64,000 bases of DNA from a virus: positions 1 through 64,000 of the IMG/VR virus record IMGVR_UViG_3300017917_002374; one strand, written 5' to 3'. The position numbers and the translations under genes are program-made. This document shows positions 1 through 64,000 of this stretch, piece by piece (the stretch's first letter is position 1; each line of letters opens with the position of its first letter). The notes below the pieces were generated by a model. It searched no databases. It was given only the letters and a program-made list of their open reading frames with translations, and was not told the origin of the DNA.

Positions 1-1
1 C

Positions 2-1183
2 AAAGAGCTTTATGAGCGAGCAGAGCGTAATACCAAGCTGAGAAAGAAAACTTTCAAGGCTGCTGATTTGTTTAGTAGATTCATGCAGGAACGCAAAGAC
101 ACTGGTCGTATCTATCTTCAGAATGTGGATCATGCCAACACGCACAGTCCATTTGATGAAAGTGTGGCTCCGATCAAGATGAGTAATCTTTGCGCAGAAA
201 TAGATTTGCCAACTGTACCGTTGAACGATGTCAACGACGAGGATGGTAGGATCGCCCTGTGTACTCTATCAGCGATCAATTGGGGTAATGTAAAAGGCCC
301 CCATGACTTCGAGAAGATGTGTCGGTTAGCAGTGCGAGGGTTGGATGCACTATTAAGCTATCAAAATTATCCTATACGTGCCGCAGAACTAGCTACAAAA
401 GAATTTAGGCCTTTGGGTATTGGTATTATTAATTTTGCCTACTTCCTTGCAAAACATGATGTTAGTTATAGTGATCCACGAGCATTGGCTTTGGTTGATG
501 AATATGCAGAAGCATGGTCATACTATTTGATCAAGGCCAGCGCAGATCTTGCTGAAGAACAAGGCGCTTGTGAACGTTGGCAAGATCTCAAGAGTGCTCG
601 TGGAGTTTTACCTGTTGATACAAGAAAACCAGACGTGGATGAACTGGTGCCCTACCAAGAGCGCATGCCTTGGCAATCACTACGCGAACAGATTCAACGC
701 ACAGGTCAGCGTAATGCTACCTTGATGGCATTGATGCCGGCAGAAACCAGTGCGCAGATTTCAAATGCCACCAATGGCATTGAGCCACCACGTTCTTATG
801 TGTCAATCAAAGGCAGTAAACATGGACAACTCAAACAAGTGGTGCCAGAGTATCGTAGATTGAAAAACAAATACGAACTGCTGTGGGATCAAACTAGTCC
901 AGAAGGCTATCTCAAACTGTGTGCAGTGCTACAGAAATACATTGATCAAGGTATCAGTGTGAATACTAGTTACAACCCACAGTTTTACGAGGACGAAAAG
1001 ATTCCTATGAGTGAAATGTTGCAGCACATTCTCATGTGTTACAAGTATGGAATCAAACAGTTATATTATTTCAACACCTTTGATGGGCAAGGCGAAATCA
1101 ATGTGGACAAACTAATGGAAAGTCGTCCAGTTGAAGTGGAGCAAATGTCCGATCAAGAAGATTGCGACAGTTGTGTGATCTAG
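2..1183 (+). CDS. nrdA: Ribonucleoside-diphosphate reductase large (alpha) subunit, class Ia, 5' end outside window
   Basis: Reduces ribonucleotides to deoxyribonucleotides with NrdB, feeding phage DNA synthesis. The reading frame is open from base 2, so only the C-terminal ~394 residues are present. Seen: SNLCAEI, which carries the active-site Asn, Cys and Glu of the family; the conserved run NATLMALMPAETSAQISNAT; GIEPPRSYVSIKGSKHG; and a terminal CDSC pair matching the C-terminal redox cysteines that are re-reduced by glutaredoxin or thioredoxin. It is followed at close spacing by a small gene, nrdB and glutaredoxin, an arrangement typical of T4-like phages. Identification is secure; the N-terminal allosteric ATP-cone region cannot be judged. 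Confidence 0.96.
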   Translation, partial: KELYERAERNTKLRKKTFKAADLFSRFMQERKDTGRIYLQNVDHANTHSPFDESVAPIKMSNLCAEIDLPTVPLNDVNDEDGRIALCTLSAINWGNVKGPHDFEKMCRLAVRGLDALLSYQNYPIRAAELATKEFRPLGIGIINFAYFLAKHDVSYSDPRALALVDEYAEAWSYYLIKASADLAEEQGACERWQDLKSARGVLPVDTRKPDVDELVPYQERMPWQSLREQIQRTGQRNATLMALMPAETSAQISNATNGIEPPRSYVSIKGSKHGQLKQVVPEYRRLKNKYELLWDQTSPEGYLKLCAVLQKYIDQGISVNTSYNPQFYEDEKIPMSEMLQHILMCYKYGIKQLYYFNTFDGQGEINVDKLMESRPVEVEQMSDQEDCDSCVI

Positions 1184-1191
1184 GAAGTCAA

Positions 1192-1641
1192 ATGAATCTA
1201 AGAAAACTTATGGACTTGGTAGAACAGGCCGGCGCAGGAATCTCTGATGCATGGTTTCAGGATGGAGCATTTGAAACTTATAAAAAACCAAATCCTGAAA
1301 AATACGAGATCGCACAGCAAGACGGTGTTATTCAGACACTAGAAGGTCCTGTGAATTACAAAGCAGGATACTATATCTTAACCGGACCCAAAGGGGAACA
1401 GTATCCTATTCCTCCAGAAAAGTTTCATGAACTCAAGGACGACGCTGGCAATGGTATCTGTTATCCTAAGAAAATTATAAAATTAGCCAAATTGGCTGAT
1501 CATGACGGTTCGGTTGCAACCAGCTGGGGAGAAATATTAAACTATACCACTGGGCAAGATGTTATTGTTAGACATGGCTCTAATGATTACGGTGTAGTTA
1601 AAAAAGATATTTTTGCAAAAACTTATACACAGGAAAAATAA
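1192..1641 (+). CDS. PGDYG-like hypothetical protein between nrdA and nrdB
   Basis: 149 residues. ATG 1192 is preferred over an upstream TTG at 1162 that would overlap nrdA, because AGGAAG lies just upstream. The sequence resembles small PGDYG-type proteins: a segment with GPVNYKAGYYILTGPKGEQYPI followed later by GSNDYGVVKKDIFAKTY. The function of that family is not established. It sits 8 nt after nrdA and its TAA overlaps the ATG of nrdB (TAATG), so it is almost certainly cotranscribed and translationally coupled with the reductase genes. Confidence 0.75.
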   Translation: MNLRKLMDLVEQAGAGISDAWFQDGAFETYKKPNPEKYEIAQQDGVIQTLEGPVNYKAGYYILTGPKGEQYPIPPEKFHELKDDAGNGICYPKKIIKLAKLADHDGSVATSWGEILNYTTGQDVIVRHGSNDYGVVKKDIFAKTYTQEK

Positions 1642-2768
1642 TGAGCGTATTTAATATTAATAATAAAAAAGATCATACCAAATCTCTAGCATTTTTTGAC
1701 GAGACTGGCGGAGCGCCAATTCAACGTTATGACGTACTAAAGTACAGACAGTTTGACAAACTAACAGACAAACAACTGGGGTTTTTTTGGCGCCCTGAAG
1801 AAGTTGATGTATTACGTGACGCCAAAGATTTCAAAGACCTGACCCCTTATGAGCAACACATTTTCACCTCAAACCTTAAACGACAAATACTTTTGGACAG
1901 CGTACAAGGTCGTAGCCCCAACCTGGCTTTTCTTCCTGTTGTATCATTACCTGAGTTGGAAACATGGATTCAAACTTGGAGTTTTAATGAAACAATCCAT
2001 AGCCGTAGCTATACTCATATCATTCGCAATGTTTATTCTGATCCTAGTGAAATATTTGATCAGTTATTGGACATTGGTGAAATCGTTGAATGCGCTACCG
2101 ATATCAGTAGATACTATGACGATCTCATCCAAGCCAATCAATGGTATCTGTTGCTCGGACCCGGAACACACACAGTGAATGATAAAACTGTTGTAGTAGA
2201 CGAATACGAACTAAAGAAAAAACTGTGGCTGTGTCTTAACAGTGTGAACGCACTGGAAGGCATTCGTTTCTATGTTAGTTTTGCTTGTAGTTGGGCGTTT
2301 GCTGAACTTAAAAAGATGGAAGGCAATGCCAAGATCATCAAGCTGATCGCACGAGACGAAAACGTACATTTAGGGTCTACGCAAACCCTTCTCAAATTGC
2401 TACCTCAGGATGATCCAGATTATGTTCGTATCAAAGAAGAAACTCGTGCAGAGTGCGAACAGATATTCTTGGCTGCTGCTGCTCAAGAAAAAGCCTGGGC
2501 ACGGTATTTGTTCAAGGATGGTAGCATGATTGGTCTTAATGAACAACTGCTATGCGATTACGTAGATTGGTTGACCTGCAAGCGCATGACCGCAGTTGGT
2601 CTCAAGTGCGGTATCAAGACCGGTAGTAATCCACTGCCTTGGACAGCCAAGTGGATCGCAGGTGCAGAAGTTCAAGTTGCTCCACAGGAAACAGAGATAA
2701 GTAGTTACGTGATTGGTGGCACCAAACAAGATGTCACTACCGAAACTTTTAAAGGATTTACATTATAA
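1641..2768 (+). CDS. nrdB: Ribonucleoside-diphosphate reductase small (beta) subunit, class Ia
   Basis: 375 residues, the normal length for NrdB. It houses the di-iron centre and tyrosyl radical that start catalysis in NrdA. Metal-ligand and helix motifs are visible: NETIHSRSYTHIIRNVY (E. coli NrdB has nearly the same run), DISRYYDDL around the radical region, NALEGIRFYVSFACSWAFAE and IARDENVHLGSTQTLL. The start overlaps the previous stop (TAATG) and the stop is directly followed by the glutaredoxin ATG, so the unit nrdA-x-nrdB-grx is one operon. Confidence 0.97.
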   Translation: MSVFNINNKKDHTKSLAFFDETGGAPIQRYDVLKYRQFDKLTDKQLGFFWRPEEVDVLRDAKDFKDLTPYEQHIFTSNLKRQILLDSVQGRSPNLAFLPVVSLPELETWIQTWSFNETIHSRSYTHIIRNVYSDPSEIFDQLLDIGEIVECATDISRYYDDLIQANQWYLLLGPGTHTVNDKTVVVDEYELKKKLWLCLNSVNALEGIRFYVSFACSWAFAELKKMEGNAKIIKLIARDENVHLGSTQTLLKLLPQDDPDYVRIKEETRAECEQIFLAAAAQEKAWARYLFKDGSMIGLNEQLLCDYVDWLTCKRMTAVGLKCGIKTGSNPLPWTAKWIAGAEVQVAPQETEISSYVIGGTKQDVTTETFKGFTL

Positions 2769-3011
2769 ATGCTCACTGTGTATTCAAAGAACAACTGTCC
2801 CTTCTGCGTACAGGCCAAACGTTTGTTAGAAAGTAAAAATGTTCCTTACGAGGAAATCAATATAGAGAATCAACCTGAGGCAAGACAAATGCTATTGGAT
2901 CGTGGACTAAGAAGTGTACCACAGATCTTCAATCAACAAGAACTTGTGCCTGGTGGGTTTCAAGGACTGAGTAAACAACCCGCAGAATTTTTTAATCAAT
3001 TTCAAGGATAA
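2769..3011 (+). CDS. Glutaredoxin
   Basis: 80-residue single-domain glutaredoxin with the redox motif CPFC (residues 10-13), a cis-proline region RSVPQIF and the GGFQGL segment that binds glutathione in the family. It starts on the base after the nrdB stop. By position it is the likely electron donor that re-reduces the CDSC tail of NrdA, as phage glutaredoxin/thioredoxins do in T4. Confidence 0.93.
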   Translation: MLTVYSKNNCPFCVQAKRLLESKNVPYEEINIENQPEARQMLLDRGLRSVPQIFNQQELVPGGFQGLSKQPAEFFNQFQG

Positions 3012-3013
3012 AA

Positions 3014-3328
3014 ATGTTAATTTCAAACAACAAGTATGATGATGGTGATGTGGTCAGTTTTAAATTGGTCAACGGTGACGAAATCGTGGCCAAAATTGTT
3101 GAAGACCGATCAGATGCTTGGGTATTAAGCAAACCTTGTACAGTACTACCCAGCCCTAAGGGTATTGGTTTGGTACAAAGTTTATTCACTGCTGATCAAA
3201 ACAAAACTATCACACTTAAAGAACAGCATGTGATGATGCATCAATTGTGTGTTAAAGAAGTAGGCAATCATTATTTTGAAGTTACAACAGGTATCAAGCC
3301 TGTGACAAGTGGGAGCATAGTAATCTAA
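3014..3328 (+). CDS. Small beta-rich protein of unknown function (Lsm/Sm-like look)
   Basis: 104 residues, start 2 nt after glutaredoxin and stop overlapping the PAAR gene start (TAATG). The N-terminal half, GDVVSFKLVNGDEIVAKIVE, has the strand pattern of small Sm-like barrels (regulating-a-ligand type), but no diagnostic residue allows a firm call. It links the RNR operon to the virion genes. Confidence 0.7.
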   Translation: MLISNNKYDDGDVVSFKLVNGDEIVAKIVEDRSDAWVLSKPCTVLPSPKGIGLVQSLFTADQNKTITLKEQHVMMHQLCVKEVGNHYFEVTTGIKPVTSGSIVI

Positions 3329-3588
3329 TGCCAGGTGCAGTAAGACAAAGTCAAGACAGTGCAGGTGGAGTACTTGTAGCAGGCAGTCCAAATGTTATTA
3401 CAAATGGAACTCCGCAAGTGCGTATTGGCGATGCAGTTCAAGGACATGCACCGCCGCCTCATGCAGCACCAGTGATGGCCGAAGGTAGCCCCAACGTGAT
3501 TGTGAATGGTATTCCTGCATGTCGTGCAGGAGATAAGGCCACATGTGGACATCCAGCGTCAGGCAGCCCTAATGTGATTATTAACTGA
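3328..3588 (+). CDS. PAAR-type spike tip protein
   Basis: 86 residues built from repeated GSPNVI/NGxP turns (AGSPNVITNGTPQVRIGDAV, EGSPNVIVNGIPACRAGDKA, SGSPNVIIN), typical of PAAR proteins that form a zinc-tipped cone at the end of the tail spike of contractile phages and type VI secretion systems (T4 gp5.4). His and Cys residues in GHAPPPHAAP and CGHP can bind the metal. It pierces the outer membrane during ejection. It is followed after one base by a large structural gene. Confidence 0.92.
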   Translation: MPGAVRQSQDSAGGVLVAGSPNVITNGTPQVRIGDAVQGHAPPPHAAPVMAEGSPNVIVNGIPACRAGDKATCGHPASGSPNVIIN

Positions 3589-3589
3589 C

Positions 3590-5425
3590 ATGACATACTC
3601 TGCATCACAACTTATAGCAGTAAGCGGATTCAGTCAAAATCTGGGTCTGCAGGTATCATCTGCTATGTTGAACCGAATCGCAGACTGTCAAGACATCACG
3701 GTACTGTCTGGGAAACTCAGACAGATGCTAACTCATCCTAACAGCACAAACAATGTGGTGACCATATGTAGAACCAAAATTCCAGGAATCAGCATGACAG
3801 TGCCGGCATCATTTAGCACAGTTCCTGAAGGATTTGTGTTTTCTAATCTATCCGACAGTGTCAAAGAACTGGCAGAAATTTATTTTAACAATGGAGTTGC
3901 AGGATATCTAAATCGTCTTGGGCAAGCAGCCAACGCTTGCAGAGCAGCAAGAGATATTCTTGGCAGTGTTTACTTTTTAGAAACCGAAGGATTCAGCGGA
4001 GTCGCGCCAGACGTGAGCAATCACAATGACTTGGTCACTGGTGGTATTACCAGCAAGTTTGGTCCGCTGGCAGTGGGCAGTCAAGACTATTTGCGAGCTT
4101 CAGGATTGTACACTGGAGGAAGTGCGATTTCAGCTACATCTGCAGATATAAAAAGAAGCATAGAATCTGTAGCAGATGCCATTGACAATCTTGGCACTTT
4201 GTACGATTTCACAAGATTAGAATCTTTAGGCACAGCCTATGGGCTGATCAATAATCTGTTGCTGCAAGGCCTGATAAAAACTGAATTCATACAAACTTTT
4301 GAAAATCAAAATGTTGATGTCAATGCACTACAACAAGCAAGCGAATCAGTTTTGATTTCTATCCTAGAACAAATTCAAGGAAAAGATGTACAAAGAATCA
4401 TAACCGGCACAGGCCTTAAACAGCCCACCAATTCCATTATACAAAATGCAGCAGATCTACTTAAAACTGACAAAGTGATAACCATAGCTGCCATAAATGC
4501 TATTCCTGGTGGCAAACTGACTGACTTGGCTGCTGCACTGATCAGTCTTAATGTAAACTATGAAACCAAGGAAGACTTGGTTACCACTTTAAGAAACATT
4601 GAACTGTTGGACACACCAACTCTGTCATCTTTGTCCAAACCAGTGCCTACTGTGGACACACAATCAATTAGATCTTCATTTCCTTCAGGATCAGGAGATT
4701 TTGGTTCGCCGTTTATTCAAGAAATTATTGGAACTCCGTCTGGCTACATACACACCGACACATTTTCAACTGTGTTTAGAGTGTGCAGCTCCATCGCAAG
4801 CACAGCCGAATCTATCGCGCTGATAGCTGCCTGCAACACTGTGTTGGCTGCTTATGATGCTGACGCTGATCCAACTGCGGCAGAAAATGCATTTGAAACA
4901 GCAGTGGATAACTTGATTGCTTTATCTTCTATCAGTAGTTTGCTAGACGAAGCTGACACAGCGATAGGTCTTTCCACAGCTCAGGTGATACTAGAAGAAA
5001 ACAATCAACTCAAAGGCGGCATTGACATTCAAAGTTACATACCGGGTAGTGCCACGTTGAGTCAATTGACTTCGTTGCTTACCACATTAGGCACAGACTC
5101 TTTTAACAGTGGCGCTACTTCTATGTTGCTGGACATGCTAACCGATGACATCTATGGTGAGGCAACAAGAGCAGTATTGCTTCAAGGAAAAAATGAACAA
5201 ACACTCAAACTGATTGGTAAAGAAACCATTGGTATTTCTGATATTGAAAGATTGGCATTGGGTGTACGTGCAGCAGAAGGCGAAGGGCTCACTGCACAAC
5301 AAAGAGAAAACGTGATTGACGACGCAAGATCAAGAAATCTTGATATCAACACAGCATTGGCTAATGCTGCTTTTTATGGATACAATAATCAATATTATAC
5401 CAGTAGAGGTTACCCAAAAGCATAA
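3590..5425 (+). CDS. Probable baseplate/tail structural protein
   Basis: 611 residues, rich in Ser, Thr, Asn and Ala with long predicted helices and no catalytic motif that I recognise. It begins directly after the PAAR tip gene, so a role in the baseplate or central spike is likely by position. No signal peptide or membrane segment. I do not recognise a named family; the structural call is inference from context and composition. Confidence 0.6.
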   Translation: MTYSASQLIAVSGFSQNLGLQVSSAMLNRIADCQDITVLSGKLRQMLTHPNSTNNVVTICRTKIPGISMTVPASFSTVPEGFVFSNLSDSVKELAEIYFNNGVAGYLNRLGQAANACRAARDILGSVYFLETEGFSGVAPDVSNHNDLVTGGITSKFGPLAVGSQDYLRASGLYTGGSAISATSADIKRSIESVADAIDNLGTLYDFTRLESLGTAYGLINNLLLQGLIKTEFIQTFENQNVDVNALQQASESVLISILEQIQGKDVQRIITGTGLKQPTNSIIQNAADLLKTDKVITIAAINAIPGGKLTDLAAALISLNVNYETKEDLVTTLRNIELLDTPTLSSLSKPVPTVDTQSIRSSFPSGSGDFGSPFIQEIIGTPSGYIHTDTFSTVFRVCSSIASTAESIALIAACNTVLAAYDADADPTAAENAFETAVDNLIALSSISSLLDEADTAIGLSTAQVILEENNQLKGGIDIQSYIPGSATLSQLTSLLTTLGTDSFNSGATSMLLDMLTDDIYGEATRAVLLQGKNEQTLKLIGKETIGISDIERLALGVRAAEGEGLTAQQRENVIDDARSRNLDINTALANAAFYGYNNQYYTSRGYPKA

Positions 5426-5503
5426 TCTGGGTATATAACCGCCGTAATAACCCACTAGATCCACCGTAATATGCCCACTTTATGGGCTTGAACGATATTT
5501 AAG

Positions 5504-5532
5504 TTGACATAGCACAACTTATATTGTATTAT
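5504..5532 (+). promoter_or_regulatory. Sigma70-type promoter before the lysis genes
   Basis: TTGACA at 5504-5509, 17-base spacer, TATTAT at 5527-5532, followed by a strong AAGGAGG ribosome binding site at 5575-5581 for the hydrolase. A short hairpin GCCCA-CTTTA-TGGGC (5473-5487) lies upstream and could end the structural transcript, but has no T-run. Confidence 0.7.
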
Positions 5533-5590
5533 TACCTGGATCCTGTGTTCTTAAATATCACTACGTCTAAAACTAAGGAGGAAGTAAATT

Positions 5591-6181
5591 ATGACTCTGA
5601 CCAATAGATCTTGGCAACGATGGATTCCAGGCATTACCAAACTGGTAATCGGAATCGCAGGATTTACATTTTGTGCAACCATGGCAGTAAAAGTCACGAC
5701 CGCCAAAATGAATCAACTACGTGAAGCAAACAATCAGGCACAAACCGTTTTTGTGACTGCTGCCACACGCGAAAGACAGTTAACCTGTCTAGCAAGAAAT
5801 ATCTATCACGAAGCAGGTTTTGAACCTTTTGAAGGCAAAGTGGCTGTAGCACAGGTAACACTGAATCGTGCTGCCAGCGGACAGTTTCCCAATGACATCT
5901 GTGCTGTGGTGTATCAGAAAGGTGTGATCTACGACAAGGTGATTTGCCAGTTTTCCTGGTACTGTGAACAGCCCGGCAAGATGCGCCCAGTGAATCCTGC
6001 TGCCTATGCAGAAAGCTATGCTGTGGCCAAAAAGGTATTGCTGGAAAATTTCCGTCTTGACGGATTGAAGCATGCATTGTATTATCATGCAGACTATGTG
6101 AACCCACAGTGGGGCAAGGAAAAAATTGCCAAAATTGGGCGACATATTTTTTATTCAGATCGTAAAGCAAAAGGCACATGA
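5591..6181 (+). CDS. SleB-type cell wall hydrolase (endolysin candidate)
   Basis: 196 residues. An N-terminal hydrophobic segment (about residues 13-31) suggests membrane anchoring or signal-arrest-release export. The rest matches the SleB/Hydrolase_2 fold: LTCLARNIYHEAGFEPFEGK with the catalytic Glu, VAVAQVTLNRAASGQFPNDI, VICQFSWYC, and ALYYHADYVNPQW. These enzymes cleave peptidoglycan and act as lysins in many T4-like phages of aquatic bacteria. The strong Shine-Dalgarno and its own promoter fit tightly timed lysis. It overlaps the next small membrane protein, a holin candidate. Confidence 0.88.
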   Translation: MTLTNRSWQRWIPGITKLVIGIAGFTFCATMAVKVTTAKMNQLREANNQAQTVFVTAATRERQLTCLARNIYHEAGFEPFEGKVAVAQVTLNRAASGQFPNDICAVVYQKGVIYDKVICQFSWYCEQPGKMRPVNPAAYAESYAVAKKVLLENFRLDGLKHALYYHADYVNPQWGKEKIAKIGRHIFYSDRKAKGT

Positions 6182-6498
6182 TGAAAAAGTTTAGTGTTGA
6201 GCAATTTCGTGAGGGCACACTGGCCTGGTTCCGTGCGCACCTTACCCATGTAAGTGCCGAAACGCTGGGCTGGATGGCCAGCTTGTTTATTCATTTCAGT
6301 ATCATTCCCAGTCTGCTAGCAGCCATGGCAGGACTCACTGATAAAATGCCTCCTGTGGACATGGTGCTGTTCTGTTGGGGCGCATTGGCCCTGCTGTTTA
6401 TCAAGGCTGTGATGATGCGTGATCGTTTGAACATTCTTACAATTGGCGCAGGCTTTATTGTACAGTGTGTTCTTATGGGGCTCATGTTATTCAAATAA
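6178..6498 (+). CDS. Small membrane protein, holin candidate
   Basis: 106 residues with three hydrophobic segments (about residues 33-52, 60-78, 84-104) and a basic, soluble N-terminus. It overlaps the hydrolase stop (ATGATG), a position commonly occupied by holins. No sequence family recognised; the holin role rests on size, topology and neighbour. Confidence 0.65.
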   Translation: MMKKFSVEQFREGTLAWFRAHLTHVSAETLGWMASLFIHFSIIPSLLAAMAGLTDKMPPVDMVLFCWGALALLFIKAVMMRDRLNILTIGAGFIVQCVLMGLMLFK

Positions 6499-6501
6499 AT
6501 A
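6495..6501 (+). promoter_or_regulatory. T4-type late promoter octamer (ATAAATA)
   Basis: ATAAATA at the end of the holin-like gene, about 28 bases before the next ATG and upstream of a clear AGGAGG. It matches the T4 late consensus TATAAATA. Confidence 0.5.
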
Positions 6502-6528
6502 ATGTAGCAGTTTAGGAGGCTGCAAAAC

Positions 6529-6777
6529 ATGAGCAAAATCTCCCAAGAAGAACAAGAGCAAGAACAAGAACTGAGCCTGGAAGAAGAACTAGGCATTGAC
6601 GACGAAACTGATTATGGTTTTGTTATAGGCGCAGATGGTGAACTCAAACACCTGTTCACTCCAGATCAGTTCTACCTAGATCCGCCCCCAGTAGTGCGCA
6701 AGATACTAAAACTGCTGGGTATCAAAGATATCAATCTTGTGGCCACAGACAGCGCACCCAGCGACAGCATACACTGA
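6529..6777 (+). CDS. Small acidic protein of unknown function
   Basis: 82 residues with a Glu/Gln-rich N-terminus (SQEEQEQEQELSLEEELGID) and a more ordered C-terminal half with DPPPVVRKILKLLGI. AGGAGG is placed well upstream. No known family recognised. Located between lysis and tail-fibre genes. Confidence 0.65.
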   Translation: MSKISQEEQEQEQELSLEEELGIDDETDYGFVIGADGELKHLFTPDQFYLDPPPVVRKILKLLGIKDINLVATDSAPSDSIH

Positions 6778-6806
6778 TTATAGTTTACACCGTGATTTTG
6801 CTATGG

Positions 6807-6813
6807 TTAAATA
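6807..6813 (+). promoter_or_regulatory. Late-promoter-like TTAAATA close to the start codon
   Basis: TTAAATAG ends 7 bases before ATG 6821 and no Shine-Dalgarno is visible. A transcript from it would begin about 2 bases before the start codon. Confidence 0.4.
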
Positions 6814-6820
6814 GTATATT

Positions 6821-7318
6821 ATGGCCATAGATGCAAACTTATACCCTAATTCCAGTGGACTTGTTCTAAATCGTTTTCTTGGAGTTTTTGCCAACACAGA
6901 CACGATTGATGATTCTACCGGAGCCCTGCAGGTCTGGGGCGGGGTGGCGATTAAAAAAAATCTATATGTTGGCGGCAATACTGTAATTCAAAACACTTCT
7001 CTTGATAATCTCACAGCAAACCTAATCAGTGTAAGCAACGTTGTTGTTGCCAACCTAACAGCTACAACAACCAGTACGCTATCTACTTTGGCTGTGATTG
7101 GTAACATTTCAGCAGCAAACGTTTCAACTGGTAATATAACAGTTTCAGGTAATATTTCAGCTAATAATCTGCTGTCTGATACACTAAGTACACAAAATAT
7201 ACTAGTGTCGGGAAACATTCAAGCTTCAAATGTGATTATCACAGGCACCGGTACCAATCCTCTGGCTGCAATCACACGGTCAGAAGCGTTTGGGTTGAGC
7301 ATTGCGTTTGGACTCTAG
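6821..7318 (+). CDS. Short repetitive fibre protein
   Basis: 165 residues. After an N-terminal attachment-like region (VLNRFLGVFANTDTIDD, WGGVAIKKNLYVGG) it consists of short beta repeats such as NISAANVSTGNITVSGNIS and LVSGNIQASNV, typical of trimeric beta-helical phage fibres and tips. Likely a virion structural or fibre component. No receptor-binding domain is recognisable at the C-terminus. Confidence 0.7.
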   Translation: MAIDANLYPNSSGLVLNRFLGVFANTDTIDDSTGALQVWGGVAIKKNLYVGGNTVIQNTSLDNLTANLISVSNVVVANLTATTTSTLSTLAVIGNISAANVSTGNITVSGNISANNLLSDTLSTQNILVSGNIQASNVIITGTGTNPLAAITRSEAFGLSIAFGL

Positions 7319-7324
7319 TTCAAA

Positions 7325-7331
7325 CTAAATA
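7325..7331 (+). promoter_or_regulatory. Late-promoter-like CTAAATA
   Basis: CTAAATAG 17 bases before ATG 7349, which has AAAGGA at a workable distance. Confidence 0.4.
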
Positions 7332-7348
7332 GCTTAAAAGGATCAGTT

Positions 7349-7678
7349 ATGAAAGTTGCAGATATTATCCGTGGAGTTCTAGATCTTCTAGATGGGGAAG
7401 ATCGTCCTGTACACGCACAGGGTACCATAGTATTAGGTCCTAAACCGGACACTGTAGAAATTAATCAAGTTGATGATGAGAATGAACTGATCAGGCTCAA
7501 ACAAATTGCTGGATTGATAGGCTCGGGCAATACAGAATTTTCTAACAGTCCTGAAGAAAAAATTGCTGGAATAGAAGCAGTTATACAATCTGGTGATGAT
7601 GTACATCACAGCAAGCATCCTAGTGATATTCGTAGTGACAGCGTGAGCATGTATCCTATGTATCAGAGTAGACCATAA
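7349..7678 (+). CDS. Hypothetical protein upstream of the ubiquitin-fold gene
   Basis: 109 residues, acidic, with EFSNSPEEKIAGIEAV in the centre and a His-rich HHSKHPSDIRSDS segment near the end. No known family recognised. TAATG overlap with the next gene implies coupled translation with the ubiquitin-fold protein; location suggests a virion or assembly role. Confidence 0.65.
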   Translation: MKVADIIRGVLDLLDGEDRPVHAQGTIVLGPKPDTVEINQVDDENELIRLKQIAGLIGSGNTEFSNSPEEKIAGIEAVIQSGDDVHHSKHPSDIRSDSVSMYPMYQSRP

Positions 7679-8088
7679 TGTATCTATTAGTGCAAAGCTA
7701 TCTACAAAGTGCTAGAACTGTGAACCTTACTGTGAACAGTTCAGACACTATCAGCAGTGTAAAAGTTCAGATGTTCACAGCAGAGGGATTTAGTCCTGCT
7801 TACATGGAAATGTACTATAATGGCACCTTGTTGGCAAATGCCAATACTTTGAGCAGTTATGGAATAATATCCAATGATATCTATATCAAGACCAGCAACA
7901 ATATTGCCACATTGGCCACTAGAGAAGCCAGACAAAAGGCCAAGCTGGATCTTGCTGCACTACAGCGCACAGAGTGGGGTCGTCCAGACACCTATGATAT
8001 CACAGAGCTACCCACACAGTACAGCGGCAACACCGTGGTAGACAATCCCAATGCTGGAGGCCTGATAGTTGGTCGCCCATGGAGTTGA
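7678..8088 (+). CDS. Ubiquitin-fold (beta-grasp) protein in the virion gene block
   Basis: 136 residues. Residues 1-70 align over their full length with ubiquitin: VNLTVNSSDTISSVKVQ against ITLEVEPSDTIENVKAK, EGFSP against EGIPP, YYNGTLLANANTLSSYGI against FAGKQLEDGRTLSDYNI. The C-terminal extension (ATREARQKAKLDLAALQRTE and PDTYDITELPTQYSG) replaces the diglycine tail; a GG occurs within NPNAGGLIVGRPWS but is not terminal, so conjugation is not expected without processing. By position it is a virion or assembly protein using the fold as a module. The fold call is strong; the function is unknown. Confidence 0.75.
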   Translation: MYLLVQSYLQSARTVNLTVNSSDTISSVKVQMFTAEGFSPAYMEMYYNGTLLANANTLSSYGIISNDIYIKTSNNIATLATREARQKAKLDLAALQRTEWGRPDTYDITELPTQYSGNTVVDNPNAGGLIVGRPWS

Positions 8089-8091
8089 TCC

Positions 8092-9714
8092 ATGAGTAAT
8101 CCACGCACCAACACAACCAATTATGCTCATCCACAAGAGACCAATCTCTTAAACGTTCACAAGGCCATGGAGTATGACCTTGCTGGCAAACCCATGCTTC
8201 GTGTGGCAGCACAACTGTCAGGCCCCAGCATTGCTGGACAGGTGTCGGCATTTGGTGAACCTCTTGCTATCAGTCCTACGGCAGTTATACAACTAGATGC
8301 TATCTACGGCACTACTACAGATGTAATACAGACTTTTACCAGTGGCACAGGATCATCAGCAGGAGCAGATACACAACTGTTCCGTGTACAGTCAGGAACT
8401 ACCCAAGGCGGATATGGTGTGCTACGTTCAAAGCGTTTCATGCGTTATCGACCAGGACAAGGTATCGTGTGTAGACTCACCGCGGCATTTACAACAGGTG
8501 TGGTAGGCAGTGGTCAGTATGCAGGATTGGCAAATCAAGAAAATCGTGTGGCATTTGGTTGGAATGGCAATCGTTTTGGAGTTGTTCGCAGTACCGGTGG
8601 CAAAGCCACAATATATCTTATGACCATGACAGTGGCACCCAATGCCACACAGACAGCGACTATCACTCTTAACGGTGTTGCCTACACAGTTACTTTGAGT
8701 AACACTTCATCTGACGTAGCTGTACAAACTATTGTGAATCGTGCGGGAGGGTATGGCGGCTGGTTGTTTCAACAAACAGACGGTGCTATGTTATGGTTGG
8801 CGCCCACACTGGGGCCAATGAACGGTACATTCTCGTTTACCAGCACTGGCAATGCTCAGGCAACATTTATACTAAAACAGGTAGGTGTAGCACAAACAGA
8901 CAACTGGACCTATCAAGAAGACTGGAACGTTGACAAGCTGGATGGTACTAACACTATTACAACCAATCCCAGTGGTATGCTGTTGGATCATACCAAGCTG
9001 AATGTTTACCAGATTGGCATGCGTTGGTTAGGTGCTGGAGTGATCAGTTATGCTGTTGAAGATCAAGCATCAGGTGCCATGGTATATGTGCATAGAGAAC
9101 ACTATGTGAATCAACACACCACACCACACACTCTAAATCCCAGTTTTAAAATAACCTATGCTGCCTTTAACACCACTGGCAATACCAGTGTCACAGTAAC
9201 TGGTGCAAGTGTGTACGGCGCAGTAGAAGGCACTATATTCCAGAATGAACTCACCCGCAGCCACAGTGCATCAAAATCCAGCCTCACACAAAATGTCACA
9301 CATCATATGATGACTATTAAAAATTCTGTGGTCACTAACGGACTGGCCGGTGCAAACAATGGCAACTATGTGTTGAATACCAAAGAAGCCATCGTCAAAA
9401 GTTTGAGTGTGTCGGTGCAGGCCACAGATCCGTCACAGGTGTTTTTGTTTTTTGAACCCACTAGTTTTTCTAGCACTCATTTGTACTTTAACATACCGAA
9501 CTGCAACGAAGTGTACAGTGAAGCAACAGGCACATTGAACCTTGCTGTGGACACTCCAGTCTACACAGGTTTGCTTGCCATTAACGGAACTATCAACATT
9601 GATCTTAGTCCCTATCGTATAACCGTTCCGCCAGGTAGTCAGGTCAGCATCGCAGTGCGCAGTACAAATGGTATCACGCAGGCCACAGTGGCCCTGGTTT
9701 GGTCAGAAGATTAA
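8092..9714 (+). CDS. Virion surface/fibre protein
   Basis: 540 residues, beta-rich and Thr/Asn/Gly-rich. It contains the segment RSKRFMRYRPGQGIVCRLTA followed by FGWNGNRFGVVRSTGGK, a pattern I associate with large structural proteins of aquatic myoviruses, and a beta-sandwich-like C-terminal region ending in RITVPPGSQVSIAVRS. No enzyme motif. It starts 3 bases after the ubiquitin-fold gene. Likely a baseplate-associated or adhesin protein. Confidence 0.7.
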   Translation: MSNPRTNTTNYAHPQETNLLNVHKAMEYDLAGKPMLRVAAQLSGPSIAGQVSAFGEPLAISPTAVIQLDAIYGTTTDVIQTFTSGTGSSAGADTQLFRVQSGTTQGGYGVLRSKRFMRYRPGQGIVCRLTAAFTTGVVGSGQYAGLANQENRVAFGWNGNRFGVVRSTGGKATIYLMTMTVAPNATQTATITLNGVAYTVTLSNTSSDVAVQTIVNRAGGYGGWLFQQTDGAMLWLAPTLGPMNGTFSFTSTGNAQATFILKQVGVAQTDNWTYQEDWNVDKLDGTNTITTNPSGMLLDHTKLNVYQIGMRWLGAGVISYAVEDQASGAMVYVHREHYVNQHTTPHTLNPSFKITYAAFNTTGNTSVTVTGASVYGAVEGTIFQNELTRSHSASKSSLTQNVTHHMMTIKNSVVTNGLAGANNGNYVLNTKEAIVKSLSVSVQATDPSQVFLFFEPTSFSSTHLYFNIPNCNEVYSEATGTLNLAVDTPVYTGLLAINGTINIDLSPYRITVPPGSQVSIAVRSTNGITQATVALVWSED

Positions 9715-9722
9715 TTTTAACA

Positions 9723-10508
9723 ATGAATCATTTTTATGAATCCATATATGGTTGGAGTCATTATCTAATGCCCTGGTACAAGTACATAGTACCATTGTTG
9801 CCTGATAATCCGCAGGTGGTAGAGGTTGGCTGCTGGCACGGTCGTAGCACAGCATGTTTAGCAGTAGAATTAATTAATCATAAGCAAACTTTTAATCTCT
9901 GGGCAGTGGATCATTGGCTAGGTTGTAATGAACCATTTTATTTTCAAAACATCATTCTTGAAGAACTAGCAGAAGATCAGCCTTACAAAATATTCTTAAA
10001 AAACATGGAACCTGTAGTCGATCAACTGAACATCATTAGAGAGACCAGTGTACGAGCAGCAGAACAATTTGAGGATAACAGTTTGGATCTTGTGATACTA
10101 GACGACGACCATGTGCAGGAGGCTGTGGCAAATTCTATCATGGCTTGGTGGCCCAAATTAAAACCAAATGGAATACTATGTGGTGATGATCATGACAGTA
10201 ATTACCCTGGCGTGATAAATGGAGTAAGAAACATGTTTGGCAGCGATCCAGGCAGCTATGCTATCTATACCTATCTAGGCTTCGCTGAAATAGAAAGCAC
10301 CGGAGTGTGGGTGGTACAAAAAACTCCAGACAGACAATTATTAGATCAATCCTTGCCAGAAGATTTTTGGCAATATAAGATTCCTTACAAATCCAACGAT
10401 CACGTTGAACACGAATCAGAAATCATTTGTCAAGATTGCTCTAGCAAAGAAGAAAAAATTATTCCAATTAGTCGCTTGCAAAATCCAAAGAAACATAGTA
10501 TAATTTAA
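9723..10508 (+). CDS. Class I SAM-dependent methyltransferase-like protein
   Basis: 261 residues from ATG 9723; the TTG at 9699 would overlap the upstream gene without gain. Motif I is visible as VVEVGCWHGRSTACLA, an acidic LWAVDHW follows, and motif DLVILDDDHVQEAV with GILCGDDHD matches the Methyltransf_24-like group. The substrate is unknown; such enzymes beside fibre genes may act on glycans or on virion proteins. Confident on fold, not on target. Confidence 0.8.
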   Translation: MNHFYESIYGWSHYLMPWYKYIVPLLPDNPQVVEVGCWHGRSTACLAVELINHKQTFNLWAVDHWLGCNEPFYFQNIILEELAEDQPYKIFLKNMEPVVDQLNIIRETSVRAAEQFEDNSLDLVILDDDHVQEAVANSIMAWWPKLKPNGILCGDDHDSNYPGVINGVRNMFGSDPGSYAIYTYLGFAEIESTGVWVVQKTPDRQLLDQSLPEDFWQYKIPYKSNDHVEHESEIICQDCSSKEEKIIPISRLQNPKKHSII

Positions 10509-10520
10509 AATCTTACACCA

Positions 10521-10527
10521 ATAAATA
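10521..10527 (+). promoter_or_regulatory. Late promoter placed for a leaderless transcript
   Basis: ATAAATA ends 6 bases before ATG 10533. With T4 late geometry, transcription would start at or next to the A of the ATG. No Shine-Dalgarno is present. Confidence 0.5.
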
Positions 10528-10532
10528 GATCT

Positions 10533-12524
10533 ATGTTTTTTGGATATCTCATTCTTTTAATTGCCATTCTTATTTCGGCGATAGCGGCATACTACTCTGT
10601 GGTAGGACTCACAGCGATATTTGCTGCGGCAGTGCTGCCCGTAATGATCATGGGCGGCGCACTAGAAGCCGGCAAGATTGTGGCCACAGTATGGTTACAC
10701 AATAACTGGCAACGCATAGGATGGGCATTCAAAACCTATCTAGTGCCTGCTATCGTATTTCTCATGCTGCTCACCAGCATGGGTATCTTTGGATTCCTTA
10801 GCAAAGCACACAGTGACCAAGGACTGGTCAGTGGTGACAGTCAAGCCAAACTGGCCATATATGATGAAAAAATTAAAACCTCTCGTGATAACATCGAAAC
10901 CAACCGCAAGGCTCTTAAACAAATGGATGAGGCTGTGGACCAAATCATGGGTCGCAGTACAGATGAAAAGGGAGCCGATAAGGCAGTGGCAGTGCGCCGG
11001 AATCAACAAAAGGAACGTACTAGGCTCCTTGCTGAAATTGACGCCGAGCAGAAAAAGATTGCTCGCCTTAACGAAGAAGCAGCGCCAATACGAGCAGAGA
11101 ATAGAAAGATTGAAGCCGAGGTAGGCCCAATCAAATATATCGCTGCACTGATCTATGGTGACAATCCTGATGCCAATCTACTGGAAGCAGCAGTGCGCTG
11201 GGTGATCATATTGATTGTGATTGTGTTTGATCCTTTGGCACTAACCTTGATTCTAGCTGGTAACAAACAACTGGAGTGGGCTCGCGAAGATCGTCGTAAA
11301 CAAGATCAAGAGTTTGATGAGAAGTATGTGGAAATACCCACAGAGCCAGCCAAGGAGTTTAGCCTATTCCAGTGGACCAAGCCAGAAGAAATTCCTCCTG
11401 AAGAAGAAAAGTCTGTTGAAGTGGCACAAAATGTACAAGACACGCCACCACCTCCGGAGGATCTTGGGTTGTGTCCAAAATGTGATACGCCTATACAGTC
11501 AGCACCGGGTATCGGCCCATTCTGCCCTAATAAAGACTGCGATGTAGTAGATGGGTTAGAACAGGCTAGAAAAGAATTGGCAGACAAAGAACAAGAAGAA
11601 TTTTTCTTCCGCAGCCGCATGATTGCCAAAGGCCTGGACGCAGAAGAACAAGAACGCATGATCACTGAAGCCAACACTGCTTTGGCGGCTATTGGCGATC
11701 AAGACTATGACATTGAGTCTGTGGTAGAACAAGCAGAAAAAATCAATGCCTACGAACAACAGATTGCCGGTCTAGCAGAAGAAAAAGAAAATCTAGCAAT
11801 TGAAAAAAACAAATTGCAAGAAGCACTGGATCTGTTGGCAGTGGAATTTGAAAGAGTAAACAACCACCTGCCTGATGTAGAAGTGTATAGAAACCAACTA
11901 GAACAGCAGGTGGCGCAACTGTCGGCTGAAAAATACATCATTGAACGAGAACTGGTTAGCACAAAAGAAACTCTTGAGTCCACAGTGCAAAGACAACAGG
12001 AACTAGAACAGTTTTTGGACACACTGCCTCCTCAATTGGATCAGCTGGAGACAGTAAAAACTCAACTGCAAACTGAAATTCAAAGTCTGTTGACTGACAA
12101 TCGTCAGTTGAGAGAATGGGTGGATCAACTGGAAAAAGATCTTAAAGAAGCAGTTGAACTAGCACAGCAAAAAACCCAAGCACTGGCACAAGTTCAAGAA
12201 CCGCAGGTGGCTGTGACAGCCGACAACGATGACGGCACTCCCAATGACACCAAGGCAACTTTTGGTACAGAATTTCCTAAAAATCAAAAGAAAGGTGATC
12301 TTTTTCTAAGAGTGGATTATTTGCCCAGCAGACTGTTCAAGTGGAACGGAACCAAGTGGATTGAGATTGATAGAGATCAAACCGATCGCTATGCCTATGA
12401 CAGCGCATATATAAGAATGCTGGTAGAAAAACTGCAATCAGGCGAATATGATATTGATGATTTAAACGAACTAGAAAGATCACAAGTAAGCACATATCTA
12501 AACGATCCTCGTACGGATGCATAG
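10533..12524 (+). CDS. Large membrane protein with zinc ribbon and coiled coils
   Basis: 663 residues. Hydrophobic segments near residues 2-24, 27-48 and 66-88 and a fourth near 228-250 flank a coiled-coil loop (about 100-205). A Cys4 zinc-ribbon-like stretch, LCPKCDTPIQSAPGIGPFCP plus NKDC, lies around residue 310-335. A long coiled coil occupies about 400-560, and the C-terminal domain includes KGDLFLRVDYLPSRLFKWNG. I do not recognise a named family. It could organise phage functions at the inner membrane; that is inference from topology. Confidence 0.7.
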   Translation: MFFGYLILLIAILISAIAAYYSVVGLTAIFAAAVLPVMIMGGALEAGKIVATVWLHNNWQRIGWAFKTYLVPAIVFLMLLTSMGIFGFLSKAHSDQGLVSGDSQAKLAIYDEKIKTSRDNIETNRKALKQMDEAVDQIMGRSTDEKGADKAVAVRRNQQKERTRLLAEIDAEQKKIARLNEEAAPIRAENRKIEAEVGPIKYIAALIYGDNPDANLLEAAVRWVIILIVIVFDPLALTLILAGNKQLEWAREDRRKQDQEFDEKYVEIPTEPAKEFSLFQWTKPEEIPPEEEKSVEVAQNVQDTPPPPEDLGLCPKCDTPIQSAPGIGPFCPNKDCDVVDGLEQARKELADKEQEEFFFRSRMIAKGLDAEEQERMITEANTALAAIGDQDYDIESVVEQAEKINAYEQQIAGLAEEKENLAIEKNKLQEALDLLAVEFERVNNHLPDVEVYRNQLEQQVAQLSAEKYIIERELVSTKETLESTVQRQQELEQFLDTLPPQLDQLETVKTQLQTEIQSLLTDNRQLREWVDQLEKDLKEAVELAQQKTQALAQVQEPQVAVTADNDDGTPNDTKATFGTEFPKNQKKGDLFLRVDYLPSRLFKWNGTKWIEIDRDQTDRYAYDSAYIRMLVEKLQSGEYDIDDLNELERSQVSTYLNDPRTDA

Positions 12525-12873
12525 CAATTTTATTACTCCACCAGATTTCGTTGACAACAACTTACCAACTATATTGGTAGTTGATGCTGCTTGGGATGAT
12601 ATAGAAACTCTAGCATTGTATTGTCAAAATTCAAATTATCTTTATAATGTGTATATCTATCAAGATGTGATGTTCGATACCGAATGGCTGCAACAAGCTG
12701 CACTAAGATCACATGCCATAATCATGAACTCAGATCAAAGTGCATGCACCAACGAAAAAAATAAATTTTTGAAAGAATCTAAAACTTGGTATTACGGTCC
12801 TAATCGTTATCTAGGCAACAACAATCAGTTGCAATCTTTGATTGAATTTTTTATAAAACATAATGAACAATAA
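12517..12873 (+). CDS. Hypothetical protein overlapping the clpX start
   Basis: 118 residues. N-terminal LPTILVVDAAWDDIETLALY looks like the first strand and helix of an alpha/beta fold, but no family is recognised. It overlaps the upstream gene by 8 bases and clpX by 11, so it is in the same translationally coupled string. Confidence 0.65.
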   Translation: MHSNFITPPDFVDNNLPTILVVDAAWDDIETLALYCQNSNYLYNVYIYQDVMFDTEWLQQAALRSHAIIMNSDQSACTNEKNKFLKESKTWYYGPNRYLGNNNQLQSLIEFFIKHNEQ

Positions 12874-14071
12874 TGTACACCATGTGCTGTGCAATTTTTG
12901 TGGTAAAAGTCGCAGCGAAGTAGACAAACTTATCGTGGCCAATGACGCCGGTATATGCAACGAGTGTATTGAGTTTTGTGCAGATCTCTTGAATCGCGAA
13001 CGTATCAAAAATATTCAATCTGATAAGAAAATTTCAAGATCACTTGATGCAGTCAAACTCAAGAACTATCTTGATGAGTATATTATTGGTCAAGAGCAGG
13101 CCAAGATAGCTCTAGCAGTGGCAGTGGTCAATCACTACAAAAGAATTTATTTTCAACCCGACATAGAACTAGAAAAAAGCAATCTGCTGATATATGGTCC
13201 TACTGGTGTTGGTAAAACCATGCTGGCAAAAACTGTAGCCAAATATCTAAATGTGCCATTTGTGATTGCTGATGCTACCACTCTTACTCAGGCAGGATAT
13301 GTAGGCGATGATGTTGAAAGTGTGATTTCAAGATTGTTTAGCGAAGCAGATTTTGACATTGACAAGTGCCAACAGGGCATAGTGTTTATTGACGAAATTG
13401 ATAAAATCAGTAGAAAAAATGAAAGCAGTAATCTGCACCGTGATGTAGGCGGCGAGGGTGTGCAACAGGCCCTGCTCAAGCTGGTCGAAGGTACCAAATG
13501 CACTGTGAGTGTGGAGTCAAGAAAAAAACACCCCAGTGTTGATACTGTGGAAATAGACACAAAAAATATTCTTTTTGTTGCAGGTGGAGCATTTGACGGG
13601 CTGGAAAAAGTGGTATCCGCTAGAGCCAAAGGCAACAGCATAGGATTTACATCTCAGGCTGTGGAAAATTCTTCTGGCCAGGTGTTGGCCGAAGATTTTA
13701 TCAACTACGGCATGATTCCTGAATTTATAGGCAGATTTCCTGTTACAGTAAGTGTTAATGCACTGGGACTAGAAGATCTAACAAGAGTGCTAGTTGAACC
13801 TAAAAGTAGTTTACTGCAACAAATGCAGTGGTATTTCAACACCGATGACATTGAGTTAGAGTTTGAAGATCAAGCAGTTCTAGCTATTGCACAACAGGCT
13901 CTGGACAGAGGAATTGGAGCAAGAGGACTTAAAACCATTTTAGAGCAGTGTCTTATGCCTGTTATGTATTCTTTGAACGAACTGAAAACTCAAGGTATAA
14001 GTAAAGTGAGGATTACTAAAAAAGTAATTACAGAAAATCAAAAACCGGAATTTATTAAACATGAGAGATAA
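12863..14071 (+). CDS. clpX: ATP-dependent Clp protease ATP-binding subunit ClpX
   Basis: 402 residues, near the bacterial length (~420). AAA+ unfoldase that recognises tagged or folded substrates and feeds them to ClpP. All key elements are visible: N-terminal zinc-binding domain (CNFCGKS and CNECIEFC), Walker A GPTGVGKT, pore loop GYVGDDVE, Walker B IVFIDEIDK, the ClpP-docking IGF tripeptide in GNSIGFTSQ, IPEFIGRFP box and sensor-2 GIGARGLK. Retention of the zinc domain and the IGF loop predicts that it binds adaptors and docks with a ClpP, such as the one encoded at 26.7 kb. It lies beside bS21, Hsp20 and ClpS in a proteostasis cluster. Confidence 0.97.
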   Translation: MNNNVHHVLCNFCGKSRSEVDKLIVANDAGICNECIEFCADLLNRERIKNIQSDKKISRSLDAVKLKNYLDEYIIGQEQAKIALAVAVVNHYKRIYFQPDIELEKSNLLIYGPTGVGKTMLAKTVAKYLNVPFVIADATTLTQAGYVGDDVESVISRLFSEADFDIDKCQQGIVFIDEIDKISRKNESSNLHRDVGGEGVQQALLKLVEGTKCTVSVESRKKHPSVDTVEIDTKNILFVAGGAFDGLEKVVSARAKGNSIGFTSQAVENSSGQVLAEDFINYGMIPEFIGRFPVTVSVNALGLEDLTRVLVEPKSSLLQQMQWYFNTDDIELEFEDQAVLAIAQQALDRGIGARGLKTILEQCLMPVMYSLNELKTQGISKVRITKKVITENQKPEFIKHER

Positions 14072-14297
14072 ACCACCTTTTTTAAATGGATCCATTGTTG
14101 TGGTTGTAAACGACAACGTGGAAAAAGCTCTGCGCAAGCTGAAAAAGAAAGTGCAAGAAAGCGGCATTCTTCAAGAGTTGCGTGAAAGAGAACAGTACGA
14201 AAAACCAACCACTTCTAGAAAACGAGCCAAAAACGCAGCACGTCGTCGTTGGCAGAAAAAACTGGAAAGCGAGCAGTTGCCTAAAAAACTGTTCTAA
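14061..14297 (+). CDS. rpsU: Ribosomal protein bS21
   Basis: 78 residues, basic. It matches bacterial bS21 along its length: ALRKLKKKVQESGILQELRE then EREQYEKPTTSRKRAKNAAR (E. coli has RREFYEKPTTERKRAKASA). bS21 sits near the anti-Shine-Dalgarno region of 16S rRNA and helps initiation. Phage-encoded bS21 is known from some aquatic and very large phages and is thought to replace the host copy to favour phage mRNAs. The start overlaps the end of clpX and the stop overlaps the next ATG. Confidence 0.93.
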   Translation: MRDKPPFLNGSIVVVVNDNVEKALRKLKKKVQESGILQELREREQYEKPTTSRKRAKNAARRRWQKKLESEQLPKKLF

Positions 14298-14548
14298 TGT
14301 ATATTGAATTTTGGTTGCCCAGCGGTGCAGGAGGTGTTGCTGCTTCGTATGCTAGCAGTGTGATACAACGAGAGATCAAGTCCTGGGCATCAAAATACAA
14401 TGTGGTCTACCGAACCAAGATAGTAAAGTACACTCTTAGACTATCGTTCAATAACAGTGAAGACTATGTGCATTTCCAGTTGAGCTGGAATCCTGACAAT
14501 GTTTTTGCCACTCGTTACTCCATTATAGAACCTGGCCAAATAAATTGA
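14297..14548 (+). CDS. Small hypothetical protein
   Basis: 83 residues, TAATG-coupled to bS21. Contains YIEFWLPSGAGGVAASYAS and an alternating strand region KYTLRLSFNNSEDYVHFQLS; no family recognised. Likely soluble. Confidence 0.65.
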   Translation: MYIEFWLPSGAGGVAASYASSVIQREIKSWASKYNVVYRTKIVKYTLRLSFNNSEDYVHFQLSWNPDNVFATRYSIIEPGQIN

Positions 14549-14575
14549 CTTTTGAGAGTCAATCATGTATAAATA
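14545..14575 (+). promoter_or_regulatory. Dual promoter: TTGACT -35 and TATAAATA
   Basis: TTGACT at 14545-14550, 17-base spacer, then TATAAATA at 14568-14575. The same -10 region fits both a host sigma70 promoter and the exact T4 late octamer, so Hsp20 could be expressed early and late. Confidence 0.7.
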
Positions 14576-14637
14576 CACATGTAAGATGCCTACGGGGTCT
14601 TGCAAGCCAATTACTTGCTTATTGAAAGGAGAAAAAA

Positions 14638-15075
14638 ATGGCTACTATTCTAACTCTAGATCTACCTACGCTGCATCGTCGTTTTATTGGTTTTGATCAA
14701 TTCTTTGACGAAATAGAGCGTACATTTAATGTGCAAAAACAAGACAACTATCCTCCTCATAACATAGTGCGTATCAATGACACACATTTCATGATTGAAT
14801 TAGCTGTGGCAGGATTCGCCGAGGACGAGTTAGATGTTAGTTTGTACAACAATAAATTGATTGTTAAAGGCGAACGCAAGCGAGACATTGATGAAGCTTG
14901 GCAGTATCTACACCGAGGTATTGCCAGTAGAGACTTTGAACGCAGCTTTCCTCTTAACGAAAATGTTGAAGTCAAACAGGTTACTGTGCAAAATGGTATC
15001 ATGACTATTAATTTGGAATTGGTTGTTCCTGAGGAACAAAAAGCCAAAAAGATAGCAATTACCTTTGCCAAGTAA
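14638..15075 (+). CDS. Hsp20/alpha-crystallin small heat-shock protein
   Basis: 145 residues. The alpha-crystallin domain is clear: NIVRINDTHFMIELAVAGFA, EDELDVSLYNNKLIVKGERK, YLHRGIASRDFERSFPL and GIMTINLELVVPEE. Prevents aggregation of unfolded proteins. Hsp20 is widespread in T4-like cyanophages and pelagiphages, where it may aid scaffold or capsid folding. AAAGGAG lies just before the ATG, and a dedicated promoter lies upstream. Confidence 0.94.
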   Translation: MATILTLDLPTLHRRFIGFDQFFDEIERTFNVQKQDNYPPHNIVRINDTHFMIELAVAGFAEDELDVSLYNNKLIVKGERKRDIDEAWQYLHRGIASRDFERSFPLNENVEVKQVTVQNGIMTINLELVVPEEQKAKKIAITFAK

Positions 15076-15080
15076 TATAA

Positions 15081-15106
15081 TAGTGGGTGCAACATCGCAC
15101 CCACTA
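15081..15106 (+). terminator. 10-bp inverted repeat between hsp20 and clpS
   Basis: TAGTGGGTGC, loop AACATC, GCACCCACTA. A strong hairpin directly after the hsp20 stop and before the clpS Shine-Dalgarno. No T-run follows, so it may be a processing, stability or attenuation element rather than a simple terminator. Confidence 0.55.
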
Positions 15107-15122
15107 TATCAAAGAGGAAACA

Positions 15123-15446
15123 ATGGGAAACGCAGATACTTTGACCAAAACACAAAGCAGTCTTAAAATTGAACCAAAATTAAATATTCCTGAACCACGG
15201 TTATGGAAAGTGATTTTTATCAATGATGAAATCACTACCATGGAATTTATCATAGAAGTTCTAAAAAACATATTTGATTACGACGAAGATCAAGCTCAGA
15301 ACATGACCATGAGAATACACCAAGAGGGTGCAGGTGTAATCGCAATTTATCCGCATGAAATCGCAGAACAAAAAGGTATTGAAACCACTTTGCTTGCAAG
15401 AAACAATGGATTCCCACTACAGGTTAAACTAGAACCAGAAGGATAA
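15123..15446 (+). CDS. clpS: ClpS adaptor protein
   Basis: 107 residues from ATG 15123 (AAGAGG upstream; an earlier ATG at 15087 would start inside the hairpin). Matches ClpS: WKVIFINDEITTMEFIIEVL, HQEGAGVIAIYPHEIAEQKG and a C-terminal PLQVKLEPE. ClpS binds N-degron substrates and hands them to ClpA. A ClpS without a ClpA in this window either works with host ClpA or redirects it. With ClpX and ClpP nearby it indicates that the phage manipulates regulated proteolysis. Confidence 0.93.
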   Translation: MGNADTLTKTQSSLKIEPKLNIPEPRLWKVIFINDEITTMEFIIEVLKNIFDYDEDQAQNMTMRIHQEGAGVIAIYPHEIAEQKGIETTLLARNNGFPLQVKLEPEG

Positions 15447-15448
15447 TC

Positions 15449-16006
15449 ATGGATGTAATGTTGGACTTAGAAACTCTAAGCACAAGACCCGAAAGCGTTA
15501 TTCTTACCATTGGTGCAGTAAAATTTGATCCTTGGGGCGAGGATGTGGATGCAGAACACGGACTTTACTTTCGTGTGAACGTTGATCAACAACTTGCTCT
15601 CGGGCGTCATGTGCAAGAAGAAACTATACAGTGGTGGAGTAAACAACCAGCAGAAGTTTTTGAAGAAGCCATGGGCGAAAATGATCGTGTGGGTTTAGAA
15701 GATATGACTGCTGGACTCAATCGTTTTCTAGTAGGAGTAAACAACATCTGGTGCCAAGGTCCTGCATTTGATATTGTGATTCTAGAAAATCTTTACAGAC
15801 AATTGGTCAAGCCCACTCCCTGGCAGTTTTGGCAAATTCGCGACAGTCGTACACTGTTTGGTGTACACGGCGATCCAAGAGAAAAAGATCGTAAGGCAGC
15901 ACATAATGCACTCATGGACTGTTACTATCAAGCCATTGGTGTACAGCAGATATATAAACAGGCAAAAGTGCCCAACCCCAAGGAGAGAGCTTATGCCCAT
16001 GTATGA
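15449..16006 (+). CDS. 3'-5' exonuclease, DexA/DEDD family
   Basis: 185 residues. DEDD exonuclease signatures: MLDLETLS (DxE), WCQGPAFDIVILENLY (second Asp) and AAHNALMDCYYQA (His and Asp of the DEDDh type). Similar in size and motifs to T4 DexA-like 3'-5' exonucleases, which degrade single-stranded or host DNA. Starts 2 bases after clpS. Confidence 0.88.
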   Translation: MDVMLDLETLSTRPESVILTIGAVKFDPWGEDVDAEHGLYFRVNVDQQLALGRHVQEETIQWWSKQPAEVFEEAMGENDRVGLEDMTAGLNRFLVGVNNIWCQGPAFDIVILENLYRQLVKPTPWQFWQIRDSRTLFGVHGDPREKDRKAAHNALMDCYYQAIGVQQIYKQAKVPNPKERAYAHV

Positions 16007-16211
16007 AGACAGCATAATAGAGAAACTGGAAGAATTAGCCAGTTTGATACGAGTATTAGACACACGAATTCAATTTGTGCAGCAGGACATAGAAGAACTG
16101 AAACAAGGTGAACTAACTGCTATAAAATTGTGTGTTGAACAGTTGGCTCAAAAACAGTTAGAAGAAGTTCATGATAACACAGCCAAACGATGGACTGTAG
16201 AAAGACTATAA
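15993..16211 (+). CDS. Small coiled-coil protein
   Basis: 72 residues from ATG 15993, chosen because AAGGAGAG ends 5 bases upstream. Predicted coiled coil from IIEKLEELASLIRVLDTRIQ. Overlaps the exonuclease end by 14 bases, and its TAA overlaps the next ATG. Function unknown. Confidence 0.6.
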   Translation: MPMYEDSIIEKLEELASLIRVLDTRIQFVQQDIEELKQGELTAIKLCVEQLAQKQLEEVHDNTAKRWTVERL

Positions 16212-16546
16212 TGCAAATAGTATTTGGAAAAGAAACAGTAGAGCAACTGAAAGAAAAATACACTGTGTTGGAACTGGAAAAAATTTCCACACCAAGTGGA
16301 ACTCTTGAACCATATTGCGTGATTCCTGTTGAACAGATTGCTCTTAATCTGTCACACATTGAGCATGATATTCAACTACACGAGAAGTTTGTTCAAGCTA
16401 TTAAAGACAATGATGTAAAATTGTGTTTGGATCTGCATGAACATCTTGTTGGTAAATTTGGTGGCGAACTAGACAGCTTTTACGACATTGTAACACAACG
16501 TTGCCGAGACACTGGCAGCGCACAATTGGTACTACCGCAGCAGTAA
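16211..16546 (+). CDS. Hypothetical protein
   Basis: 111 residues from the TAATG overlap at 16211 (an upstream ATG at 16190 would lie inside the previous gene). Mostly helical, with NLSHIEHDIQLHEKFVQAIK. No family recognised. Confidence 0.6.
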   Translation: MQIVFGKETVEQLKEKYTVLELEKISTPSGTLEPYCVIPVEQIALNLSHIEHDIQLHEKFVQAIKDNDVKLCLDLHEHLVGKFGGELDSFYDIVTQRCRDTGSAQLVLPQQ

Positions 16547-16624
16547 TCATAAACATATTACATTTAGATTACAAGTCATGAAATATATACTGTATGGGTA
16601 GATTTGACTGCCCAGGGGTGTTTC

Positions 16625-16966
16625 ATGAAAAATTTACTAGCTGCCATCTTACTGGCCACTCTAGCCACGGCAGCTAACGCAGAGCCAAGACCTAGAAAAA
16701 TTCAAATGATGTGTGGCAGCTTTGAGGATGTTGAAGCTACCATGAACAAATACGGCGAAAAAATGGTTATTGCCACACAAGCGCCTAACGAGCAAACAGT
16801 TAACATGCTGTATGCGAATTTTGAAACACAAACTTCCAGCTGGTTTATTCATGACCTACAAACCGATGAGTACTGTATGGTTGGTGTAGGAAAAGCTGTG
16901 TATATACCAGATGATAGTGCCCTACAAAAAGGCACCGGAGTTGGATTAAAAGTAACTTACAAATAA
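16625..16966 (+). CDS. Secreted periplasmic protein
   Basis: 113 residues from ATG 16625, whose first residues MKNLLAAILLATLATAANA form a classic Sec signal peptide ending in ANA. The mature part has two cysteines (MMCGSFE and EYCMVG) that could form a disulfide. No family recognised. Own terminator downstream, so a separately expressed envelope protein. Confidence 0.7.
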   Translation: MKNLLAAILLATLATAANAEPRPRKIQMMCGSFEDVEATMNKYGEKMVIATQAPNEQTVNMLYANFETQTSSWFIHDLQTDEYCMVGVGKAVYIPDDSALQKGTGVGLKVTYK

Positions 16967-16989
16967 GCCTGGAAATTCCAGGCTTTTTT
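16965..16989 (+). terminator. Rho-independent terminator
   Basis: AGCCTGGAA/TTCCAGGCT hairpin followed by a run of T, directly after the secreted-protein stop. Confidence 0.85.
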
Positions 16990-17009
16990 ATGATCATAAG
17001 GAGCATGCC

Positions 17010-17087
17010 ATGAGCTGGTTTTCACATAGACCCAAACGAAATCCACCAACTCCACCGCAGCCCACACATCCTCCGCACAGAATGTAA
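17010..17087 (+). CDS. 25-residue proline-rich microprotein
   Basis: MSWFSHRPKRNPPTPPQPTH and a short tail ending in PPHRM. ATAAGGAGC lies just before the ATG, which supports translation. Very short, basic and proline-rich; role unknown. Confidence 0.5.
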   Translation: MSWFSHRPKRNPPTPPQPTHPPHRM

Positions 17088-17094
17088 ATAAATA
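17088..17094 (+). promoter_or_regulatory. Late promoter octamer (TAAATAAATA)
   Basis: ATAAATA immediately after the microprotein, about 58 bases before the next gene. Confidence 0.45.
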
Positions 17095-17152
17095 CTGTTG
17101 TTTTCAACGATTCCTGCCCTTCAAAATAATAACAAAATGGAATCAATGAGTC

Positions 17153-17929
17153 ATGGATCCGTTAACACTGTTTGCACTGGCAAATGGCGCGGTCAAACTT
17201 GTAAAGGAAGGCTGTAAACTTTACAAGGACATAAAAGGAGCTGCCGGGGACATTAAAGATGTACTCGCAGATCTTGATGACCAATTTCACAACAAATTCC
17301 GAGATCGTGCTCCTACTGTCGCGGAAAAAAATCAGTTCATCACTGAAAAAAATCGCATAATTGAACTTAACAAAAAGGCCGGCGACACTACCAACATCTA
17401 CACAGAAATTGGTCAGCAGTTGGGTGCATACTTTGACAACTACTACAAGTGCAAGGCTATATTTGAAGAAGAAGAACGACGTAGTAAAACAGAAGTATAC
17501 CACGGCGAAGATAGTATAGGCAAACGTGCATTACAACGTGTTTTGCTAAAAAAACAGCTTCAGCACATGGGCGAAGAACTGCGTGAAATCATGGTCTATA
17601 ACAGTCCGCCAGAACTGGGTGCTTTATGGACTGAAGTAGACGAAATGATGCAAAAAGTTGGCAAGGAGCAAGCAGGTGCTATTGCCATACAAATGAGAGC
17701 AGATGCTGAAGCTAAAAAACGAGCCTATCGTCGTAGAAAGAAAATACAGTACAAGATCATGTGCTGGACTATGAGCACTGTGGGTGTGTTATATTTGGTA
17801 TGGTTGATCTGGGCAGTGGTACAAGTGCGCATAGAAAAATATCCTGAACTAGGCGTGTGTTTGCTGCCCAAAGGAACACCTGGGTATAATTTTTATAATA
17901 ATTTAAAATGGGTAGACTGCGATAAGTAA
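17153..17929 (+). CDS. Membrane-anchored helical protein
   Basis: 258 residues. Long helical N-terminal part with many charged residues, one transmembrane segment (about residues 205-224, MSTVGVLYLVWLIWAVVQV), and a conserved-looking tail GTPGYNFYNNLKWVDCD. No named family. The topology suggests that the bulk is cytoplasmic with a short periplasmic tail, or the reverse. No clear Shine-Dalgarno. Confidence 0.65.
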   Translation: MDPLTLFALANGAVKLVKEGCKLYKDIKGAAGDIKDVLADLDDQFHNKFRDRAPTVAEKNQFITEKNRIIELNKKAGDTTNIYTEIGQQLGAYFDNYYKCKAIFEEEERRSKTEVYHGEDSIGKRALQRVLLKKQLQHMGEELREIMVYNSPPELGALWTEVDEMMQKVGKEQAGAIAIQMRADAEAKKRAYRRRKKIQYKIMCWTMSTVGVLYLVWLIWAVVQVRIEKYPELGVCLLPKGTPGYNFYNNLKWVDCDK

Positions 17930-17946
17930 ACTTACAGAGATTGCTT

Positions 17947-18102
17947 ATGCCAATTTTTATTAATTTTTTTAGTTTTTGGATATTGATGACCTGGACCTTG
18001 CATCGCGGTGATCCAATTGGCGCAGTGTTAACTATAATTACTTTCCTCATAATGCATGGTTTCTGCGAAGAACTTGTAGACAACAGCACTGGTTTATCAT
18101 AG
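17947..18102 (+). CDS. 51-residue membrane microprotein
   Basis: Starts MPIFINFFSFWILMTWTLH and has a second hydrophobic stretch AVLTIITFLIMHGF. It fills the gap between two longer genes in frame. No strong ribosome binding site. Function unknown. Confidence 0.5.
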   Translation: MPIFINFFSFWILMTWTLHRGDPIGAVLTIITFLIMHGFCEELVDNSTGLS

Positions 18103-18126
18103 TATTAGACTTTTTTGACAAGCAGA

Positions 18127-18954
18127 ATGATGCGAAAACTACTAGCCTTCTTTTTACTTTTTTGTACACAAGCAGCGGCTGCCCCTTTAACTGCAAAAAG
18201 CTGGTTGGTCACAGATGGCGAAGGAAATTTCATAGCCGGCGAAAACATGTTTGATGTTAGAAGCATTGCCAGTGTTACCAAGCTGATGACCGTGGTTACC
18301 ATACTGGACAGCAAGCTAGAACTAGACAGTCCACTCAATATCAAACTTACCACTTATAGTAAAAAAAATCGCAAGGTCAAATCCAGTCCTTACGACAATA
18401 CTACTAGACGCCAGTTGATTGATCTAGCCATGGTACGCAGTGACAATAATGCTGCACGTTTGTTATGTACCACTTATCCCACAGGATACGATGGTTGTAT
18501 AAGAGACATGAATATCAAGGCACGCAGTTTGGGCATGATCAACAGTGTGTTTTATGATCCTACAGGGCTAGATGATAGAAACAACAGTACCGCCAAGGAT
18601 CTGGTTCTTCTGGTACAATCTGGACACTTGCACCCAGAAGTTGTGTCCGCCAGTCAAAAAAGCAAAATACAAATCAAGATCAAAAAACGCTGGTTTTTAG
18701 GAAGAAATACCAATCCCTTGATTGGTACCAAACATGACATTCAAGTGAGCAAAACCGGTTGGACCACTCGAGCCGGTGGGTGTATTGTGATGCTCATGGA
18801 TACAGATCGCGGTCGCCGCATAGTGATAGTGTTGGGCAGTCGCAGTATCAAAACCAGAATTCCCGAAGCAGAATTTATTTCAACAATTGAAGGTTCTCCT
18901 GAAGAAAAACTACAACAACAAGAACCTTCAAACTTGTGGCGCCGGTGGTTTTAG
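18127..18954 (+). CDS. Serine-type D-Ala-D-Ala endopeptidase (peptidase S11, PBP7-like)
   Basis: 275 residues from ATG 18127 (an upstream TTG adds four residues). Signal peptide MMRKLLAFFLLFCTQAAAA. The three penicillin-binding-protein motifs are in order: SVTK (SxxK), SDN (SxN) and KTG in VSKTGWTTRAGG. The family cleaves peptidoglycan cross-bridges or trims D-Ala in the periplasm. A phage copy could soften the wall for lysis or remodel murein during infection. Intact motifs argue for activity. Confidence 0.9.
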   Translation: MMRKLLAFFLLFCTQAAAAPLTAKSWLVTDGEGNFIAGENMFDVRSIASVTKLMTVVTILDSKLELDSPLNIKLTTYSKKNRKVKSSPYDNTTRRQLIDLAMVRSDNNAARLLCTTYPTGYDGCIRDMNIKARSLGMINSVFYDPTGLDDRNNSTAKDLVLLVQSGHLHPEVVSASQKSKIQIKIKKRWFLGRNTNPLIGTKHDIQVSKTGWTTRAGGCIVMLMDTDRGRRIVIVLGSRSIKTRIPEAEFISTIEGSPEEKLQQQEPSNLWRRWF

Positions 18955-18983
18955 TTTGCTCACCCATAATTCTTTGAACCCTA

Positions 18984-18991
18984 TATAAATA
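18984..18991 (+). promoter_or_regulatory. Exact T4-type late promoter octamer TATAAATA
   Basis: TATAAATA, then a short leader with GAGGAG before ATG 19010. Confidence 0.65.
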
Positions 18992-19009
18992 TTATTAACG
19001 AGGAGCATC

Positions 19010-19735
19010 ATGGGGTTTTTAGAATATTCTGACATCAGTTTTAGAGCATTTTCATCTAGTACAAAAAAACAAGATATCATACAGCGCAAAAACAGCATTC
19101 TAGATGAAGTACATCGGCATCATAGAATGACTCCGCAATCAATATTATTTGTGGGATTTAATCCTGCACTGTTTGGATCTACAGTATCTGATATCTATGT
19201 TACAGAAGTTGACGACGAAGCGTTGGCCTACATCCAGTCTCAAAACGCACAAGTTAAATTTGTGAGCATAGACAATCTTTTCAACTACGAAAAACATTTT
19301 GATGTAATTGTAGCACTAGAAGAGTTCTTTACTTTTAGCGACAGCGAAAACAATCAAAAAGTTCAATTTGAAATGATTTGTCGCGCCAGTAAAAAACTAG
19401 TGATAACTACACTTAGGGACTATAAAAATCAAGAATTCAAAGATAGAGAATTTAGCATTCCTGCTGTGATCAAAAACGATGACAGCACTAATGTGTATCT
19501 TGAATATCATGATTATGATGCAACAGATCGTAACGCATGGTGCAGAGTGGTGTACGAAGTAGAAGGCAGAACATTGACCTACAACGGACCTTTTGAATGC
19601 AGAAACATGTATTTTAAGCAGTGTGCAAAATTTGGCTATGACATGGGAGCCAAAGAATTCTTGATACATAAGAACATCATGTACAAGAGTTTGATCAAAA
19701 AGAATTATGAACATGTGATTTCAATTTTATTCTAA
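19010..19735 (+). CDS. Rossmann/methyltransferase-like protein of unknown function
   Basis: 241 residues. ILFVGFNPALFGSTVSDIYV followed by TEVDDEALAYIQ and FDVIVALEEFFTF gives the strand order of a class I methyltransferase fold, but motif I lacks the usual glycine-rich signature, so it may be a degenerate or non-SAM member. Strong GAGGAG upstream and a late promoter suggest virion assembly timing. Lies directly before a fibre-like gene. Confidence 0.65.
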   Translation: MGFLEYSDISFRAFSSSTKKQDIIQRKNSILDEVHRHHRMTPQSILFVGFNPALFGSTVSDIYVTEVDDEALAYIQSQNAQVKFVSIDNLFNYEKHFDVIVALEEFFTFSDSENNQKVQFEMICRASKKLVITTLRDYKNQEFKDREFSIPAVIKNDDSTNVYLEYHDYDATDRNAWCRVVYEVEGRTLTYNGPFECRNMYFKQCAKFGYDMGAKEFLIHKNIMYKSLIKKNYEHVISILF

Positions 19736-19738
19736 TAT

Positions 19739-21001
19739 ATGGACGTAACAGCACAGGTAGACAGCATAGTTGAAAATCTTGTACGTGGTATTGAAACCAG
19801 ACTTGAAGCTAGACTAGAACAAACAGTAACAGCTTTTTTGCAAAGCAAACTTGACGCAGTTGATGTTGATAAAAAACTCAACTGGCTGGCCAGTGTTAAA
19901 CTTGACAATCTAATTGGTGCTTTGAGTATTGATCAATCCACAGTGCAACAGCGAGTGGAAGCAGTCACAGACACAGTGGTCAACGGCATTGAAGCAGAGT
20001 GTAGGAAAACCAGTCTTGAAAGAATAAGACATCGCATCAACAGTGAACTGGATATCAACAAGTTGGTCAAAGAAGTGTTGTCCAGCGAACTTGAATCTAA
20101 AATAACGCAGTTGAATTTTCCTGCAAAAAGCATACCATCAGAAGCTATTGAGTTTAAAGGATTACAACTCACCGGAGACAACATTGTTGGCGGCATAATC
20201 AAAAACTTTGGCAGTTCAGGCATACAGGATCTCAGCGAGAATGTACAACTGACCTTGCTTGACGAAGCCGTGGTGATAGAAAACAATGTGGTAACACTGG
20301 GCCTACAGGTAAAAGGAACCACAGTGCTAGAAGGCGATGTGGTAATCAACGGCAACGTGCCTCCCGAAAGTCAATTCTATTCCAGCTTGATCAGCAATGC
20401 AGTGGATGGTGTAAAGCGCAGCATGAATCAAGAGTTCTTTGGTGATTATGCAGAGGTAATCTTTGATCGCATTCGCCAAGAAGGCTTGGATCTCAATCGC
20501 ATTACACTGAATGGTACAGAAATCATAACTGGTAACAAACTGAACTATGGAATCACTGACACCAATATCTCCAGACTGGGCATGGTCAAGGATCTCCAAA
20601 CCGCAGGTGAAACCTATCTAAGCGAAGTGCTGTATGTTGGCAAGAACCGTGTGGGAATCAACACACTGGAACCAGCAAACAGTCTAAGTGTTTGGGATCA
20701 AGAAGTTGAACTGGGTATGGGCAAGCGTAGTAAAGACGTGGGCTGGATTGGTACTACTAGACGTCAGGATTTTATACTCAGTGCCAACAATCAAGACAAC
20801 CTTACACTCAAACAAGATGGCACAGTGAGTGTTCAAAAACTACAGGTCAACAAGATCACTATCATGAGCAGTGCAGGAACACCTGCCGGCGATGAACCTC
20901 GTGGCACAGTGGCATTCAATGAAAATCCAGCTCCTGGACAGCCTATCGGATGGGTGAGTTTAGGTAATGGCGCATGGTCTAAATTTGGCACAGTTGGTTG
21001 A
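19739..21001 (+). CDS. Tail fibre-like structural protein
   Basis: 420 residues. Helical N-terminal third, then a beta-rich body (LGLQVKGTTVLEGDVVINGN), and a C-terminal region YVGKNRVGINTLEPANSLSV with DVGWIGTTRRQDFILSANNQ, typical of collar or fibre proteins that precede an intramolecular chaperone in phages. No chaperone domain visible. Likely a virion protein. Confidence 0.7.
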   Translation: MDVTAQVDSIVENLVRGIETRLEARLEQTVTAFLQSKLDAVDVDKKLNWLASVKLDNLIGALSIDQSTVQQRVEAVTDTVVNGIEAECRKTSLERIRHRINSELDINKLVKEVLSSELESKITQLNFPAKSIPSEAIEFKGLQLTGDNIVGGIIKNFGSSGIQDLSENVQLTLLDEAVVIENNVVTLGLQVKGTTVLEGDVVINGNVPPESQFYSSLISNAVDGVKRSMNQEFFGDYAEVIFDRIRQEGLDLNRITLNGTEIITGNKLNYGITDTNISRLGMVKDLQTAGETYLSEVLYVGKNRVGINTLEPANSLSVWDQEVELGMGKRSKDVGWIGTTRRQDFILSANNQDNLTLKQDGTVSVQKLQVNKITIMSSAGTPAGDEPRGTVAFNENPAPGQPIGWVSLGNGAWSKFGTVG

Positions 21002-21026
21002 CAATTCAAGTTACAAAAATTAAAAT
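20998..21026 (+). promoter_or_regulatory. Sigma70 promoter, predicted leaderless start for the HAD gene
   Basis: TTGACA (20998-21003), 17-base spacer, TAAAAT (21021-21026). Transcription would start about 7 bases later, at or next to ATG 21033; there is no room for a Shine-Dalgarno. Confidence 0.65.
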
Positions 21027-21032
21027 CTTATA

Positions 21033-21737
21033 ATGCTATTCTTATTTGATGTAGATGGTACTCTTACACCCAGCCGAGGTACCATGGATCCAGAATTCAA
21101 ACATTGGCTGTGGCACGAGTTCAAACATCCTATTAGGCTAATCACTGGCAGCGATCCAGAAAAAACTCAAGAACAAATTGGCATGGATTTCTGGAGTGAT
21201 TGTTTTGTGTACAATTGTGCTGGCAATCATGTGTTTGATCACGGTAAAGAAATTTTCCGCAGCGAATGGCGTTTGCCTGCAGATCTAGAATGGATTCTAC
21301 AGGCCAAACTGTTTGCCAGTCCTTGGTTGATTCGCACAGGCAAGCATCTAGAACATAGGACCGGGCTGTGCAACTTTAGTATTGTGGGGCGTAACGCCAC
21401 TCCTGAACAGCGCAAAATGTATTACGATTGGGACTGTATAACTAAAGAACGAGAAATTCTAGCCAAACTGATCAACATGGTTTGGGGAGCCACAGTTGAA
21501 GCCACAGTAGCAGGCGAGACTGGCATTGACATATATCAACGCGGGGCAGGCAAGGATCAGATTTTGGACCAAGTGACAGAACTAGGACCTATCCATTTTT
21601 TTGGCGATCGGCAAGATCCAGCAGGCAATGATTACAAACTAGCACAAGTTATCTTGACAAAAAATGCAGGTCAGTGTTATCATGTTAAAAACTGGCAACA
21701 CACCTGGGATCTTTTGAAAGAACTTAATGACAATTAA
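21033..21737 (+). CDS. Phosphomannomutase-like HAD hydrolase
   Basis: 234 residues. HAD motif I FDVDGTLTPSR at the N-terminus; NFSIVGRNATPEQRKMYYDWD resembles the substrate-binding loop of eukaryotic-type phosphomannomutases (PMM, HAD-IIB), and IHFFGDRQDPAGNDYKLAQV matches their motif IV region. PMM interconverts mannose 6- and 1-phosphate for GDP-mannose synthesis; a phage enzyme could serve nucleotide-sugar or glycan metabolism. Family fairly sure, substrate not tested. Confidence 0.82.
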   Translation: MLFLFDVDGTLTPSRGTMDPEFKHWLWHEFKHPIRLITGSDPEKTQEQIGMDFWSDCFVYNCAGNHVFDHGKEIFRSEWRLPADLEWILQAKLFASPWLIRTGKHLEHRTGLCNFSIVGRNATPEQRKMYYDWDCITKEREILAKLINMVWGATVEATVAGETGIDIYQRGAGKDQILDQVTELGPIHFFGDRQDPAGNDYKLAQVILTKNAGQCYHVKNWQHTWDLLKELNDN

Positions 21738-22758
21738 ACGCATTGGCTTTGCTTGTAAATGGCTCACAGATCCAGCAGAAGTTGCTGGTGCTAAACCTGC
21801 TGCCACAGACCACAACACTCGTTCAACCACTGTGGCCTGGCTTAACCGTCAACCCAAAGATGAAGCTGTGCAAAGACTTTGGGATATTGTTCGTCATAAC
21901 ATTGCAGCAACACAACGTCTTGTAGAAAGGGTAGGCAGCTATGATCTCTCACGTCGCATGGTTCGTATTGGCAGCGATATTCTGCCTATGTACACTCAGC
22001 CTGATTGGAGCTGGTTTTATCAGCAACCGGATGTTAGAGCTTATGCCGAGAAGCATTTTGCTGATGTGGGGCGGGTGGCTCGCGCCCTTGATGTGCGCCT
22101 CAGTTTTCATCCTGGCCAGTATTGTGTTCTTGCAAGTGAGTCTGATAACATCGTTGAACGTAGTATTGAAGAATTTGAGTACCATGTAGACATGGCTCGC
22201 TGGATGGGCTACGGTGCCACCTGGCATGAGCATGGTTTTAAAATTAATGTGCATTTAAGCGGGCGCGGTGGTCCCGACAAATTTCTAGCCACACTGGGAA
22301 GGCTCACACCAGAAGCTAGAAATTTAATCACCATTGAAAATGATGAGATGAAATATGGACTTGATTATACTCTTGCTGTCAGTAAACATGTGGCTCTTGT
22401 TCTCGATCTTCATCATCACTGGGTCAACTCGGGGGAGTATATTGTGGCGACAGACGATCGTGTTCAGCGTGTTATTGACAGCTGGCGTGGTTCTCGTCCT
22501 GTTCTGCACTACTCTGTTAGTAGGGAAGATATTCTTGTGGATCATTGTACCCGATCTAGGCCCGATCTTCACGCACTTATTGGAAGAGGCCATAAGAAAC
22601 AGCAGCTTAGGGCGCACAGCGACTTCTATTGGAATGAAGCTGTGAACGAGTGGGCGTTGGAATTTGGTGATGAGTTTGATACCATGTGTGAAAGCAAGGC
22701 CAAAAATTTAGCCAGCTTCGCATTATACGAACTGGCTAAATCCAAGAACATAATCTAG
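21727..22758 (+). CDS. uvsE: UV damage endonuclease (UvsE/UVDE family)
   Basis: 343 residues. TIM-barrel UV endonuclease features: GFACKWLT at the start, MVRIGSDILPMYTQPDWSWF, LSFHPGQYCVLASES, NVHLSGRGG, NLITIENDEM and LDLHHHWVN, which carry the metal-binding His and Glu. Nicks DNA 5' to UV photoproducts, starting alternative excision repair. Useful for a phage in sunlit water. Overlaps the PMM-like gene by 11 bases. Confidence 0.92.
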   Translation: MTIKRIGFACKWLTDPAEVAGAKPAATDHNTRSTTVAWLNRQPKDEAVQRLWDIVRHNIAATQRLVERVGSYDLSRRMVRIGSDILPMYTQPDWSWFYQQPDVRAYAEKHFADVGRVARALDVRLSFHPGQYCVLASESDNIVERSIEEFEYHVDMARWMGYGATWHEHGFKINVHLSGRGGPDKFLATLGRLTPEARNLITIENDEMKYGLDYTLAVSKHVALVLDLHHHWVNSGEYIVATDDRVQRVIDSWRGSRPVLHYSVSREDILVDHCTRSRPDLHALIGRGHKKQQLRAHSDFYWNEAVNEWALEFGDEFDTMCESKAKNLASFALYELAKSKNII

Positions 22759-22759
22759 A

Positions 22760-23059
22760 TTACTTCTTGGTTTTTGGCTTGGCAGTTTTTTTGGCTGCTG
22801 TTTTAACTTTGGCTACAGTTTCTTTTGCCTTGCGAGTGGTCTTTTTAACCACTTCAACCGCATCAGCTGCATCAACTTTGCCATCCTTGTTTACATCAGC
22901 AACTTGTGCTACGGTTTGCGTGAGCACAGGTGCAACGCTCAAGGCATCTTTAGCATCAACTTTACCGTCCTTGTTTAAGTCCAGAGGCTTTTTGCTGTTA
23001 TTCACGTAAAGCAGATAGCCCACTACTACAAATACAACTAGGCCAATTAGAATTTCCAT
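22760..23059 (-). CDS. Membrane-anchored dockerin-like/EF-hand protein
   Basis: 99 residues on the minus strand, one of only three convincing minus-strand genes. One N-terminal transmembrane segment (MEILIGLVVFVVVGYLLYV), then two calcium-binding repeats, DLNKDGKVDAKDAL and DVNKDGKVDAADAVEVV, with the DxNxDGxVxxxD pattern of type I dockerins, then a Lys/Ala-rich tail. AAGGAG precedes the ATG on that strand. Dockerins bind cohesins or calcium; no cohesin is seen here. It is convergent with the UV endonuclease, 1 base apart. Confidence 0.85.
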   Translation of the reverse strand: MEILIGLVVFVVVGYLLYVNNSKKPLDLNKDGKVDAKDALSVAPVLTQTVAQVADVNKDGKVDAADAVEVVKKTTRKAKETVAKVKTAAKKTAKPKTKK

Positions 23060-23148
23060 TTAAATCTCCTTGTAAGGTATAAAATATTTAGCGATCAAAT
23101 TAAACACACAAAATCTTAATCTGGGCAGATAAAATTTGCTGCGCTGCA

Positions 23149-23155
23149 ATAAATA
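23149..23155 (+). promoter_or_regulatory. Late promoter-like ATAAATA with long leader
   Basis: ATAAATA followed by a 70-base leader before ATG 23232, which carries AAAAGGAG. The leader holds no recognised element. Confidence 0.45.
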
Positions 23156-23231
23156 CTATATAATGATGCATGTGATGCCCAGGTGGGGTCATTTCAGCAT
23201 TATGGAACATTTCGTCTAAAAGGAGAAACTC

Positions 23232-23510
23232 ATGTTCAACGCATACGAAACAGTAATTGACGCAGTTACCGCTGCCAAAAAAACCGCAATCGCAACTTTT
23301 GTAAGAAACGACACTGTGGCAGACAGTCTGACCAAATGGACTGATACTGAAGCAGCCGTGGCCAAAAATATCATCAAGGCCAGTGTGGAAACAGCCACAG
23401 TGATTGGTACTGAAGTTACCAAGGCCGTGCAAGAAGCTGCCAAGGTTGACCTGAGCAAAGGTTTTACGACCTGGGCACAGGATGTGCAAAAGACCAGCAA
23501 AGCCAAATGA
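23232..23510 (+). CDS. Small helical, phasin-like protein
   Basis: 92 residues, almost entirely Ala/Lys/Thr/Val-rich amphipathic helix (DAVTAAKKTAIATF, AVAKNIIKASVETATVIG, EVTKAVQEAAKVDLSKGF), resembling phasins that coat polyhydroxyalkanoate granules. The similarity is compositional and may be coincidental. Strong ribosome binding site suggests high expression. The stop overlaps the next ATG. Confidence 0.6.
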   Translation: MFNAYETVIDAVTAAKKTAIATFVRNDTVADSLTKWTDTEAAVAKNIIKASVETATVIGTEVTKAVQEAAKVDLSKGFTTWAQDVQKTSKAK

Positions 23511-23665
23511 TTTTTAAAATTGTAGAGCATATTGCAGATCAATTTCGTCCAAATCTCCAAAGTGATTTGGAAAGATGGTTACAATATCAAAATCCAACAA
23601 ACGGCGCAGATCTTGAACGGTTGATCAAGGAATACACCTACAAAGATCTAGGCATGCGGTTGTAA
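23507..23665 (+). CDS. 52-residue hypothetical protein
   Basis: Starts MIFKIVEHIADQFRPNLQSD; soluble, mixed charge, ends YKDLGMRL. ATGA overlap with the phasin-like gene and terminator directly after. Function unknown. Confidence 0.6.
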   Translation: MIFKIVEHIADQFRPNLQSDLERWLQYQNPTNGADLERLIKEYTYKDLGMRL

Positions 23666-23676
23666 AAAAAGCAACG

Positions 23677-23702
23677 AAAACGGGCAGAAATGCCCGTTTT
23701 TT
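23677..23702 (+). terminator. Rho-independent terminator
   Basis: AAAACGGGCA, loop GAAA, TGCCCGTTTT plus T-run; a promoter follows 4 bases later. Confidence 0.9.
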
Positions 23703-23706
23703 ATGG

Positions 23707-23735
23707 TTGACCTAAATTCTTGCTTTTGCTAAAAT
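23707..23735 (+). promoter_or_regulatory. TTGACC-family early promoter
   Basis: TTGACC (23707-23712), 17-base spacer, TAAAAT (23730-23735). It has the GGTTGACC start of the repeated promoters of the 41-60 kb region, but a different spacer. Confidence 0.75.
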
Positions 23736-23766
23736 AAGGTTGTGTTTAAATTTTAAGAGGATGATC

Positions 23767-23970
23767 ATGAACATCAGAATGCAAAGTGTTAGCGGATTTG
23801 TAATTGTTTTGATTCTTGCAATATTAATAATTTTGCTAGCACCCTTGGCAGTGATCTGGGCTATTAACACTCTAGTGTCCACAGCGGCTATTCCTTACAC
23901 TCTGGAAACCTGGGCAGCCAGCATTATAATTTGCAGCGTGTTTGGTGTGGGCAAGGTAAAAACCAATTGA
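23767..23970 (+). CDS. Small two-helix membrane protein
   Basis: 67 residues from ATG 23767, chosen over ATG 23761 because AAGAGG is 7 bases upstream. Hydrophobic segments FVIVLILAILIILLAPLAVI and a weaker one near ETWAASIIICSVFGVG. Function unknown. Confidence 0.6.
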   Translation: MNIRMQSVSGFVIVLILAILIILLAPLAVIWAINTLVSTAAIPYTLETWAASIIICSVFGVGKVKTN

Positions 23971-23994
23971 CTTTTTTGCCCAAAAGTGTATAAT
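23967..23994 (+). promoter_or_regulatory. Sigma70 promoter overlapping the upstream stop codon
   Basis: TTGACT (23967-23972), 16-base spacer, perfect TATAAT (23989-23994). Confidence 0.75.
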
Positions 23995-24025
23995 AACATT
24001 GTTATCAATATGTTGGACTGCGATC

Positions 24026-24178
24026 ATGAATCTAGCAAACAAAACTCCTGTAAAACAGTCTCGCACACGAGCACATCGGGTATTGTTTCTCAACGACAGT
24101 CCGTTTCGTTCTCGCACTGTTGAAAATAAAAAACAGTTTCGTCGTCAACCCAAGCATCGTTTTCAACAACCACTCTAA
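24026..24178 (+). CDS. 50-residue basic microprotein
   Basis: Arg/Lys/Gln-rich (VKQSRTRAHRVLFLNDSPFR, NKKQFRRQPKHRFQQPL), pI clearly basic. Sits behind a consensus promoter. Could bind nucleic acid or a host enzyme; unknown. Confidence 0.5.
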   Translation: MNLANKTPVKQSRTRAHRVLFLNDSPFRSRTVENKKQFRRQPKHRFQQPL

Positions 24179-24188
24179 GGAGAAATCC

Positions 24189-24356
24189 ATGAGCAATTCC
24201 TTTTACAACACCGTGATGACCGTGGCCGATGAAGCTATCTTTGTACGGCAGCTGAACACAGAAGCAGCCATTAGGTATATCATAAACAAAACCGAAGCCA
24301 ACCGCGATATGGCGGCAGAAGCTCTGCGTCAGGTTGTGACTTTTTACAAACAATGA
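24189..24356 (+). CDS. 55-residue hypothetical protein
   Basis: ATG 24189 has AAGGAG upstream; the longer frame start at 24120 lies in the previous gene. Helical, with ADEAIFVRQLNTEAAIRYII. ATGA overlap with the next gene. Confidence 0.6.
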   Translation: MSNSFYNTVMTVADEAIFVRQLNTEAAIRYIINKTEANRDMAAEALRQVVTFYKQ

Positions 24357-24643
24357 CCAGACAGTTTATTTTCGCGGCGTTGATGGCCACTGGCAGCATG
24401 CAAGTGTTTGCTCAAACTGCAGGTTCTGCATCCAGTCTGGGCATTCAGCCCATGACCATAGATTGTGCTCAGGCAGCTGCCATGAGCCAAGAGCTTGAAG
24501 CTATTATTGCTGAACCCGGCAAACGCAACGCCACATGGGATCCCACGCTGTCATGGGTGGGCGGTATCAACTCTGCACAACAAAGGTTGGCCAGTGCCAA
24601 GACTGTGTTATGGAACATAAGAACACAATGCCGCGGATTTTGA
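24353..24643 (+). CDS. Secreted periplasmic protein
   Basis: 96 residues with signal peptide MTRQFIFAALMATGSMQVFA ending before QTAGS. Mature helical part with two cysteines (TIDCAQ and TQCRGF). First of three consecutive exported proteins. Confidence 0.65.
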   Translation: MTRQFIFAALMATGSMQVFAQTAGSASSLGIQPMTIDCAQAAAMSQELEAIIAEPGKRNATWDPTLSWVGGINSAQQRLASAKTVLWNIRTQCRGF

Positions 24644-25191
24644 TTCTCCTGCTATTGGTAGCGGGCACTGCGCAAGCAGACTGTTACTATCGCAGCAGCA
24701 ACATCAGCCGACTGCGGGCACCCATTGAACGCATTGCTGATCTAGAGCGTACAGTGATGCCAGTAGGACAGGATCAAAATCGTTGTCGTGTGACATTTAG
24801 AGCCTTGATACAGAATCAATGGCACACAGTGGAAGGTGAAAGCACTGGTCCAATCACTACCAGTTTGGATCAAATCTGTGGGCAGGCTCTTAATCTTGGA
24901 CGCACTCAAATCTTAGATCGTGTGGCCGGTACAGATATCACAGCAGCTCAAGAAATGATCTGTACGGATCAACCTATTCCACGCACAAGAGATCTTGTGG
25001 CAGTGGGCGATACAGTGCGCGAAAGCGAAGTTCAACCGCATCCTGTGCATCGCAGAAGTTTTGGATATAGAGGTAGCGAGTGTAAATGGTTTGTGGAAAG
25101 TCGTCCAGAAAGCGGGCGGGTTGACATGAATCAAGGTATCATTTGTCGCGGATCCAAAGAACAGGATTGGCGAGTGGTTGACAAATGGTAG
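24628..25191 (+). CDS. Secreted cysteine-containing protein
   Basis: 187 residues from ATG 24628, whose MPRILILLLLVAGTAQA is a signal peptide. Six cysteines in the mature region (DCYYR, NRCRV, QICGQ, MICTD, SECKWF, IICRG) suggest disulfides. It overlaps the previous gene by 16 bases. No family recognised. Confidence 0.65.
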   Translation: MPRILILLLLVAGTAQADCYYRSSNISRLRAPIERIADLERTVMPVGQDQNRCRVTFRALIQNQWHTVEGESTGPITTSLDQICGQALNLGRTQILDRVAGTDITAAQEMICTDQPIPRTRDLVAVGDTVRESEVQPHPVHRRSFGYRGSECKWFVESRPESGRVDMNQGIICRGSKEQDWRVVDKW

Positions 25192-25247
25192 ATTTTTTAG
25201 TAAACTGTGACAGTGGTAATCTTTATCAACTTCCGAAAGGAAACAAA

Positions 25248-26081
25248 ATGAAACGTATTATAGCAATCAGTGCAGTATCTGTAATTCTTGCAGCATGTAA
25301 CAGTGCGCCCAAACGTGCGGAGGCACCGCCCATTCCTAGTCCTACGCCGCCTGTGACCAAAGATGTCACGGTGCCTGTGCAAGGCAAAGTGGATGCTCCG
25401 CCTACTCTGGACATTCCAGCATGGTACATCAAGGCACCTGCCAGCACAGACGACTATGTGTTTGTCACAGGCACTGCGGTGAGTTCCGATCTTGCCATGA
25501 GCCGTACCAAGGCACTGCTGGACGCACAAGTACAGTTGGCTGACAAGATCAATGGCATGCTCAACGCCATAACCAAGCAAACTCGTAAGGATGACAGTGG
25601 ACAGGTTGGCATTGACCGTACCAGTCAAACTGTGAAAAAGCTGATCATTGACACAGCTCTCACAGGCTATCATCTAGAGGACAGTCGTGTGATGAGCGAA
25701 AATCGCAACTATCGTACCTTTGTGCTGGTGCGCTATCCGCTGGGCGATGCTAACCGTTTGCTCAAAGACAAACTGCAACGCGAACGTCAGGACAAGGACG
25801 ATGTTGACAATGCCCTAGATGAGCTGGAACGTGAAATCAACTCACGCAAGAAAAAGCCGGCTGCACCTGCTGCGCTTGATGACAAACAGAGTCAAGTGCA
25901 AGACGACAGCACTGTTCTTGCTCAAGCGGATCCTGTAAAACGTCCGCTGACCATAGATGAAATTGTGGCTATTGAAAAACAGCACAATCTAGTGGATACC
26001 AAAAACATGGATCTGCGCCGTCGTAGAGCCGAAGCACTTACCAAGCCCGGAGCAACTGTGCAGAGATTTACTGTGCAATAA
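25248..26081 (+). CDS. LPP20-like outer membrane lipoprotein
   Basis: 277 residues from ATG 25248 (GAAAGGAAAC upstream). Lipobox VILAAC gives a lipidated Cys after a 16-18 residue signal. The mature N-terminus is proline-rich, then DIPAWYIKAPASTDDYVFVT and SRTKALLDAQVQLADKING match the LPP20-type lipoprotein domain. A C-terminal charged helical tail follows. Phage lipoproteins can block receptors or superinfection (as T5 Llp does); here that is only inference. Confidence 0.8.
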   Translation: MKRIIAISAVSVILAACNSAPKRAEAPPIPSPTPPVTKDVTVPVQGKVDAPPTLDIPAWYIKAPASTDDYVFVTGTAVSSDLAMSRTKALLDAQVQLADKINGMLNAITKQTRKDDSGQVGIDRTSQTVKKLIIDTALTGYHLEDSRVMSENRNYRTFVLVRYPLGDANRLLKDKLQRERQDKDDVDNALDELEREINSRKKKPAAPAALDDKQSQVQDDSTVLAQADPVKRPLTIDEIVAIEKQHNLVDTKNMDLRRRRAEALTKPGATVQRFTVQ

Positions 26082-26092
26082 CAGCTCTGCTC

Positions 26093-26133
26093 AAAAAAGC
26101 CCTCCTCGGTGTAAATACCAAGGGGGGCTTTCT
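26093..26133 (+). terminator. Rho-independent terminator
   Basis: Long hairpin AAAAAAGCCCTCC..GGT / ACC..GGGGGGCTTTCTT after the lipoprotein; its loop contains GTAAATA. Confidence 0.8.
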
Positions 26134-26134
26134 T

Positions 26135-26620
26135 ATGGCTAGACCAAATCCTATACGACGTATCATGCAATCCGCGCTGCCTAGTGTTACATATCAGCGA
26201 CAGAAACTTTTTAGGCCCTCTCCAAAAGATGTAAAATATGCGTATAAAATAATCAACAGGCATGTGTTTAACAATCAGCTGAAACTGCCACCTATCCAAC
26301 TGGGCGTGACCAGGGGCTATTGGGGCATGTGTATTGGGTTACACGAAGAAACTAGTCCTAACACTTTGTGCAGTCTAAAACTCAGCGACAAATACTTTTG
26401 TGTGCAATGGTTCATGAACACTCTGGCACACGAAATGGTACATCAATATCAATGGGACATCAATAGTGAATACAGACAGCAGCACGGACTGGAACCTTTG
26501 ATGAGCCACGGTCCTAGTTTTTTTGCCTGGCGTGATGTCATGGACTACTATGGACTGAGCTTGAAAACTGCACATGGACAGCGACGTTGGTTTGCACATC
26601 AAGATTTCAATAAGTGTTGA
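26135..26620 (+). CDS. SprT-like zinc metalloprotease
   Basis: 161 residues. HEMVH (HExxH) in NTLAHEMVHQYQWDI is the zinc site; GPSFFAWRD downstream gives the third-ligand region of SprT-like domains. The N-terminal part PSPKDVKYAYKIINRHVFNN matches the family. SprT/Spartan domains cleave DNA-protein cross-links in eukaryotes; the role in phages is unknown. Its stop overlaps the clpP promoter. Confidence 0.85.
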   Translation: MARPNPIRRIMQSALPSVTYQRQKLFRPSPKDVKYAYKIINRHVFNNQLKLPPIQLGVTRGYWGMCIGLHEETSPNTLCSLKLSDKYFCVQWFMNTLAHEMVHQYQWDINSEYRQQHGLEPLMSHGPSFFAWRDVMDYYGLSLKTAHGQRRWFAHQDFNKC

Positions 26621-26645
26621 CAAACTTCCCGCAGTTCTCTATAAT
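26617..26645 (+). promoter_or_regulatory. Perfect consensus sigma70 promoter for clpP
   Basis: TTGACA (26617-26622), 17 bases, TATAAT (26640-26645). With a terminator after clpP, the protease is a self-contained, strongly expressed unit likely read by host polymerase early. Confidence 0.85.
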
Positions 26646-26670
26646 TGACTCTAGTTAACCAGGAGTCAGT

Positions 26671-27261
26671 ATGCCCCATTTTGTACCTACCGTATTAGAA
26701 AAAACCAGCAACGGCGAACGTGCGTATGATATTTACAGTCGCCTGCTTAAAGATCGTATTGTGATGCTGGACACAGATGTAAATGAACATTCAGCCAGCC
26801 TTGTGGTTAGCCAATTGTTGTTCCTAGAAAGTGAAAACCCTGATGCAGACATTCTTTTCTATATTAACAGCCCTGGTGGCGTGGTTACTGCTGGCATGGC
26901 TATCTATGATACTATGCAGTACATTAAACCTGACGTATCTACTATTGTAATGGGCCAGGCCTGCTCCATGGGCAGTTTGTTAGCACAAGCCGGCGCAGCA
27001 GGCAAACGCTATATTCTGCCCAATGCACGTCACATGATACACCAACCGTCAGGGGGTGCAGGTGGGCAAGCCACAGACATGGAAATTCAGGTGCGTGAGA
27101 TACTCAAAATGAAGCGTACACTTACAGAAATCTATGTCAAGCACAATAGTGCAGGCAAAGTGTATGACGAAATCCTAGCAGACATGGAACGTGATTTCTT
27201 TATGAGCGCACATGAAGCTGTGACGTATGGACTGGCAGATCAAGTGATTGAAACCAGATAA
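26671..27261 (+). CDS. clpP: ATP-dependent Clp protease proteolytic subunit ClpP
   Basis: 196 residues. Serine peptidase forming the double-heptamer chamber that degrades ClpX-unfolded proteins. Catalytic triad visible: Ser in [10 protein letters not shown], His in [11 protein letters not shown], Asp in [17 protein letters not shown]. Handle and substrate-cleft residues [20 protein letters not shown] are intact. Together with ClpX (12.9 kb, with IGF loop), ClpS and the tmRNA it gives the phage most of a degradation pathway. AGGAGT before the ATG. Confidence 0.97.
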
Positions 27262-27287
27262 TACCTAAAACTGTACCTGCGGTAAAT

Positions 27288-27317
27288 AATAGGAGACAGT
27301 TTGTCTCCTATTTTTTT
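27288..27317 (+). terminator. Strong terminator between clpP and the polyprotein cluster
   Basis: AATAGGAGACA, loop GTT, TGTCTCCTATT, then TTTTT. A GGTAAATA late-type element (27281-27288) abuts its left arm. The next ATG (27324) has no Shine-Dalgarno. Confidence 0.92.
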
Positions 27318-27323
27318 ATTATT

Positions 27324-28991
27324 ATGCGTCTAAACGAATTTGAATCACTGGATCTTGCTGTTAATTTTCATGACGAATTGAACCCAAAACTATGGGATGA
27401 CAATCGCATGCGTCCCGAAGTACGTGCAGCACTCATGCGTATCGCAGAAAATTTCAAAGATTTCTTGGGTGTTGATATCTATGATTTACTGGATATCACA
27501 GTAAGTGGTAGTAATGCAGCATATACCTATACTTCACACAGCGACATTGATCTACATCTTGTGGTCATGATTCCTGAAGCACACGAAACCGAACTCAAAG
27601 AACTGTTCACAGCTAAAAAATATCAGTACAATGATCAACACGATATCAAGGTACGTGGATTTGATGTTGAACTGTATGTGCAAGATGCAGAAGATCCGCA
27701 TCACAGCATGGGCATCTACAGTGTGCTCAACGATCGCTGGATCAAGCAGCCTAAAAAAGTACGGGCACAAATTGATGATATAGAAGTACAAGAAAAATAT
27801 CGCAGCATCAAACACAGAATCAATCGTGCTATTGTTAGCGACGACTACGACAGTGTGCAGCAGGTTTGGAACAGTGTGAAAAACATGCGCCAGACTGGTC
27901 TAGAACAAGGTGGTGAATTCAGCCCTGAAAATCTTGCATTCAAGATTCTGCGAGCAGACGGTACCTTGGAAAAACTCAAGCGTCATATGGGCAATCTCAA
28001 AGATGCCGAACTCAGCATACACGAAGCCACTAATGCTCCTAAAAGAAAAAGTGAAGTGTATCTAGACATGGATGGTGTGTTGGCAGATTTTTTTGCAGAG
28101 TATGCAAAACTGGCGGGCGTTCAAGGAACCTATAGAGACATACCTCCTGCCAAGACTGACCCTACCTTGAACAAAATGGTAGGTACTGATTTTTTTGCAC
28201 GATTGCCTAAGTTTGGATCCGCAGATACCTTGGTCAGCATGGTGACAAGTATATTTGGTCACTATAACATCTGCTCCAGTCCACTGCGCGGAGATCACGC
28301 CAACAGTGAAAAACAAAAACGTATTTGGATCGCAAAACATCTATCACCACAGCCTAAAGATATCATTATAACACCACGTAAAGAACGTCATGCAGTACAA
28401 GAGGATGGCACTCCTAATGTGTTGATTGATGACCGCGGTGACAACATTACCAAGTGGGAAGCAGCTGGCGGCGTGGGAATAAAATATCAAGCAGATGAAG
28501 ATGGTCTTGACACTGTGACTCGTGGATTAAAACGTGCTATGAAAATCATTGCAGGCAAAAAGCAGCTGGTGCCGCAAAAATTAAAAAGTCTAGATCGCAG
28601 CATGCCAGTGGCCACACAGGACGACCCCAAGCCTCTACAGGAAACCGTTAACCAATCAGAAGTGGTCAATTTTATTAAATTTGTTTATGACAGACTGCAT
28701 ATAGACGCTCCGCTACCACGCATCAAACTGCAACAGGAAAAAGAATCTCCAGATCAAAATCGCACTGGTTGGTATAACCCTGATACAAATGAAATGTGGG
28801 TGTACACAGGCAACAGAAATTTGATTGATATTCTACGCACGGTGGCTCACGAACTGGCACATCACAAACAAAGACTAGATGGTGACACTGCTGCCAACAC
28901 TGAACTGACAGACCTAGAAGGACAAGCAGATCAAGTGGCAGGCATAATTATGAAAATATATGTAAGAAAGCATCCGGAGATTATTGAATGA
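27324..28991 (+). CDS. Fusion: nucleotidyltransferase - HAD hydrolase - zinc metalloprotease, putative processed polyprotein
   Basis: 555 residues with three unrelated modules. Residues ~30-220: pol-beta-type nucleotidyltransferase, GSNAAYTYTSHSDIDLHLVV giving the GS...DxD signature. Residues ~243-415: HAD hydrolase, VYLDMDGVLADFF, with NVLIDDRGDN as motif IV. Residues ~445-555: metalloprotease-like, AHELAHHKQ (HExxH) and a downstream Glu in DLEGQADQVAG. The modules are separated by IHE/A (after residue 234) and LQE/T (after 440), both fitting the T4 prohead protease rule [LI]xE. First gene of the cluster with N-terminal MRLNEF. Domains are seen; processing is inferred. Confidence 0.8.
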   Translation: MRLNEFESLDLAVNFHDELNPKLWDDNRMRPEVRAALMRIAENFKDFLGVDIYDLLDITVSGSNAAYTYTSHSDIDLHLVVMIPEAHETELKELFTAKKYQYNDQHDIKVRGFDVELYVQDAEDPHHSMGIYSVLNDRWIKQPKKVRAQIDDIEVQEKYRSIKHRINRAIVSDDYDSVQQVWNSVKNMRQTGLEQGGEFSPENLAFKILRADGTLEKLKRHMGNLKDAELSIHEATNAPKRKSEVYLDMDGVLADFFAEYAKLAGVQGTYRDIPPAKTDPTLNKMVGTDFFARLPKFGSADTLVSMVTSIFGHYNICSSPLRGDHANSEKQKRIWIAKHLSPQPKDIIITPRKERHAVQEDGTPNVLIDDRGDNITKWEAAGGVGIKYQADEDGLDTVTRGLKRAMKIIAGKKQLVPQKLKSLDRSMPVATQDDPKPLQETVNQSEVVNFIKFVYDRLHIDAPLPRIKLQQEKESPDQNRTGWYNPDTNEMWVYTGNRNLIDILRTVAHELAHHKQRLDGDTAANTELTDLEGQADQVAGIIMKIYVRKHPEIIE

Positions 28992-30292
28992 GGTACCAAG
29001 ATTTTTTAGCGGAAGGCATACTGTTTGAATATGATAGAACAATCACTGCCAAGAACTATGGAGACAAGATTTTACTTGTAGCAGCCAAAGACCGTTGGCT
29101 GGTTGATCAAATTGCAGGACGCAATCGTCTAGGCATGAGCTTTCAAGAAGCAGTGAAAAAAGATCCTGCCATGATCATAGATGCTATTTTAGAAATACTA
29201 GAACGTGGCGATCCCACCCGCAATAAAGAATACACACAGGCCATTGCCAAGATGTATGCCAATGGTGGCATCATGGCAGAGGATGTGGTATCCACTCTAG
29301 CAGACTACCTGGCTAAGTTTGACAAGCTGAAACGCCGGAAGAAAATTCCGCCGCCACGTAACGACTTCAATCGTTACAAGAGCAAGGATGATTTCTATGA
29401 TGTGGTGGATGAATATCCTGACGAAGAAGCAGAAGACAAACCAGAAGAAAAAAAGAACGCTACGGAACTGTATCGTGATAGCAAACTGATTGTGACCATA
29501 CCCAATGATGTGGAAGCTGCCTGTTACTATGGACAGGGCACACGCTGGTGTACAGCGGGCAAGAACAATAACATGTTTGACTACTATACCAAGGGAGGCC
29601 GTCCACTGTATGTGATCATTCCACGACAGCAGGAGTACCCAGGTGAAAAGTATCAGTTTCACTTCGAAACCAAGCAGTTCATGAATGAACAGGATCGTCA
29701 GATTGGCGAAGACGGCATGCGCAAGCTGGTCAAGCGTTTTCCACAGTTGCCCAAGATCCTGCAGAAGCCTGCAGAGCAGTTCATGATTGCACCACTACTG
29801 TCGCAGGAATACAAGAACATCGTGATAGAAAGCACAGAAGAAGTTCAGAAGGCCACTGTGCAGTTGATCAATCAGTATGCTGACCGTATCATTGCATTTG
29901 GATTCAAGAGTTTGGATGGCTATGGTGTGCAATTGCCAGACGCAGCAAAACAGACCATTGCAGACAGCATGCGTGACTACTTGGCTGACTGTGTGAAAAA
30001 CATGGGCAGCTTTTGGCAGGAGATTACTGCCAAACCAGAACTGGCTCGTGATGAAGACAAGATTGAAAGCCTGCTGAGTGCCAACAGAAATCTACAGGCA
30101 GTGGCAGATAAAAGCGCAGCGGTGGACCAGCTGAAAGCAGCACTGGCACAGACCGGACAGAAGATTCACAAGGATGCAATGGCACACATTATTGAACTCA
30201 CAGTGCGTGATCCACTGTTCCGCTTCATGATGAAACAGGTGGCCAAACTGTACACCGCTAAACTACAGGAGCAGGGCCATGCGCTACAGTGA
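28988..30292 (+). CDS. WCTA-motif phage protein with capsid-targeting-like N-terminus
   Basis: 434 residues. Begins MRYQDFLAEG, strikingly like the capsid-targeting peptide of T4 internal proteins (MKTYQEFIAEA), with a potential cut LAE/G after residue 9. The centre carries GQGTRWCTAGKNNNMFDYYT then KGGRPLYVIIP, a motif I have seen in phage proteins but cannot assign a reaction to. The C-terminal 200 residues are helical. ATGA overlap with the upstream fusion and 14-base overlap with the next gene. Confidence 0.75.
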   Translation: MRYQDFLAEGILFEYDRTITAKNYGDKILLVAAKDRWLVDQIAGRNRLGMSFQEAVKKDPAMIIDAILEILERGDPTRNKEYTQAIAKMYANGGIMAEDVVSTLADYLAKFDKLKRRKKIPPPRNDFNRYKSKDDFYDVVDEYPDEEAEDKPEEKKNATELYRDSKLIVTIPNDVEAACYYGQGTRWCTAGKNNNMFDYYTKGGRPLYVIIPRQQEYPGEKYQFHFETKQFMNEQDRQIGEDGMRKLVKRFPQLPKILQKPAEQFMIAPLLSQEYKNIVIESTEEVQKATVQLINQYADRIIAFGFKSLDGYGVQLPDAAKQTIADSMRDYLADCVKNMGSFWQEITAKPELARDEDKIESLLSANRNLQAVADKSAAVDQLKAALAQTGQKIHKDAMAHIIELTVRDPLFRFMMKQVAKLYTAKLQEQGHALQ

Positions 30293-32141
30293 ACTGATTG
30301 AAAACACAGACAGCGACGATGATTTGTTTGCTAAACCATTGGCGGATAGAATTCGTGCTCGTTTGGCAGAGTTAGAAGATCAGGACTTTATGGAACCTGA
30401 GGACATGATTGACCAGGTGGCTGAGGAGTTCAATCTAGAAGTAGAACAAGTTTATGATCTACTGGATGACGAAGTATACGAAAACACAGATGACGATGAT
30501 CTGTTTGGCGGCAGTGATCGCGGGACGCCCTCTCCTGAGAAGGCAGTGGCCAAGTTCAAGATGTTTTTTCCTATAAACAAGCGTGTGAGCTGGAGTAAGA
30601 TGCATTTTGGAACCGTTGACCGCTTGTTTGGCTTCTCCACCGACTCACGTTTTCACGCAGGAGCCAGTTATGACAGACACAGCTACTGGGGCACACAGGC
30701 CTATACCAATCGCCAGACTGGCCTAGGCTTGCTGATCTATGAAGACAGTGGTCAAGGTACCTGGGCATATCTAGGCGCACAGAGTCGTGAGGATATGGCT
30801 CACATGATACAGCAGTTGATTGCAGCAGATCAGTTGGAAGATCCTGAGGCAGCAAAGCAACGTCGCCTGGCCAAACAACAAGGCCGTGCTGCTGCCGCTG
30901 AGAAAAAAGGCATTCGTGTGGGCGCCAAGATACGAGTACCCTACCAAGGACAAACTGCCACAGCAGAAGTGGTCAGCATTTCCAAGGCTGGTAAACTGAA
31001 CCTACGCATGATAGATGGACCAGATGCAGGACAACTGCACTCCTGGCAGCCCTCCGCACACAGCGTTAGAAAAGCAGATGTGCTAGGTGAGAATGATGAT
31101 GACGATGACGAGCTGTTTGGTGAGCCAAGATCCTACATGTTCATTGTGGCAGCTCCAGATGATGAAATAGTAGGAAACTACAAAAATATTGAAGATGCTC
31201 TAGACGCAGCACGATTTTTAGTAGATGATTATCTAGAGGCAGGCTATGAGGACACTGATGCTATTAGAGTTATGAAATACAAAACAGACAGTGATGGCAT
31301 GGTTGATTTTGACGAAGCAGGGGTCACAGTTGGCACTATCTATCTAGGCACAGGAGAACTGGCAGAAAATTTTGACGACGATGATATGTTCGCTACCCCC
31401 ACAATCAAGTTTGCTGACTTGTTCAACGAGTACGACGAGGATCAATTAATGGCACAAGGTTTTCAATATGGAGACCATCCTGAGCAGGACATTGAAATAC
31501 TCAACGACTATTTAGAAGACTATAAAGATTTCCGTGTGGTTGGTATCAGTGGCGGCGAGCATGACCTAGTGCTGCATCTAGACCGCAGCAGCAAACTAAG
31601 AGAAACAGACGATGATGAACTGTTTGGTTCACTAGCACTAACCGCTGCCAAGATTGGTAAACTGTTAGGTGCAGCAGGCATAACCAGTGGTGAAATCGTT
31701 GATCCTGAAAGCGTAAATCTAGCCTTGCACAGAATTGCGGCACTGGACAAGTATCGTATCCGGGCAGAAATCATGCAGCAGCAGTGGTTGAACATGGATG
31801 AAGACACTGCCTGGAACATGGTAGATGACATAGCCAATGTGGTATACGACATCAACGGTGACGGCTGGGAACCAGAAGACACCATCTACAACGAATCAGA
31901 TGATGAGCTGTTTGGTAAAAAGTGGCATGAGCGCATCAACATGAGCAGCATTGAGTTGGACGGCATAGATCGCAGTGACAGTCCTGACTTCTCAGATGCT
32001 CATGTGAGCTATGCAGAGTTTGACGACGGCAAGCCACTGAATAATGAACAGTTGGAATGGCTGACCAATGAGCTGGGCAGCACAGGTGAATTGCATGAGC
32101 TGGTCTGGGACAGTTTGCACGAGGGCCAGCATGCGTTATAA
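30279..32141 (+). CDS. Putative internal-head polyprotein with six DDDxLF modules (I)
   Basis: 620 acidic residues, start MRYSELIEN. Six acidic boxes of form D-D-D-[DE]-[LM]-F-[GA] follow [LIVY]xE-type sites: LIE/N (8), VYE/N (68), LGE/N (271), LAE/N (363), LRE/T (442), YNE/S (539). Between them are unrelated short segments of ~70-200 residues, one with a small beta-barrel look (GAKIRVPYQGQTATAEVVSI). This suggests a chain of small cargo proteins, each of which would carry a new acidic-LFG N-terminus if a gp21-like prohead protease cuts at the E. No enzyme motif is seen. Overlaps both neighbours. Confidence 0.7.
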   Translation: MRYSELIENTDSDDDLFAKPLADRIRARLAELEDQDFMEPEDMIDQVAEEFNLEVEQVYDLLDDEVYENTDDDDLFGGSDRGTPSPEKAVAKFKMFFPINKRVSWSKMHFGTVDRLFGFSTDSRFHAGASYDRHSYWGTQAYTNRQTGLGLLIYEDSGQGTWAYLGAQSREDMAHMIQQLIAADQLEDPEAAKQRRLAKQQGRAAAAEKKGIRVGAKIRVPYQGQTATAEVVSISKAGKLNLRMIDGPDAGQLHSWQPSAHSVRKADVLGENDDDDDELFGEPRSYMFIVAAPDDEIVGNYKNIEDALDAARFLVDDYLEAGYEDTDAIRVMKYKTDSDGMVDFDEAGVTVGTIYLGTGELAENFDDDDMFATPTIKFADLFNEYDEDQLMAQGFQYGDHPEQDIEILNDYLEDYKDFRVVGISGGEHDLVLHLDRSSKLRETDDDELFGSLALTAAKIGKLLGAAGITSGEIVDPESVNLALHRIAALDKYRIRAEIMQQQWLNMDEDTAWNMVDDIANVVYDINGDGWEPEDTIYNESDDELFGKKWHERINMSSIELDGIDRSDSPDFSDAHVSYAEFDDGKPLNNEQLEWLTNELGSTGELHELVWDSLHEGQHAL

Positions 32142-34479
32142 CGAGATCATTGAAAGTGCGGATGATGACGATGACCTGTTTGGTCGCGGTCTGCATCATC
32201 GTATCGCTGCGGCTCTACTGGCACAGGCCGAGGAAGACCAGCGTATCGCAGATGAAGAACGCGGACTAGGTGACCAGATTCATCGTAATGTGCAAAACGC
32301 AGATGAGTTTGAAGCACAAGCTAGAAACTATCGTTACATAGCAGACGCTTTTAATCAAAGCATGGCTCAGGGAGTTAAAGTTTATCGCAGTCTAGACCGC
32401 AGCTGGAAAGGTGCAGTGGATGATGTTGTGGACATTGAGCTTGACATGGACTTCCGCGACTATGTGAAACAGATTCCAGAAAGTGCGGATGACGATGACT
32501 TGTTCTCTACCAGTCCAAAGTTGGATCGCCGTCAAGAGCTGAAAGCCAAGGCCATTCGTCGCATAGAAAAGCGTGACGCACTGAACATACAGCCAGGCAC
32601 ACGACTCATGGTCAAATGGGACAATGGCAAATACTACAAAGGCAAAGTGGTCAGACTCACTCCCAGTGGCCGCGTGATAGCACAGGTAAAGTTTCACAAT
32701 GTGGGCTGGCCCTTGGAAAAGAACATCAGTCCACGTGACATCAAGCCTGAACACATCTTGAAAGAAACAGATGATGACATGTTTGCCAAGAACAGTCAGA
32801 TGAGCCAAGACATCAAAACCAAGCTAAAACAAATTGATGATCCTTATCTGCGCACTGTACGCAAGATTCGTGAGTTGGCAAAAACCAAATATGGTGCAAA
32901 AATTCGTGTGAGTGGTGCACCCAAGACATCGGCCCGCGGCAGAGCAACTGTTTGGGTGGGCGACTATGATGCAAATTATCAAATTCCAAAAACTACCCCT
33001 GAGGCCTATGCTGTAAAAAACGATTTAGAACAGATGGGATTTGAGTGTCGTTTTACAGACGCAGGTTGGCTCAGTGTCAAGGTTCCGCCAGTGTTCTCTG
33101 ATCTAATCAGCGAAGAAAGCGACGACGAGCTGTTTGGGCAAGAAGATGGCGCTCGTCTGGCACTGAAACTATTGAAACTGTTACGAGCAGCAGTGGCTCG
33201 CGATCCTCGTGGTGTGGGTGAAATGCTGAAACAGTACAGCAATGAAAACAGCACTCTGGCACAGAGAGTAGATTATACCTTGGATTACATGGCACAGGCC
33301 GTGGGCATGCCACGTGAGATATTTGACAAATACGCAGATGACTTTTTCATACTGCCATGGCCCACAGGTGTGGACATAAACCGTCCATGGCAGATCTGGG
33401 ATGCACAGGTGTTGGACCGAATCATTGAGACCATGCGACGAGTGGTTTATGGCCGGGACATGAATGAAAGTGATAATGACGATGACCTGTTCAGCCATAG
33501 TGTGCATGAAGAAGTGATATATCGTGTGGAAGAATATAAAAAAGGTCTTGAAAAACATCTAGAAGTAGTACAGCAGGCAGATCCTGAAGACGCAGAATAT
33601 CTTGAGGATGTGATCAATGATGTGAATCAAGTGTTGGCCAAATTGCAGAAAAATTGGATAGAAGGCATGGATGCACTGCTACAAGCATCAGATAGCGAGG
33701 ACTGGGCAGAAAATATCATGCACGAACTCAAGGCAGATAATATACCGTTGAACAGATACTACCGCGCACCTTGGCTGCGCGAAGACGCAGACGATGATGA
33801 ACTGTTTGGTGAAACTACCTTGGCAGATCGTGTGGCTGATTTAATCAAGCACAAGCAACGTGTACGCATTCTAGTACCTGGTGCCATGGGCTTTGTGCGA
33901 GCTGTATTTCATGGCAGCACTGCTATCAGTCGCAGCATGAAGAGCACTACACGCTACGCCTGGCCAGGACTGCACGGCGAACGAGCTAACGGCCTTGAGT
34001 TGGTACAAAATCCTGCCACACGCACCTGGGACATTGTAGAGCGAGACCAGGCTGTAAACATGCGTAAATACACAGAAGACATTGGTGACGATGAACTGTT
34101 TGGCAGCGGCTACAGTGCTGTGCAAAGACAGATCTATGAAACAGGCCGGCAAATGTTGCAAGCACTGAAAGACAGTTGGAAACAGGATTCTGTGCGCAGC
34201 GAATTTCAAACTTACATGGATGCCGACGATGGCGACGCTATGTTTGATCTTGTGCAGGATGTGACCAGAGTGCATGGTTGGCCAGCACTGGTAGTAGACA
34301 CTGTGATTCGTGAATACACTACCATGGAAGGACTCAACGACTTTGGCTGGATGCTGGAAGAAGGCAGCTTCAACGACCTAGAGGAAGCCTGGGAAAGATT
34401 TAGAACAGATAGAGAAATCAAAAACGAACCCTGGTTCCAAGCGGAAGCAGACAGATTTATGAAAAGAAAACTAAGATGA
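32131..34479 (+). CDS. Putative internal-head polyprotein with seven DDDxLF modules (II)
   Basis: 782 residues from ATG 32131 (an upstream ATG 32068 lies inside the previous gene in another frame; MRYNEIIES matches the sister proteins). Sites and boxes: IIE/S (8), IPE/S (117), LKE/T (212), ISE/E (328), MNE/S (446), LRE/D (551), YTE/D (649), each followed within 1-3 residues by an acidic run and LFG, LFS or MFA. Segments between boxes differ; one (about 150-205) is beta-rich with GTRLMVKWDNGKYYKGKVVR, Tudor/KOW-like. No catalytic motif recognised. Overlaps the previous gene by 11 bases and the next by 4. Confidence 0.7.
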   Translation: MRYNEIIESADDDDDLFGRGLHHRIAAALLAQAEEDQRIADEERGLGDQIHRNVQNADEFEAQARNYRYIADAFNQSMAQGVKVYRSLDRSWKGAVDDVVDIELDMDFRDYVKQIPESADDDDLFSTSPKLDRRQELKAKAIRRIEKRDALNIQPGTRLMVKWDNGKYYKGKVVRLTPSGRVIAQVKFHNVGWPLEKNISPRDIKPEHILKETDDDMFAKNSQMSQDIKTKLKQIDDPYLRTVRKIRELAKTKYGAKIRVSGAPKTSARGRATVWVGDYDANYQIPKTTPEAYAVKNDLEQMGFECRFTDAGWLSVKVPPVFSDLISEESDDELFGQEDGARLALKLLKLLRAAVARDPRGVGEMLKQYSNENSTLAQRVDYTLDYMAQAVGMPREIFDKYADDFFILPWPTGVDINRPWQIWDAQVLDRIIETMRRVVYGRDMNESDNDDDLFSHSVHEEVIYRVEEYKKGLEKHLEVVQQADPEDAEYLEDVINDVNQVLAKLQKNWIEGMDALLQASDSEDWAENIMHELKADNIPLNRYYRAPWLREDADDDELFGETTLADRVADLIKHKQRVRILVPGAMGFVRAVFHGSTAISRSMKSTTRYAWPGLHGERANGLELVQNPATRTWDIVERDQAVNMRKYTEDIGDDELFGSGYSAVQRQIYETGRQMLQALKDSWKQDSVRSEFQTYMDADDGDAMFDLVQDVTRVHGWPALVVDTVIREYTTMEGLNDFGWMLEEGSFNDLEEAWERFRTDREIKNEPWFQAEADRFMKRKLR

Positions 34480-36722
34480 AAAGCAAAGATTTCCTAAATG
34501 AAAAGTGGAGCCAGAAGTACAAGAAGAGCATCAACTGCTCTAACCCCAAAGGCTTCAGCCAACGTGCGCACTGTGCAGGCCGCAAGAAAAACGAAAGTGT
34601 GGAACTGGATGAAATTGATCGCAGAGGATTCCTCAAGGGCCTTGGTGCTGCTGCACTGGCAGGTGCAGGTGGCGCTGCCATGGCAGGAGATCTAGAAGGT
34701 CAGATAGGCCCACTGCCCATCATGGCTACTATCAAAGTGCAGATGCCAGACGGCACTGTGAAAACAAAAAAGATTGATCTTGGTCATGAGTACGACTACA
34801 GACTGGATGATGCCAAGAAAGAAATTGAACAGATCCTGGATCGCAAGGGCGTGAAGAACTATACCATTCACTTGGACAGATACAAGGACAATGAGGCATA
34901 TCTGGATCGTGAACAGATGAAGCCGCAGTCAAAGACTGACAAAAACGACTACATGGATCGTAAACCCTATCAGCCCAAAGGCGGCAGTGGCAGCTATGTG
35001 GACAACACACCTGCCCGGGCCAGCGGCAAACACAACTACATGGATCCTGCCAACTACGAAGAAAGTTTACAGGAATACGGCGATACTGCCCGAGGTCAAA
35101 AGCAGTTGACCCGGGTTCACAAACGTGCAGTTGATCGTCTAATCAAGGCAGATGACCAAAACATGTTAGAGCCAGATTATACCAAAAGAGATTTAAAAAC
35201 AGTAAGAAAGAATGCAGACACTGCTAACCGTGCTTGGGATAGATTCACAGATCTGGATTTAGATGAAGCATCAGTTTATAAAAAAGATCAAGACCTAAGC
35301 AGTATTCCTACTCAAGAACTTGAAGCATTTGTTAAAAAACATTGGGGTGGTGGTATTCCAACTTATGGCCAAGGCAAAAGTGTTCAACGAGCCATGCGAG
35401 AATTGCGCCGCAGACAAAAGCAAGGTGTGGCGGAAGGCTCTGCTGGAGCAAAATACAAAATAAAAAGCATTGGCAAAGACAAGAACGGTGATTACTACAT
35501 CAGCCCTAACACAGGCAAAAAAGTTTACAAGAATGCTAAAGTGGGTGATCACGAAACTCCACGCGGGGAAGTAAAACCTAAGGTGACGGAAAACAATGAC
35601 AGTGATGAAGAATTGTTTAGCGTGTCTCAAACGCCACCACGAACAGCACAGGCACTATACCATTGGAGCCGCATGGATCCCAACAGATACAGTTTTCGTG
35701 CCATAGCTGAATTTGCCTTGAGTAACAAGCTGACCTTAAAGCAGGCACTGGAAGTTACTTCAAGGTTTGACGAGTACAACGAACAGATGCAAGATGAATA
35801 TGGTGTTGATGATGATCAAATGAGTGATCTGTTTGGCGCATATGAAGAAGTGTGTGATGCATGGAACACTGATCCAACAGGCGATACCAGTACAAATGAC
35901 TCCTGGGAAAAACTACGAGAAGCAGATGCAGAACTAGCAGAACCACCTGAGCGTCCACGCAAAACCACAACAAAGACCAAGACCAAACCTGATATCAAAT
36001 TTGATATTCCGTTCCAGCAAGATCAAGATCGTCCTCTGGCCAAAACAGATCCACTGGATGACTTGAAAAAGAAAGCTGGACTAGGTGATGAGCCTAAGGT
36101 CAACATTAAGAAGGCCAAACAAAAGGATACCTTGAGCAAAACCGCAGGCATTGGCAGTGATGACATGGCAGACATGCTGAGTCGCATGCGTAACATTGAA
36201 ATAGATCGTGATCTAGAAGCCTATCCAGAGCCAGAACCACCAGAGCAGTTGCCATCAGTGGAAGTGAACACAGCCAATTTGCCAGCAGTGGCAGGGCAGG
36301 CATTACAAGCCGCAGGCGTGCAGAATCCAGATTTCCATCAAGTGGCTAACCTGCCAGGCAACATGGCAGACCAAATTCGCCAGCTGGGCAAGAGTCTGTT
36401 TGGCAGTCTAACCATGACACCTACCAAGCGTATTCACGTGGTGGCCAATCTAGGCGGACAAGGCCCTAACAGCTCAGCAGAAGTAAACGCAGTGGCCGGC
36501 TTCCTAAAAGACCACGGTAAAGATCTAGGCCCAGGCGACATTGACTTTGACAATGTCATGCCAGGCTACAAGGCACAAACACACATGTTCTCAGCAGCAG
36601 GCATTCGCTGGATGCTGGTAAAAGACTTTGCCGGACAGTACATCTACTGCTGGCCAGAAGAAGACAGCCATGATGCAGTGGATGCGATTGGCCAGGACAC
36701 GGACGTTAAAAGACTAAAATGA
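34476..36722 (+). CDS. Putative internal-head polyprotein with buried Tat-like signal
   Basis: 748 residues, start MKSKDFLNE. Seen in order: Cys/basic motif INCSNPKGFSQRAHCAGRKK (19-38); LDE/I site (44-46) followed by DRRGFLKGLGAAALAGAGG, a textbook twin-arginine signal; LQE/Y (200); LDE/A (264); VAE/G (320); VTE/N with DSDEELFS (372-382); LRE/A (482); Pro/Lys/Asp-rich linker; folded C-terminal domain (about 600-748) with RIHVVANLGGQGPNSSAEVN and YIYCWPEEDSHDAVDAI. If cut at LDE, the Tat-like sequence becomes N-terminal. ATGA overlaps on both sides. Functions unknown. Confidence 0.7.
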   Translation: MKSKDFLNEKWSQKYKKSINCSNPKGFSQRAHCAGRKKNESVELDEIDRRGFLKGLGAAALAGAGGAAMAGDLEGQIGPLPIMATIKVQMPDGTVKTKKIDLGHEYDYRLDDAKKEIEQILDRKGVKNYTIHLDRYKDNEAYLDREQMKPQSKTDKNDYMDRKPYQPKGGSGSYVDNTPARASGKHNYMDPANYEESLQEYGDTARGQKQLTRVHKRAVDRLIKADDQNMLEPDYTKRDLKTVRKNADTANRAWDRFTDLDLDEASVYKKDQDLSSIPTQELEAFVKKHWGGGIPTYGQGKSVQRAMRELRRRQKQGVAEGSAGAKYKIKSIGKDKNGDYYISPNTGKKVYKNAKVGDHETPRGEVKPKVTENNDSDEELFSVSQTPPRTAQALYHWSRMDPNRYSFRAIAEFALSNKLTLKQALEVTSRFDEYNEQMQDEYGVDDDQMSDLFGAYEEVCDAWNTDPTGDTSTNDSWEKLREADAELAEPPERPRKTTTKTKTKPDIKFDIPFQQDQDRPLAKTDPLDDLKKKAGLGDEPKVNIKKAKQKDTLSKTAGIGSDDMADMLSRMRNIEIDRDLEAYPEPEPPEQLPSVEVNTANLPAVAGQALQAAGVQNPDFHQVANLPGNMADQIRQLGKSLFGSLTMTPTKRIHVVANLGGQGPNSSAEVNAVAGFLKDHGKDLGPGDIDFDNVMPGYKAQTHMFSAAGIRWMLVKDFAGQYIYCWPEEDSHDAVDAIGQDTDVKRLK

Positions 36723-38998
36723 GATACAACGAACTGATTGAAAACGATGATGAGGACATGTTTGGCGCCAGCGAACGTGTGGATCGTGACCTGCGTCGCG
36801 CTACCTTCAATGCCAATATACCAGAAATGATTCGTCGTGTGCAGCAGGGCCTACTGGCCAGTGCAGATCGTCAGGCGCGAGCCATGGCCATGGAGTTTGT
36901 TAGAGAAGCCAACTATCTTGAAAAAGAAGAAGTGTATGGACTGGCTCGCGAGATATTCACACACGATGCACCGCAGCATCTGCATCAGGCCTTTGCTATT
37001 GTGAGTGAGGATCCTGCCATCATTGCAGATGAAGATATGCTGAGTGACGTCTTGATGACCAACAACATATTCACCAACATACGCAAGGACAGCGATCTGT
37101 GGATCTATGCAACAGAAATGATAGAAGATTTTGCTGAAGGTGACGAGGAACTGGAATATCACCTGGGCATGGAAATAGAAGGCACAGTGGGCAATCTAAT
37201 AGTACGGCTCATGCAAGACGCATTTGCCAATGTGCGAGCACTGGGTGAGAATAGCAAGCCAGGTGTGCCGCAACCAGGGCCAAGTTCTGGGGCTCCTAAG
37301 AAATTTGGCTCTGATGCTAAAATACAAACTCGCCAGATGACGGTAAATGATATTATATCATCTGTGCCTGGTGTTCCCTATTACAACAATGTGGTGGATG
37401 ATTGGGACGCCAAAGATTACAGTTGGGGCGTGACCAAAAAGGTCATAGAGTACGCAACCTACTTGAAGGATCATCCAGAAAGTCTGGCACAGTTACCGCC
37501 AGCAATAGTGTTGAATGGCAAGTTTGAAGATGGTGCCCACAGGGTATCTGCCATATGGTTGCTGCAACAAAGAATGGATCCTAAAAATCCCTTATGGAAA
37601 CGTGCCAAATTAAATGTTCAGTTTGTTGAGCAAGGTGTCACAGAAGCCACAGACGACGAACTGTTCAGCAAATCACGTGAGCGTCCTGTGAATCGTTTTA
37701 CCATTTATGTTAATAATAAACCACTGCGCACCATGATAGATCTGGAGCAGGCGGCAGGTGTGGCAGAGGACTTGATAAACCAAGAAACCCGGCGAGTGAA
37801 TGTGCAGGTGGTCAACGCCGTTGATGGTGAAATACTCTGGAGTGGCGGCACTGACCGCATGGGCAAATGGTATGGTGCTTATGCAGCTTATCTTGAAGAA
37901 ACAGAAGATGATGACGACTTGTTCAGCAATCGCCCCAACGGCAAAGTAATAGCACATGATCTAGAACTGTGGCTGCGTCGCAGACAGTCAGGCAGTCGTC
38001 GTCCGCTCAGCAGCTATTCTGCAGATGCCATAACGGAAATTATAGCAGCGTTTAATAAAAGTTTTGCAGCAGGTGTGCAGGCCTGGGACGTGGCGCCAAT
38101 CATTGCAGATCTAAAATACGACATTCGCGAGTACATTGGCAGCAGTCAGCACATTGATCTTGCTGACCATGTGCAAGAACTCAATGAAGCTCCTCTAGCA
38201 GACTACGAGCCCATGGGTGACTTTGAAAAGCCAGGCCCCTTTCGTGGCGCAGATAAGAAATTAATTCCTCATCCTACCAACAAGCTCAAGACCGCACGTT
38301 TCTTTGAACAAACACCCTATGACTTTAGACTGTTCTTCAGCAACATTCCTGGCACCGGTCGTTACAGCGAATACGGTCCAATGGAACCACGGGTCATACA
38401 AGAGATATTCAAGGATGCTGCTGAACAGATTCTAGCAGGATCAGAAAATGCCATTACAGTGGTGTTTGTGGGCAACAAAGGTGACAGCAAGGTCATGCTC
38501 ACACCCTGGATGATGGCGCATAGAATTGGACATGCTGTGCAAGCCGGCACAAGATTAGCAGGTGGACGCGGCGCCTGGCGCGAAGCAGAAAATCATTTCT
38601 TCCGTGGCATCAATCAATTGCTCAAAGACTTCTATGGCAAGAGCAGCAACAATCGTTACGACGGTGAAGCCAACTGGGCCATGAGTCAAGAATATGCAGC
38701 ACTGTTCAATGCCATTGGCACACAGCGCAGTAGCCGCAAAGGTGAGATCAAAAGACCATACGAATTTCTGTATGAATTGTTTGCACAGTATCTGGGCACA
38801 GGACGGATTGAGCTCAATCCACTGCCACAAAAACAATCCTATGGTCGCAAGGTGTTTGGTCGCAGCAGTCAAAGTCTACGCATGACACCTGGCGCAGAAG
38901 AGGAATCAAAATACACAACTGAAGTCTTAGCACGTGACATGGAAATCATGTTCAGCGATGTGCTGAGTGAACTGGTTGGGAAAGTGTTGGTGATGTGA
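36719..38998 (+). CDS. Putative internal-head polyprotein with ParB-like module
   Basis: 759 residues, start MRYNELIENDDEDMFGA. Candidate cuts: LIE/N (8), LGE/N (177), VTE/A (309), LEE/T (394), LNE/A (490), three of them followed by acidic-LF/MF boxes. Residues ~205-300 look like a ParB/sulfiredoxin-type domain (LPPAIVLNGKFEDGAHRVSA with DGxHR). The last ~270 residues form a separate domain containing WMMAHRIGHAVQ, a possible metal site, preceded by GTGRYSEYGPMEP. Same N-terminal signal as its neighbours. Confidence 0.7.
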   Translation: MRYNELIENDDEDMFGASERVDRDLRRATFNANIPEMIRRVQQGLLASADRQARAMAMEFVREANYLEKEEVYGLAREIFTHDAPQHLHQAFAIVSEDPAIIADEDMLSDVLMTNNIFTNIRKDSDLWIYATEMIEDFAEGDEELEYHLGMEIEGTVGNLIVRLMQDAFANVRALGENSKPGVPQPGPSSGAPKKFGSDAKIQTRQMTVNDIISSVPGVPYYNNVVDDWDAKDYSWGVTKKVIEYATYLKDHPESLAQLPPAIVLNGKFEDGAHRVSAIWLLQQRMDPKNPLWKRAKLNVQFVEQGVTEATDDELFSKSRERPVNRFTIYVNNKPLRTMIDLEQAAGVAEDLINQETRRVNVQVVNAVDGEILWSGGTDRMGKWYGAYAAYLEETEDDDDLFSNRPNGKVIAHDLELWLRRRQSGSRRPLSSYSADAITEIIAAFNKSFAAGVQAWDVAPIIADLKYDIREYIGSSQHIDLADHVQELNEAPLADYEPMGDFEKPGPFRGADKKLIPHPTNKLKTARFFEQTPYDFRLFFSNIPGTGRYSEYGPMEPRVIQEIFKDAAEQILAGSENAITVVFVGNKGDSKVMLTPWMMAHRIGHAVQAGTRLAGGRGAWREAENHFFRGINQLLKDFYGKSSNNRYDGEANWAMSQEYAALFNAIGTQRSSRKGEIKRPYEFLYELFAQYLGTGRIELNPLPQKQSYGRKVFGRSSQSLRMTPGAEEESKYTTEVLARDMEIMFSDVLSELVGKVLVM

Positions 38999-39258
38999 TG
39001 CTCAAACTATTGGTTCTCAGCGTGGCACTGAATGCGGCAGAATTGCCATATAGAGAGTTGGAAAAGTACTACTGGGACTGCGATACCCTGTTCATGAAAG
39101 GTGAACTGGGCGGGCAGGACACCTGGAGTTGTCTGGCTGTCACTGACGAGTTCCAAACCTATTTTGACAGCAAAGAAGATTTCATGATCTATTGGCACGA
39201 ACACAGAATGCAACAGTGGCAGAGTCGTGGTTATTACCCTAAGGCAGAGATATACTAA
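38998..39258 (+). CDS. Small secreted or anchored protein
   Basis: 86 residues, TGATG overlap with the upstream polyprotein. N-terminus MLKLLVLSVALNAAELPYRE looks like a short signal peptide; two Cys in WDCDTLF and WSCLAV. It lacks the MRY-type start of its neighbours. Function unknown. Confidence 0.6.
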   Translation: MLKLLVLSVALNAAELPYRELEKYYWDCDTLFMKGELGGQDTWSCLAVTDEFQTYFDSKEDFMIYWHEHRMQQWQSRGYYPKAEIY

Positions 39259-39259
39259 A

Positions 39260-39985
39260 ATGAGATACCACGAAATAGTAGCAAAAGATTCACCTGCTGA
39301 GGATAGGCATCCTAATGATCGTCCATATGGACCAGAAGCCAAACCTACCATGCCCAAGGGCACAGTTAGAGTGGATGTCAGCGACGTGTATGATTGGTAC
39401 AAGCTGGGCATGAACATCAGTGATCTTAAAAAAGCCAACAAGAGTCAGTTTGGTAAAGGTCCTCCTAGCACCATAGTTTCTTTTGGTGACGAAAACACTG
39501 AACACAAGTATATCAAGGATCTTGAAAATCTTGGACTTACGACCACTGACATAGATCCTGTTGATCCCAATCAGCCCCGAGGCATGCCGCGTCAGAAAGT
39601 TGATCCCACATTCAATGTAGATGAAAACTTTGCTGATGGCAAAGTAAAAGGCAAGAGTCGTCCGGGCCGTGTGAAACGTGCAGGCGCAAGTTGCAACGGG
39701 TCAGTAACTGATCTACGAGCTCGTGCCAAGAATGCTAGCGGTGAAAAGGCAAAAATGTATCACTGGTGTGCAAACATGAAAAGTGGTCGTAAGAAAGCCA
39801 ATGAAGCCAGCCCCACAGGACTAGAGTTTAAAGGTTACCCATGCACCAAGGACTGTTCAGGACATCAAGCCGGGCATGATTGGGCAGAGCGTTGGGGTAT
39901 TGAAAATCCAGATTCTTGTCCTTACAGCAACAACAGTTTCTGGGAGGGCTGTCTAGCTCGCACAGACGACTTTCAAGATGAGTAA
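39260..39985 (+). CDS. Cys-rich protein with capsid-targeting-like N-terminus
   Basis: 241 residues from ATG 39260, MRYHEIVAKD. A potential cut VDE/N at 122 precedes a basic stretch NFADGKVKGKSRPGRVKRAG and a module ASCNGSVTDLRARAKNASGE / MYHWCANMKSGRKK. The last 50 residues have GYPCTKDCSGHQAGHDWAER then SCPYSNNSFWEGC, a Cys/His pattern that could bind zinc. Basic middle suggests DNA contact in the capsid. Confidence 0.7.
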   Translation: MRYHEIVAKDSPAEDRHPNDRPYGPEAKPTMPKGTVRVDVSDVYDWYKLGMNISDLKKANKSQFGKGPPSTIVSFGDENTEHKYIKDLENLGLTTTDIDPVDPNQPRGMPRQKVDPTFNVDENFADGKVKGKSRPGRVKRAGASCNGSVTDLRARAKNASGEKAKMYHWCANMKSGRKKANEASPTGLEFKGYPCTKDCSGHQAGHDWAERWGIENPDSCPYSNNSFWEGCLARTDDFQDE

Positions 39986-39993
39986 ATAAGCAT

Positions 39994-41349
39994 ATGAAAA
40001 TTACAGAAATTACCAAAGGTCGCACATTAGGCGGATTCCCAGTCCAAGTGTTAGACATACAAAACAGCGAAGTAGACGAAAATCAATATCGCCGCGAGTT
40101 TAAACGCAACGAGCTAGAACATGAGCTAGGACACGAAACAAACAACTATTCCGTTAGTATTAATGGTAAAAGTTGGAAAGTGTTTGCGAGCAAAGCACAT
40201 GCCGAAGCAGTGGCTCGCAGTGTACAAATGAAAAATCCTACCAAAAAAGTAGGTGTGCATGAGACTGGTGAATCAGTCTCAGAAGCACTCAAGCTGAACG
40301 CTCCGCAGCGTCGCATGAGTAGAGATGAGTTACAAGGCTATGCTGATCGTATTAAAACAGGTACTAAAACCAAACAAGATAAATTTGCACCAATTATTCA
40401 CGGGAGTAATATCAAGGCAATCACGCAGAGCGACAATCCTGATGACAAATGGGATCTGGATGATCTAGCGGCGCAGATTACAAAACGTCCTTCTAAAATA
40501 CTTGGCACCAATGCCAAAATGGAAAAAAGCCGTACAGAAGGCGAGATTGTGTATGACCTTACGCTACCAGCACTTTCCGGCATAGTGGTGGATGAAAGTA
40601 ACGGCGACTTTGTGGAAATCACAACCTGCCCAGGTGCAGGTGAATGCCAATTGTATTGTTATGCTCGCAAGGGCGGATATGTGATGTTTCCTGCCAGCTC
40701 CATGAGTGCGGCACAGGCCTTGAACTTCTTGGTTAATGATCCTGAGGGATACATGGCCATGGTGAATCGCGAAGTTAAAGCACTCAAAGGCAAAACAGAC
40801 AAGCATGGGATTAGACTGGTAGTACGTTGGCACGATGCAGGCGACTTCTTCAGCAAAGAATATTTAGATCTAGCCTATAAGGTAGCAGAAGCCAATCCTG
40901 ATGTGAAGTTTTATGCTTATACCAAGATGGGCGAAGTGGCAGTAGGAAACAAGCCGGCCAACTTTATTGTGAACTTCAGCACAGGTGCCAAGAGTCGTGA
41001 AGTGAAAAAAGTTACCTTACACAAACAAGCAGGCAACATTGTTAAGGACGCCATCACTGTGCCTAAGGACATGTTCCGCAACCTGTTTGTAACAGATGCC
41101 AAAGGCAAGTATGTGAAGGATGAAAAAGGTCGTACACAGGTGCGTGGCGAAGCGGAATGGAATCAATTCAAACAGCAGTTGGGCGCCAAGTATGACATTG
41201 ATCCAGACACCATTATTACATATGACCAAATGCTAAAGATTCCAGAAGGGCCTACGCCCAAGTGGCATGTGGTTATTTTCCCTGCAGGGCATGGCGATCG
41301 TGCTGCAAACAGACTGGACGTGATCAACAGTTTCTTAATGTTTCATTAA
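39994..41349 (+). CDS. GP88-like Cys-motif protein, end of the polyprotein cluster
   Basis: 451 residues. Starts MKITEITKG. A possible cut VSE/A at about residue 94-97 separates a ~95-residue lead from a domain with VEITTCPGAGECQLYCYARK and VVRWHDAGDFFSKEYLDLAY, which resembles the phage 'gene product 88' family (C-x5-C-x3-CYA). The function of that family is not established to my knowledge. GTAAATAA before the start, strong terminator after. Confidence 0.75.
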   Translation: MKITEITKGRTLGGFPVQVLDIQNSEVDENQYRREFKRNELEHELGHETNNYSVSINGKSWKVFASKAHAEAVARSVQMKNPTKKVGVHETGESVSEALKLNAPQRRMSRDELQGYADRIKTGTKTKQDKFAPIIHGSNIKAITQSDNPDDKWDLDDLAAQITKRPSKILGTNAKMEKSRTEGEIVYDLTLPALSGIVVDESNGDFVEITTCPGAGECQLYCYARKGGYVMFPASSMSAAQALNFLVNDPEGYMAMVNREVKALKGKTDKHGIRLVVRWHDAGDFFSKEYLDLAYKVAEANPDVKFYAYTKMGEVAVGNKPANFIVNFSTGAKSREVKKVTLHKQAGNIVKDAITVPKDMFRNLFVTDAKGKYVKDEKGRTQVRGEAEWNQFKQQLGAKYDIDPDTIITYDQMLKIPEGPTPKWHVVIFPAGHGDRAANRLDVINSFLMFH

Positions 41350-41369
41350 CAAATTAGCAAAAAAGCAAC

Positions 41370-41400
41370 AAAAAACCCTAGTATTTGCTAGGGTTTTTTT
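41370..41400 (+). terminator. Terminator ending the polyprotein cluster
   Basis: AAAAACCCTAG, loop TATTTG, CTAGGGTTTTTTT. Almost the same hairpin recurs at 47825, each time followed directly by a TTGACC promoter. Confidence 0.92.
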
Positions 41401-41404
41401 ATGG

Positions 41405-41433
41405 TTGACCAAAAACACCCATTTCTATATAAT
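41405..41433 (+). promoter_or_regulatory. TTGACC-family early promoter
   Basis: TTGACC, 17-base spacer containing ACACCCATTT, TATAAT at 41428-41433. Confidence 0.85.
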
Positions 41434-41462
41434 ATGGGTTCAATAACAAATTAGGAGCAAAC

Positions 41463-41693
41463 ATGGAAGTAACAGAATTTCGTGGTCGTGTGTACGATCA
41501 GCGTCATGGCGGTGCATTTGATCGTGGCAGTGCTGACAGTTATTACGGTCGCCCGCGTCGCCCGCATTATTTTGAAGGTGCTACTCATGCCAGCAAGGAA
41601 ATCATTCCTGAGCCAGGTAGCAAAGAATACCAGGATTACATGGCTGGCTATGAGCAGAACGAACTCTACGGTGACAAAAAGGACTGGGGTTAA
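41463..41693 (+). CDS. Small early protein
   Basis: 76 residues, starts MEVTEFRGRVYDQRHGG, ends NELYGDKKDWG; rich in Tyr, Gly and charged residues. TAGGAG upstream. Own promoter. No known family. Confidence 0.65.
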   Translation: MEVTEFRGRVYDQRHGGAFDRGSADSYYGRPRRPHYFEGATHASKEIIPEPGSKEYQDYMAGYEQNELYGDKKDWG

Positions 41694-41698
41694 AACGG

Positions 41699-41727
41699 TT
41701 GACCAAAAATACCCATTTTTGTATAAT
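41699..41727 (+). promoter_or_regulatory. TTGACC-family early promoter
   Basis: TTGACC, 17-base spacer, TATAAT (41722-41727), followed by the shared leader ATAGGCATACGTTAAC and AAAAAGGAGC. Confidence 0.88.
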
Positions 41728-41757
41728 ATAGGCATACGTTAACAAAAAGGAGCACAC

Positions 41758-42036
41758 ATGGACATCAAGCAAATCAACTCCGCTATCATGTTTGGCACAT
41801 GGACCAATGCAGAACTCACTGCAATGGGCGACGCTATCAAATTCAACCGGGCTCAACTGGCCAAGCAGGTCAAGCGAAGCATTGTAGTAGGTGACAATGT
41901 GGAGTTTACCTCCAACAAAAATGGTCGTCGCATGCGCGGCTTTGTGTCTAAAATTGCAATCAAGTATGTGACCGTGAACACAGGTGCAGGCTTGTGGCGG
42001 GTGCCTGCTAACATGCTGGAGCCTGTAAATGCTTAA
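41758..42036 (+). CDS. Small early protein with KOW/Sm-like strand pattern
   Basis: 92 residues; helical start (QINSAIMFGTWTNAELTAMG), then VGDNVEFTSNKNGRRMRGFV and IKYVTVNTGAGLWRVPANML, a small barrel-like pattern. Unknown function. Overlaps the next gene by 8 bases. Confidence 0.65.
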   Translation: MDIKQINSAIMFGTWTNAELTAMGDAIKFNRAQLAKQVKRSIVVGDNVEFTSNKNGRRMRGFVSKIAIKYVTVNTGAGLWRVPANMLEPVNA

Positions 42037-42250
42037 GGAGTGGGTACTGATCATTGAACTGCTCAGTCCGGGCGGCGACTACATGGACAAGGTCACTGTG
42101 ACCATGCCTACCAAGGCCGCCTGCGAGCAGGCCAAGCGAGATCTAAAACGAGAACCTGAGCATCCTTTGGGCATACGATTTCAAGGTAAATGTGTTACAA
42201 AAGCACACTGGACCGGCAAGCAAACTATGAAGGATGTGCCTCTTGATTAA
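42029..42250 (+). CDS. Small hypothetical protein
   Basis: 73 residues, beta-alpha pattern with KVTVTMPTKAACEQAKRDLK and FQGKCVTKAHWTG; two cysteines. Overlaps neighbours. Confidence 0.6.
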   Translation: MLKEWVLIIELLSPGGDYMDKVTVTMPTKAACEQAKRDLKREPEHPLGIRFQGKCVTKAHWTGKQTMKDVPLD

Positions 42251-42458
42251 TACTGTGCTGAAATGGGTGGCCTGTGCTGTGACACTGTTTGGTGCCTTGT
42301 GTACCAGTCTACAGATAGATCCACTGAACATCTGGCTGTTGAATGCTGGCGCACTACTGTATCTAATCTGGAGTTGGAGAATTAGAGAATGGAGCCTGGT
42401 AACCATTAATTTTGGGTTGCTGGCAATTTATTTGGTTGGATTGGTTGTAAGGAGTTGA
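42234..42458 (+). CDS. Small three-helix membrane protein
   Basis: 74 residues from ATG 42234; a GTG at 42255 is an alternative start. Hydrophobic segments VLKWVACAVTLFGALCTSL, IWLLNAGALLYLIWSW and LVTINFGLLAIYLVGLVV. Resembles small phage-encoded membrane proteins of aquatic phages; function unknown. Confidence 0.6.
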   Translation: MCLLINTVLKWVACAVTLFGALCTSLQIDPLNIWLLNAGALLYLIWSWRIREWSLVTINFGLLAIYLVGLVVRS

Positions 42459-42459
42459 T

Positions 42460-42750
42460 ATGGAAAAAGGAACTTGTCCAGTTTGTAATGGTAGCGGCAG
42501 AGCCGCAGTGCCGATCAGTATGGAGCGATACAAGAATGTTATCACTGGCTATGACAAGGACACAGACACCCTACCCTGCACCAATTGCGGTGGACAGTAT
42601 ATGTTCGGATCGCCAAAAGGTCAAGTCCGTCTCAACCGGGATGGTGAACCCTGTCACCACAAATACTCCAGTCAGACGGTGGGACGATGCCTGACCGAAT
42701 ACACCTGCGAGTTTTGTGGAGATCGTTTTCAAATTGACTCAGGAGATTGA
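42460..42750 (+). CDS. Small zinc-finger protein
   Basis: 96 residues with three CxxC pairs, CPVCNGSG, CTNCGG and CEFCGD, plus CHH in the middle; a DnaJ-type or treble-clef arrangement likely binding two zinc ions. Unknown target. Confidence 0.65.
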   Translation: MEKGTCPVCNGSGRAAVPISMERYKNVITGYDKDTDTLPCTNCGGQYMFGSPKGQVRLNRDGEPCHHKYSSQTVGRCLTEYTCEFCGDRFQIDSGD

Positions 42751-42752
42751 AC

Positions 42753-43160
42753 ATGGGACTGGACATGTACGCATACGTGGCCTCTAAGGCAGGACAGAAC
42801 GACGAGTACTGGGAACAGTATGATCTTCCAGAAGAAGAAAAGACTGTGGAGAAGCCACGTGAAATTGCCTACTGGCGTAAACATCCTAATCTGCATGGCT
42901 GGATGCACCAACTGTGGCGTAGAAAAAACATAGATCCTAGTGCAGATCCTACGTTCAATGGTGTGGAACTAGAACTCTCCTGGGAAGACCTAGACGAACT
43001 AGAACAGACTATTGAAAGTGGCAATCTACCAGCCACACAAGGATTCTTTTTTGGTGATAATGCAGATGAGTACTATCGCGAACAGGATCTTGAGTTTATT
43101 AAAACCGCAAGAAGTGAACTGTTCTGCGGACTGCGAGTGTTTTACAACTCCAGCTGGTAA
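42753..43160 (+). CDS. MGLDMY-family hypothetical protein
   Basis: 135 residues from ATG 42753 with AGGAG 7 bases upstream (TTG 42747 rejected). The MGLDMYAYVA start is typical of a widespread phage/bacterial family of unknown function. Contains REIAYWRKHPNLHGWMHQLW. Confidence 0.7.
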   Translation: MGLDMYAYVASKAGQNDEYWEQYDLPEEEKTVEKPREIAYWRKHPNLHGWMHQLWRRKNIDPSADPTFNGVELELSWEDLDELEQTIESGNLPATQGFFFGDNADEYYREQDLEFIKTARSELFCGLRVFYNSSW

Positions 43161-43382
43161 TTATCTTGAATAGCGGCGCACATGATGGAACACTGGATGT
43201 CGTGCCTGTCGTGTGCCCGGATCACCGCCTACGGTGAGTCGTAGTGCAGGATCAATGCCGCGACTGAGATAGTGAATCAGATGTGCCATGTACCCGTCTG
43301 TGGTATAAAGCAAACAGGAGCCAGCGTCGTTGCATACCATGTAAGTGGTTATACCATTTTCGTCTTGGTTTCTAATAAGCAT
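43161..43382 (-). CDS. Possible minus-strand gene
   Basis: 73 residues, starts MLIRNQDENGITTYMVCNDA; no Shine-Dalgarno, but TATAAT and ATAAATA occur upstream on the same strand. It exactly fills the gap between the plus-strand gene and the rIIA promoter. No family. Could be a spurious ORF. Confidence 0.4.
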   Translation of the reverse strand: MLIRNQDENGITTYMVCNDAGSCLLYTTDGYMAHLIHYLSRGIDPALRLTVGGDPGTRQARHPVFHHVRRYSR

Positions 43383-43413
43383 TTGTTGTTATTATTATAA
43401 CCATATTTATTGA

Positions 43414-43442
43414 TTGACCAAAAAGACCCATTTGTGTACAAT
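43414..43442 (+). promoter_or_regulatory. TTGACC-family early promoter for rIIA
   Basis: TTGACC, 17 bases with GACCCATTTG, TACAAT (43437-43442). Confidence 0.85.
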
Positions 43443-43471
43443 ACTGATATTGAACATTAAAGGAGCAGACA

Positions 43472-45646
43472 TTGATTCTCAATAACGCACCGCAGCACGA
43501 AGCTGTTCTGTCTAACGTAGGCGAGATTGGCGAGTTCCGTATTCGTAACTCAGCCAAGGCATTTTCCATTCTTTCGTCAGGACTTTACGCTAACAAAATT
43601 CGTGCAATTATCCGCGAACTATCCTGTAATGCTGTGGACAGTCATGTGGCTGCTGGTCGCAGTGATGTGCCTTTTGATGTGCATCTACCCAACAACCTGG
43701 ACCCTACCTTTCGCATCCGTGACTATGGCACTGGCCTATCTCACGACCAGGTGTTGAACATCTACACCACCTACTTTGAGTCAACCAAGACCGAGAGCAA
43801 TCAGTTTATTGGTGCGCTGGGTCTTGGTAGCAAAAGTCCTTTTTCTTACACCGATAACTTTACTGTTACCGCTATCAAGGACGGCACTCGCAATGTATAT
43901 TCGGCTTTTATCAACGGCGAAGGCGTGCCTTCTGTTGCACTCATGCACAGTGAGGCCAGTACGGAATCAAACGGTGTAGAAGTACAATTTGCTGTCACAG
44001 ATCGTTGGGACTTTGACAAGTTTTATGACGAAGCACGACAGGTGTACACCTATTTTGCTCTGCGCCCTAATGTGTTAGGTGGCGATCGCGAGTTCAAGTT
44101 TCGCGATGTAGAATACAAAGATCGCAACATCATTCCTGGTGTACACTATGTGGGTCGCGGTGCCAGCCGGGCAATAATGGGCAATATTGCCTATCCTATT
44201 GACATGCCCAATGCAGACACCAACCTTGGCGAACTGCATCGGCTGTTGGGCTGCGGTCTAGAAATGCACTTTGACATTGGCGAACTGGACTTCCAGGCGT
44301 CGCGTGAGGGTCTTTCTTATATCCCTAGCACCATTGAAGCAATCAAGCAAAAACTGATTGCTCTTAATGCTCAGTTGGCAGTGCATCTAGAAATGGAAGC
44401 CAGTGCTATCACCAATGACTGGGAAAAGGTCTACTTCCTGCAGAAAAAGGTGCATGAAGATCTCTGGGCAGGTGCCACTCGTGCCTATATCACAGCCAAG
44501 CAACCTCCCATGATGGATTACACTAACCTGCACTATGTTCGTGCTCAGGCACCAAAGATCAGCTTGAAAGAACTGGCCTCACGACACAATATCTCTATTC
44601 TGGCCTTTAACAAGACTCGTCACAGTGTTACCTGCCACGAGATCAAACCGCACAAGGATTTCACTGATCGTGCGCTGAGCCAGTACGAAGAATCTTGGCA
44701 GTTCAGTGTGGATGCTGGCACCATCTTTGTCAAGAATGATCTCAAGGTAGGTGCACTGACTCGTGCCAAGTACCATTGGCGTCATGCTGCCAGCAAAGGC
44801 GTTAAACTGCCCAGCGAAGGTTACAGTCATAATGTGTATGTGCTAAGTCCTGCTACCAAGGGTCATGCCATGGACACTGTGGGTTTCTTTGCTGCTCTCA
44901 ACATGCCACCTGAGAACCAGATTGTTAAGGCCAGTGACCTGATTGAAAAAGAACGCAAGGTCAGCTCGGGCAATCGCGCCAAGGATGTGCGCATTGTACG
45001 TCTGGAACGCAAGGATTATGGTCGTCGTGGCTATGAAAATCTAGTATGGGGCGAAGCGGGTCGTGCAGATCAATACGATACAAGCAAGAACTATTATTAT
45101 ATTCCGTTGAGTGGATACACTGCTATTGACTGCAAGATGGACCCAAAAACTCTGCAGGACAAAATGGCCAATAGTGGTATTCCTGCACTGGCTGTGGATG
45201 TGTATGGTGTACGAAAAGGTGACATTGAATTTATTCGTACTCAGAAGAACTGGATCCCGTTGGAGACTCATGTGAGTGCGGTGCTCAACAATCTCAGCGC
45301 CAAAGATCTGGGTAATTTGGCCTTGAATGAAATTGACAATGGCGCCCTGTTTCGTTATAATAAGACCATAGCGCACAACATCACCAATCGTAACAGTGCC
45401 TATCTTGCATTGATTAGTAAATTTGAAAATCTCAGCAAGGTTCGCTACAGCAAGCATGCATTGGAGTATTTGTTTAAAACCTATGCGCCCGGTGTGGGTG
45501 TTCAGCCCACCATTGACGCATTGGTAGCGGAACTGGATGCTGTGAAACGTCGTTATCCGCTGCTGGATTCAATTCGTGATTACTCCATTCCTGAATTGGC
45601 AGTGGCACAGTATATTAACTTGATTGACAACTCGAAAGGCAACTGA
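43472..45646 (+). CDS. rIIA: RIIA-like protein (GHKL ATPase fold)
   Basis: 724 residues, same size as T4 RIIA (725). Start is TTG 43472, preceded by AAGGAG at 6 bases; no better ATG exists nearby. The ATP-binding half matches T4: LYANKIRAIIRELSCNAVDS, FRIRDYGTGLSHDQVL (DxGxG) and IGALGLGSKSPFSYTDNFTV. RIIA with RIIB is membrane-associated and counters the lambda Rex exclusion system in T4; the general role is unresolved. Cotranscribed with rIIB, 2 bases apart. Confidence 0.92.
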   Translation: MILNNAPQHEAVLSNVGEIGEFRIRNSAKAFSILSSGLYANKIRAIIRELSCNAVDSHVAAGRSDVPFDVHLPNNLDPTFRIRDYGTGLSHDQVLNIYTTYFESTKTESNQFIGALGLGSKSPFSYTDNFTVTAIKDGTRNVYSAFINGEGVPSVALMHSEASTESNGVEVQFAVTDRWDFDKFYDEARQVYTYFALRPNVLGGDREFKFRDVEYKDRNIIPGVHYVGRGASRAIMGNIAYPIDMPNADTNLGELHRLLGCGLEMHFDIGELDFQASREGLSYIPSTIEAIKQKLIALNAQLAVHLEMEASAITNDWEKVYFLQKKVHEDLWAGATRAYITAKQPPMMDYTNLHYVRAQAPKISLKELASRHNISILAFNKTRHSVTCHEIKPHKDFTDRALSQYEESWQFSVDAGTIFVKNDLKVGALTRAKYHWRHAASKGVKLPSEGYSHNVYVLSPATKGHAMDTVGFFAALNMPPENQIVKASDLIEKERKVSSGNRAKDVRIVRLERKDYGRRGYENLVWGEAGRADQYDTSKNYYYIPLSGYTAIDCKMDPKTLQDKMANSGIPALAVDVYGVRKGDIEFIRTQKNWIPLETHVSAVLNNLSAKDLGNLALNEIDNGALFRYNKTIAHNITNRNSAYLALISKFENLSKVRYSKHALEYLFKTYAPGVGVQPTIDALVAELDAVKRRYPLLDSIRDYSIPELAVAQYINLIDNSKGN

Positions 45647-45648
45647 TC

Positions 45649-46488
45649 ATGGCATACTCATATCTCATTCAAGGCAAAAACATTGTTGTGGTAATTGACA
45701 ACAAGCCTTATACTATTACTTCAACTCATATTGGCTACGAGAAGCTGAAAGAAGCTATCAAGGCTGGTGATTGGGATACTGTAAAGTCAGTGGTTGATCC
45801 AGTTAAAGAGATTCTCAACTACGGTAAGGGTCTGGTGGCTGTGCAAGGTTCCAAAGTGTTCTACAAGGACCGTGAGATGGTGGGTGTGATCACCCAGCGT
45901 CTGATTGACATGTATCAGGAAGGCTTTCCTGTGGAGCCCTTGATCCTGTTCATGGAGAACTTGATGCAAAATCCCTCCAAGCGAGCTGTGGAAGAACTGT
46001 ACACCTTCCTGGAAAAAGGCAAACTGCCCATCACTCCAGATGGACACTTTCTGGCATACAAGAAGGTCCGTGCAGACTTTCTGGACATTCACTCGGGTAC
46101 TATGAACAATGCTCCTGGACAGATTGTGGAGATGGAACGTAATGAAGTAGACGATGACGCTAATCGTACCTGTTCCGCAGGCTTGCACTTCTGCTCCAAA
46201 GAGTATCTAGACCACTTTGGTGGCAGCGACAGTCGTACAGTGATCCTCAAGATCAACCCTGCTGACGTGGTTAGTATTCCAGCTGACTACAATGCAACCA
46301 AGGGTCGTGCCTGCCGTTATGAAGTGTTGGGTGAGTTGGGTGTGCATCCAGATGAAGCATTTATTGCACCTGTACAAACAGAAGCAGTGAGCAAAGATGT
46401 AAGCAACGAAGAACTGATCAAAGCCGCTGTGGATGCTGCTGTAAAGGCCGCACTTGCCGCGGTAAGAAATGGAACTGATCACAAATGA
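45649..46488 (+). CDS. rIIB: RIIB-like protein
   Basis: 279 residues. Conserved block SAGLHFCSKEYLDHFGG, VILKINPADVVSIPADYNAT and KGRACRYEVLGEL typical of T4 RIIB. A DNA-binding-like C-terminal tail rich in Ala and Lys. Partner of RIIA. ATGATG overlap with the next small gene. Confidence 0.92.
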   Translation: MAYSYLIQGKNIVVVIDNKPYTITSTHIGYEKLKEAIKAGDWDTVKSVVDPVKEILNYGKGLVAVQGSKVFYKDREMVGVITQRLIDMYQEGFPVEPLILFMENLMQNPSKRAVEELYTFLEKGKLPITPDGHFLAYKKVRADFLDIHSGTMNNAPGQIVEMERNEVDDDANRTCSAGLHFCSKEYLDHFGGSDSRTVILKINPADVVSIPADYNATKGRACRYEVLGELGVHPDEAFIAPVQTEAVSKDVSNEELIKAAVDAAVKAALAAVRNGTDHK

Positions 46489-46724
46489 TGAAACACTACG
46501 ACTTTGAACTGGCAATGGGTGCCACTATTTCTGAATCGGTAGTACAAGAGATGGTGGCATCTGTTGTGGAAAAACAAACAGGTAAGAAAATCAAGAACAT
46601 AGACGCTGTGTACACAGATGGCAAGTTTAAAGGATACACAGCGACCTTTTATACGGACATTAAACCACAACGATTCAAGCCTAGCAAGGAATTTATTGTG
46701 GAAAATTATGGAGCAGAAGAATGA
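46485..46724 (+). CDS. Small hypothetical protein between rIIB and the AAA ATPase
   Basis: 79 residues, alpha/beta, VVEKQTGKKIKNIDAVYTDG then FKGYTATFYTDIKPQRFKPS. Overlaps both neighbours by 4 bases. Confidence 0.6.
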   Translation: MMKHYDFELAMGATISESVVQEMVASVVEKQTGKKIKNIDAVYTDGKFKGYTATFYTDIKPQRFKPSKEFIVENYGAEE

Positions 46725-47791
46725 GTCATTTTATTCGTAACGGTAATACCTGGCGGGTGGCCGACGAAGCCGCAATGGATCTTCACAAGCAACTGCCACC
46801 TGGTAATTATGTGGTCAAGCAGGATCAGTTTGGCAATTTGTTTTTAGAACAAGTGGACCACTTTGAACTCAAAGGCAAACGCTACGGTGAAAACGATAGC
46901 AATCGTGATCGTATCTATAGCACCTTTATGGACCGTTCAAGTTCAACTGGTGTGATGCTCACTGGCGAAAAGGGTTCAGGTAAAACCATGTTGGCCAAGA
47001 GTCTGGCTATTCAGTGTGCAGAAAACGGGCATCCTTGTATCTTGATCAACAGTGCCTGGCACGGAGATTCATTTTCTAAACTGCTGCAAGATATTCAACA
47101 GCCTTGCATGGTGTTGTTTGACGAGTTTGAAAAGGTGTACGACAATGATGAGCAGGAACAGATGCTCACACTGTTGGACGGAGTATTTCCTAGCAAGAAA
47201 CTGTTTGTGCTAACCTGCAACGACAAATGGCGAGTGAATCAACACATGCGCAATCGTCCTGGTCGTATCTATTATATGTTAGATTTTAAAGGACTGGACG
47301 AAGATTTTGTGACGGAATACTGTCACGATAATCTTAAAAATCTAGCCAACATTGACGGAGTGCTGACTGTGGCAGGTCTATTTGCCGAGTTTAACTTTGA
47401 CATGCTCAAAGCTCTTGTGGAAGAAATGAATCGTTACAACGAAACTGCTCAAGAGGCCATGCGCATGCTGAATACCAAGCCTGAGTTCGGCGACGGCGGC
47501 GAGTACAAGGTAACCTTGATTCCTGTGGGTCGTGGTCCGCTGAACACCAAGGAGTTTGACGAAGACGATTGGGAAGGCAATCCGCTTACATATCGTCGTG
47601 GCTGGCACTACGGCTACGACCCAGATCCTGAAAACGACAAGGAAGATTGGTATCGCATGCAGTTCACTTACCAAGACCTTAAAAAGGTTGAGGGCAAGGA
47701 TGGCAAGTTTGTTTATGTAAACAGTGTAGGCGACACCCTGATCCTTACACGCAAGAAGGATCGTTATAGCTATCATTGGAATGCGTTCTAA
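46721..47791 (+). CDS. AAA+ ATPase
   Basis: 356 residues. Walker A GEKGSGKT, Walker B MVLFDEFEKVY, sensor-like LFVLTCNDKW and arginine-rich MRNRPGRIYYML characteristic of AAA+ (BCS1/RuvB-like style). C-terminal ~100 residues have no ATPase motif. Forms the end of the rII operon; could remodel protein complexes with RIIA/RIIB. Terminator follows. Confidence 0.85.
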   Translation: MSHFIRNGNTWRVADEAAMDLHKQLPPGNYVVKQDQFGNLFLEQVDHFELKGKRYGENDSNRDRIYSTFMDRSSSTGVMLTGEKGSGKTMLAKSLAIQCAENGHPCILINSAWHGDSFSKLLQDIQQPCMVLFDEFEKVYDNDEQEQMLTLLDGVFPSKKLFVLTCNDKWRVNQHMRNRPGRIYYMLDFKGLDEDFVTEYCHDNLKNLANIDGVLTVAGLFAEFNFDMLKALVEEMNRYNETAQEAMRMLNTKPEFGDGGEYKVTLIPVGRGPLNTKEFDEDDWEGNPLTYRRGWHYGYDPDPENDKEDWYRMQFTYQDLKKVEGKDGKFVYVNSVGDTLILTRKKDRYSYHWNAF

Positions 47792-47824
47792 AATTGTTGC
47801 AAAAAAGCAACAAAAACACCCTGT

Positions 47825-47854
47825 AAACCCTAGCATTTGCTAGGGTTTTTTTTT
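47825..47854 (+). terminator. Terminator after the rII operon
   Basis: AAACCCTAGC, loop ATTT, GCTAGGGTTT plus T-run. A preceding TTGTTGC-AAAAAA-GCAACAA hairpin starts just after the stop codon. Confidence 0.92.
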
Positions 47855-47856
47855 GG

Positions 47857-47885
47857 TTGACCAAAAATACCCATTTTGCTATACT
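47857..47885 (+). promoter_or_regulatory. TTGACC-family early promoter
   Basis: TTGACC, 17 bases with ATACCCATTTTGC, TATACT (47880-47885), then the shared leader ATAGGCATACGTTAAC. Confidence 0.88.
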
Positions 47886-47916
47886 ATAGGCATACGTTAA
47901 CAAAAAGGAGCCCAAA

Positions 47917-48180
47917 ATGAAAGCACTTCAATCATATGTAGAGCAAAAAAACAAATGGTATGCCTTGTTTAATAAGCAACCTAATTATTTGGACCTGAGC
48001 AAAACTGCGGATCGTCAGCGTATTGCCAACATGATAGACTCTGAGCTGAGCCCAGAAAATCTCACCTGCGATGGCGAATTGAGCCGCGCTCAGGTACAGG
48101 CACGTTACAACACCTTGACCAAGGTTGCAAAAGAATTGCAGCAACTGGATCCGTCTGTTAAATTTTACGAATTCGCTTAA
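47917..48180 (+). CDS. Small early protein
   Basis: 87 residues, helical, with QKNKWYALFNKQPNYLDLSK and ARYNTLTKVAKELQQLD. AAGGAG upstream. Function unknown. Confidence 0.65.
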   Translation: MKALQSYVEQKNKWYALFNKQPNYLDLSKTADRQRIANMIDSELSPENLTCDGELSRAQVQARYNTLTKVAKELQQLDPSVKFYEFA

Positions 48181-48190
48181 GGAGAAAAAC

Positions 48191-48331
48191 ATGATTGAAC
48201 TCACTTGTGCAAATGTACCTGGTGGCTGGCAAACAGAAATCAAAGCCAGTGGTTACCGGTTTGGTCCTGTGTTTAATCGTATCAACGACCTTTGGTCTTG
48301 GCAGCGAGAGTTCATTTACGCACAAAATTGA
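48191..48331 (+). CDS. 46-residue early protein
   Basis: ATG 48191 chosen for AAGGAG directly upstream. Sequence starts MIELTCANVPGGWQTEIKAS; predicted beta. Function unknown. Confidence 0.6.
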   Translation: MIELTCANVPGGWQTEIKASGYRFGPVFNRINDLWSWQREFIYAQN

Positions 48332-48337
48332 TTTTGA

Positions 48338-48366
48338 TTGACAAGTATTTGACCTTTTGCTATACT
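48338..48366 (+). promoter_or_regulatory. Sigma70 promoter
   Basis: TTGACA (48338-48343), 17 bases, TATACT (48361-48366). Confidence 0.8.
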
Positions 48367-48391
48367 TTAGACTCCAAGTAAGGAGAATATT

Positions 48392-48877
48392 ATGAAACGC
48401 TTAATTGTTACTGCTGCTCTGATTTCTGCTGCTGCCGGTGCCCAAGCTCAACAGAGCAATTGGATAGCGGAAGGTATTGGTGCGGTAACTGGTGCTGTGC
48501 TGTGTAGCGAACTAGGCGGCGGCAATGCCAGATATGTGGCCAGCGGTGTGTGTGCATACGCAGGCGCTCAAATTGCTCGCAAGTTGACCACGCCCAACAC
48601 GCCACCAGTGTATCCTGTACAGCCTGGTCAGCCTGGCATGGTGTACGCACCGCCTCAGCCGGTATATCAAGACAACTGTTTGACTGATGGTTATTTCAAA
48701 GGCGAATACAATCCAGCTGCGGCACGTGCCTACTGCCGTGGTGCAGTTGAAGCCCAGCGTCGTGCTGCTATTGCTGCTGAACGTGATGCCTACTATGAAG
48801 GCCTGCGTAGCAGCCAACAGCTGGAGCGTGATGCCCATCGTTGGGGTGCTGCCAACAACATGTACACCGGTTACTAA
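48392..48877 (+). CDS. Secreted glycine-zipper-like protein
   Basis: 161 residues. Signal peptide MKRLIVTAALISAAAGAQA, then small-residue segment GIGAVTGAVLCSELGGGNAR, proline-rich linker VYPVQPGQPGMVYAPPQPVY, and a helical tail. Three cysteines in the mature part. Resembles outer-membrane glycine-zipper proteins. Possible envelope modification or exclusion factor. Confidence 0.65.
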   Translation: MKRLIVTAALISAAAGAQAQQSNWIAEGIGAVTGAVLCSELGGGNARYVASGVCAYAGAQIARKLTTPNTPPVYPVQPGQPGMVYAPPQPVYQDNCLTDGYFKGEYNPAAARAYCRGAVEAQRRAAIAAERDAYYEGLRSSQQLERDAHRWGAANNMYTGY

Positions 48878-48886
48878 GGAGACCTT

Positions 48887-49042
48887 ATGAATTTCTTGAT
48901 TGACATTGATTACGATCCAGTTAGTGGTGCGTACATGGCTTGTTTTGCAGATGGACAAAACATACTGTTAGGTGCCACCAGTTATGAGGATGCTGTGCTG
49001 GAAGCAGACATGATTGATCTAGATCTTTACGAGCTAGGTTAA
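48887..49042 (+). CDS. 51-residue HicB-like small protein
   Basis: Starts MNFLIDIDYDPVSGAYMACF, then GATSYEDAVLEADMI, a pattern reminiscent of HicB antitoxin N-domains, but too short for certainty. AAGGAG upstream. Confidence 0.5.
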   Translation: MNFLIDIDYDPVSGAYMACFADGQNILLGATSYEDAVLEADMIDLDLYELG

Positions 49043-49045
49043 CAC

Positions 49046-49258
49046 ATGGTCCGCAAAACTGCCAAACCAGTTGTTGAATCTAATGAAGACTTTGGTCCGC
49101 CCATGACCTACTTTGTATGCGATACCTGTGCTCATCAGTATTATGATCTAAACAATTATTTTTATGATACCAAGAGTTCCAGATGCATGTGGTGTACCAA
49201 ATTTCCAAAGGCTAAAAATGAACGATCAGTTAAACCAAGCAGTGATACATCTGCATGA
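49046..49258 (+). CDS. Small zinc-ribbon protein
   Basis: 70 residues with CDTC and CMWC pairs separated by ~24 residues. Overlaps the next gene. Unknown function. Confidence 0.55.
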   Translation: MVRKTAKPVVESNEDFGPPMTYFVCDTCAHQYYDLNNYFYDTKSSRCMWCTKFPKAKNERSVKPSSDTSA

Positions 49259-49379
49259 TATAGCAAGATTGATTGAAACGGATATTGGAAGCGGTCAGCT
49301 GAGTGAAGATGTACGTGAGTGTGCGGATCGTTTGCATAGTCTTTTACAACCATTAACAGTTGAACAGGATATAGAATAA
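49218..49379 (+). CDS. 53-residue helical protein
   Basis: Start ATG 49218; MNDQLNQAVIHLHDIARLIE then SEDVRECADRLHSLLQPL. TAATG overlap with the next microprotein. Confidence 0.55.
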   Translation: MNDQLNQAVIHLHDIARLIETDIGSGQLSEDVRECADRLHSLLQPLTVEQDIE

Positions 49380-49510
49380 TGGGAAACTTTCTGCTAGGAT
49401 TTCTTTTGGCCTGCGCTATCATGAATCCTGTGCAGACCAAGGCCTTCTTGAGCAAGGGTGTGGACGCTGTGCATCATGTGTACAAGGCCACAGTGAAAGA
49501 GGCAAAGTGA
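49379..49510 (+). CDS. 43-residue membrane microprotein
   Basis: MGNFLLGFLLACAIMNPVQT is one hydrophobic helix, followed by a basic amphipathic tail. Coupled by TAATG to the upstream gene. Confidence 0.5.
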   Translation: MGNFLLGFLLACAIMNPVQTKAFLSKGVDAVHHVYKATVKEAK

Positions 49511-49538
49511 TTTGGTAAAATTGCCTACCAGAAATTGG

Positions 49539-49567
49539 TTGACACAATTTCAAAATGGCAATACAAT
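49539..49567 (+). promoter_or_regulatory. Sigma70 promoter
   Basis: TTGACA (49539-49544), 17 bases, TACAAT (49562-49567). Confidence 0.75.
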
Positions 49568-49617
49568 AATGGTAAGCTACATGGTGTGGCTGACTTTTAA
49601 CTAAACTAGGAGTATGT

Positions 49618-49944
49618 ATGTCTGACAAAATGTTTACTATCGCTGGTGTTTCTAAACTCAAAGGCGCTTACAAGGTTCGTTTCGCCAACGACATGACTCG
49701 TGTAAAGGTGCTGGCCAAGACCGGTCACACTGAGATTGAGCTGATTGAGCTGCCCAAGGCCATGGACAAGCCTGCAATCGTTACTTTCCTCAAGGGCTCT
49801 GAGCTGTACAAGCGAGCCGAGTTCCGTGCTGCCATTGATGCAGCTGATGAGAAGTATAATGCAGCTGGTACTGTGAAGGTTGCTGGTGTTAAGGTCAAGG
49901 CTCCTGCCAAGGCTCCTGCTACCAAGGCCAAAGCCACTGCCTAA
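49618..49944 (+). CDS. Small protein with Lys/Ala-rich tail
   Basis: 108 residues; folded N-terminal ~80 residues (MTRVKVLAKTGHTEIELIEL) and a tail KVKAPAKAPATKAKATA that resembles histone-H1-like DNA-binding tails. Own promoter and terminator, so probably abundant. Nucleic-acid binding is inference. Confidence 0.6.
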   Translation: MSDKMFTIAGVSKLKGAYKVRFANDMTRVKVLAKTGHTEIELIELPKAMDKPAIVTFLKGSELYKRAEFRAAIDAADEKYNAAGTVKVAGVKVKAPAKAPATKAKATA

Positions 49945-49963
49945 GCGTTTACACACGCTCTCC

Positions 49964-49990
49964 AAAGCCCGCTTACATGCGGGCTTTTTT
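49964..49990 (+). terminator. Rho-independent terminator
   Basis: AAAGCCCGC, loop TTACAT, GCGGGCTTTTTT. Confidence 0.92.
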
Positions 49991-50013
49991 ACGATTGTAA
50001 AAATAAATATAGA

Positions 50014-50145
50014 ATGGGTGTTGAACAACTGTACTTTATAATAGGATTCCTACTTGGTAGTATTTTTGTAGGTTGTTTTTGTGTGGTTGGATTTGTACTA
50101 TGGTACGAGTGGGTTTTTCAACCGCCCAAACGAGACCACGAATGA
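50014..50145 (+). CDS. 43-residue membrane microprotein
   Basis: MGVEQLYFIIGFLLGSIFVG continues into a second hydrophobic part and ends QPPKRDHE. An ATAAATA octamer (50003-50009) ends 5 bases before the ATG, so expression may be late and near-leaderless. ATGA overlap with the next gene. Confidence 0.5.
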   Translation: MGVEQLYFIIGFLLGSIFVGCFCVVGFVLWYEWVFQPPKRDHE

Positions 50146-50330
50146 AAACAGTTTGGATCATGGTCGTGCTAGTAATAGCAGATGGTGAATGGAGAGAGTG
50201 GGATCACCATTACGCTAGACTAGAAGAATGCCTTGAAGCCAAAGAAATACTCACACATCGCAGAGAACATCTTTTAACCATACGCTGCGAACCAAGACAA
50301 GTAAAATCACTTGACATTCCTGAAAAATAA
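50142..50330 (+). CDS. 62-residue hypothetical protein
   Basis: ATG 50142 overlaps the upstream stop. MKTVWIMVVLVIADGEWREW then EECLEAKEILTHRREH; short hydrophobic N-terminus, possible export signal. It has the same plan as the 50759 gene beyond the tmRNA (hydrophobic start, Cys-containing helix, Cys near the end). Confidence 0.55.
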   Translation: MKTVWIMVVLVIADGEWREWDHHYARLEECLEAKEILTHRREHLLTIRCEPRQVKSLDIPEK

Positions 50331-50339
50331 ATATACACT
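50311..50339 (+). promoter_or_regulatory. Promoter for the tmRNA locus
   Basis: TTGACA (50311-50316), 17 bases, TACACT (50334-50339). A late-type ATAAATA (50327-50333) lies inside the spacer, so early and late transcription are both possible. Confidence 0.65.
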
Positions 50340-50340
50340 G

Positions 50341-50717
50341 TAATCTATTGCTGTATGAAGCAGATTGAAAGGCGTTCTGGACGCGGGTTCGACTCCCGCC
50401 TGGTCCACCAAAAGTATATTACTAAGAGTCCAGGTTCAGAGCGTGGCATAATATACTTCTGATGGGCCAGACATGGTTTCGACAGGGTGATGAGTAAGGA
50501 AGTGGACAGCACGGCAATGCGAAAGCCGTAGGACAGGGGTAACCCGGTCGTAGAAGCAAACCAAGTAAATGCAAAAGCATCTACAACAGAGAGCGCAGTA
50601 AAAGTAACCAAAGCACGTGGTTTCCGTTTCGGCGGTGCTCGTGTTGCGGCAGCTGACGCTGCTTTCGCCTAATCAGCGAAAACTCCGGGGCAGTTATGCC
50701 TTGTAACCCAAAATAGC
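50341..50717 (+). ncRNA. ssrA: Circularly permuted (two-piece) tmRNA
   Basis: The 3' tRNA-like part precedes the 5' part. Acceptor piece: T arm GCGGG-TTCGACT-CCCGC (50383-50399), acceptor strand CTGGTCC (50400-50406), A73 and encoded CCA (50408-50410). An intervening segment follows whose ends pair perfectly (AAGTATATTA with TAATATACTT). Coding piece: GGGCCAG (50464-50470) pairs over 7 bp with CTGGTCC, with G-U at pair 3, the alanine identity element. GGTTTCGACA follows as in other tmRNAs. The 3' end of the coding piece is not defined exactly. tmRNA rescues stalled ribosomes and tags products for ClpXP. Permuted tmRNA is known in alphaproteobacteria and some cyanobacteria and betaproteobacteria. 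Confidence 0.93.
50556..50672 (+). other. tmRNA tag reading frame
   Basis: In-frame GCA codons at 50556 and 50571 are candidate resume codons; both have U at -5 and A at -4, as in E. coli. The tag reads 33 or 38 residues and ends in RVAAADAAFA before TAA (50670-50672). The TAA sits in the loop of a TTTCGC/GCGAAA hairpin (50663-50681), comparable with helix 5 of E. coli tmRNA. The tag is long and lacks the usual LAA or VAA end. Confidence 0.75.
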
Positions 50718-50743
50718 AAAACGGCCTTCGGGCCGTTTTTTCT
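50718..50743 (+). terminator. tmRNA terminator
   Basis: AAAACGGCC, loop TTCG, GGCCGTTTTTT. Confidence 0.93.
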
Positions 50744-50745
50744 TT

Positions 50746-50753
50746 TATAAATA
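50746..50753 (+). promoter_or_regulatory. Exact late octamer TATAAATA, predicted leaderless
   Basis: TATAAATA ends 6 bases before ATG 50759; with T4 late geometry +1 is the A of the start codon. Confidence 0.6.
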
Positions 50754-50758
50754 TCTGC

Positions 50759-50959
50759 ATGTGGGTATTAATCATCAGCTTGTATTTGCCGCAGCCTTTA
50801 GGATTCACTCAGAGCAAAGGCATCATTCAGGCTCCACAGCCCAGCTACGAAACCTGCATGCGCGAACGCGACAGAATCAAAGCCACTTGGTACACAGACG
50901 GCTATCGTGTGAGTCCACGTTGTGTGTACATCAAATACTACGATCCTCGTGGCAGTTAA
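50759..50959 (+). CDS. 66-residue hypothetical protein
   Basis: Hydrophobic start MWVLIISLYLPQPLGF, then a helix with ETCMRERDRIKATW and RVSPRCVYIKYYDP. Two Cys. Plan resembles 50142-50330, so they may be paralogues flanking the tmRNA. Confidence 0.55.
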   Translation: MWVLIISLYLPQPLGFTQSKGIIQAPQPSYETCMRERDRIKATWYTDGYRVSPRCVYIKYYDPRGS

Positions 50960-50982
50960 AATATTTTTGCCAAACCACCATT

Positions 50983-51000
50983 TTGTAACACGCTTGTAAT
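50983..51000 (+). promoter_or_regulatory. Pho-box-like direct repeat before pstS
   Basis: TTGTAAC, 4 bases, TTGTAAT: two 7-mers at the 11-base period of the PhoB box (CTGTCAT-N4-CTGTCAT in E. coli; 5 of 7 positions match per repeat). TTAAATA about 10 bases downstream could be the -10. Suggests control by host PhoB. Confidence 0.5.
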
Positions 51001-51058
51001 CTTAAGATGTTTAAATATTTTTGTGCAATGCACATAATAATATCTTAAGGAGATACAA

Positions 51059-52069
51059 ATGAAACAACTCGTAGCGGCGCTATTGGCCATGTTGGCAATC
51101 AGCGCACAAGCGGCCGATATTACCGGCGCAGGAGCAACATTCCCTTTCCCAATCTACAGCAAGTGGGCAGAAGCCTACAAGGCGCAAACAGGAATTGGCC
51201 TTAACTATCAATCAATTGGATCAGGTGGCGGTATTCGTCAAATCAAAGCCAAGACAGTGGATTTTGGCGCTAGCGACATGCCACTCAAATTGGAAGATTT
51301 AGAAAAAGATGATCTGGTGCAGTTTCCGGTAATTATTGGAGGTGTGGTGCCAGTGGTGAATGTAGAAGGCATTCAGCCAGGACAATTAAAACTAACCAGC
51401 GATGTTGTAGCTGGTATTTTTTTAGGAAAAATTACCCGGTGGAACGACACTGCAATTGCAGCACTGAACCCTGACACAAAATTGCCTGCTCAAAACATCA
51501 CCGTGGTTCATCGCAGTGACAGTTCAGGCACAACATTCTTGTTCACAGACTGGCTGAGCAAGACCAGTGCAGAATGGCGAGACCAAGTGGGCGCAGGTGC
51601 AGGAGTCAAATGGCCCGTGGGCGTGGGTGGCAAAGGCAACGAAGGTGTGGCCACACAAGTGCAACAGGTTAAAGGAGCCATTGGTTATGTGGAGTATGCG
51701 TATGCCAAACGTAATAAGATTCCGCACACACAGCTCAAGAACCGTGATGGCAAGTTTGTACAACCAGACGATCTTACTTTTAAAGCAGCCGCTGATGGTG
51801 CAGAATGGAGTGGCACCAATGGCATGTATACTCTGCTCACAGATCAAAAAGGCCAAAATGCTTGGCCAATCACGGGTGCATCGTTTATAATCATGCACAA
51901 GAAACAACAGGACCCTCTAGTGGGTAGAGCTGTGCTGAAGTTTTTTAGTTGGGCATTCAACAACGGCGGTAAGATGGCCGAGGACTTGGACTACGTACAC
52001 TTGCCAAAAAGTTTACAAGACAAAGTTCGTGTTGAATGGACAAAATTTAACCTAGGAGAAATCAAATGA
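51059..52069 (+). CDS. pstS: Phosphate ABC transporter substrate-binding protein PstS
   Basis: 336 residues. Signal peptide MKQLVAALLAMLAISAQA. Phosphate-binding loops: ITGAGATFPFPIYSKW, SIGSGGGIRQIKAKTVDFGA and VVHRSDSSGTTFLFTDWL. Periplasmic protein delivering phosphate to the host PstCAB. pstS is a known auxiliary gene of cyanophages, raising phosphate uptake during infection. AAGGAG before the ATG. Overlaps the next gene (ATGA). Confidence 0.96.
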   Translation: MKQLVAALLAMLAISAQAADITGAGATFPFPIYSKWAEAYKAQTGIGLNYQSIGSGGGIRQIKAKTVDFGASDMPLKLEDLEKDDLVQFPVIIGGVVPVVNVEGIQPGQLKLTSDVVAGIFLGKITRWNDTAIAALNPDTKLPAQNITVVHRSDSSGTTFLFTDWLSKTSAEWRDQVGAGAGVKWPVGVGGKGNEGVATQVQQVKGAIGYVEYAYAKRNKIPHTQLKNRDGKFVQPDDLTFKAAADGAEWSGTNGMYTLLTDQKGQNAWPITGASFIIMHKKQQDPLVGRAVLKFFSWAFNNGGKMAEDLDYVHLPKSLQDKVRVEWTKFNLGEIK

Positions 52070-52626
52070 AGTTGGTAAAATATCTAGCAGTCGCACTGCT
52101 GTTGACAGCAGGTGCTGCACAAGCACAGTTGAAATATTATGGAACTTATGAATTCACTGATGAAGAAAATCGCGTGACAGATGCTAACAAGCAGAAAAGT
52201 GGTTTTGTGCTGGGTGGCAAAAATGCTCAAGGTTGGGACTTCAGTGCCAAGTTTGACATGGGTCATGAGTCAGGCGCCAGCAAGGGTGCAGAAGTGCGCA
52301 TTCGTAAAAACTGGGCCAATGCTGTTGGCACATTGAGCCCATGGTTGGGAGTGCGTGGTGGCGAAGCCATCACCACAGATGACAACTGGACCTACTATGC
52401 ACTGGAGGGTGGCGTTAAGTTTCCCATCGTGGGCGCACTCACAGGTGATGTAGGGTACCGTTATCGCAACGCAGTGGAACAGAGTCGTGCATACCAAACT
52501 GATCGTTATTACGGCATGGTCAGCTATGCGTTAACCAAACAGGACAGTGTGGGCTTGCGCTATGCTCGCAGCTACGGAGACAGTGAAACCAATGCTTGGC
52601 GATTGAGTTATACACGCAGTTTTTAA
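52066..52626 (+). CDS. Beta-barrel outer-membrane protein coupled to pstS
   Basis: 186 residues. Signal peptide MKLVKYLAVALLLTAGAAQA, then alternating strands (YYGTYEFTDEENRV, WTYYALEGGVKFP, GDVGYRYRNAVEQS, SVGLRYARSYGD) and a terminal aromatic LSYTRSF, the beta-barrel assembly signal. The count fits an 8-stranded barrel. Translational coupling to PstS suggests a role in phosphate or anion entry; it could instead mask a receptor. Confidence 0.8.
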   Translation: MKLVKYLAVALLLTAGAAQAQLKYYGTYEFTDEENRVTDANKQKSGFVLGGKNAQGWDFSAKFDMGHESGASKGAEVRIRKNWANAVGTLSPWLGVRGGEAITTDDNWTYYALEGGVKFPIVGALTGDVGYRYRNAVEQSRAYQTDRYYGMVSYALTKQDSVGLRYARSYGDSETNAWRLSYTRSF

Positions 52627-52650
52627 AAAAGGCCCGCAAGGGCTTTTTTA
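52625..52650 (+). terminator. Rho-independent terminator
   Basis: AAAAAAGGCCC, loop GCAA, GGGCTTTTTT. Confidence 0.85.
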
Positions 52651-52683
52651 ATGGCCGCGCTTAAACCCAGTGTATTATTTTTT

Positions 52684-52719
52684 ACAGAGACTGCTTAAAT
52701 AATCAAAAGGAGTCTCTGT
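52684..52719 (+). repeat. 9-bp inverted repeat before a secreted-protein operon
   Basis: ACAGAGACT, 18 bases, AGTCTCTGT, then TTTTTC. The loop holds TTAAATAA and AAAAGGAG. It could sequester the element or act as a weak terminator. Confidence 0.5.
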
Positions 52720-52782
52720 TTTTCAATTAATGCCACTTCAATCAACTCCATAACAAAAGGGTACGAAACCCAGGGAGTATAA

Positions 52783-53238
52783 ATGAAGAAAAAAATACTA
52801 GCAAGCATTATGATATTTGCTGCTGTTGGAGCGAACGCAGCAGATCCTATAGTAACCGATAGCACCAGCCGCAGCACATCAGAAACCACAATTAAATCAC
52901 CACCACCAACAGCAATTGCGCCCGGAATTACCAGCATGAATACCGACTTGTGCGCAGTGGGTGTAAGTGGTGCAGCACAAACACAAATACTAGGCATTGC
53001 TATTGGATCTACATTTGTAGACAAAAATTGCGAACGTCTAAAATTATCCAAAACACTATATGACATGGGCATGAAAGTGGCAGCAGTGGCTACCCTGTGC
53101 CAAGACGAACGAGTGTTCACTGCCATGATGAATGCTGGCACACCTTGTCCAGTGGATGGTAAAATTGGTGCTGAGGCCAAAGAAATATGGGACAACAATC
53201 CACAGCGCCAGCCACAAAAGGTCAAGAGTAAAGATTAA
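52783..53238 (+). CDS. Secreted protein
   Basis: 151 residues. Signal peptide MKKKILASIMIFAAVGANA. Mature part with Ser/Thr/Pro linker, then NTDLCAVGVSGAAQTQIL and helical region with four Cys (LCAVG, NCERL, TLCQD, TPCPV). Family unknown. TAATG overlap with the next gene; first of three. Confidence 0.65.
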   Translation: MKKKILASIMIFAAVGANAADPIVTDSTSRSTSETTIKSPPPTAIAPGITSMNTDLCAVGVSGAAQTQILGIAIGSTFVDKNCERLKLSKTLYDMGMKVAAVATLCQDERVFTAMMNAGTPCPVDGKIGAEAKEIWDNNPQRQPQKVKSKD

Positions 53239-54743
53239 TGAAAAAACTTTTTGCAATTCTAGCATTCCTGTCATTGCCGGCATTTTCTGTTGAACCAACA
53301 GTGGGAGAAAATGCACTGATCAACGGCGCACTAAATGGTAATGCCACAGGATGGACACAAAGCGGCATGGCAGGCGGAGCGGATGGCAACGGCGGCGGCG
53401 GTTATACTTTTAGTTTTCAAAGCGGTACCATATCTCAAACCTATGCTATCAATCAGGCACTGCAAGGAACTGGCATTCAGATACATGGATTCAATTATGG
53501 ATTTGAATATAGATTCAATTGCGGTCAACGCATTGGTGCCAGTTGTGACAGCAATTCGTTACAAGATACATTGAATGCCACAGTTAGCATAACCAACAAC
53601 AGCGGTGCTACAGTGTATTCTCAGTACTATGGATTAGGTGCTAAAAATGCTGCCGACGGTAACAGTGCCTATAATCCAAATTGGCAAAGTGTGGCCACCG
53701 AACAAAGATTTACCAATCCCTATGACATTGCCAATCTGGGCACTTTTACCATGAGTATCACTGGCATGGACGCAGGCTTCTGGGGCGGTAACTATGGTCC
53801 TAGTGTTCGTAACGCATATTCAAGACCTGTGTACACACAGAATGTTTGTACTACCAATCCATTGAGTTCGCCAGAATGCCCTGGATACGAGACAGCATAT
53901 TTGAATCTTCAGTGCAGTATGAATCCAGGATACAGTCCAAGCTGTCCAGGATATTTTACACATCAATGCTCTGCGAATCCTTTGTTTAATGCAAGCTGTC
54001 CAGGATATGCCACTGCCTATCATACCTTGCAATGTAGTACGAATCCGTTGTATGCCACTGATTGCCCTGGATACAAACAAGCATACTTCTTAGAACAGTG
54101 CAAAAAAGACAGTTTATACAGTCGCGACTGTGAGGGTTATAGTACAGCTTATGCAATAAAGAATTTAGTGGCGTTGGAAGTTGATAGCAGTTTGATCAAT
54201 CAGTCTCTGGCCACAACTGCGGCCAGCAGTCCGGCAGTGGTGCAAAAGCAAGCTGAAGCGCAGGCTACCACGGCTAGTGCAACTGTGTCGCCAACTTCAG
54301 TAACTTCTGTTAACTCTGTTGTGAGACCATCCGTGACATCAACTCCAGAAACTCGCACACCGCCCAAAGAAGAACGACGTGAAACAGCCAGCAATCCAGA
54401 AACACGTACTCCTCCTAAAGAAGAGAAACGTGAAACAGTGGCCAAGAAAAATACAGAAAATAAAAAGAACGCTGAAACCGCAGCAAGAGACATTACAAAA
54501 GCCAAAAAACAAGAAGACATTGTGGCAATTCAAAATGTCATAGTATCAGGCATGGGCATATTACCAGGGTTTGAAGCCTATCAGTACAATGCACTACCCG
54601 ACGGAATGTTTTATAAGCCAAAGGAAATGTACGCCAATCAAAAAAATGTGGACAATAGAAATGCCCAAAGATTTTTAGGTGGCGCAAGCGATGCCCGTCA
54701 TCAACAGATGATAGAACAACAATACCAATTAGGAGAAAAATAA
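53238..54743 (+). CDS. Secreted protein with five Cys-Pro-Gly-Tyr repeats
   Basis: 501 residues. Signal peptide MKKLFAILAFLSLPAFS. N-terminal ~190 residues beta-rich (lectin-like GGGGYTFSFQSGTIS). Residues ~203-310: five tandem ~20-residue repeats of form QC-x-x-NP-x6-CPGY-x2-AY, two Cys each. Then a low-complexity region with duplicated PETRTPPKEE, and a C-terminal helical region. Likely an extracellular or periplasmic structural protein. Disulfide-linked repeats are inferred. Confidence 0.7.
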   Translation: MKKLFAILAFLSLPAFSVEPTVGENALINGALNGNATGWTQSGMAGGADGNGGGGYTFSFQSGTISQTYAINQALQGTGIQIHGFNYGFEYRFNCGQRIGASCDSNSLQDTLNATVSITNNSGATVYSQYYGLGAKNAADGNSAYNPNWQSVATEQRFTNPYDIANLGTFTMSITGMDAGFWGGNYGPSVRNAYSRPVYTQNVCTTNPLSSPECPGYETAYLNLQCSMNPGYSPSCPGYFTHQCSANPLFNASCPGYATAYHTLQCSTNPLYATDCPGYKQAYFLEQCKKDSLYSRDCEGYSTAYAIKNLVALEVDSSLINQSLATTAASSPAVVQKQAEAQATTASATVSPTSVTSVNSVVRPSVTSTPETRTPPKEERRETASNPETRTPPKEEKRETVAKKNTENKKNAETAARDITKAKKQEDIVAIQNVIVSGMGILPGFEAYQYNALPDGMFYKPKEMYANQKNVDNRNAQRFLGGASDARHQQMIEQQYQLGEK

Positions 54744-55376
54744 ATGGCAGAAGAAAAAGTTGACGTAAACAAAAAAATTGACGATCTTGAAGCAGCATCT
54801 AAAAAATATGCTAGTAAAGACACAGTGATCAGTATTGGCGGGTATGAATTTACTCCAGCCAAATTAATGGTGGCATTTACTTTGGTGAGTTCTGCACTAG
54901 GCGGCCTATATGGATGCTTTGAAGTGTACAAAGACTACATGGGCATGAAGAAAAAGATTGCTGAATACGTGAGTCCTGATCTAACAGAAGTTTATAAAAA
55001 GTTGGAAGTGCTAGAAGCCAACACCAACAAAACCGTAGAATACAGCCAAGATATCAAGAACGATCTTAAAAGCGACATTCGCAGACTTGAAGGTGTGGTA
55101 GAAAGTGTAGAGCGTGACAGCAAGGTAGCACAGCGAGATACAGATAAAAGTGTGCAGGATGCACGTAAAGATGTGCGTGAAACCAAAGCAGAAGTAGACA
55201 AAATAACTCGTCAACTGGAAAAAGACACTACCCAGCAAAACAAAGAATTGCAACGCAGTGTTGACAATGCAGTGCGACAGTTACAAAAAGAAAACGAAGC
55301 CGAGCTCAAGTCCATACGCAGAGAGCTAGACGACAAAATCAAAAAAGCTCTGGACAATCCACTCAACAACAAATAA
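54744..55376 (+). CDS. Membrane protein with long coiled coil
   Basis: 210 residues. One hydrophobic segment LMVAFTLVSSALGGLYGCF, then ~130 residues of coiled coil (NKTVEYSQDIKNDLKSDIRR onwards). Start immediately after the CPGY protein. Together the three genes may build an envelope-spanning complex; inference. Confidence 0.65.
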   Translation: MAEEKVDVNKKIDDLEAASKKYASKDTVISIGGYEFTPAKLMVAFTLVSSALGGLYGCFEVYKDYMGMKKKIAEYVSPDLTEVYKKLEVLEANTNKTVEYSQDIKNDLKSDIRRLEGVVESVERDSKVAQRDTDKSVQDARKDVRETKAEVDKITRQLEKDTTQQNKELQRSVDNAVRQLQKENEAELKSIRRELDDKIKKALDNPLNNK

Positions 55377-55386
55377 AACCCACTAT

Positions 55387-55418
55387 AATAAAAAAGCCCG
55401 CAAGGGCTTTTTTATTAT
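55387..55418 (+). terminator. Rho-independent (probably bidirectional) terminator
   Basis: TAATAAAAAAGCCC, loop GCAA, GGGCTTTTTTATTA. Confidence 0.88.
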
Positions 55419-55447
55419 AAGACAGTTGTCCACTATAAGTAAATTCT

Positions 55448-55699
55448 ATGCTAGATTATGCCTTGACATTCTTTTCCATTTTTTTTCTTGATATTGTGTA
55501 TACATACTATCTAAGATGTGTGGCCAAAGAGCATGTGTTGGGCGCCAGTTTTTGGAGTGTGGCCTGTTATCTACTGGGCAGCATTGCAGTAATCAGCTAT
55601 ACCACAAATCATTGGTTGATTATTCCTGCGGTGATTGGTGCTTTCTGTGGGACCTATGTAGGGATGAAGCTGAAAAAGCTGAATTTTTTAACAGAGTAA
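55448..55699 (+). CDS. Small multi-helix membrane protein
   Basis: 83 residues, hydrophobic segments ALTFFSIFFLDIVYTYYL, FWSVACYLLGSIAVISY and LIIPAVIGAFCGTYVGMK. No known function. Precedes the amidotransferase-like gene by 8 bases. Confidence 0.6.
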   Translation: MLDYALTFFSIFFLDIVYTYYLRCVAKEHVLGASFWSVACYLLGSIAVISYTTNHWLIIPAVIGAFCGTYVGMKLKKLNFLTE

Positions 55700-55707
55700 A
55701 TACTGTT

Positions 55708-56352
55708 ATGAAACCTACCATTGCCATGTTTTTGTATCAGCCTCGTGCAAGTGTACAATGCGGTAATGCAATGATGGAGGCTCTATCTGACTACTACCGA
55801 TTCAAGATCTTTACCAAGCAAGAAATGGAAGAAGATTTTTTTGATGATGTAGACATTGTGGCTTTTCCGGGTGGTGACGGCGATAGTGAAAGCTATCGCT
55901 TTTTAATGAAACATCACCAAAAACGCATTCAAAATTTTGTTGCCAATGGCGGGCGTTATTTGGGCATTTGCATGGGCGCATACTGGGCAGGATCACATTA
56001 TTTTAATATTCTACATCATGTGGATGCTGTGCAGTATATCACTCGTCCTGGCACAGACACACGTAGACCTCATGCCAAGGCCTGCCCAGTGAACTGGCTT
56101 GGTGAACCCATGCGCATGTATTTTTACGATGGATGTGCATTGGTTGGAGACGAGCGTAGATTTGAAACAGTGGCTCGATACGCAAACGGTGACCCAATGG
56201 CCATATTTCAGGATCGTGTTGGAATCATGGGTTGCCATCCAGAAAGTCAACAGTGGTGGTACAACATGTACAACTATCTCAAGCCACACTATCATAATGG
56301 TTACCATCATCGTTTGCTGTTGGATTTTGTTGACCAACTCATGCGTCAATAA
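55708..56352 (+). CDS. Biotin-protein-ligase-N-like / class I glutamine amidotransferase-like protein
   Basis: 214 residues from ATG 55708 (the longer frame from 55516 is inside the upstream gene). DIVAFPGGDGDSESYRFL and GGRYLGICMGAYWAGSHYF give the GATase-like nucleophile elbow with Cys; a His-Pro-Glu near the end (MGCHPESQQWW) matches the third catalytic part. BPL_N proteins are of uncertain role. Family fair, substrate unknown. Confidence 0.75.
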   Translation: MKPTIAMFLYQPRASVQCGNAMMEALSDYYRFKIFTKQEMEEDFFDDVDIVAFPGGDGDSESYRFLMKHHQKRIQNFVANGGRYLGICMGAYWAGSHYFNILHHVDAVQYITRPGTDTRRPHAKACPVNWLGEPMRMYFYDGCALVGDERRFETVARYANGDPMAIFQDRVGIMGCHPESQQWWYNMYNYLKPHYHNGYHHRLLLDFVDQLMRQ

Positions 56353-56401
56353 GTTTTTTCTATTCAATTCATAAAAATATATTTGGTAAAAACCTATGGA
56401 A

Positions 56402-56437
56402 AATGCCTAGACAATAGGCATTGTAGTCATATATAAT
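56402..56437 (+). promoter_or_regulatory. ahpC promoter with 8-bp palindrome over the -35
   Basis: AATGCCTA, loop GACAA, TAGGCATT (56402-56422). A -35-like TAGACA (56408-56413) lies inside; 18 bases later TATAAT (56432-56437). Layout fits repressor or activator control. Confidence 0.55.
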
Positions 56438-56473
56438 TGTTTTATGCACTGCAACATTATTCAAGGAGATAAA

Positions 56474-57007
56474 ATGAAAACCGTAGGTGATAAGATTGAG
56501 AAGTTTGCCGTTACTGGTGTGAACCCAGGCAAGGATGATTTCTTTGCCATTACAGATGAGAGCTTTGCTGGCAAGTGGAAAGTGATTGTTTACTATCCAA
56601 AAGACTTTACCTTTGTGTGTCCAACTGAAATCGTGGCATACGACAAACTGTTCCAGGATTTTGCTGACCGTGACGCTGTGCTGCTCACAGGCTCAACAGA
56701 CAACGAGTTCTGCAAGTTGGCATGGCAGAACGCACATGAGGATCTGAAAAAGATTCGTCACATTCAGTTTGCTGACACTGCTCGTGATGACAACAGTCTG
56801 ATCAATCAACTGGGCGTGTTCTATGCACCAGCTGGTGCAGCACTACGTGCCACCTTTATTGTTGATCCAGAGGGTGTGATTCAGCATGTGACCGTGAACA
56901 ACCTCAACGTTGGTCGTAGTCCAGAAGAAACACTGCGTGTGCTGGATGCACTGCAAACAGGCGAACTGTGTGCATGTAACCGTAACATTGGCGGCGAAAC
57001 ACTTTAA
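56474..57007 (+). CDS. ahpC: AhpC-type peroxiredoxin
   Basis: 177 residues from ATG 56474 with AAGGAG upstream. Peroxidatic Cys in DFTFVCPTEI; further catalytic-region motif GSTDNEFCKLAW; C-terminal GELCACNRNIGGETL supplies resolving cysteines, as in mycobacterial AhpC, which works with AhpD. Reduces H2O2 and organic peroxides. Transcribed with an SGNH protein and AhpD, its predicted reductant. Confidence 0.94.
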   Translation: MKTVGDKIEKFAVTGVNPGKDDFFAITDESFAGKWKVIVYYPKDFTFVCPTEIVAYDKLFQDFADRDAVLLTGSTDNEFCKLAWQNAHEDLKKIRHIQFADTARDDNSLINQLGVFYAPAGAALRATFIVDPEGVIQHVTVNNLNVGRSPEETLRVLDALQTGELCACNRNIGGETL

Positions 57008-57019
57008 TAGGAGGCTCAA

Positions 57020-57424
57020 ATGCTAGAATGTTTGATTGTTGGAGACAGTATTGCAGTAGGTGTAAGTCAAGTAAGACCTGAATGCCGGTCCATTGCGAAA
57101 AGTGGAATTAATTCTGCCAATTGGAACAAGCAGCATTTGAACAAACTGCAACCAACCAAGACCATGATTATCAGCCTGGGTGCAAATGACCTAGGGGTGA
57201 ACACTGAAGAAAACATTCGCCAACTGCGTGAACGTGCGCAGGCTGATAGAGTGTTTTGGTTGTTGCCCAGTCAGCGACTGAAACCTGATCAGGTACGAGC
57301 TGTAAAATTTGTTGCCATAGACTACGGTGATACAGTGATACCAAGGCCCGAGCGAGACATCAGTGCTGATGGGGTGCATCCTACATATAAAGGATATAAA
57401 GTTTTAGGAGAATTAACACGATGA
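57020..57424 (+). CDS. SGNH/GDSL-type hydrolase
   Basis: 134 residues, short for the family. GDSIAVGV (block I Ser), GANDLG (Asn block) and ISADGVHPTYKGY (Asp/His block) are in order. The block II Gly region is SINSANW-like. Could deacylate glycans or lipids; unrelated to peroxide metabolism by sequence. ATGA overlap with ahpD. Confidence 0.85.
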   Translation: MLECLIVGDSIAVGVSQVRPECRSIAKSGINSANWNKQHLNKLQPTKTMIISLGANDLGVNTEENIRQLRERAQADRVFWLLPSQRLKPDQVRAVKFVAIDYGDTVIPRPERDISADGVHPTYKGYKVLGELTR

Positions 57425-57933
57425 GTTGGTTAGAACAGATCAAGTCAGGACTTCCTGACTACGCAAAAGATACTAAATTAAATTTAGATGCTGTGATACT
57501 TCGCAGTACCTTGGATCCAGTTGAGGCAAACGCTGTTGCATTAGCAGCGGCCATGGCTACAGGCAATGGCAAGTTGGTGACCTTTATTCAAAGCAACATT
57601 GAAGATGCCAAGGAACGTGATGCTGCCCTGACAGCGGCCGCTATCATGGCGCAGAACAATGTATGGTATCCGTATGTTGAAATGACCGACGATGAAAATC
57701 TCAAAGGCTTGCCTGCGCAACTGCGTATGAACGCCATTGCCAGCCATGGTGGTACAACCAAGGCTCGTTTTGAAGCATATAGTCTTGCTGCCAGCATTGT
57801 GGGCAAGTGTCATTTCTGTGTGAAAGCGCACTATGAAACTCTCAAACAGGAAGGCTACACAGTTGAACATCTTCGTGACATTGGACGTATTGCAGCCGTA
57901 ATCACCAGTGTGGCTAGAGTGCTGAATTCCTAA
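57421..57933 (+). CDS. ahpD: AhpD-type alkylhydroperoxidase
   Basis: 170 residues, usual length for AhpD. Active-site CxxC with downstream His: GKCHFCVKAHYETLKQEG. Upstream acidic region and all-helical pattern agree. AhpD reduces oxidised AhpC and can itself act on peroxides. Its presence beside AhpC gives a self-contained peroxide defence of the mycobacterial type. Confidence 0.92.
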   Translation: MSWLEQIKSGLPDYAKDTKLNLDAVILRSTLDPVEANAVALAAAMATGNGKLVTFIQSNIEDAKERDAALTAAAIMAQNNVWYPYVEMTDDENLKGLPAQLRMNAIASHGGTTKARFEAYSLAASIVGKCHFCVKAHYETLKQEGYTVEHLRDIGRIAAVITSVARVLNS

Positions 57934-58046
57934 AGAAAATCACGAGTACAAAATCATGATGTACTGGATACGAAATGTCCAAAATTCATCGTATAATTCA
58001 GATACATACTGTTGCAGTATGTTAATTTTAATCAAGGAGAAATAAC

Positions 58047-58121
58047 ATGGCATGGACTACACCTCAAGCAACCGACCTTCGGTACGGTTTTGAAATTTCA
58101 ATGTATATCGCCAACCGCTAA
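58047..58121 (+). CDS. pqqA: PqqA, precursor peptide of pyrroloquinoline quinone
   Basis: 24 residues, MAWTTPQATDLRYGFEISMY followed by IANR. PqqA of PQQ producers has DLR-x-G-x-E-[VI]-[TS]-[ML]-Y-[IV]-x-N-R; the Glu (16) and Tyr (20), which are cross-linked by PqqE to form PQQ, are present at the right spacing, as are the DLR and NR flanks. AAGGAG (58034-58039) lies 7 bases upstream and TATAAT (57992-57997) ahead of it. No pqqB/C/D/E is in this window, so host enzymes are presumably used. Too short for standard gene callers. Confidence 0.93.
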   Translation: MAWTTPQATDLRYGFEISMYIANR

Positions 58122-58139
58122 TATACATTTGAAATAAAG

Positions 58140-58616
58140 TTAGCCCTCTTGTAGGGCTTTCTTTTTGGCTCTTGTTTCTGCAAGAGTGCGTCTAATTTTT
58201 TCTCTGGTTTCTTCTGTTACGGCATGTCCTTTTCTAGATGCTGCCCAATTGGCTAAATGCTCGGGAGATTTAGTTTTACCTTTATGAGATTCAGATCGTT
58301 TCTTATTTGCGTTAAGCAAGGTACCATCAGCTCGTTGTCGTTCAGTTCGTTTGGTACATGCTTCTTTCATTTTAGCAATGGCTTCGGGTGTGTGTTTCTT
58401 GCCTTTCATCCCCATACCTTGTTTCATCCTTAACATTTCTTCTTGTCCTATTCTTTTAGAAAGTGCAAGCCAAGCAATTTTATCTTGTATATTTCCATGC
58501 TGCTCGTACAATACACGATGAGCTTCCGCATGCTCCTCTACTGTAAGCTCTACTAGATTACTCGGATCGTCTGTGCCGCCCATGTATTTGGGTATGATAT
58601 GGTGTATGTGTTTCAT
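58140..58616 (-). CDS. HNH homing endonuclease with NUMOD3 motifs
   Basis: 158 residues on the minus strand from ATG 58616 (TTG 58643 is an alternative). HNH core HIHHIIPKYMGGTDDPSNLV with ELTVEEHAEAH; later GKKHTPEAIAKMKEA and GKTKSPEHLANWA are NUMOD3 DNA-binding repeats. Free-standing, no intron seen around it. Its end lies 18 bases after the pqqA stop, so it may have entered with or beside pqqA. Confidence 0.88.
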   Translation of the reverse strand: MKHIHHIIPKYMGGTDDPSNLVELTVEEHAEAHRVLYEQHGNIQDKIAWLALSKRIGQEEMLRMKQGMGMKGKKHTPEAIAKMKEACTKRTERQRADGTLLNANKKRSESHKGKTKSPEHLANWAASRKGHAVTEETREKIRRTLAETRAKKKALQEG

Positions 58617-58675
58617 GTAATTATTTAGCAATCGTGACTTCAAAACCTAGTGTTAAAAAATCAAGATCTTTTTGG

Positions 58676-58704
58676 TTGACCATTTTGTTCACATGCACTA
58701 CAAT
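58676..58704 (+). promoter_or_regulatory. TTGACC-family early promoter
   Basis: TTGACC, 17 bases, TACAAT (58699-58704); spacer differs from the ACCCATTTT type. Confidence 0.8.
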
Positions 58705-58733
58705 ACAAGCTCTATCACTTGATTCTCACAATT

Positions 58734-59186
58734 ATGACTTTGCTAATTCTAGTTTTGATCTTTGCTGCGATCATACGCTGGTACGAAACCAACGAATATT
58801 TTTGGATACTAGCGTGGCCGGGCACTATCATGCATGAACTGCTACATGCCGTGGTTGGATTTGTGATGTTGGCACAGCCCAGCAATTTCAGCATTCTACC
58901 TCGCCGCACAGAATTTGGTATGGAATTGGGCAGTGTGGGATTTGATAACCTCACCTGGTACAATAAACTGCCCATTGCAGTGGCGCCGTTGCTGGCTATA
59001 CCCATTGTTTTTATTGCAACTAATAGTATTACATTTTCAACAACTGTTACAGGATTTGCAACTGTTTGGATTCTAGCAAGCATGTTGAGCCAGTGTATGC
59101 CCAGCAAACAGGACTGGCAAGTTGGGTTCAGTAGCCCTGTGGGTGTAGCAGCCTGGGCAGGTGTTGCATATTTGCTAATTCGCTAA
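58734..59186 (+). CDS. Membrane metalloprotease-like protein (M50-type HExxH)
   Basis: 150 residues from ATG 58734. Four or five hydrophobic helices; PGTIMHELLHAVVGF has HExxH within a helix, as in site-2-protease-like families, but the usual second motif (NxxPxxxLDG) is not obvious. The role is unknown. Confidence 0.65.
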   Translation: MTLLILVLIFAAIIRWYETNEYFWILAWPGTIMHELLHAVVGFVMLAQPSNFSILPRRTEFGMELGSVGFDNLTWYNKLPIAVAPLLAIPIVFIATNSITFSTTVTGFATVWILASMLSQCMPSKQDWQVGFSSPVGVAAWAGVAYLLIR

Positions 59187-59189
59187 CGG

Positions 59190-59218
59190 TTGACCAAAAA
59201 TACCCATTTTGCTATACT
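59190..59218 (+). promoter_or_regulatory. TTGACC-family early promoter
   Basis: TTGACC, ATACCCATTTTGC in the spacer, TATACT (59213-59218), shared leader and AAAAAGGAGC. Confidence 0.88.
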
Positions 59219-59249
59219 ATAGGCATACGTTAACAAAAAGGAGCGATAA

Positions 59250-59573
59250 ATGGCCAAACTGCTGATCACCACCCAAGTGTTTGAAAACTATGCCTGGCGC
59301 GAAGATGGCACTCTGGGCACAGGTGCTGATGCCTACTGGAAGGCCAAAGGCGGCAACGACTACGTGGTCAAGAATTTCAAGGGCAATGAGCAGGATGCCA
59401 CTGTGGCTGTGATGGCCCTGCGTGAGCAGATTGAACAGGCCAACGACGGCTACATGGAGCACATTGTTGATTTTACTATTGTGGCTGACGACCACCTTAC
59501 CGAGTTTGAGCGTAGCCAACTGGAGTACGAGGGCTGTATTACATTTCCTGCAACAGAATTGCAATTTGCCTAA
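59250..59573 (+). CDS. Small early protein
   Basis: 107 residues, MAKLLITTQVFENYAWREDG, then AYWKAKGGNDYVVKNFKGNE. Soluble alpha/beta. No named function recognised. Confidence 0.7.
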   Translation: MAKLLITTQVFENYAWREDGTLGTGADAYWKAKGGNDYVVKNFKGNEQDATVAVMALREQIEQANDGYMEHIVDFTIVADDHLTEFERSQLEYEGCITFPATELQFA

Positions 59574-59576
59574 CAG

Positions 59577-59605
59577 TTGACCAAAAAGATCCGTTTTGCT
59601 ATAAT
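59577..59605 (+). promoter_or_regulatory. TTGACC-family early promoter
   Basis: TTGACC, spacer with GATCCGTTTTGC, TATAAT (59600-59605), shared leader. Confidence 0.88.
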
Positions 59606-59635
59606 ATAGGCATACGTTAACAAATAGGAGCTCAT

Positions 59636-59872
59636 ATGATACTAGCAGACACTGTTACAACTCTTACAACCATGACCCCAAAGAGCCTGGCTAAAACGCT
59701 GGACACCAGTGGTTACAAAGATTGCAAGTTTGACACCGCTAAATTTTTGGGCTTGACCAACGGTAAGCAATTCTGCTACTCTGTGACTTTTGTTGAAGAC
59801 GGACAGGTGCAGACCAGCAAGGTGTTTGTGCGTTACGATTCTGCTACGGGCTTTATCACTGCTGATTTCTAA
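59636..59872 (+). CDS. Small early protein
   Basis: 78 residues, PKSLAKTLDTSGYKDCKFDT then FCYSVTFVEDGQVQTSKVFV. Unknown function. Confidence 0.65.
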   Translation: MILADTVTTLTTMTPKSLAKTLDTSGYKDCKFDTAKFLGLTNGKQFCYSVTFVEDGQVQTSKVFVRYDSATGFITADF

Positions 59873-59877
59873 AACGG

Positions 59878-59906
59878 TTGACCAAAAATACCCATTTTGT
59901 TATAAT
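59878..59906 (+). promoter_or_regulatory. TTGACC-family early promoter
   Basis: TTGACC, spacer with ATACCCATTTTGT, TATAAT (59901-59906). Confidence 0.88.
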
Positions 59907-59937
59907 GTTGTTATCGTAACTGATAAGGAGCTCACAA

Positions 59938-60321
59938 ATGGCTTATATTTCCGCTCAAGATGTTGCAGCAATTCGCGCAGAACTCAAGCAATCCTTTCCT
60001 GGTTGGAAGTTTAGTGTTCGCAAAGGCTCAGGCTCGTTGAGTGTGGATGTTACTATCCTGCAAGGTGATGTGGACTTTAGCGAGAACTTGGACCACGGCT
60101 ATTGCCAGGTGAACCAGTATTGGATCAATGATCATTGGACCAATCCAGCGGCTCGTGATGCACTCACCCGTATCAATGATATCATGCACCATGCACCGGG
60201 TCGTGCAGGTGGCAAGAAATACTTTGATGAAAGTGACGCCATGACCGATTACTTTCACACTGCATTCTACACTCATCTGAGCATTGGTGACTGGCGCAAA
60301 GAATACGCACTGGTGAAATAA
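59938..60321 (+). CDS. LPD29-like domain protein
   Basis: 127 residues. ISAQDVAAIRAELKQSFPGW then FSVRKGSGSLSVDVTILQGD match the LPD29 domain found in phage and plasmid polyvalent proteins. Function not established. Own promoter; head of a five-gene coupled string up to DNA ligase. Confidence 0.75.
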   Translation: MAYISAQDVAAIRAELKQSFPGWKFSVRKGSGSLSVDVTILQGDVDFSENLDHGYCQVNQYWINDHWTNPAARDALTRINDIMHHAPGRAGGKKYFDESDAMTDYFHTAFYTHLSIGDWRKEYALVK

Positions 60322-60322
60322 C

Positions 60323-60508
60323 ATGACACCAGACTACTCACCCAAACAATATTATATCGTGAATCAAACCAATCTGCGCCGTGAAGCAATTGATGCACTG
60401 CTACAAGAACTTCATGCGCAACACGAACAGATGATAGAGCAGGCGCTGGCATACAGCGACATGCAACAAGCACGTGATGTGATCAAATGGATACAGGAGA
60501 AATCGTGA
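60323..60508 (+). CDS. 61-residue helical protein
   Basis: NLRREAIDALLQELHAQHEQ; charged helix. TGATG overlap with the next gene. Unknown function. Confidence 0.6.
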   Translation: MTPDYSPKQYYIVNQTNLRREAIDALLQELHAQHEQMIEQALAYSDMQQARDVIKWIQEKS

Positions 60509-60738
60509 TGCAGTTGGAATTTGAAAATATCCAAAGCGCAGGTTTTCAAGGCAATGGCTTATACAGCGAGAATCTCATGAATGAAGTGTATGCGCGAGTC
60601 ACTGAACTGGAAGAAATCGTAGAACTGTTAGATCTCTCTCCTTCCGTTCGTGCCAACATACAGTACGAACTGAATCGTTGGACCAGTGTGATAGAGGACG
60701 AACTGGACCGTGCTGCTCAACAGATGAGGACCAAGTGA
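60508..60738 (+). CDS. 76-residue hypothetical protein
   Basis: ATG 60508 in TGATG. Helical, VTELEEIVELLDLSPSVRAN. Overlaps the next start again by TGATG. Confidence 0.6.
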   Translation: MQLEFENIQSAGFQGNGLYSENLMNEVYARVTELEEIVELLDLSPSVRANIQYELNRWTSVIEDELDRAAQQMRTK

Positions 60739-60923
60739 TGAGTATCACACTAGATGGTGAAACTGCGGATCGTATCACTGCACTTACACTTGCAGAGCAT
60801 CGTGAGTTCATGGTAGAACAGTTGGACAACGAGGCATTGCATGACGAAGACCGTGGCAGATACACTCGCTATATCAAGGCCATTGATACCTTGCTAGGCG
60901 AATACTTTGAGGTGCCGCGATGA
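60738..60923 (+). CDS. 61-residue hypothetical protein
   Basis: MSITLDGETADRITALTLAE then RYTRYIKAIDTLLGEYFEV; helical. ATGA overlap with the SWIM-like gene. Confidence 0.6.
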   Translation: MSITLDGETADRITALTLAEHREFMVEQLDNEALHDEDRGRYTRYIKAIDTLLGEYFEVPR

Positions 60924-61282
60924 AATACTTTCAAGAAGTAACAGAATGGAGCGACGGCTCTAATGCCAATCACATCTATCTGCTAGACGACAGCAAAGGC
61001 AAAATGTATGCGTATGTACCCAAGGACACAGATCAATTGGTTCAGTTCAAAAACCCAATCAAAATTGACATCCGTGGACGCAAATTCAAGCCGGTGGCCG
61101 CTAGGTGGCACTACGTTGGTGCAGACGAGCCCAAGTTGGGGCCAAAAGAAAAACACGTGGTCAAAGGCAGCAACGGAAACGAGTACGTGGTGGAAAAAGT
61201 AGACAGCATATATACTTGCACCTGCCCGGGCTACAAATACCGAGGCGATTGTAAACATGTTAAGGAGTTTGGTAGTGAATAA
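60920..61282 (+). CDS. SWIM-type zinc-binding protein
   Basis: 120 residues; C-terminal YTCTCPGYKYRGDCKHVKEF is a SWIM CxC...CxH zinc site, often involved in nucleic-acid or protein contacts. Overlaps the ligase start, so a ligase accessory role is possible but unproven. Confidence 0.75.
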   Translation: MKYFQEVTEWSDGSNANHIYLLDDSKGKMYAYVPKDTDQLVQFKNPIKIDIRGRKFKPVAARWHYVGADEPKLGPKEKHVVKGSNGNEYVVEKVDSIYTCTCPGYKYRGDCKHVKEFGSE

Positions 61283-62600
61283 ACAGAATGCACCCTGGGA
61301 TGTGATTGCTAGGCTAGAAGCTGATAACAGTCGTCTGGCCAAAGAGCAAATCATTCGTGTGGAAGCAGAAGCTGGTAACACAGAATTTTTTCGTGGCTGC
61401 CGTGCTGCGCTGGACAGCATGATCACCTATGGTGTTAAACAAGTAGAACCCAAATCTGGTGATGGTAAAGGATTGCGATCTGAAACCTTTTGGCGTATTG
61501 CACAGGAACTGGCCGAGCGTCAGCTCACAGGCAATCAAGCCTTGTTCACCATCAACACCTTGCGAGCACAAGCCACCGAAGCCGAATGGAATCTTTGGTA
61601 TCGTCGCATACTGATCAAAGACCTGCGTTGTGGTGTAAGCGAAAAAACAATCAACGGTGTGGTGAAAGATATCCGTGAAGATTATTCCGTTCCTGTTTTT
61701 ACTTGCCAGCTGGCTCACGATGGAGCTAATCACGAATCCAAAATCACCGGTGAGAAACTGGTGGAAGTCAAGCTGGACGGAGTTAGGGTTGTGGCTGTCG
61801 TGTATCCTAGTGGTGTTGTCAATCTTTTCAGCCGCAATGGTAAAGAGCTGAACAACTTTCCGCACATTGAAAAACAGTTGAGCAAACATGCAGTGCTGTT
61901 TGCAGAACCCACTGTGCTGGACGGAGAGATCATGAGTGCCAGCTTTCAGGATCTAATGAAGCAGGTGCATCGCAAGGACAATGTGCAGGCCAATGATGCT
62001 GTGCTTCATCTATTTGACATGCTGACCTTGCGTGAGTTTCAAGCAGGACGCGGAGAACATAGACAGATTGATCGCAGTTATACTCTGCAGGCCTGGCATA
62101 GTCACATCAAAGACCATATGCCCAACGTGACCACTGTGGGATGGGAACTGGTAGATCTACGTGAAGCTGCTGGCCAAGCTCGCTTTGCTGAGATCAATAA
62201 TCTGGCTATACGTCGTGGTTATGAAGGCATTATGATCAAGGATCCAGAGTCTGTTTACGAATGTAAACGCAGCACTGCCTGGCTCAAGCAAAAGCCTTTT
62301 ATTGAAGTCAGCCTTACTGTGGTTGGACTGGAAGAAGGTACAGGCAAGAATGCTGGACGTCTTGGTGCTCTAATCGTGGAAGGCGAAGACGACGGTAAGT
62401 TCATCCGTACCAATGTGGGTTCAGGACTGACCGATGCTATGCGCGAAGAGATCTGGGCAAATCAAAATGGTGTGCTTGGGCAGATTGTGGAAGTGCGAGC
62501 AGATGCTGCCACACAGAATCAAGACAGTAACGGAGAGTGGAGTCTACGTTTTCCACGTTTCAAAGGCTTTCGTGGATTTGGTGCAGGTGAAAAATTGTAG
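61275..62600 (+). CDS. ATP-dependent DNA ligase
   Basis: 441 residues from GTG 61275, preferred over ATG 61257 because AAGGAG (61262-61267) sits 7 bases before it. Adenylation motif I VEVKLDGVRV (KxDG), motif III-like VLDGEIM, motif IV GYEGIMIKDP, and motif V WLKQKPF. Seals nicks at replication and repair. N-terminal domain resembles T4-type ligases. Confidence 0.95.
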   Translation: MNKQNAPWDVIARLEADNSRLAKEQIIRVEAEAGNTEFFRGCRAALDSMITYGVKQVEPKSGDGKGLRSETFWRIAQELAERQLTGNQALFTINTLRAQATEAEWNLWYRRILIKDLRCGVSEKTINGVVKDIREDYSVPVFTCQLAHDGANHESKITGEKLVEVKLDGVRVVAVVYPSGVVNLFSRNGKELNNFPHIEKQLSKHAVLFAEPTVLDGEIMSASFQDLMKQVHRKDNVQANDAVLHLFDMLTLREFQAGRGEHRQIDRSYTLQAWHSHIKDHMPNVTTVGWELVDLREAAGQARFAEINNLAIRRGYEGIMIKDPESVYECKRSTAWLKQKPFIEVSLTVVGLEEGTGKNAGRLGALIVEGEDDGKFIRTNVGSGLTDAMREEIWANQNGVLGQIVEVRADAATQNQDSNGEWSLRFPRFKGFRGFGAGEKL

Positions 62601-62605
62601 ATACC

Positions 62606-62773
62606 ATGGCCGAGATCATACCGTTTCCTGGACGCAAACAAATTGACTCGGTAGAGCTGGCACGATTACGAGCCAAACTATTAGAGCTGCATGATTGCAG
62701 AGAAGCCATACAAAGAGAAATAAGACTGACCAAGGACCTTATTAGACTGTACGAAAGCGGTGAGAGCAAATGA
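62606..62773 (+). CDS. 55-residue coiled-coil protein
   Basis: MAEIIPFPGRKQIDSVELAR then CREAIQREIRLTKDLIRLYE; helical. ATGA overlap with the lipoprotein gene. Confidence 0.6.
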   Translation: MAEIIPFPGRKQIDSVELARLRAKLLELHDCREAIQREIRLTKDLIRLYESGESK

Positions 62774-62928
62774 CTAGATTAATCATAATTTTTTGTTGTG
62801 CAACACTAACAGGTTGTGCTATAGTAAAAGATGCTCGCAACGAACTGCGAAAAGAGGTAGTGGGATTCAAAGACAACTGGGATCGCTATGTACTCAAAAA
62901 GGATGCTGTAAATGAACGAACGAATTAA
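62770..62928 (+). CDS. 52-residue lipoprotein
   Basis: MTRLIIIFCCATLTGC gives a lipobox LTGC; mature part ~37 residues, charged. Small lipoproteins of this kind can be o-spanins or exclusion factors; not assignable here. Confidence 0.6.
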   Translation: MTRLIIIFCCATLTGCAIVKDARNELRKEVVGFKDNWDRYVLKKDAVNERTN

Positions 62929-63217
62929 AGAACTAGAAAAACAATGCTGGAGTCATCGAGTTAATGGTACTCTAGTAGACGGGCAATTACATTTTGATAC
63001 AAAAAAGTTCGCCGAGTTAATAGCCGAGTATTGTGCCCAATTATGTGGAAGTCAAGCAGATAAGAAAAACATTCGCAATGCGTTTGGAATATCTGTTGGC
63101 AGCGATGTAAAATATCCTGGACCAGAAGCACACAACAGCGTGGTATCACAATACACAAGAGAATACAATATACCTAAAGTCTTGACATTAGATAAAGATG
63201 ATAGCAAAATAGTGTAG
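62912..63217 (+). CDS. Hypothetical protein
   Basis: 101 residues, MNERIKELEKQCWSHRVNGT then FAELIAEYCAQLC, a pattern common in small T4-like phage proteins. Overlaps the lipoprotein gene by 17 bases. Confidence 0.65.
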   Translation: MNERIKELEKQCWSHRVNGTLVDGQLHFDTKKFAELIAEYCAQLCGSQADKKNIRNAFGISVGSDVKYPGPEAHNSVVSQYTREYNIPKVLTLDKDDSKIV

Positions 63218-63228
63218 GAGACATTTTT

Positions 63229-63360
63229 ATGAAACTAGGAATTATAGTACTAGGTTTATTTGTTTTGATAGGCTTGTTTTTGTTTGTTTGGTATCATATT
63301 GAACGCATGCAAGACGAGCTTGAACAAATAAATCATTTGGATCATAAGGACCAAACATGA
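63229..63360 (+). CDS. 43-residue single-helix membrane protein
   Basis: MKLGIIVLGLFVLIGLFLFV is one membrane helix; short charged tail RMQDELEQINH. GTAGGAG upstream. ATGA overlap with the next gene. Spanin-like topology is possible. Confidence 0.55.
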   Translation: MKLGIIVLGLFVLIGLFLFVWYHIERMQDELEQINHLDHKDQT

Positions 63361-63527
63361 TAGCAGAAATGATTATCTGGGGATTTTTTAGTGCGTGTGG
63401 ATGGCTCACCGCCAACTGGATCAAAGAAGAAATATGGCCTGAACCGCCTGCTCAACAGCAACCTGCAGAAAAAGCCGAGCAAGGAGTAAATACCAAAAAG
63501 GCCACTTCAAATGACCCAGGACGATAA
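63357..63527 (+). CDS. 56-residue membrane microprotein
   Basis: MIAEMIIWGFFSACGWLTAN then a hydrophilic Pro/Gln/Lys tail. Overlaps both neighbours. Confidence 0.55.
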   Translation: MIAEMIIWGFFSACGWLTANWIKEEIWPEPPAQQQPAEKAEQGVNTKKATSNDPGR

Positions 63528-63723
63528 AGAAATCAAAGCACAGTTAAAGAAACTTAAACCCAAGAAAAAGTTAGCAGTGCCCGCAGAGTTTTTGGACAAT
63601 GCCAAAAGCTACGAAGACAAATTGGGATTGGTACAAGTGTTAACAGAAAAAGAAAAAGGCCGTGTGCTGTTGATCATCAAAAGCATGCTAGCCGATGCAG
63701 TTAAATCAAGAAATCGTAAATGA
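63511..63723 (+). CDS. Small basic protein
   Basis: 70 residues, Lys-rich (LKKLKPKKKLAVPAEFL), helical C-terminus. ATGA overlap with the next gene. Confidence 0.6.
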   Translation: MTQDDKEIKAQLKKLKPKKKLAVPAEFLDNAKSYEDKLGLVQVLTEKEKGRVLLIIKSMLADAVKSRNRK

Positions 63724-63947
63724 AAAAGAAAAGAGAACTTGCTGCCAGCAGAGAAGATGATTCAGGCACTGTGATTTTTCGTGCCGGCAACTGGTTAGAT
63801 GATGACAGCGAAATGTTGAAAATTGCCAAGGACGGTTTTTGGGTTAGAGGTGTGAAAGTACCACAAGACGAACGTGAAGCCCAGCATGTGTACAGTGCAT
63901 TTAAAGAATGGTTGACCTGGTCAGCCTTGTCAAGGAAAAATCAATGA
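63720..63947 (+). CDS. Small hypothetical protein
   Basis: 75 residues, basic start MKKKRELAASREDDSG, then DGFWVRGVKVPQDEREAQHV. Unknown. ATGA overlap with the last gene. Confidence 0.6.
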   Translation: MKKKRELAASREDDSGTVIFRAGNWLDDDSEMLKIAKDGFWVRGVKVPQDEREAQHVYSAFKEWLTWSALSRKNQ

Positions 63948-64000
63948 GTGTAACCAATCAAAATGTAAAACGCATAGGCCAAGAAGTTGGCATATACATG
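63944..64000 (+). CDS. Partial gene at window end
   Basis: Only 19 codons, MSVTNQNVKRIGQEVGIYM, open to the edge. Nothing can be said about function. Confidence 0.5.
   Translation, partial: MSVTNQNVKRIGQEVGIYM

Follow-up and report, generated by a model that had tools for sequence, protein, structure and literature searches.

Candidate internal-head polyproteins with predicted prohead-protease sites at their module junctions in a T4-type jumbo phage

A bank of consecutive genes in the genome of a T4-type jumbo phage very probably encodes cleavable internal-head polyproteins, which would be docked in the prohead by an N-terminal targeting peptide (CTS), cut by the prohead protease gp21 and delivered as cargo that is probably ejected early in infection. 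CTS-like starts, the presence of protease and substrates in one genome, a cleavage logo at the module junctions and the shuffling of modules at these junctions are evident from the sequence. The window, i.e. the whole stretch of DNA that was analysed, comprises 64,000 nucleotides (genome positions 1-64,000) of IMG/VR virus record IMGVR_UViG_3300017917_002374, which has 354,959 bases. An initial annotation of the window had proposed that the chains are packed into the prohead and cut at their borders by the prohead protease, and this proposal passed every sequence-level test (head genes, shuffling and logo).

Results

Eight collinear chains

Positions 27324-41349 of the window hold eight chains, all on the + strand and collinear head to tail, with mostly short overlaps of start and stop. 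The N-termini quoted in the initial annotation for consecutive genes were all found as ORF starts on this strand (A 27324, B 28988, C 30279, D 32131, E 34476, F 36719, H 39260, I 39994). The gap between F and H is filled by an 87-aa ORF (38995-39258) that has no N-terminal peptide. In the list below, ^ denotes a predicted cut.

27324..28991, + strand: chain A, 555 aa; weak CTS MRLNEF; three domains
28988..30292, + strand: chain B, 434 aa; CTS MRYQDFLAE^G, conserved 'GTRWCTAG' domain, helical C-terminal region
30279..32141, + strand: chain C, 620 aa; CTS MRYSELIE^N; module ends at residues 68, 271, 363, 442 and 539; predicted cuts at about 30302, 30482, 31091, 31367, 31604 and 31895
32131..34479, + strand: chain D, 782 aa; CTS MRYNEIIE^S; seven modules, each 95-133 aa long, the second Tudor-like; predicted cuts at about 32154, 32481, 32766, 33114, 33468, 33783 and 34077
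34476..36722, + strand: chain E, 748 aa; CTS MKSKDFLNE^KWSQKYKKSINC..., then QGVAE^G, VTE^NNDSDEELFS and a 376-aa C-terminal domain
36719..38998, + strand: chain F, 759 aa; CTS MRYNELIE^N; cuts after residues 177, 309, 394 and 490, predicted at about 37249, 37645, 37900 and 38188
39260..39985, + strand: chain H, 241 aa; starts with MRYHEIVAK, which has no cut site; basic C-terminal module
39994..41349, + strand: chain I, 451 aa; partial CTS MKITE^I, then VDE^N, VHE^T and a GP88-family domain

About 33 mature pieces are predicted from the whole bank, in agreement with the initial estimate of about 30 small proteins. Chain A consists of an NTase-like domain (residues 1-234), IHE^A, an NT5C (5'-deoxyribonucleotidase) domain (235-440), LQE^T and an HExxH metallopeptidase-like domain (441-555), the last of which weakly matches the phrog_87 metallo-protease (4e-4). 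A Pfam search gave no significant peptidase match in the other bank chains. An alternative upstream start of the chain D ORF at 32068 was rejected, as it is not where the CTS begins. AlphaFold2 models built from 4-6 sequences were poor overall (pLDDT 55 and 48) with usable parts, in which junctions 117, 212 and 328 of chain D appear as low-confidence linkers flanking two better-predicted modules; module 2 resembles a Tudor fold (Foldseek probability 1.0, but E 0.06). The first module of chain E also occurs in cyanophages. In chain H, the C-terminal module begins at VDE^NFADG (predicted cut at about 39625) and runs to GKSRPG, and the GP88-family domain of chain I matches PF17338 (E 2e-31). Many modules of chains C and D are acidic (pI 4-5). 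Chains C and F had no tblastn match in annotated phages, chain C none in a scan against viral contigs, and chain B none in a sequence search of the PDB. The T4 late promoter TATAAATA is absent above the bank and occurs three times in the window, which is no excess.

The bank is immediately preceded by a ClpP-like gene (window 26671-27261), 5' of which lies a gene for a protein that looks by eye like an SprT-like HExxH protein (26135-26620); both are retained in two relatives, L002 and L013. A large ORF at 43472-45646 has, again by eye, the look of a GHKL ATPase (rIIA-like) and is conserved 3' of the bank in L002.

N-terminal targeting peptides

Most of the eight chains have CTS-like starts resembling that of T4. 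The T4-like targeting peptide claimed for the series stood for chains B, C, D, E and F, which carry [LIV]xE at residues 8-9, and only partially for the others: chains A (MRLNE^F) and I (MKITE^I) have a shortened peptide that lacks the canonical CTS cut, and chain H has no glutamate at the cut position. CTS-like proteins are also encoded elsewhere in the genome, at 265198, 273609, 277290 and 343763. The one at 277290 starts with MKSLKEYIAE^SEF, near the peptide of T4 itself, and the N-terminus of that at 273609 resembles a PA5oct protein which has no clear cut site.

A second bank of three CTS-like chains lies at 116136-119912 of the same genome; it has the junctions QGVAE^G and LAE^KKDACY, and one of its chains contains a cytidylyltransferase-like domain. 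A ClpA/B-like ATPase gene (110495-112786) is located shortly 5' of this bank, and such a gene likewise precedes the chains of L017, another relative.

Under a strict CTS rule applied to the ORFs of seven genome stretches, 4/10 bank genes and 7/174 others qualified; this count dropped overlapping ORFs, including chain C, and is therefore not relied on. Among module-bearing ORFs, 102/188 had a CTS-like start as compared with 317/1125 other ORFs, a high background (28%).

A T4-type head cluster encodes the likely protease

At 235-239 kb the genome carries a T4-type head cluster consisting of a gp67/68-like protein (start MNKYEKLIE^Y), the gp21 protease (PF03420, 3.8e-28), a gp22-like scaffold and gp23 (PF07068, 1.9e-101). 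The initial annotation had called for a search for a gp21-like protease and a scaffold whose own sites follow the same rule, and had regarded the lack of a prohead protease as fatal to its reading. Protease, scaffold and gp23 are all in the genome, and the N-arm of gp23 ends in a T4-like cut site of the same kind (YLAE^SATAG). The gp22-like protein, named from position and composition, has 26 [LIV]xE sites. The closest major capsid proteins are those of T4-type jumbo phages, namely Phosso, Vibrio 2.275.O, PA5oct, Erwinia SNUABM, BF and CBB phages.

Cleavage-type sites coincide with a repeated junction motif

The bank contains 76 [LIV]xE sites in 4590 aa (1.66 per 100 aa), and the frequency in other gene products from this genome (37,644 aa) is 1.14 per 100 aa. 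For [LIV]xE^[NSTA] the values are 0.68 and 0.31 per 100 aa, respectively, and for the control [LIV]xD[NSTA] 0.33 and 0.36. Since [LIV]xE alone is a weak signal that occurs roughly once per 60-90 residues, coincidence with a second motif was chosen as the test. At 17 junctions in chains C-F, [LIVMY]xE^[NSTADE] is followed after a few residues by a D/E run and [LM]F[GSA] ('DDxLF[GSA]'). These include junctions straight after the CTS, in MRYSELIE^NTDSDDDLF, MRYNEIIE^SADDDDDLF and MRYNELIE^NDDEDMF. In four related banks, [LIVMFY]xE precedes all of the 43 DDxLF motifs (43/43). With [LIVM] alone, 39 are preceded, against 6.7 expected at random places, the search window being the same. The residue after the cut is mostly S, N, A or T, and Y stands at P3 in two DDxLF junctions.

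The sites had been said to lie exactly at domain borders. The junction sites bear this out; taking all [LIV]xE sites of the bank, however, some half or more fall within modules, where they must be shielded by the fold. Serial DDxLF junctions were sought in phages outside this lineage and not found there. Standing after each predicted cut, the motif may act as an additional docking element, or the mature N-terminus may carry it as a signal.

Modules are exchanged at the sites

The comparison of related phages suggested in the initial annotation placed borders of module exchange at [LIVM]xE more often than expected. In the IMG/VR relatives of the bank (L002/L003, L013/L014 and L017) gene order is largely conserved, and modules have been acquired, dropped or swapped at the junctions. 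Modules of chain C are missing or exchanged in L002, L013 and L017; in L002, another module stands after residue 177 of the chain F counterpart, and the domains of chain A are encoded by two genes, both with their own N-terminal peptide. The chain I homologs of L002 and L013 diverge over the first 90 residues. Comparing chains in different contexts, 34 of 56 non-redundant internal homology starts were located at [LIVM]xE (10.9 expected, p<=0.0005), and the controls [LIV]xD and [LIV]xK remained at chance level. One and the same module is internal in L013 (LAE^NMDH) and adjacent to the CTS in L017 (MRLHDFLNLSE^NMDH), and in L223 the NFADG module of chain H directly follows the CTS (MRAKEFITE^NFADG).

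Three basic modules recover the same logo

As an independent test, we took three small basic modules from this genome as baits and examined the best 80 loci of each. The KVYV module (from the protein at 277290) was found in at least 598 viral contigs, the DACY module (from 118653-119912 in the second bank) in at least 539 and the NFADG module in at least 591. In 60 distinct sequences upstream of KVYV, P1 was E in 93% and P3 was L/I/V/M in 83%, while P2 and the positions from P4 onwards varied. Upstream of NFADG, 61 distinct, unrelated sequences had E at P1 in 100% and L/I/V/M at P3 in 54/61 (89%; binomial p about 2e-26, background 0.24), with the other positions varied. For DACY, the site lay exactly two residues ahead of the anchor in 46/67. 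The predicted cleavage logo upstream of the bait modules is the L/I-X-E rule of T4 gp21.

In a set made up of 169 bait-module chains and the banks, 371 of the 760 homology starts fell at [LIVM]xE (154.9 expected, z 20). The controls [LIVM]xD (z 0.7) and [LIVM]xQ (z below 1) were not enriched, and E without a hydrophobic P3 was also somewhat enriched (z 7); these z values are descriptive, given the relatedness of the sequences and the preponderance of bait modules in the set. The chain-terminal position was occupied by KVYV in 49/49 and by NFADG in 47/53 cases, and a basic, perhaps DNA-binding, C-terminal module thus seems to belong to the usual plan. Among 17 large contigs with bait modules, gp23 was found in 9 and gp21 in the same 9; in the 8 with neither, the head cluster may be missing, or these contigs may have another affiliation. 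Taken together, the putative design is broader than the 14-kb bank: a second bank is present in the genome, and the plan recurs widely among T4-type phages.

Cargo domains and cultured relatives

Chains of other phages carry Cu/Zn superoxide dismutase, poly(A) polymerase, NT5C, NUDIX and GNAT domains, and also GH19 with LysM, dCMP deaminase and amidoligase; in those chains whose sequence was inspected, [LIVM]xE lies between the domains. Several unrelated effector domains per chain occur in chain A and in relatives (Sod_Cu, NUDIX, GNAT, PolyA_pol, NT5C). Two CTS-headed chains of uncultured phages with Sod_Cu (L233:679-3555, E 5e-44; L261:1267-3183, E 3e-46) are possibly virion-borne.

The virion presence of one chain homolog is supported by annotation: EST35_0205 of PA5oct, a homolog of chain B (28% identity) that starts with MKLFEVFTLYE^D, is recorded as 'structural protein' with ESI-MS/MS, and its processing is not given in that record. 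Salicola phage SCTP-2 (L020, 9349-23190) has a row of paralogs of the chain B 'KWCTA' domain with CTS-like starts. A gp21 gene is present in PA5oct, S-SM2 and SCTP-2.

Discussion

Proposed mechanism

Docking in the core, the cutting itself, retention in the head, ejection and the functions of the cargo are what we infer. The N-terminal CTS would dock each chain in the gp22/gp67 core of the prohead. Once active in the closed prohead, gp21 would strip the CTS and cut exposed [LIVMY]xE sites in linkers, which would free about 33 small proteins, mostly of 5-20 kDa. The freed pieces would remain in the head with the DNA and, by analogy with T4 IPI and other IPs and with Alt, probably be ejected into the host early in infection. 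Small pieces could pass the portal, and an intact 80-kDa chain probably could not; the small modules suit a portal of about 30 Å, a size mentioned for folded IPI in the cited part of PMC9026906. By this route a single CTS would suffice to load numerous cargo domains, all in the same quantity. New cargo could be added by inserting any coding module supplied with an [LIVM]xE site, which would account for the fast shuffling. The description of the chains as 'self-processing' is probably wrong: the cutting is more likely to be done in trans by gp21, although the metallopeptidase-like domain of chain A could contribute to processing.

Alternative explanations

In a different account, that domain does most of the processing: the chains would belong to the polyvalent proteins of Iyer et al. 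(2017), and the delivered metallopeptidase at the chain A C-terminus would cleave them, in place of gp21, in the virion or in the new host. Chain A does combine an HExxH domain with NTase and nucleotidase domains, and embedded metallopeptidases that free domains are proposed in the cited part of PMC5512222. However, a peptidase-like domain is found in one chain only, whereas the gp21-rule logo stands at the junctions of all multi-module chains; it also occurs in unrelated phages, and those bearing gp23 hold gp21 too. We consider processing mainly by the metallopeptidase improbable. Equally doubtful is that the chains are packaged by their CTS and lose only this peptide, the internal sites being linkers in a long flexible protein. 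The motif is loose, with many sites within modules, and for T4 Alt processing is limited to the two termini, according to the cited part of PMC9026906. Against this, conservation upstream of recurrent modules is confined to P1 and P3, which indicates a protease logo and not a linker, and an identical site is used right after the CTS and at internal borders.

The repeated junction might also be a relic of recombination or duplication at the DNA level that has no role in the protein, and the junctions are indeed the places of module shuffling. This notion is largely refuted and retains hardly any credibility: the DDxLF codons differ synonymously between junctions, which places the conservation at the protein level, and the [LIVM]xE logo persists where neither DDxLF nor a DNA repeat is present. 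Cutting of CTS-docked chains by gp21 remains our preferred reading.

Relation to known systems

The T4 core proteins gp22 and gp67 offer a precedent for one precursor with many LxE sites that are cut by gp21, and some of the resulting peptides are retained in the head. The difference is that the scaffold gets destroyed, whereas the bank chains would consist of folded cargo modules. The internal proteins (IPs) of T4 are basic, unlike the many acidic modules of chains C and D, and a shared DDxLF motif and extensive shuffling distinguish the chains from the IPs and Alt. The likeness to IPI, IPII, IPIII and Alt (PMC9026906, PMC3012670) lies in an N-terminal peptide of ~10 residues, the L/I-X-E^ cut and small domains; in addition, the chains share their genome with T4-type head genes. 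As far as these sources describe them, the IPs and Alt have one cargo per precursor, whereas in the bank as many as seven modules follow a single CTS. For T4, the cited part of PMC9026906 covers the CTS, the L/I-X-E rule, the portal of about 30 Å and the ejection of IPs and Alt, and suggests that the CTS may be a route by which T4-like phages bring various proteins into capsids.

Polyvalent proteins, likened to viral polyproteins in PMC5512222, are also multi-domain (2-15 domains), and those of phages are predicted to be packaged and proteolytically freed. As portrayed in the cited part of that paper, they differ in that an embedded metallopeptidase frees the domains, in having neither a CTS nor a prohead-protease logo, and in their domain repertoires. 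The inner-body and ejection proteins of phiKZ and SPN3US likewise involve jumbo phages and ejected proteins, and the gp21-related gp175 and gp245 cut head proteins after S/A-X-E; in the cited parts of PMC10052503 and PMC5694885, it is mainly N-terminal propeptides that are removed, with one mature product per precursor.

A ~14-kb bank of multi-module precursors had been put forward as new. We found no description of CTS-headed multi-module chains cut by a prohead protease in the literature searched, which covered few subscription papers, and novelty is unproven; the design itself is far wider than the bank.

Implications

On balance, we favour the view that the chains represent a general platform, by which T4-type phages of many waters would load CTS-headed polyproteins, made up of enzymes and of basic peptides that possibly bind DNA, for gp21 to dice within the capsid. 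[LIVM]xE would serve as a universal module adapter, and in the present lineage the mature pieces would share an N-terminal DDxLF tag that has a separate role. If this is true, many 'hypothetical' proteins of aquatic T4-type phages are cargo precursors whose products can be read by a simple rule, and the prohead protease is a polyprotein processor, as in RNA viruses. A way would then open to listing the injected proteins of cultured phages. The platform may also explain how repair, redox or counter-defence enzymes are delivered before any phage gene is expressed.
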